Part shown: piece by piece, positions 1-9,478 of the stretch
How the letters are laid out: the number at the start of each line of letters is the position of its first letter
Position numbering within the stretch: position 1 is the first letter of the stretch
From: Eubacterium sp.
Lineage (GTDB): Bacteria > Bacillota_A > Clostridia > Lachnospirales > Lachnospiraceae
DNA length: 9,478 bases
Reading direction: 5' to 3'
Assembly: GCA_023663915.1 (NCBI GenBank)
Contig: JAMPGN010000167.1
Coordinates: 1 to 9,478, forward strand
Position numbers and translations under genes: made by a program
The notes under the pieces: model-generated
The model's input: only the letters and a program-made list of their open reading frames with translations
What the model was told of the DNA's origin: nothing
The model's database searches: none

Positions 1-1
1 T

Positions 2-45
2 ACCCCGGAGGGGTTATAACTAAACCCCCATTTGAAATGGGGGTT
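2..45 (+). repeat. Two adjacent GC-rich hairpins upstream of spoVAB
   Basis: A small hairpin (ACCCC at 2-6, GGGGT at 10-14) is followed by a perfect one (AACCCCCATT at 23-32, AATGGGGGTT at 36-45, loop TGA). GGGGTT at 10-15 could instead pair with AACCCC at 24-29, so two folds compete. No T-run follows, so this is not a canonical intrinsic terminator. The tail of an upstream gene (spoVAA would be expected) may lie here: the three plus frames are open from base 1 and end at 17-19, 21-23 and 73-75, but I cannot say which, if any, is coding. Confidence 0.4.
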
Positions 46-116
46 GCTAACTTAGGAAAAATAGATATGAAATAGAAATATGCTGCGAAAAGCATGTTGG
101 AAAGGAATAATAACGC

Positions 117-614
117 ATGTTTCTGAAACAGATGCTTCTTGGAATGATCGGGATCAGCAGTGGACTCATCGTATCGGCAGGCGTGTTTACCGTGCTGATC
201 TCGGTTGGACTGATTCCGAGATTTGCAGGTAAAATGCATGTAGCGAGGAAAATATTTGTTCTGGAAGAGATGGTGGTGTTCGGAACATTGTTTGGCGGGT
301 TTTTCAGCGTGTTTGGCGATTGGGGAATGATTGGTGAATTTGTGCGAAGGCACAGACTGTTCGGGGAACGTGCGACGGATGGCGTCTGGAATCTGATTGG
401 GACGATGTTTTTACTTCTGTTTGGCGTTTTTGCAGGAATTTTTGTGGGATGTCTGGCGCTTGCCATCGCGGAAATGCTGAATACGATACCGGTTTTTGCA
501 AGAAGGATCGGATTTCGGCATGGGCTGGGGATTGCGATTCTGGCGGTGGCACTTGGGAAATTGGTTGGGAGTCTGATTTATTTTACGCAACGGGTGTTTT
601 TGTATGGCGGATAA
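117..614 (+). CDS. spoVAB: Stage V sporulation protein AB (SpoVAB)
   Basis: This is a 165-residue integral membrane protein of the SpoVA system, which moves calcium-dipicolinic acid into the forespore and releases it at germination. Hydrophobic segments lie near residues 6-33, 52-66, 95-120 and 136-156. Family-like stretches include VGLIPRFA near 30-37, LALAIAEMLNTIPVFARRIG at 113-132 and ALGKLVGSLI near 145-154. The length is near what I recall for SpoVAB. The ATG at 117 is chosen because GGAAAGGA (99-106) precedes it by 10 nt. spoVAC follows after a 170-nt gap on the same strand, so the operon order is kept. Expression would be expected from the forespore factor sigma-G, but the operon promoter lies outside the window. 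Identification is from recalled family sequence. Confidence 0.85.
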   Translation: MFLKQMLLGMIGISSGLIVSAGVFTVLISVGLIPRFAGKMHVARKIFVLEEMVVFGTLFGGFFSVFGDWGMIGEFVRRHRLFGERATDGVWNLIGTMFLLLFGVFAGIFVGCLALAIAEMLNTIPVFARRIGFRHGLGIAILAVALGKLVGSLIYFTQRVFLYGG

Positions 615-784
615 TGAAGTATGCAAATGAAAAAATAAAAATAACATATGGTATTATATGTATGGTATTCTATAAAAGATAGATGGATGAAAACGAAAGG
701 CTCATGCTTTGGAATGATAAGTTGTAGAGAGATATAAGTGTAAGAAATCTAAAAATATATTTTGAAAAGAAGGGAAATAGAAAG

Positions 785-1273
785 ATGGCACAGAAAGATC
801 AGAAACCGCAAACGATGCAGGAGAAAAAGGAACAGGATTACAGGCAGCATGTGGACGAGGTGACTCCGAAATATAGTTTGCCGATACAGATGGTCAAAGC
901 ATTCGTAACGGGTGGTATTATATGCTTAATCGGACAGGCAATCTTGAATTATGCGACAAATAAAATGGGGCTTGATAAGGAGACGGCGGCGTCATGGTGT
1001 TCGATGTTGTTGGTGCTTGTCAGTGTTTTGCTCACAGGATTTAACCTGTATCCTAAGTTAGTGGAATGGGGCGGCGGAGGCGCGCTTGTGCCGATCACGG
1101 GATTTGCGAACTCTGTGGCATCAGCGGCGATTGAGTACCAGAAAGAAGGACAGGTATTCGGGATCGGCTGCAAGATTTTTACGATCGCGGGTCCGGTGAT
1201 CTTGTTTGGCATCGTGACGAGCTGGGGGCTGGGGTTTGTCTATTGGATTGGGACGTTGCTTGGGATTGTATAA
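785..1273 (+). CDS. spoVAC: Stage V sporulation protein AC (SpoVAC)
   Basis: This 162-residue membrane protein is a core SpoVA component; in Bacillus subtilis SpoVAC behaves as a mechanosensitive channel and takes part in dipicolinic acid release. A charged cytoplasmic N-terminus (1-33) is followed by hydrophobic segments near 40-57, 72-90 and 133-160. The central stretch FNLYPKLVEWGGGGALVPIT (86-105), then GFANSVASAAIEYQKEGQVF, is very typical of the family. The start is supported by AAGAAGGGA (767-775), 9 nt upstream. The 170-nt gap after spoVAB is long for an operon and AT-rich, so an internal promoter is possible, but I found no convincing sigma-G site. The usual next genes, spoVAD and spoVAE, are absent; a carbohydrate phosphorylase follows instead. 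Confidence 0.93.
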   Translation: MAQKDQKPQTMQEKKEQDYRQHVDEVTPKYSLPIQMVKAFVTGGIICLIGQAILNYATNKMGLDKETAASWCSMLLVLVSVLLTGFNLYPKLVEWGGGGALVPITGFANSVASAAIEYQKEGQVFGIGCKIFTIAGPVILFGIVTSWGLGFVYWIGTLLGIV

Positions 1274-1274
1274 A

Positions 1275-1300
1275 AACAAAGATACTGCTTTGTTATTCTT
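1275..1300 (+). terminator. Weak possible terminator after spoVAC
   Basis: AACAAAG (1275-1281) and CTTTGTT (1288-1294) form a 7-bp, A/T-rich stem with a 6-nt loop directly after the spoVAC stop codon, followed by ATTCTT. The U-tract is poor and the stem weak, and the next promoter overlaps it, so it would be inefficient at best. Confidence 0.35.
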
Positions 1301-1317
1301 CCGTTATCAGTTATAAT
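1290..1317 (+). promoter_or_regulatory. Sigma-A-type promoter for the GH112 phosphorylase
   Basis: TTGTTA (1290-1295) is separated by 16 nt from a perfect TATAAT (1312-1317), followed by an A/T-rich start region. The predicted leader is about 30 nt. It contains a short hairpin, GAGGC (1326-1330) with GCCTC (1336-1340), just before the GGAGG ribosome binding site at 1346-1350. The phosphorylase is therefore probably transcribed independently of spoVA. Confidence 0.55.
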
Positions 1318-1355
1318 AAATAACAGAGGCACACCGCCTCAGAACGGAGGTAATT

Positions 1356-3518
1356 ATGGTGCATGAAGTGACGGGAAGATTGACTTTGCCGACGGATGTG
1401 GACATGGTTGAGGAGACGATACGTTTAAAAGAACTGTTGGGGGCGGATGCGCTGCGGGATTGTGACGGAACGAATATGCCGCCGGAGCTTTTGAGTCAGG
1501 ACGCAAAGATTTATGCGACTTATTATACGACTAGAAAAGACAATGAATGGGCGATGAAGAATCCGGAAGAGATACAGCAGGAGTATCTGATTAGCGACCG
1601 GGTGACGGCTAAGGGGGAAAGTCTGCGTATCGAACTGATGAAAGGATTTCATACGGAACAGCTTAGAGTCAATGCGATCGATGATCCGAAGCGGTGGTGG
1701 GAAGTTATTGACAGGACGATGGGTGAGATTGTGTCCGTGGACAAATGGGAATATGACGTGGAGACGGGGGAAGTGGTGATTGAGACGGTTCCCTACCATC
1801 AGTACACTGTCAGTTTCCTTGCTTTTCTCATATGGGACCCGGTGCATATGTACAATTTTATCACCAATGACTGGAAAGATGCACCGCACCAGCTTACATA
1901 CGATGTCAGACAGCCGAAGACGCAGGCTTATGTGAAGGATAAATTGAGACGGTGGTGCGAGGAGAATCCGGATGTGGATGTGGTGCGTTTCACGACGTTT
2001 TTCCATCAGTTTACGCTTACGTTTGATGACCAAAAAAGGGAGAAGTTCGTGGAATGGTTCGGCTACAGCGCGAGCGTCAGCCCTTATATACTAGAGCAGT
2101 TCGAGAAATGGGCAGGTTACAGGTTCCGGCCAGAGTTTATCGTGGACCAGGGCTATCATAATTCCATTTTCCGGGTTCCTTCCAAAGAATTTCAGGATTT
2201 TATCGAGTTTCAGCAGATCGAAGTTTCCAAATTGGCAAAAGATTTGGTTGATATTGTCCACAGCTACGGTAAAGAGGCGATGATGTTCCTTGGAGACCAC
2301 TGGATTGGGACGGAGCCTTTCGGAAAATATTTTCAGAATATCGGGCTGGATGCGGTGGTCGGCTCTGTCGGGGATGGCGTCACGCTGCGCATGATTTCAG
2401 ATATTCAGGGCGTGAAATATACGGAAGGACGACTATTGCCATACTTTTTCCTGGATGTATTTACCGAGGGCGGCGATCCCATCGGTGAGGCGCAGGATAA
2501 CTGGCTGAAAGCGAGGAGGGCGATCTTACGCTCGCCGCTTGACAGGATTGGTTACGGCGGTTATCTGAAACTGGCAAGCGAGTGGCCGGGATTCATCGAT
2601 CAGATTCAGAAAGTAGTGGATGAGTTTCGCCAGATTCATGAGAATATGCAGGGGACGAAAGCATATACCGCGCCTTTTAAGGTTGGCATCCTAAACTGCT
2701 GGGGCAATCTGAGGAGATGGATGGCGAATCAGGTGCATCACGCGCTCTGGTATCGTGAGATTTATTCTTATGTGGGCGTGATCGAATGTTTGAGCGGAAT
2801 GCCGATCGACGTGGAGTTTCTCACTTTTGATGAGGTGCGGGAAGGGATCGACCCTGACATCAAAGTCATCATTAATGCGGGCGATGCCTACACTTCATGG
2901 AGCGGCGCCGAGAACTGGAAGGATGAAAGGGTCGTGTGCGCGATCCGCCGTTTTGTGGATGAGGGTGGTGGCTTTATCGGTGTCGGGGAACCGAGCGCAT
3001 ACCAATATCAGGGACGTTTTTTCCAGTTAAGCGACGTGCTGGGCGTGGATAGGGAGTTGGGTTTTTCCATGAGTACCGACAAGTACAACGAGATGGACGA
3101 CAGGCATTTTATTCTGGAAGACATCGAGGGGGATATCGATTTCGGTGAGGGTAAGAGCCGTATTTATGCGCAAGGAGAGCATTACCAGATACTTAATATG
3201 GACGGGAAATACAGCCGCCTCGTGGTCAACGAGTACGGCAAAGGGCGGAGCGTTTACTTCGCGGGACTGCCCTATTCTCCGCAGAATTGCCGTATCCTGC
3301 TCCGGGCAATCTACTATGCGGCGCATCAGGAGGAGGAAATGAAGAAGTTCTATGTCACAAACGTAGAGACGGAACTAGCGGTGTTTGAGAGGAGCGGCAA
3401 GATCGCAGTAATCAATAATTCCAAAGAGCCGAAACAGACGCAGCTTTATGTATACGGAAAGTTAAAGGAGGAGCTTGATCTGGCGCCTATGGAGATGCGG
3501 TGGGTGGATTATCACTAG
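1356..3518 (+). CDS. lnpA: GH112 beta-galactoside phosphorylase (lacto-N-biose/galacto-N-biose type)
   Basis: This 720-residue cytosolic enzyme of glycoside hydrolase family 112 uses phosphate to split beta-galactosyl disaccharides, giving galactose 1-phosphate and the acceptor sugar (GlcNAc, GalNAc or, in some members, rhamnose). Conservation with the Bifidobacterium longum enzyme runs through most of the length: GADALRDCDGT (29-39), YTVSFLAFLIWDPVHMYN (150-167), VVRFTTFFHQFTL (209-221), MMFLGDHWIGTEP (309-321), KYTEGRLLPYFF (354-365), RRAILRSP (387-394) and EYGKGR (626-631). Asp314 aligns with the catalytic acid (Asp313 in B. longum). Arg34, Asn167, Arg211 and Arg359 line up with residues I recall as substrate-binding. 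No signal peptide is visible, fitting intracellular phosphorolysis. GGAGG ends 5 nt before ATG. No transporter or hexosamine kinase gene is adjacent, so the disaccharide source is unknown. The galactosyl-rhamnose phosphorylase subgroup cannot be excluded. Confidence 0.9.
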   Translation: MVHEVTGRLTLPTDVDMVEETIRLKELLGADALRDCDGTNMPPELLSQDAKIYATYYTTRKDNEWAMKNPEEIQQEYLISDRVTAKGESLRIELMKGFHTEQLRVNAIDDPKRWWEVIDRTMGEIVSVDKWEYDVETGEVVIETVPYHQYTVSFLAFLIWDPVHMYNFITNDWKDAPHQLTYDVRQPKTQAYVKDKLRRWCEENPDVDVVRFTTFFHQFTLTFDDQKREKFVEWFGYSASVSPYILEQFEKWAGYRFRPEFIVDQGYHNSIFRVPSKEFQDFIEFQQIEVSKLAKDLVDIVHSYGKEAMMFLGDHWIGTEPFGKYFQNIGLDAVVGSVGDGVTLRMISDIQGVKYTEGRLLPYFFLDVFTEGGDPIGEAQDNWLKARRAILRSPLDRIGYGGYLKLASEWPGFIDQIQKVVDEFRQIHENMQGTKAYTAPFKVGILNCWGNLRRWMANQVHHALWYREIYSYVGVIECLSGMPIDVEFLTFDEVREGIDPDIKVIINAGDAYTSWSGAENWKDERVVCAIRRFVDEGGGFIGVGEPSAYQYQGRFFQLSDVLGVDRELGFSMSTDKYNEMDDRHFILEDIEGDIDFGEGKSRIYAQGEHYQILNMDGKYSRLVVNEYGKGRSVYFAGLPYSPQNCRILLRAIYYAAHQEEEMKKFYVTNVETELAVFERSGKIAVINNSKEPKQTQLYVYGKLKEELDLAPMEMRWVDYH

Positions 3519-3599
3519 CAAGAGGCAGAGAAATGCGGTTTTGGCAGAATGATGCTGTGCAAAAGCAGTTAAGGATTGAGAATATTTAAATAAGTTATC

Positions 3600-3642
3600 G
3601 AAAATCTTTCGGAGGCGTTAATCCGGAAGATTTTCTGTTTTT
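3600..3642 (+). terminator. Strong intrinsic terminator after the GH112 gene
   Basis: GAAAATCTTTCGGA (3600-3613) pairs with TCCGGAAGATTTTC (3622-3635): a 14-bp stem with one G-T wobble and an 8-nt loop, followed by TGTTTTT. It separates the phosphorylase from the two-component operon, whose promoter begins at its T-tract. Confidence 0.9.
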
Positions 3643-3669
3643 GAGACAACTTTGACACATTTGTATGAT
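3641..3669 (+). promoter_or_regulatory. Promoter and likely operator of the two-component operon
   Basis: TTGAGA (3641-3646), a 17-nt spacer and TATGAT (3664-3669) form a good sigma-A promoter about 30 nt before the response regulator ATG. The spacer contains TTTGACACA, giving two GACA boxes 9 nt apart (3645 and 3654). The block GACAA-C-TTTGACACA-N3-GTATGA-T-AGT recurs with small changes at 6633-6661, suggesting a site for a shared regulator, most simply the response regulator encoded here. Confidence 0.65.
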
Positions 3670-3698
3670 AGTATGGATTAGGGAAGGAGATCGCGCAA

Positions 3699-4352
3699 AT
3701 GAATGTTTTGATTGTGGAAGACGACGAGGCGATTGCCAATTTATTGTATATGGATTTAAGCGACGAAGGGTATCGGTGTACCTGCGTCTATAACGGCAGA
3801 CAAGCCGCAGATCTGTTGGAACGGAATAGGAATTTTGATTTCATACTGTTGGACATCATGCTGCCGGAAATTAATGGTTATGAGCTGTTGGAATATATCA
3901 GGCCGATGGGGATTCCGGTCATTTTTCTGACGGCAAAAAGTGCGGTCAAAGACCGCATCCAGGGGCTTAAGATGGGCGCCGACGACTATATCACCAAGCC
4001 TTTTCAGAGCGGGGAGGTCATTGCCCGTATGGAGGCGGTGCTTCGCAGGTACGGGAAAAGCAGGAAGAAACTTTCTTTCGCGGGTGTTACGGTCGATTTG
4101 GAGTCCAGAAAAGCGTATCAAGACGGGGCAGAGGTCGAACTGACAGTGAAAGAGTTTGATCTTCTGGTGGAACTGATACAGAATAAAAACGTGGCACAGT
4201 ATAGGGACAGGTTATATGAAAAAGTGTGGAACGAGCCTTTTCTGGGTGATACCAGAACGTTGGACACGCATATCCAGAGGCTCAGAAAAAAGCTGGGATG
4301 GGAAGAATATATCAAAACCGTGTTCCGCATAGGATACCGACTGGAAGGATAA
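3699..4352 (+). CDS. OmpR/PhoB-family DNA-binding response regulator
   Basis: This 217-residue cytoplasmic regulator has a receiver domain (1-118) and a C-terminal winged-helix domain (about 126-217). The acidic pair Asp8/Asp9, phospho-acceptor Asp52 (in LLDIMLPEING), Thr78 and Lys100 (in TKPF) are all present, so it should accept phosphate. The output domain shows ELTVKEFDLLVEL near 147-159 and RTLDTHIQRLRKKLG at 186-200, the recognition-helix region. GGAAGGAGA lies about 9 nt before the ATG. Its stop TAA overlaps the first possible ATG of the kinase gene (ATAATG), indicating translational coupling. Target genes cannot be read from sequence; the shared promoter motif suggests autoregulation. 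Confidence 0.93.
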   Translation: MNVLIVEDDEAIANLLYMDLSDEGYRCTCVYNGRQAADLLERNRNFDFILLDIMLPEINGYELLEYIRPMGIPVIFLTAKSAVKDRIQGLKMGADDYITKPFQSGEVIARMEAVLRRYGKSRKKLSFAGVTVDLESRKAYQDGAEVELTVKEFDLLVELIQNKNVAQYRDRLYEKVWNEPFLGDTRTLDTHIQRLRKKLGWEEYIKTVFRIGYRLEG

Positions 4353-4360
4353 TGGGTGTT

Positions 4361-5812
4361 ATGAAACTTGGCACGAAAATTTTTTGTTATCTCACGATCT
4401 TCTTTGGTGTGGCATTTCTGGCAGGCGGATACGCGCTGCTTTCCTATTTTTATGAAATCACGATGGAGCGGGAAATCGAGTCCGCCGTGGAGCAGTATCA
4501 ATATAATAAATTCGTTATACAGGCGCATCTGATTACAAAAGGTGCAAAGTGGCTTGAGGGAGCTGAGGATGGAAACCATGAGATTGTCAGCATGGTTTCG
4601 GATATGGATGACATGGTGGCGATTTTTTCTGAGGATGGCACCGAATTGTATTCCGGATTTATGGAAGAAGCGGATTTGTCAGAGGTACTTAAGGAGGTGG
4701 TGCAGAATCAGGTGAGTTATCAATTTCGGAAGATCAGAGGCAGGACCTGCCTTTTGACTGTGGGGGTCGTGTCTCATGCCGGCAGAAACGTCTATCTGGT
4801 GACGGGGACGGACGTAGAAAATATTTTGAAGCAACAGGAACAAATGATCGGGAAATTCGGGGTAGTGTATGGAGCGACGATTGGAGTCGGCAGCCTGCTC
4901 ATTTTTGGATTATCGTCTATACTGACCAGATCAGTCAAAGAGCTGACGGATGCCGCTAAAAAGATTGCCGACGGGGATTATAAGGAGCGGGTTGCGGAGA
5001 ACAGCAGAGATGAAGTAGGGCAGCTTGCGCGCGATTTCAACCGTATGGCGGATGCCGTTGAGGAAAAAGTGCAGGAACTTTCGGACAGCGCGAGGCAGAA
5101 AGAGGATTTTGCAGCTAATTTTGCACATGAATTGAAGACGCCGCTCACCTCGATCATAGGTTATGCGGATCGTATTTATCACAAAGAGATGCCGCGGGAA
5201 GAACTAAGGCGGGCTGCATGGTATATCTGGAATGAGGGGATGCGGTTAGAGGCACTTTCCCATAAATTGATGGATATGACGGTGTTAAACCATAAGGATT
5301 TTGTTTTGCAGGAAATAAGTGCAGAGTTATTATTTCGGGAGCTTGCGGACGATACAGCATATCTTGTAGAGGAAAAAGGCGTTTCCGTATCATATTGTAT
5401 TGAGCCGGGGATTGTAGAGGTGGAGTACGACCTGTTTCAAACGCTTTTCCTCAATCTGATCGATAACTCTGTCAAGGCAGAAGCCACGGAAATTATAGTC
5501 ACGGGCAGGCGGTGTAAGGAAGGTTATGTGGTGGCGGTTCGGGATAACGGCAGCGGGATTCCGGCGCAAGAATTAGGACGGATCACGGAGGCATTCTATA
5601 TGGTAGATAAATCCCGTTCCAGAAAACAGCACGGCGCGGGGATCGGGCTGGCACTGTCGGAGAGAATCGCGCAGATTCACGGTGGAAGGCTTAGGTTTGA
5701 GAGTGACGGCGCAAGCTGGACGAAGGTGAGTGTGCGCTTAAAGAGCAGGGAGGCAGAAGAGGAATCGGTTTGTGACGCTTCGGGAGGAAGGGAAAATGTC
5801 AGAGGGAAATAG
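4361..5812 (+). CDS. Membrane sensor histidine kinase with HAMP domain
   Basis: This 483-residue class I histidine kinase is the presumed partner of the upstream regulator. Numbering from the ATG at 4361: membrane helix 5-29, extracytoplasmic sensor about 30-166, second helix 167-188, HAMP linker 189-241, phospho-acceptor His256 in FAHELKTPLTS, N box NLIDNSVKA with Asn369, G1 box DNGSG (395-399) and G2 box GAGIGLAL (425-432). The two N-box residues after Asn are Ser-Val, where Ala is usual. Start choice: ATG at 4352 overlaps the previous stop but is only 2 nt from GGAAGGA (4343-4349); ATG at 4361 is 11 nt away and gives a more typical N-terminus (MKLGTKIF). The sensor region is compact and I recognise no ligand-binding motif. 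The 3' end overlaps the next gene by 17 nt. Confidence 0.92.
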   Translation: MKLGTKIFCYLTIFFGVAFLAGGYALLSYFYEITMEREIESAVEQYQYNKFVIQAHLITKGAKWLEGAEDGNHEIVSMVSDMDDMVAIFSEDGTELYSGFMEEADLSEVLKEVVQNQVSYQFRKIRGRTCLLTVGVVSHAGRNVYLVTGTDVENILKQQEQMIGKFGVVYGATIGVGSLLIFGLSSILTRSVKELTDAAKKIADGDYKERVAENSRDEVGQLARDFNRMADAVEEKVQELSDSARQKEDFAANFAHELKTPLTSIIGYADRIYHKEMPREELRRAAWYIWNEGMRLEALSHKLMDMTVLNHKDFVLQEISAELLFRELADDTAYLVEEKGVSVSYCIEPGIVEVEYDLFQTLFLNLIDNSVKAEATEIIVTGRRCKEGYVVAVRDNGSGIPAQELGRITEAFYMVDKSRSRKQHGAGIGLALSERIAQIHGGRLRFESDGASWTKVSVRLKSREAEEESVCDASGGRENVRGK

Positions 5813-6596
5813 AATCCACACACCTGTTATTTTTATGCTAACGGTTTGCATTGTTGTCGGCGGTTGGTTTTTGACGGCAGGGATACTAAAGAAGCAGCAG
5901 GAAAAGTTCTTGCATACAACAGGCAGGATCGAAGCAGGAACGGGGGAAAGTGCGCTTTTGACGGACAGTGAGCGGGATACCGTGCAGGAACAAGAAGTGG
6001 AAGAAAGCGAGTTTCACGGGCAGGTAATGTCTGAGGAATTGCGGGCGATTGTGTTGTCTGTGTGGAGATACGGCGGCAGTGAAACGCTTCATGAACCGCT
6101 CTCCGGTCAGATGAATATGGAACAGGCGATCGACGCGGCTCAAAAATGGATTCAGAATATGGTGGAACATGGTGTTTATACGGATAAATTGCAGGCGAGC
6201 GAGTCCGATAGGGTCAAGGCAAGTCTGTGTACCCTTGATACGCAGTTGATTGTCAGCAATATTGAGAAGTCTATGTATAGTTATTGGAAAATATGGGTTA
6301 GGAAAGATAACGGCGTATCAATCGAATTGACGATCCATGCACAGAGTGGCGAGGTATGGATGGCGGGTATCACCGTGGAGACGGGAGATGAGCCGTCGGA
6401 GACATACGATCTGGCGTATTTGCTGCAATATGCTTTTCCGTTTATGGAGGCGGGGAATACAACGTGGGTGGATCGGGAGAATAAAGTGGTGGCGGAGAGT
6501 TCCCAAAATGGAATGGTTACGGCGATGGCAAGGAGGTATATGCTTATGGTAAGTGGGGAGCCGGAGAAGGTGGTGATGGAGTTTAAGCTGCAATGA
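5796..6596 (+). CDS. Membrane-anchored extracytoplasmic protein of the two-component operon
   Basis: This 266-residue protein of unknown function has one N-terminal hydrophobic anchor (residues 9-31) and a mostly polar remainder that should lie outside the membrane. Cys18 (LTVC) does not fit a lipobox because Val precedes it. After an acidic Glu/Gln-rich linker (about 45-75) comes a folded part: NMEQAIDAAQKWIQNMVEHG, then YWKIWVRKDNGVSIELTIHA followed by QSGEVWMAGI. This resembles the helix-then-beta layout of PepSY-like domains, but only loosely. ATG at 5796 is preferred over an in-frame GTG at 5772 because GGAGG (5783-5787) sits 8 nt before it. Overlap with the kinase gene suggests it acts with the sensor, for example as an accessory or periplasm-facing signal-input protein. 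That role is inference. Confidence 0.75.
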   Translation: MSEGNRIHTPVIFMLTVCIVVGGWFLTAGILKKQQEKFLHTTGRIEAGTGESALLTDSERDTVQEQEVEESEFHGQVMSEELRAIVLSVWRYGGSETLHEPLSGQMNMEQAIDAAQKWIQNMVEHGVYTDKLQASESDRVKASLCTLDTQLIVSNIEKSMYSYWKIWVRKDNGVSIELTIHAQSGEVWMAGITVETGDEPSETYDLAYLLQYAFPFMEAGNTTWVDRENKVVAESSQNGMVTAMARRYMLMVSGEPEKVVMEFKLQ

Positions 6597-6630
6597 GATA
6601 AAAATAACATGTGATTTTAATTGAACAGTT

Positions 6631-6658
6631 TTGACAAGTTTGACACAGGTTGTATGAA
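6631..6658 (+). promoter_or_regulatory. Second copy of the two-component promoter motif
   Basis: TTGACA (6631-6636), a 16-nt spacer and TATGAA (6653-6658) form a promoter-like element 35 nt after the operon's last gene. From 6633 to 6661 it matches 3645-3672 almost base for base: GACAA-G-TTTGACACA-N4-GTATGA-A-AGT, with one inserted base. The GACA boxes are again 9 nt apart. It would direct transcription into the terminator at 6672-6711 and the small ORF beyond. Confidence 0.5.
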
Positions 6659-6671
6659 AGTCAGAGACATT

Positions 6672-6711
6672 TCCCGGCTATGATGGAAGAGATCAGGACC
6701 GGGATTTTTTT
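6672..6711 (+). terminator. Intrinsic terminator of the two-component operon
   Basis: TCCCGG (6672-6677) pairs with CCGGGA (6699-6704) and is followed by seven Ts (6705-6711). The loop is long (21 nt) with only a weak inner GAT/ATC helix. It can end the three-gene operon. It would also cut short any transcript from the promoter-like site at 6631-6658 after roughly 45 nt. Confidence 0.65.
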
Positions 6712-6791
6712 GTTATGGATTTAGGGATCGAAAGAGCTTTTGACATCCGAATTTGTTGTAGGAAATAAGAGAGAATGGAAGGGGAAATGCT

Positions 6792-6893
6792 ATGAGAATG
6801 ATAAGGGATATTACGGAAGTGCTCATTTATGTGTTGGTTATGGGGAGCGTTGGATGCGGGGTTGTCTGGGGATGGATGGGGTGCATGATGTAG
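6792..6893 (+). CDS. Possible small hydrophobic peptide, 33 residues
   Basis: The ORF starts at ATG 6792 and ends at TAG 6891-6893. It has a good ribosome binding site, AAGGGG (6779-6784), 7 nt upstream. The peptide has a short charged N-terminus (MRMIRDITE) followed by about 24 hydrophobic and glycine-rich residues, enough for one membrane span, with two Cys and three Trp/Met-rich turns near the end. TTGACA at 6740-6745 could be a -35 box, but no clear -10 follows. I do not recognise it. It could be a small membrane regulator or a chance ORF. Confidence 0.35.
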   Translation: MRMIRDITEVLIYVLVMGSVGCGVVWGWMGCMM

Positions 6894-6964
6894 GTTATGA
6901 TATACCGAATAGGTGACAGGAGAATGCTTACCTGATTCTGCGGGAGATTAAGAAGAGTGATAAT

Positions 6965-7014
6965 AAAAAGTGGATGCGTTTTCCACTTAAGAGGGACGCA
7001 TCCACGGTCTTTTT
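6965..7014. terminator. Bidirectional terminator between convergent units
   Basis: GTGGATGCGT (6970-6979) pairs perfectly with ACGCATCCAC (6996-7005), loop 16 nt. Five As (6965-6969) precede the stem and CTTTTT (7009-7014) follows it, so both strands have a U-tract. On the minus strand it directly follows the stop codon of the Rpn-type gene. Confidence 0.8.
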
Positions 7015-7992
7015 ACCAATATTGTTTTACGGTCTCACTGGATTCACTTTCGGACAAATGAAACCTTTCTGCAATACGTTTTATTGTGTCAGCTAATGAT
7101 ACCTCTAAATCTTTGTATGTTTCCACTGCGCCTTTAATCTGACCGGCTAATTCGCTTTCTTCCCGCATTTGTTGAATTGCCAAACACATATTAACATCTC
7201 CTTTCCCTTCGGGATATTTTAATTTGGAGCCTGTAACGATATTGATTATATCTGCCGCCTGCCTTTCCACGTTTTGGAAATGGAAATCTTTTTTTATAAT
7301 TTCGTTTAACTTTGCTTTATCCTTAGAATATTTGATATATAGCATCACTTCCCGCAGGTTTGAGTGAAAATCATTAATTTTCTCATCGGACATCTCCTTT
7401 GGAGCAATCAGATTTACATGATAATCCGGTGCATGTGCAAGGATTACGCTGTTGGTATTGGAATACATTTCTTTTAAAGAAAGGGGTGCATCCCAATTAT
7501 CCGATCCAAAATAGATTACGAGGGTGATGATAGGTATCAGGCGATCTGTTTTCCAGAAGCCGCTCAAAAATTCACCATCGGTTGGTTTCTCTTTATCTGG
7601 CTGTCCTGTTCCTGCTTCTTTTTCTTTGATGGTCTGCCTATGGGAGTTGGCGGCTTTGCTTACTTGGTGGGACAGATGAAGAAAGTCATAAACGCCGTTC
7701 TTAACAGGGAGAGCATAATGAATCTCCGCTTGGTTTTCGATGCCATGACGCAGTACGCAACATCTCCGTCTGTCATGGCATGTAAGAGTTTTAACACATC
7801 TCTGTATTTTTGCTCTGGAACGCTTGCGTTATTGGTTCCATACGGAACTACAATTCCCGTAGTGTCCAGTTCTGTTAGCCGGGTGGGGTCAATTTTCTGC
7901 TCCCCATGGTAAAGGAACTGATTGAACGCGTCGGCAAAAACGACTGGATTCGCCATGTATTCCTTGGCTATAATATCTATCTTTCCCATCAT
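7013..7992 (-). pseudogene. Rpn-family PD-(D/E)XK nuclease/putative transposase, frameshifted
   Basis: Rpn (YhgA-like) proteins are recombination-promoting nucleases once annotated as transposases. Codons 1-82 (MGKIDIIAKEYM to AYCVM, ending at 7744) are in one frame. The rest (IENQAEIHYALPVKNGVYDF through LSGFWKTD to ETVKQYW) continues in another frame to the stop at 7013-7015. Family members read YCVMGIENQ, so one G is missing from ATGG(G)CATC on the minus strand, plus position about 7743-7744. The break lies in the nuclease core, between RDVLK (63-67) and the E-N-Q motif. Restored length would be about 326 residues, normal for the family. The start is at 7992 or 7989 (tandem ATGs) with AGAAAGGA at 7998-8005. 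No other disruption is visible, so the mutation is recent, a sequencing error, or suppressed. Confidence 0.85.
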
Positions 7993-8017
7993 GAGGTTCC
8001 TTTCTGCTGCTGCTAAT

Positions 8018-8046
8018 AGTATACATTTAAAAATACTTTTCCTCAA
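8018..8046 (-). promoter_or_regulatory. Promoter of the Rpn-type gene
   Basis: On the minus strand, TTGAGG (8046-8041), a 17-nt spacer and TATACT (8023-8018) give a good sigma-A promoter ending 26 nt before the first ATG. It lies outside the invertible element, so inversion would not separate it from its gene. Confidence 0.6.
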
Positions 8047-8164
8047 TAGTCTTTGCAAAATTTTATAGTTGAAAATCCCCAAGTTGTCCATGACACTATG
8101 TGGGCATGAGTTATATAATGAAAACTCCACCAAAATGTATAAAGCGTAAAATATATGGTTATAC

Positions 8165-8213
8165 AAACAACGAGATGCAACAATTTACTATGAAATGTTG
8201 CATCTCGTTGTTT
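8165..8213. repeat. Left recombination site (inverted repeat, extended dyad)
   Basis: Inverted arms GATGCAACA (8174-8182) and TGTTGCATC (8196-8204) flank a 13-nt asymmetric core, ATTTACTATGAAA (8183-8195). Positions 8175-8204 are the exact reverse complement of 8955-8984. Here the dyad continues outward to an 18-bp perfect stem (8165-8182 with 8196-8213), which the right site lacks. The arms are the expected recombinase-binding elements and the core the strand-exchange region. As RNA it would form a very stable hairpin. Confidence 0.88.
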
Positions 8214-8222
8214 ACACAATAT

Positions 8223-8249
8223 ATATCGGAGCGATTTCAAAGTTCTTTA
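8223..8249 (-). promoter_or_regulatory. Sigma-28 (SigD/FliA) flagellar-class promoter on the invertible element
   Basis: On the minus strand TAAA (8249-8246), exactly 15 nt, then TCCGATAT (8230-8223). The SigD consensus is TAAA-N15-GCCGATAT, so only the first base of the -10 box differs; TAAAG also fits the longer enteric -35. The start site would be near 8216, at the edge of the left repeat. At present it reads leftward into the Rpn-type region. Inverted, it would read into csrA. Confidence 0.8.
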
Positions 8250-8269
8250 TAGTGAAATGAAAAATTTTT

Positions 8270-8302
8270 AAAAAAATTTATCCGCCATGCTTTTCACGGT
8301 GG
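8270..8302 (-). terminator. Intrinsic terminator of the recombinase gene
   Basis: Read on the minus strand, CCACCGTG (8302-8295) pairs with CATGGCGG (8289-8282) with one A-C mismatch and one G-T wobble, loop AAAAG. ATAAA and then seven Ts (8276-8270) follow. It lies between the recombinase stop and the sigma-28 promoter, so recombinase transcription should not run on into whatever gene lies beyond the repeat. Confidence 0.6.
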
Positions 8303-8312
8303 TATCACTGCA

Positions 8313-8894
8313 TTATAGTTGCACGCTTAGGTAGATTTTGTCCCGGTCATCCTGCTCAATTCCCAGATACCGCGTGGTAGTGCGGTAGGAAGAATGGTTG
8401 TAAATATCCATCAGTATAGCGGGCTGCGCGCCCTGCTGCCATGCCTGATAACCAAAAGTCTTGCGCAGGGAATGGCAACTGATATGATCTTCCAATCCGG
8501 CATATTCTGCCGCTTCCCTGATGATGCGGAACGCCTGCGAACGGGAGAGAGGTTCGTCCGGGTATCTGGTACTGGGGAAAAGGTATTGTTCCTCATCATG
8601 GTAATGACAATTCTGTTGTAAAAAGGTTAAAGTCTCATGGACGGAAGTGTTGATTGCTACCATTCTTTGTTTTCCTGTTTTCTGTTCATTGACGCAGATG
8701 TGCGCTTTGAAACAGTTTGTCTTCTGATTGTACACATCTTTCCATTTCAGATGCAGCAGGTCGCTGATGCGGAAGGCGGTATTCAATCCCAGAATGATCA
8801 TCGCATAGTTGCGGTAAATCGGTTTTTCTTCTAAAAAATATTTCTTGAATTTTTCGAGTTGTTCCTTGTTTTTGATTGGACAGGCTGTACTCAT
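8313..8894 (-). CDS. Tyrosine recombinase, catalytic-domain-only invertase type
   Basis: This 193-residue member of the phage-integrase (tyrosine recombinase) family has all catalytic residues: Arg42 (TAFRISDLLHLKW), Lys72 (QKTGK), His141 and Arg144 (HSLRKTFGYQAW), His167 (NHSSYRTT) and nucleophile Tyr176 (TRYLG). It lacks the separate N-terminal arm- and core-binding domains of phage integrases; only about 30 residues precede the catalytic fold. That size matches the FimB/FimE invertases (about 200 residues) that flip the fim promoter. ATG at 8894 has AAAGGAGT (8908-8901) 6 nt upstream. It is the only gene inside the inverted repeats, which makes those repeats its likely substrate. A cassette or conjugative-element integrase is less likely, since there are no direct-repeat att sites or cargo genes. 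Confidence 0.92.
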   Translation of the reverse strand: MSTACPIKNKEQLEKFKKYFLEEKPIYRNYAMIILGLNTAFRISDLLHLKWKDVYNQKTNCFKAHICVNEQKTGKQRMVAINTSVHETLTFLQQNCHYHDEEQYLFPSTRYPDEPLSRSQAFRIIREAAEYAGLEDHISCHSLRKTFGYQAWQQGAQPAILMDIYNHSSYRTTTRYLGIEQDDRDKIYLSVQL

Positions 8895-8943
8895 TTTTTT
8901 ACTCCTTTACATTGGTATGATTTTATTTTTTACAATATATAAC

Positions 8944-8972
8944 ATTATACGACGGATGCAACATTTCATAGT
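8944..8972 (-). promoter_or_regulatory. Possible recombinase promoter overlapping the right repeat
   Basis: On the minus strand a perfect TATAAT (8949-8944) lies 50 nt before the recombinase ATG. At 17-nt spacing the -35 position (8972-8967, ACTATG) falls inside the core of the right repeat and is poor. An alternative is TTGCAT (8961-8956) with TATATT (8939-8934). In either case recombinase bound at its site would overlap the promoter, a simple route to autoregulation. Confidence 0.4.
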
Positions 8973-8985
8973 AAATTGTTGCATG
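8955..8985. repeat. Right recombination site (inverted repeat)
   Basis: GATGCAACA (8955-8963), core TTTCATAGTAAAT (8964-8976) and TGTTGCAT (8977-8984) are the exact reverse complement of the left site over 30 bp. The asymmetric cores point in opposite directions, which dictates inversion rather than deletion. The outer dyad stops at 8 bp, unlike the 18-bp left copy. It lies 44 nt before the csrA start codon. Confidence 0.88.
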
Positions 8986-9028
8986 GCACGGCGGCACTTC
9001 ACAGAAGGAAAAGCAAGGAGGTTTTGAA

Positions 9029-9319
9029 ATGTTAAGACTCACAGTAAGCGCAGAAGACTATCTGATGATCGGAGAGGACGTAAAAATCGTTTTTCTCGGA
9101 GGGAGCAAGAACCATTTGAGAATCATGATTGACGCACCGAAGGAACTGAATGTTGTCCGCAGTAAAGTCATTGAGAACAATACCACGGACCCGGAGGAAA
9201 GAGAGAAGCTACCACACTATTACGCAGTGCCCGATCTTCCGGAAAAGTACCGGAAAAAGAAAGTCATGGTGAACGATTCTGTAAGGAAATCCAGAGTGAG
9301 TCGGACGGCAGGAGATTAA
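9029..9319 (+). CDS. csrA: CsrA-family translational regulator
   Basis: CsrA dimers bind GGA-containing hairpins in mRNA leaders and usually block the ribosome binding site; in many Firmicutes the main target is flagellin mRNA, with FliW as antagonist. The first 50 residues align without gaps to E. coli CsrA: MLRLTVSAEDYLMIG, VKIVFLGGSKNHLRI and DAPKELNVVRSKV. Leu4, Arg31 and the RNA-contact residue Arg44 are conserved. At 96 residues it is longer than the usual 60-75; the extra C-terminal part (about 51-96) is charged, ending in a basic KKK-RKSRVSR tail of unknown role. AAGGAGG (9015-9021) sits 7 nt before ATG. No promoter is visible in the 44 nt after the right repeat, so expression probably depends on transcription from inside the invertible element. 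fliW is not in the window. Confidence 0.92.
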   Translation: MLRLTVSAEDYLMIGEDVKIVFLGGSKNHLRIMIDAPKELNVVRSKVIENNTTDPEEREKLPHYYAVPDLPEKYRKKKVMVNDSVRKSRVSRTAGD

Positions 9320-9343
9320 CGGCAGCGTCACGGCAACAATGGT

Positions 9344-9380
9344 AATAGCCCGGAGCTATCCTAGGGGCTTCGGGATTATT
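9344..9380 (+). repeat. Large hairpin just after csrA
   Basis: CCCGGAGC (9349-9356) pairs with GCTTCGGG (9367-9374), one wobble, loop 10 nt. AATA (9344-9347) and TATT (9377-9380) extend it past a small internal loop. There is no T-run. It contains a GGA in the stem and may stabilise or process the csrA-downstream transcript. Confidence 0.5.
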
Positions 9381-9389
9381 CAATACAAA

Positions 9390-9416
9390 AAAGTAAATTC
9401 CTTCGGAATTTACTTT
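9390..9416 (+). terminator. 12-bp hairpin between csrA and the next gene
   Basis: AAAGTAAATTCC (9390-9401) pairs perfectly with GGAATTTACTTT (9405-9416), loop TTC. The only Ts are the last three of the stem, followed by AAAC, so it is a weak or partial terminator at most. It could lower read-through from csrA into the next gene, or be an RNase stop or end-protection hairpin. Confidence 0.45.
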
Positions 9417-9426
9417 AAACAAACAA

Positions 9427-9466
9427 CGGCTGCAAACGGAATTGCGGCTGGCAAACACAAGGAGGT
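9427..9466 (+). promoter_or_regulatory. Two-site CsrA-binding leader of the next gene
   Basis: Site 1 is a 9-bp hairpin (9427-9435 with 9442-9450, two G-U wobbles) whose hexaloop, ACGGAA (9436-9441), displays GGA, the preferred CsrA presentation. Site 2 is ACAAGGAGGT (9457-9466), close to the ACARGGAUGU consensus and containing the Shine-Dalgarno GGAGG (9461-9465). The GGA cores are 23 nt apart. A hairpin site upstream and a second one over the ribosome binding site is the arrangement in the Bacillus subtilis hag leader. Confidence 0.7.
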
Positions 9467-9472
9467 AATATT

Positions 9473-9478
9473 ATGATA
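9473..9478 (+). CDS. Start of a gene leaving the window; candidate flagellin
   Basis: ATG at 9473 follows a strong GGAGG (9461-9465) with 7-nt spacing; only Met-Ile is visible before the window ends. The flagellin assignment is inferred from csrA directly upstream, the CsrA-site leader, and the nearby sigma-28 promoter. Some clostridial flagellins begin Met-Ile, which is compatible but proves nothing. Confidence 0.5.

Follow-up and report, generated by a model that had tools for sequence, protein, structure and literature searches.

The window analyzed here is the whole 9,478-nucleotide stretch of Eubacterium sp. contig JAMPGN010000167.1. Close to its right end lies a gene for a tyrosine recombinase of 193 aa (8313..8894, minus strand), placed between two inverted repeats and neighbored by a csrA-like gene of 96 aa on the plus strand (9029..9319). 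The window ends in the first two codons (ATG ATA; 9473..9478, plus strand) of the next gene, which is presumed to encode a flagellin, as a flagellin follows csrA in relatives. Two adjacent minus-strand ORFs in different frames (7013-7567 and 7660-8166) lie left of the element, the former with a sub-threshold match to Transposase_31 (YhgA-like); the pair (7013-8166) looks like a broken gene and is located downstream of the outward promoter described below. Farther left, positions 117-3518 encode SpoVAB, SpoVAC and a 1,3-beta-galactosyl-N-acetylhexosamine phosphorylase, and by inference from these genes the host would be a spore former using mucin or milk sugars.

As the initial annotation had proposed, the recombinase is a catalytic-domain-only enzyme. 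The match to PF00589 (Phage_integrase, E 9.8e-29) spans residues 11-177 of 193 and thus leaves no space for the usual N-terminal core-binding domain, and no other Pfam family is matched at E <= 0.001. Residues R42, K72, H141, R144, H167, and Y176, which we take to be the catalytic residues, are invariant across 35 aligned sequences, the window included, and four of the six align with PDB recombinases. The FimB/FimE-type comparison drawn in the same annotation needs correction. Specifically, ten NCBIfam recombinase models match the window recombinase, all below cut-off, and the curated invertase models are missed, with 55.5 bits against a cut-off of 222 for NF007371 (presumably the FimE-type model) and 42.8 bits against 221 for NF007370 (presumably the FimB-type model). 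The clade to which the protein belongs is sharply delimited, with matches in 31 genomes scoring either at least 225 or at most 55 bits.

The searches with the recombinase and with the csrA-like protein returned 4157 and 939 relatives, respectively. Several contigs are common to the best 120 of 4157 and the best 120 of 939 (for example those of 135775, 193921, 24646, and 90745 bases), which gave a first hint of synteny. Scanning the contigs of species genomes with the 35 aligned recombinases yielded 577 loci; among the best 80 of these, 45 are labelled Lachnospiraceae, and in 70 the recombinase is neighbored by a csrA-like gene (68 divergently transcribed, 2 downstream on the same strand). Cultured carriers include bacterium 0.1xD8-71 (L023) and Velocimicrobium porci (L048). 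The clade was found in 30 of 397 genomes sampled from the family of the Roseburia faecis genome G028, in 40/77 genomes of the genus of G001, and in 6/391 genomes drawn from the class, two of them already known. Altogether, 190 recombinase copies were merged to 123 distinct genes, of which 94 adjoin csrA (88 divergent, 6 downstream) and 29 do not, seven of the latter having less than 600 nt on one side. A flagellin N-terminus is encoded on the same strand within 900 nt downstream of csrA in 86 of the 94 csrA-linked units; six of the remaining ones end before a flagellin could appear, and no flagellin was found within this distance in L109 or in L006, whose sequence is partial. No match appeared when viral contigs were scanned with six patterns, leaving a phage origin without support, and an Rfam search of five sources gave a tRNA as its single match and no family at the switch.

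Some csrA-less relatives of the recombinase (L157, L158, L159, L160, L161, and L188; near 3001-3579) are also located between inverted repeats, beside glycan genes. Among ten neighbors scanned from L157, L160, L049, and L188, eight are sugar or glycan enzymes, comprising epimerase, nucleotidyl transferase, NeuB, SIS/HAD, and glycosyl and pyruvyl transferases. These units possibly switch between two divergent surface-sugar operons.

The repeats flanking the window recombinase are 30 nt long and 100% complementary (30/30), with 750 nt between the arms 8175-8204 and 8955-8984. They form a left, csrA-distal site (8175..8204, plus strand) and a right, csrA-proximal site (8955..8984, minus strand), which together with the DNA between them make up the putative invertible segment (8175..8984). 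The perfect repeats around a recombinase gene beside csrA were thus correctly recognized in the initial annotation, while its span of 8174..8985 is one base too wide at each end. Its description of the repeats as arm-core-arm with oppositely oriented cores is likewise borne out: the core TACTATG lies at 8186-8192 in the left site and its inverted copy at 8967-8973 in the right one. The start-to-start spacing of the sites is 780 in the window, with a median of 777 across 84 units, and the arms are kept in relatives.

To compare sites among relatives, we called them from the arms alone, as ATGCAACA-N12..15-TGTTGCAT with at least 11/16 arm positions, in 91 csrA-linked units (L131, L164, and L186 excluded). 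At this threshold a site pair is found in 84/91 units, spacer length is equal within 76 of the 84 pairs (54 expected), and the central 7 nt are identical within the locus in 72/76, whereas 2000 permutations of the partners averaged 4.9 and reached 12 at most. This threshold is not above background, since 95/182 shuffled flanks reach it and arm scores of 11-12 of 16 fall in the background range; the sites were therefore recounted at 14/16 or more. Both sites are then present in 63/91 units, with equal spacers in 61/63 and equal cores in 59/61, and none of the 182 shuffled flanks reaches the threshold. The site pairs of the csrA-linked units thus exceed what chance would give. Position by position, in a set picked by repeat matching and so biased towards identity, the arms are alike between loci and tolerate mismatches within a pair, while the cores differ between loci and seldom within one; cores compared between units agree at 3.3/7 positions. 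Arms conserved between loci and cores matching mainly within a locus are the look expected of a tyrosine recombinase crossover region. Additionally, none of 14 same-genome switch pairs shares a core, as against 4.2% between genomes, a difference that is not significant at n=14; distinct cores within a genome would agree with insulation, blocking recombination between switches.

The 108 nt from the recombinase stop to the left site contain, on the minus strand, TAAA-N15-TCCGATAT, near the sigma-28 flagellar consensus. This predicted promoter (TAAA-N16-CCGATA; 8224..8249, minus strand) is directed outward, away from csrA, and had been overlooked in the initial annotation together with the longer palindrome around the left site. 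The strict pattern is expected 0.02 times in the window and occurs twice; the second match (6185-6210, plus strand) lies within an ORF without Pfam match and is probably due to chance. Among the 88 csrA-divergent units, a strict outward promoter is present no farther than 300 nt from the 3' end of the recombinase gene, in the same place and direction, in 46, against 0/88 for each of the other three combinations of side and strand. At graded scores of 10 or more, the numbers are 71/87 outward against 0/87, 0/88, and 0/88 in the other directions, and 17/88 csrA-divergent units lack an outward promoter at this score. Mononucleotide shuffles gave a mean of 0.16 of 123 units and a maximum of 2 (200 shuffles). 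Among the 29 units without csrA, two have a strict match; the fixed-spacing pattern is present in 91/218 loci, in three of them twice. A predicted promoter thus sits between the inverted repeats and faces a gene in one orientation, as in invertons.

The left site is embedded in an extended palindrome (8165..8213, minus strand) with 21-nt arms, 95% complementary, at 8165-8185 and 8193-8213, which would form a terminator-like hairpin for the outward transcript. The minus-strand transcript of 8160-8222 is predicted to fold at -29.6 kcal/mol (z -8.34), against -10.4 (z -0.77) at the right site. We modelled both orientations by joining half-sites in 79 units (81 of 94 have repeat pairs, two of these without flank), a junction model that may drop one or two core bases. 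Away from csrA, the outward transcript forms the more stable hairpin in 74/79 units (mean -20.9 vs -12.4, p 9e-14; exceptions L002, L003, L006, L029, and L056), and the opposite inner arm, used as control, shows no difference in stability (p 0.38). Similarly, the 12 nt after the hairpin contain on average 7.8 T away from csrA against 2.5 toward csrA, with the higher content away from csrA in 77/79 units and equal contents in two. At the level of sequence and folding, an intrinsic terminator acting in the OFF orientation, as in cwpV, is therefore predicted. The predicted transcription start lies near 8216 in the window, roughly 10 nt inward of the distal site. The hairpin begins no more than about 10-15 nt from it, which is early for a terminator, and a terminator scan of the window that allowed loops of 3-8 omitted it.

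We define OFF as the orientation in which the promoter faces away from csrA. The window is OFF, its predicted transcript running into the terminator-like hairpin at the left site. Of the 94 csrA-linked units, 91 were classified as OFF and three as ON, with the promoter facing csrA (L047, L072, and L153); an outward promoter scoring at least 10 supports the OFF class in 71/88 divergent units, and the remainder were classed by gene orientation alone. L131, L164, and L186, taken as ON candidates by recombinase orientation, were rejected: their promoter lies on the opposite flank of the recombinase, directed away from csrA, so they were counted as OFF. L030 has a promoter facing a flagellin, no csrA and one clear site only. 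The most direct comparison is that of L153 with L150, whose recombinases are 86% identical and whose csrA-flagellin regions are colinear at about 77%. Their recombinase segments, by contrast, align in inverse orientation (789 nt, 75%); the breakpoints fall at the sites, and sequence inspection reveals that the half-sites are swapped at the core; both loci have a csrA-side site with a degenerate outer arm. A further case comes from genome G031, also home of L079, in which two csrA loci without recombinase, L203 and L204, each have a site-flanked segment upstream. The segment of L203 (112-443; cores match 7/7) contains a weaker sigma-28-like promoter facing csrA, and that of L204 (cores match 6/7) a clearly related one facing away from csrA, both scoring below the 9.5 cut-off and picked out by eye. 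A flagellin start was sought in L204 and not found. If this assignment is right, L203 and L204 would be paralogous switches of one genome in opposite orientations, and these recombinase-less segments may be served in trans. Opposite orientations thus occur here between relatives and, on this assignment, between paralogues; comparing orientation in related genomes was a check proposed in the initial annotation.

The csrA-like protein matches PF02599 over residues 1-50 (E 2.2e-16; 60 bits against a gathering cut-off of 27), followed by a long tail, and does not reach the NCBIfam csrA equivalogs (37.5 bits against 73 and 30.4 against 70.1); it is therefore regarded as a divergent CsrA. In 20 chosen genomes, a canonical CsrA (86-94 bits) is present in 19, one genome having two, and divergent copies score 50-67 bits, plus two weaker matches near 33-35 bits. 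The number of divergent CsrA copies equals that of clade recombinases in 16/20 genomes (exceptions G011, G028, G031, and G411), and in G023 one divergent CsrA and one clade recombinase are unpaired.

Downstream of csrA in the window, a hairpin with an ACGGA loop (9427..9450, plus strand; -13.3 kcal/mol, z -3.82) is followed by a ribosome-binding site and the ATG ATA at the window end. A 12-bp hairpin at 9390-9416, also between csrA and flagellin, is terminator-like on the minus strand only. In the 87 leaders excised from the 94 csrA-linked units, a hairpin of the CsrA type, with an A-N-GGA loop and a closing score of at least 4 pairs, is present in 75 (60 with at least 6), against a mean of 0.81 and a maximum of 4 in 100 mononucleotide shuffles. 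It is mostly located 34-43 nt before the start, beside AAGGAGG, and the A-N-GGA motif occurs 28-45 nt before the start in 77/87. Among 66 distinct leader hairpins, where the best-pairing motif was chosen for leaders with more than one, 426 of 462 stem cells pair (permuted 3' arms: mean 319, maximum 339), and two-sided changes at several pairs demonstrate covariation of the stem.

We also inspected 20 further regions chosen away from recombinases, three of them csrA-linked, for flagellin-like starts. Such a start is present in 13, of which nine have a sigma-28 promoter (score at least 10.5) within 220 nt upstream; the switched flagellin is thus likely an extra one. GGA-loop hairpins occur in both kinds of leader. 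In the unswitched flagellins L193, L196, and L207-L210, GCGGC surrounds AAGGA or ATGGA, in most cases at 35 nt from the start, whereas the hairpins of switched ones have longer stems and mostly carry ACGGA or AAGGA in the loop. This difference hints that CsrA has two specificities.

The sites, the recombinase, the promoter with its direction, the hairpins, the gene order, and the two orientations among relatives are all features of the DNA itself. Taken together, they make a recombinase-driven invertible promoter switch for csrA-flagellin, that is, a flagellin phase switch, well supported by comparison, and we put the probability of this reading at roughly 83%. Specifically, the small tyrosine recombinase would bind the conserved arms of both inverted sites flanking its own gene, and strand exchange within the 7-nt core would invert the ~780-bp segment, carrying along the outward sigma-28 promoter on the 3' side of the recombinase gene. 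When OFF, the promoter would point away from csrA and its transcript would soon run into the hairpin and U-rich tract made up by the left site and its flanks. When ON, the promoter would face csrA, the site would be joined to a different outer flank with loss of the terminator-like structure, and RNA polymerase would transcribe through csrA into the flagellin gene. The divergent CsrA encoded on the same transcript is predicted to bind flagellin mRNA at its GGA-loop hairpin and ribosome-binding site, by which it would tune its own flagellin and/or repress others. That the window recombinase is catalytically active, that transcription and termination proceed in this way, that CsrA binds, and that the switch is reversible in living cells are inferences. 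The proposal in the initial annotation that the element inverts itself and governs both csrA and the following gene is accordingly the best reading of the sequence, given the outward sigma-28 promoter, the relatives of opposite orientation, the crossover-type cores, and the orientation-dependent hairpin.

The same annotation had emphasized a motility switch acting through csrA. In such a reading, CsrA would be a global regulator turning motility on and off, and the flagellin would be incidental. This would suit the position of csrA as the first gene of the operon and the repression of flagellin translation by CsrA described for Bacillus subtilis (PMC6529632), yet we consider it unlikely, since a canonical CsrA is also encoded in 19/20 genomes, the csrA under the switch is a divergent one linked to a flagellin, and 9/13 other flagellin starts have their own sigma-28 promoter, so that filaments need not rely on the switch. 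Because the sampled genomes hold such additional flagellins, the switch probably serves flagellin variants rather than motility on/off. The bias of 91/94 units towards OFF is strong for a reversible switch and counts against an invertible one. It would be explained by a relic, once invertible and now locked or very rarely flipping, fixed OFF in most present species with the extra flagellin mostly silent. We regard a relic as quite improbable: the recombinase residues, the site cores and the promoter are conserved, which would be expected only if inversion were still of use, the ON units sit in separate places of the recombinase comparison, and a covarying hairpin is kept in the flagellin leaders.

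Two further accounts of the repeats fare worse. If they were merely terminators or operators of the recombinase gene, without any inversion, the terminator-like hairpin of the left site would be accommodated, but the matching cores, the opposite orientations with exchanged half-sites, and the direction of the promoter would all be left unexplained, which renders this account very improbable. A small transposon would likewise combine terminal inverted repeats with an internal tyrosine recombinase gene, and some genomes do contain several copies; with the csrA context fixed in 94/123 units, the promoter constantly placed, and viral contigs giving no match to the six patterns, we regard a transposon as least credible of all and rejected it on the fixed context and the promoter direction.

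On a wider and more tentative view, which we hold to be possible though somewhat less than even, gut Lachnospiraceae have independently evolved flagellar phase variation as complete as that of Salmonella. In addition to one to three self-inverting sigma-28 switches in each genome, there would be recombinase-less mini-switches supplied in trans; every switch would govern an extra flagellin and a dedicated CsrA paralogue, the latter replacing FljA by blocking translation of the competing flagellins. Distinct cores would keep the switches apart, and commensals whose flagellins the immune system targets would end up with a flagellin repertoire both combinatorial and heritable. Antibodies are reported to bind Lachnospiraceae flagellins in Crohn's disease and chronic fatigue syndrome (PMC11285207). 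If the extra flagellins are phase-variable, studies that assume a constant flagellin per species overlook a switch, and the orientation of reads in metagenomes already available would reveal directly which flagellin is on. If true, this would be a clear case of convergence on the Hin logic from unrelated parts, and the modular sites, promoter, and terminator make the system easy to test.

No description of this arrangement was found among the papers listed in searches of the open-licence literature; the initial annotation had likewise remarked that it is not a standard described arrangement. An inverton table in other sources may list such segments already. An annotation of motility genes in Roseburia and Eubacterium notes csrA at the fliC locus and contains neither the word 'recombinase' nor 'integrase' (PMC3720852). 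In a defined gut community, the clostridial invertons of group 139 also have a tyrosine recombinase nearby and shift orientation in culture (PMC11892184); the main text of this paper lacks 'flagell', 'Lachnospir', and 'Roseburia'. The putative fimbrial inverton of Providencia stuartii resembles the present element in that its 844-bp inverted segment encloses a recombinase ORF (PMC5903667), whereas it concerns fimbriae, with 14-bp imperfect repeats and neither csrA nor flagellin. In the E. coli fim system, small tyrosine recombinases (FimB/FimE) also invert a promoter segment (PMC2784873), but their genes lie outside it and the output is fimbriae, and the curated invertase models are not reached here.

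Two systems of Clostridioides difficile involve RecV. The cwpV switch shares a tyrosine recombinase, short inverted repeats, and a proposed intrinsic terminator when OFF (PMC2784873), while its promoter lies outside the inverted region and its recombinase gene elsewhere, both being inside here. The flagellar switch is likewise an inversion by a tyrosine recombinase that controls flagellar genes in a member of the Clostridia (PMC5903667), but acts on the flgB operon through 154-230 bp segments without a recombinase gene. On the post-transcriptional side, CsrA of the B. subtilis hag-CsrA-FliW system occludes the flagellin ribosome-binding site (PMC6529632). The leaders here similarly have a GGA-loop hairpin beside the ribosome-binding site; unlike hag, each switched flagellin is accompanied by an additional CsrA of the divergent kind.

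Functionally, hin-fljBA of Salmonella comes closest. In both systems the invertase gene lies inside the segment, the segment promoter reads into a flagellin operon, a second flagellin is encoded elsewhere, and a regulator is co-transcribed with the flagellin, here by prediction; in Salmonella this regulator is FljA, a repressor of fliC (PMC9368917). The segments are also close in size, with 966 bp in Salmonella (PMC5903667) and ~780 bp here. The components differ: Hin is a serine recombinase acting with hix sites, whereas the enzyme here is a tyrosine recombinase (PF00589) with unrelated sites. The present segment also has a sigma-28-type promoter and, when OFF, a terminator-like hairpin, and instead of FljA a CsrA-family protein is encoded ahead of the flagellin. 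The switch would therefore work like hin without being a member of that family.
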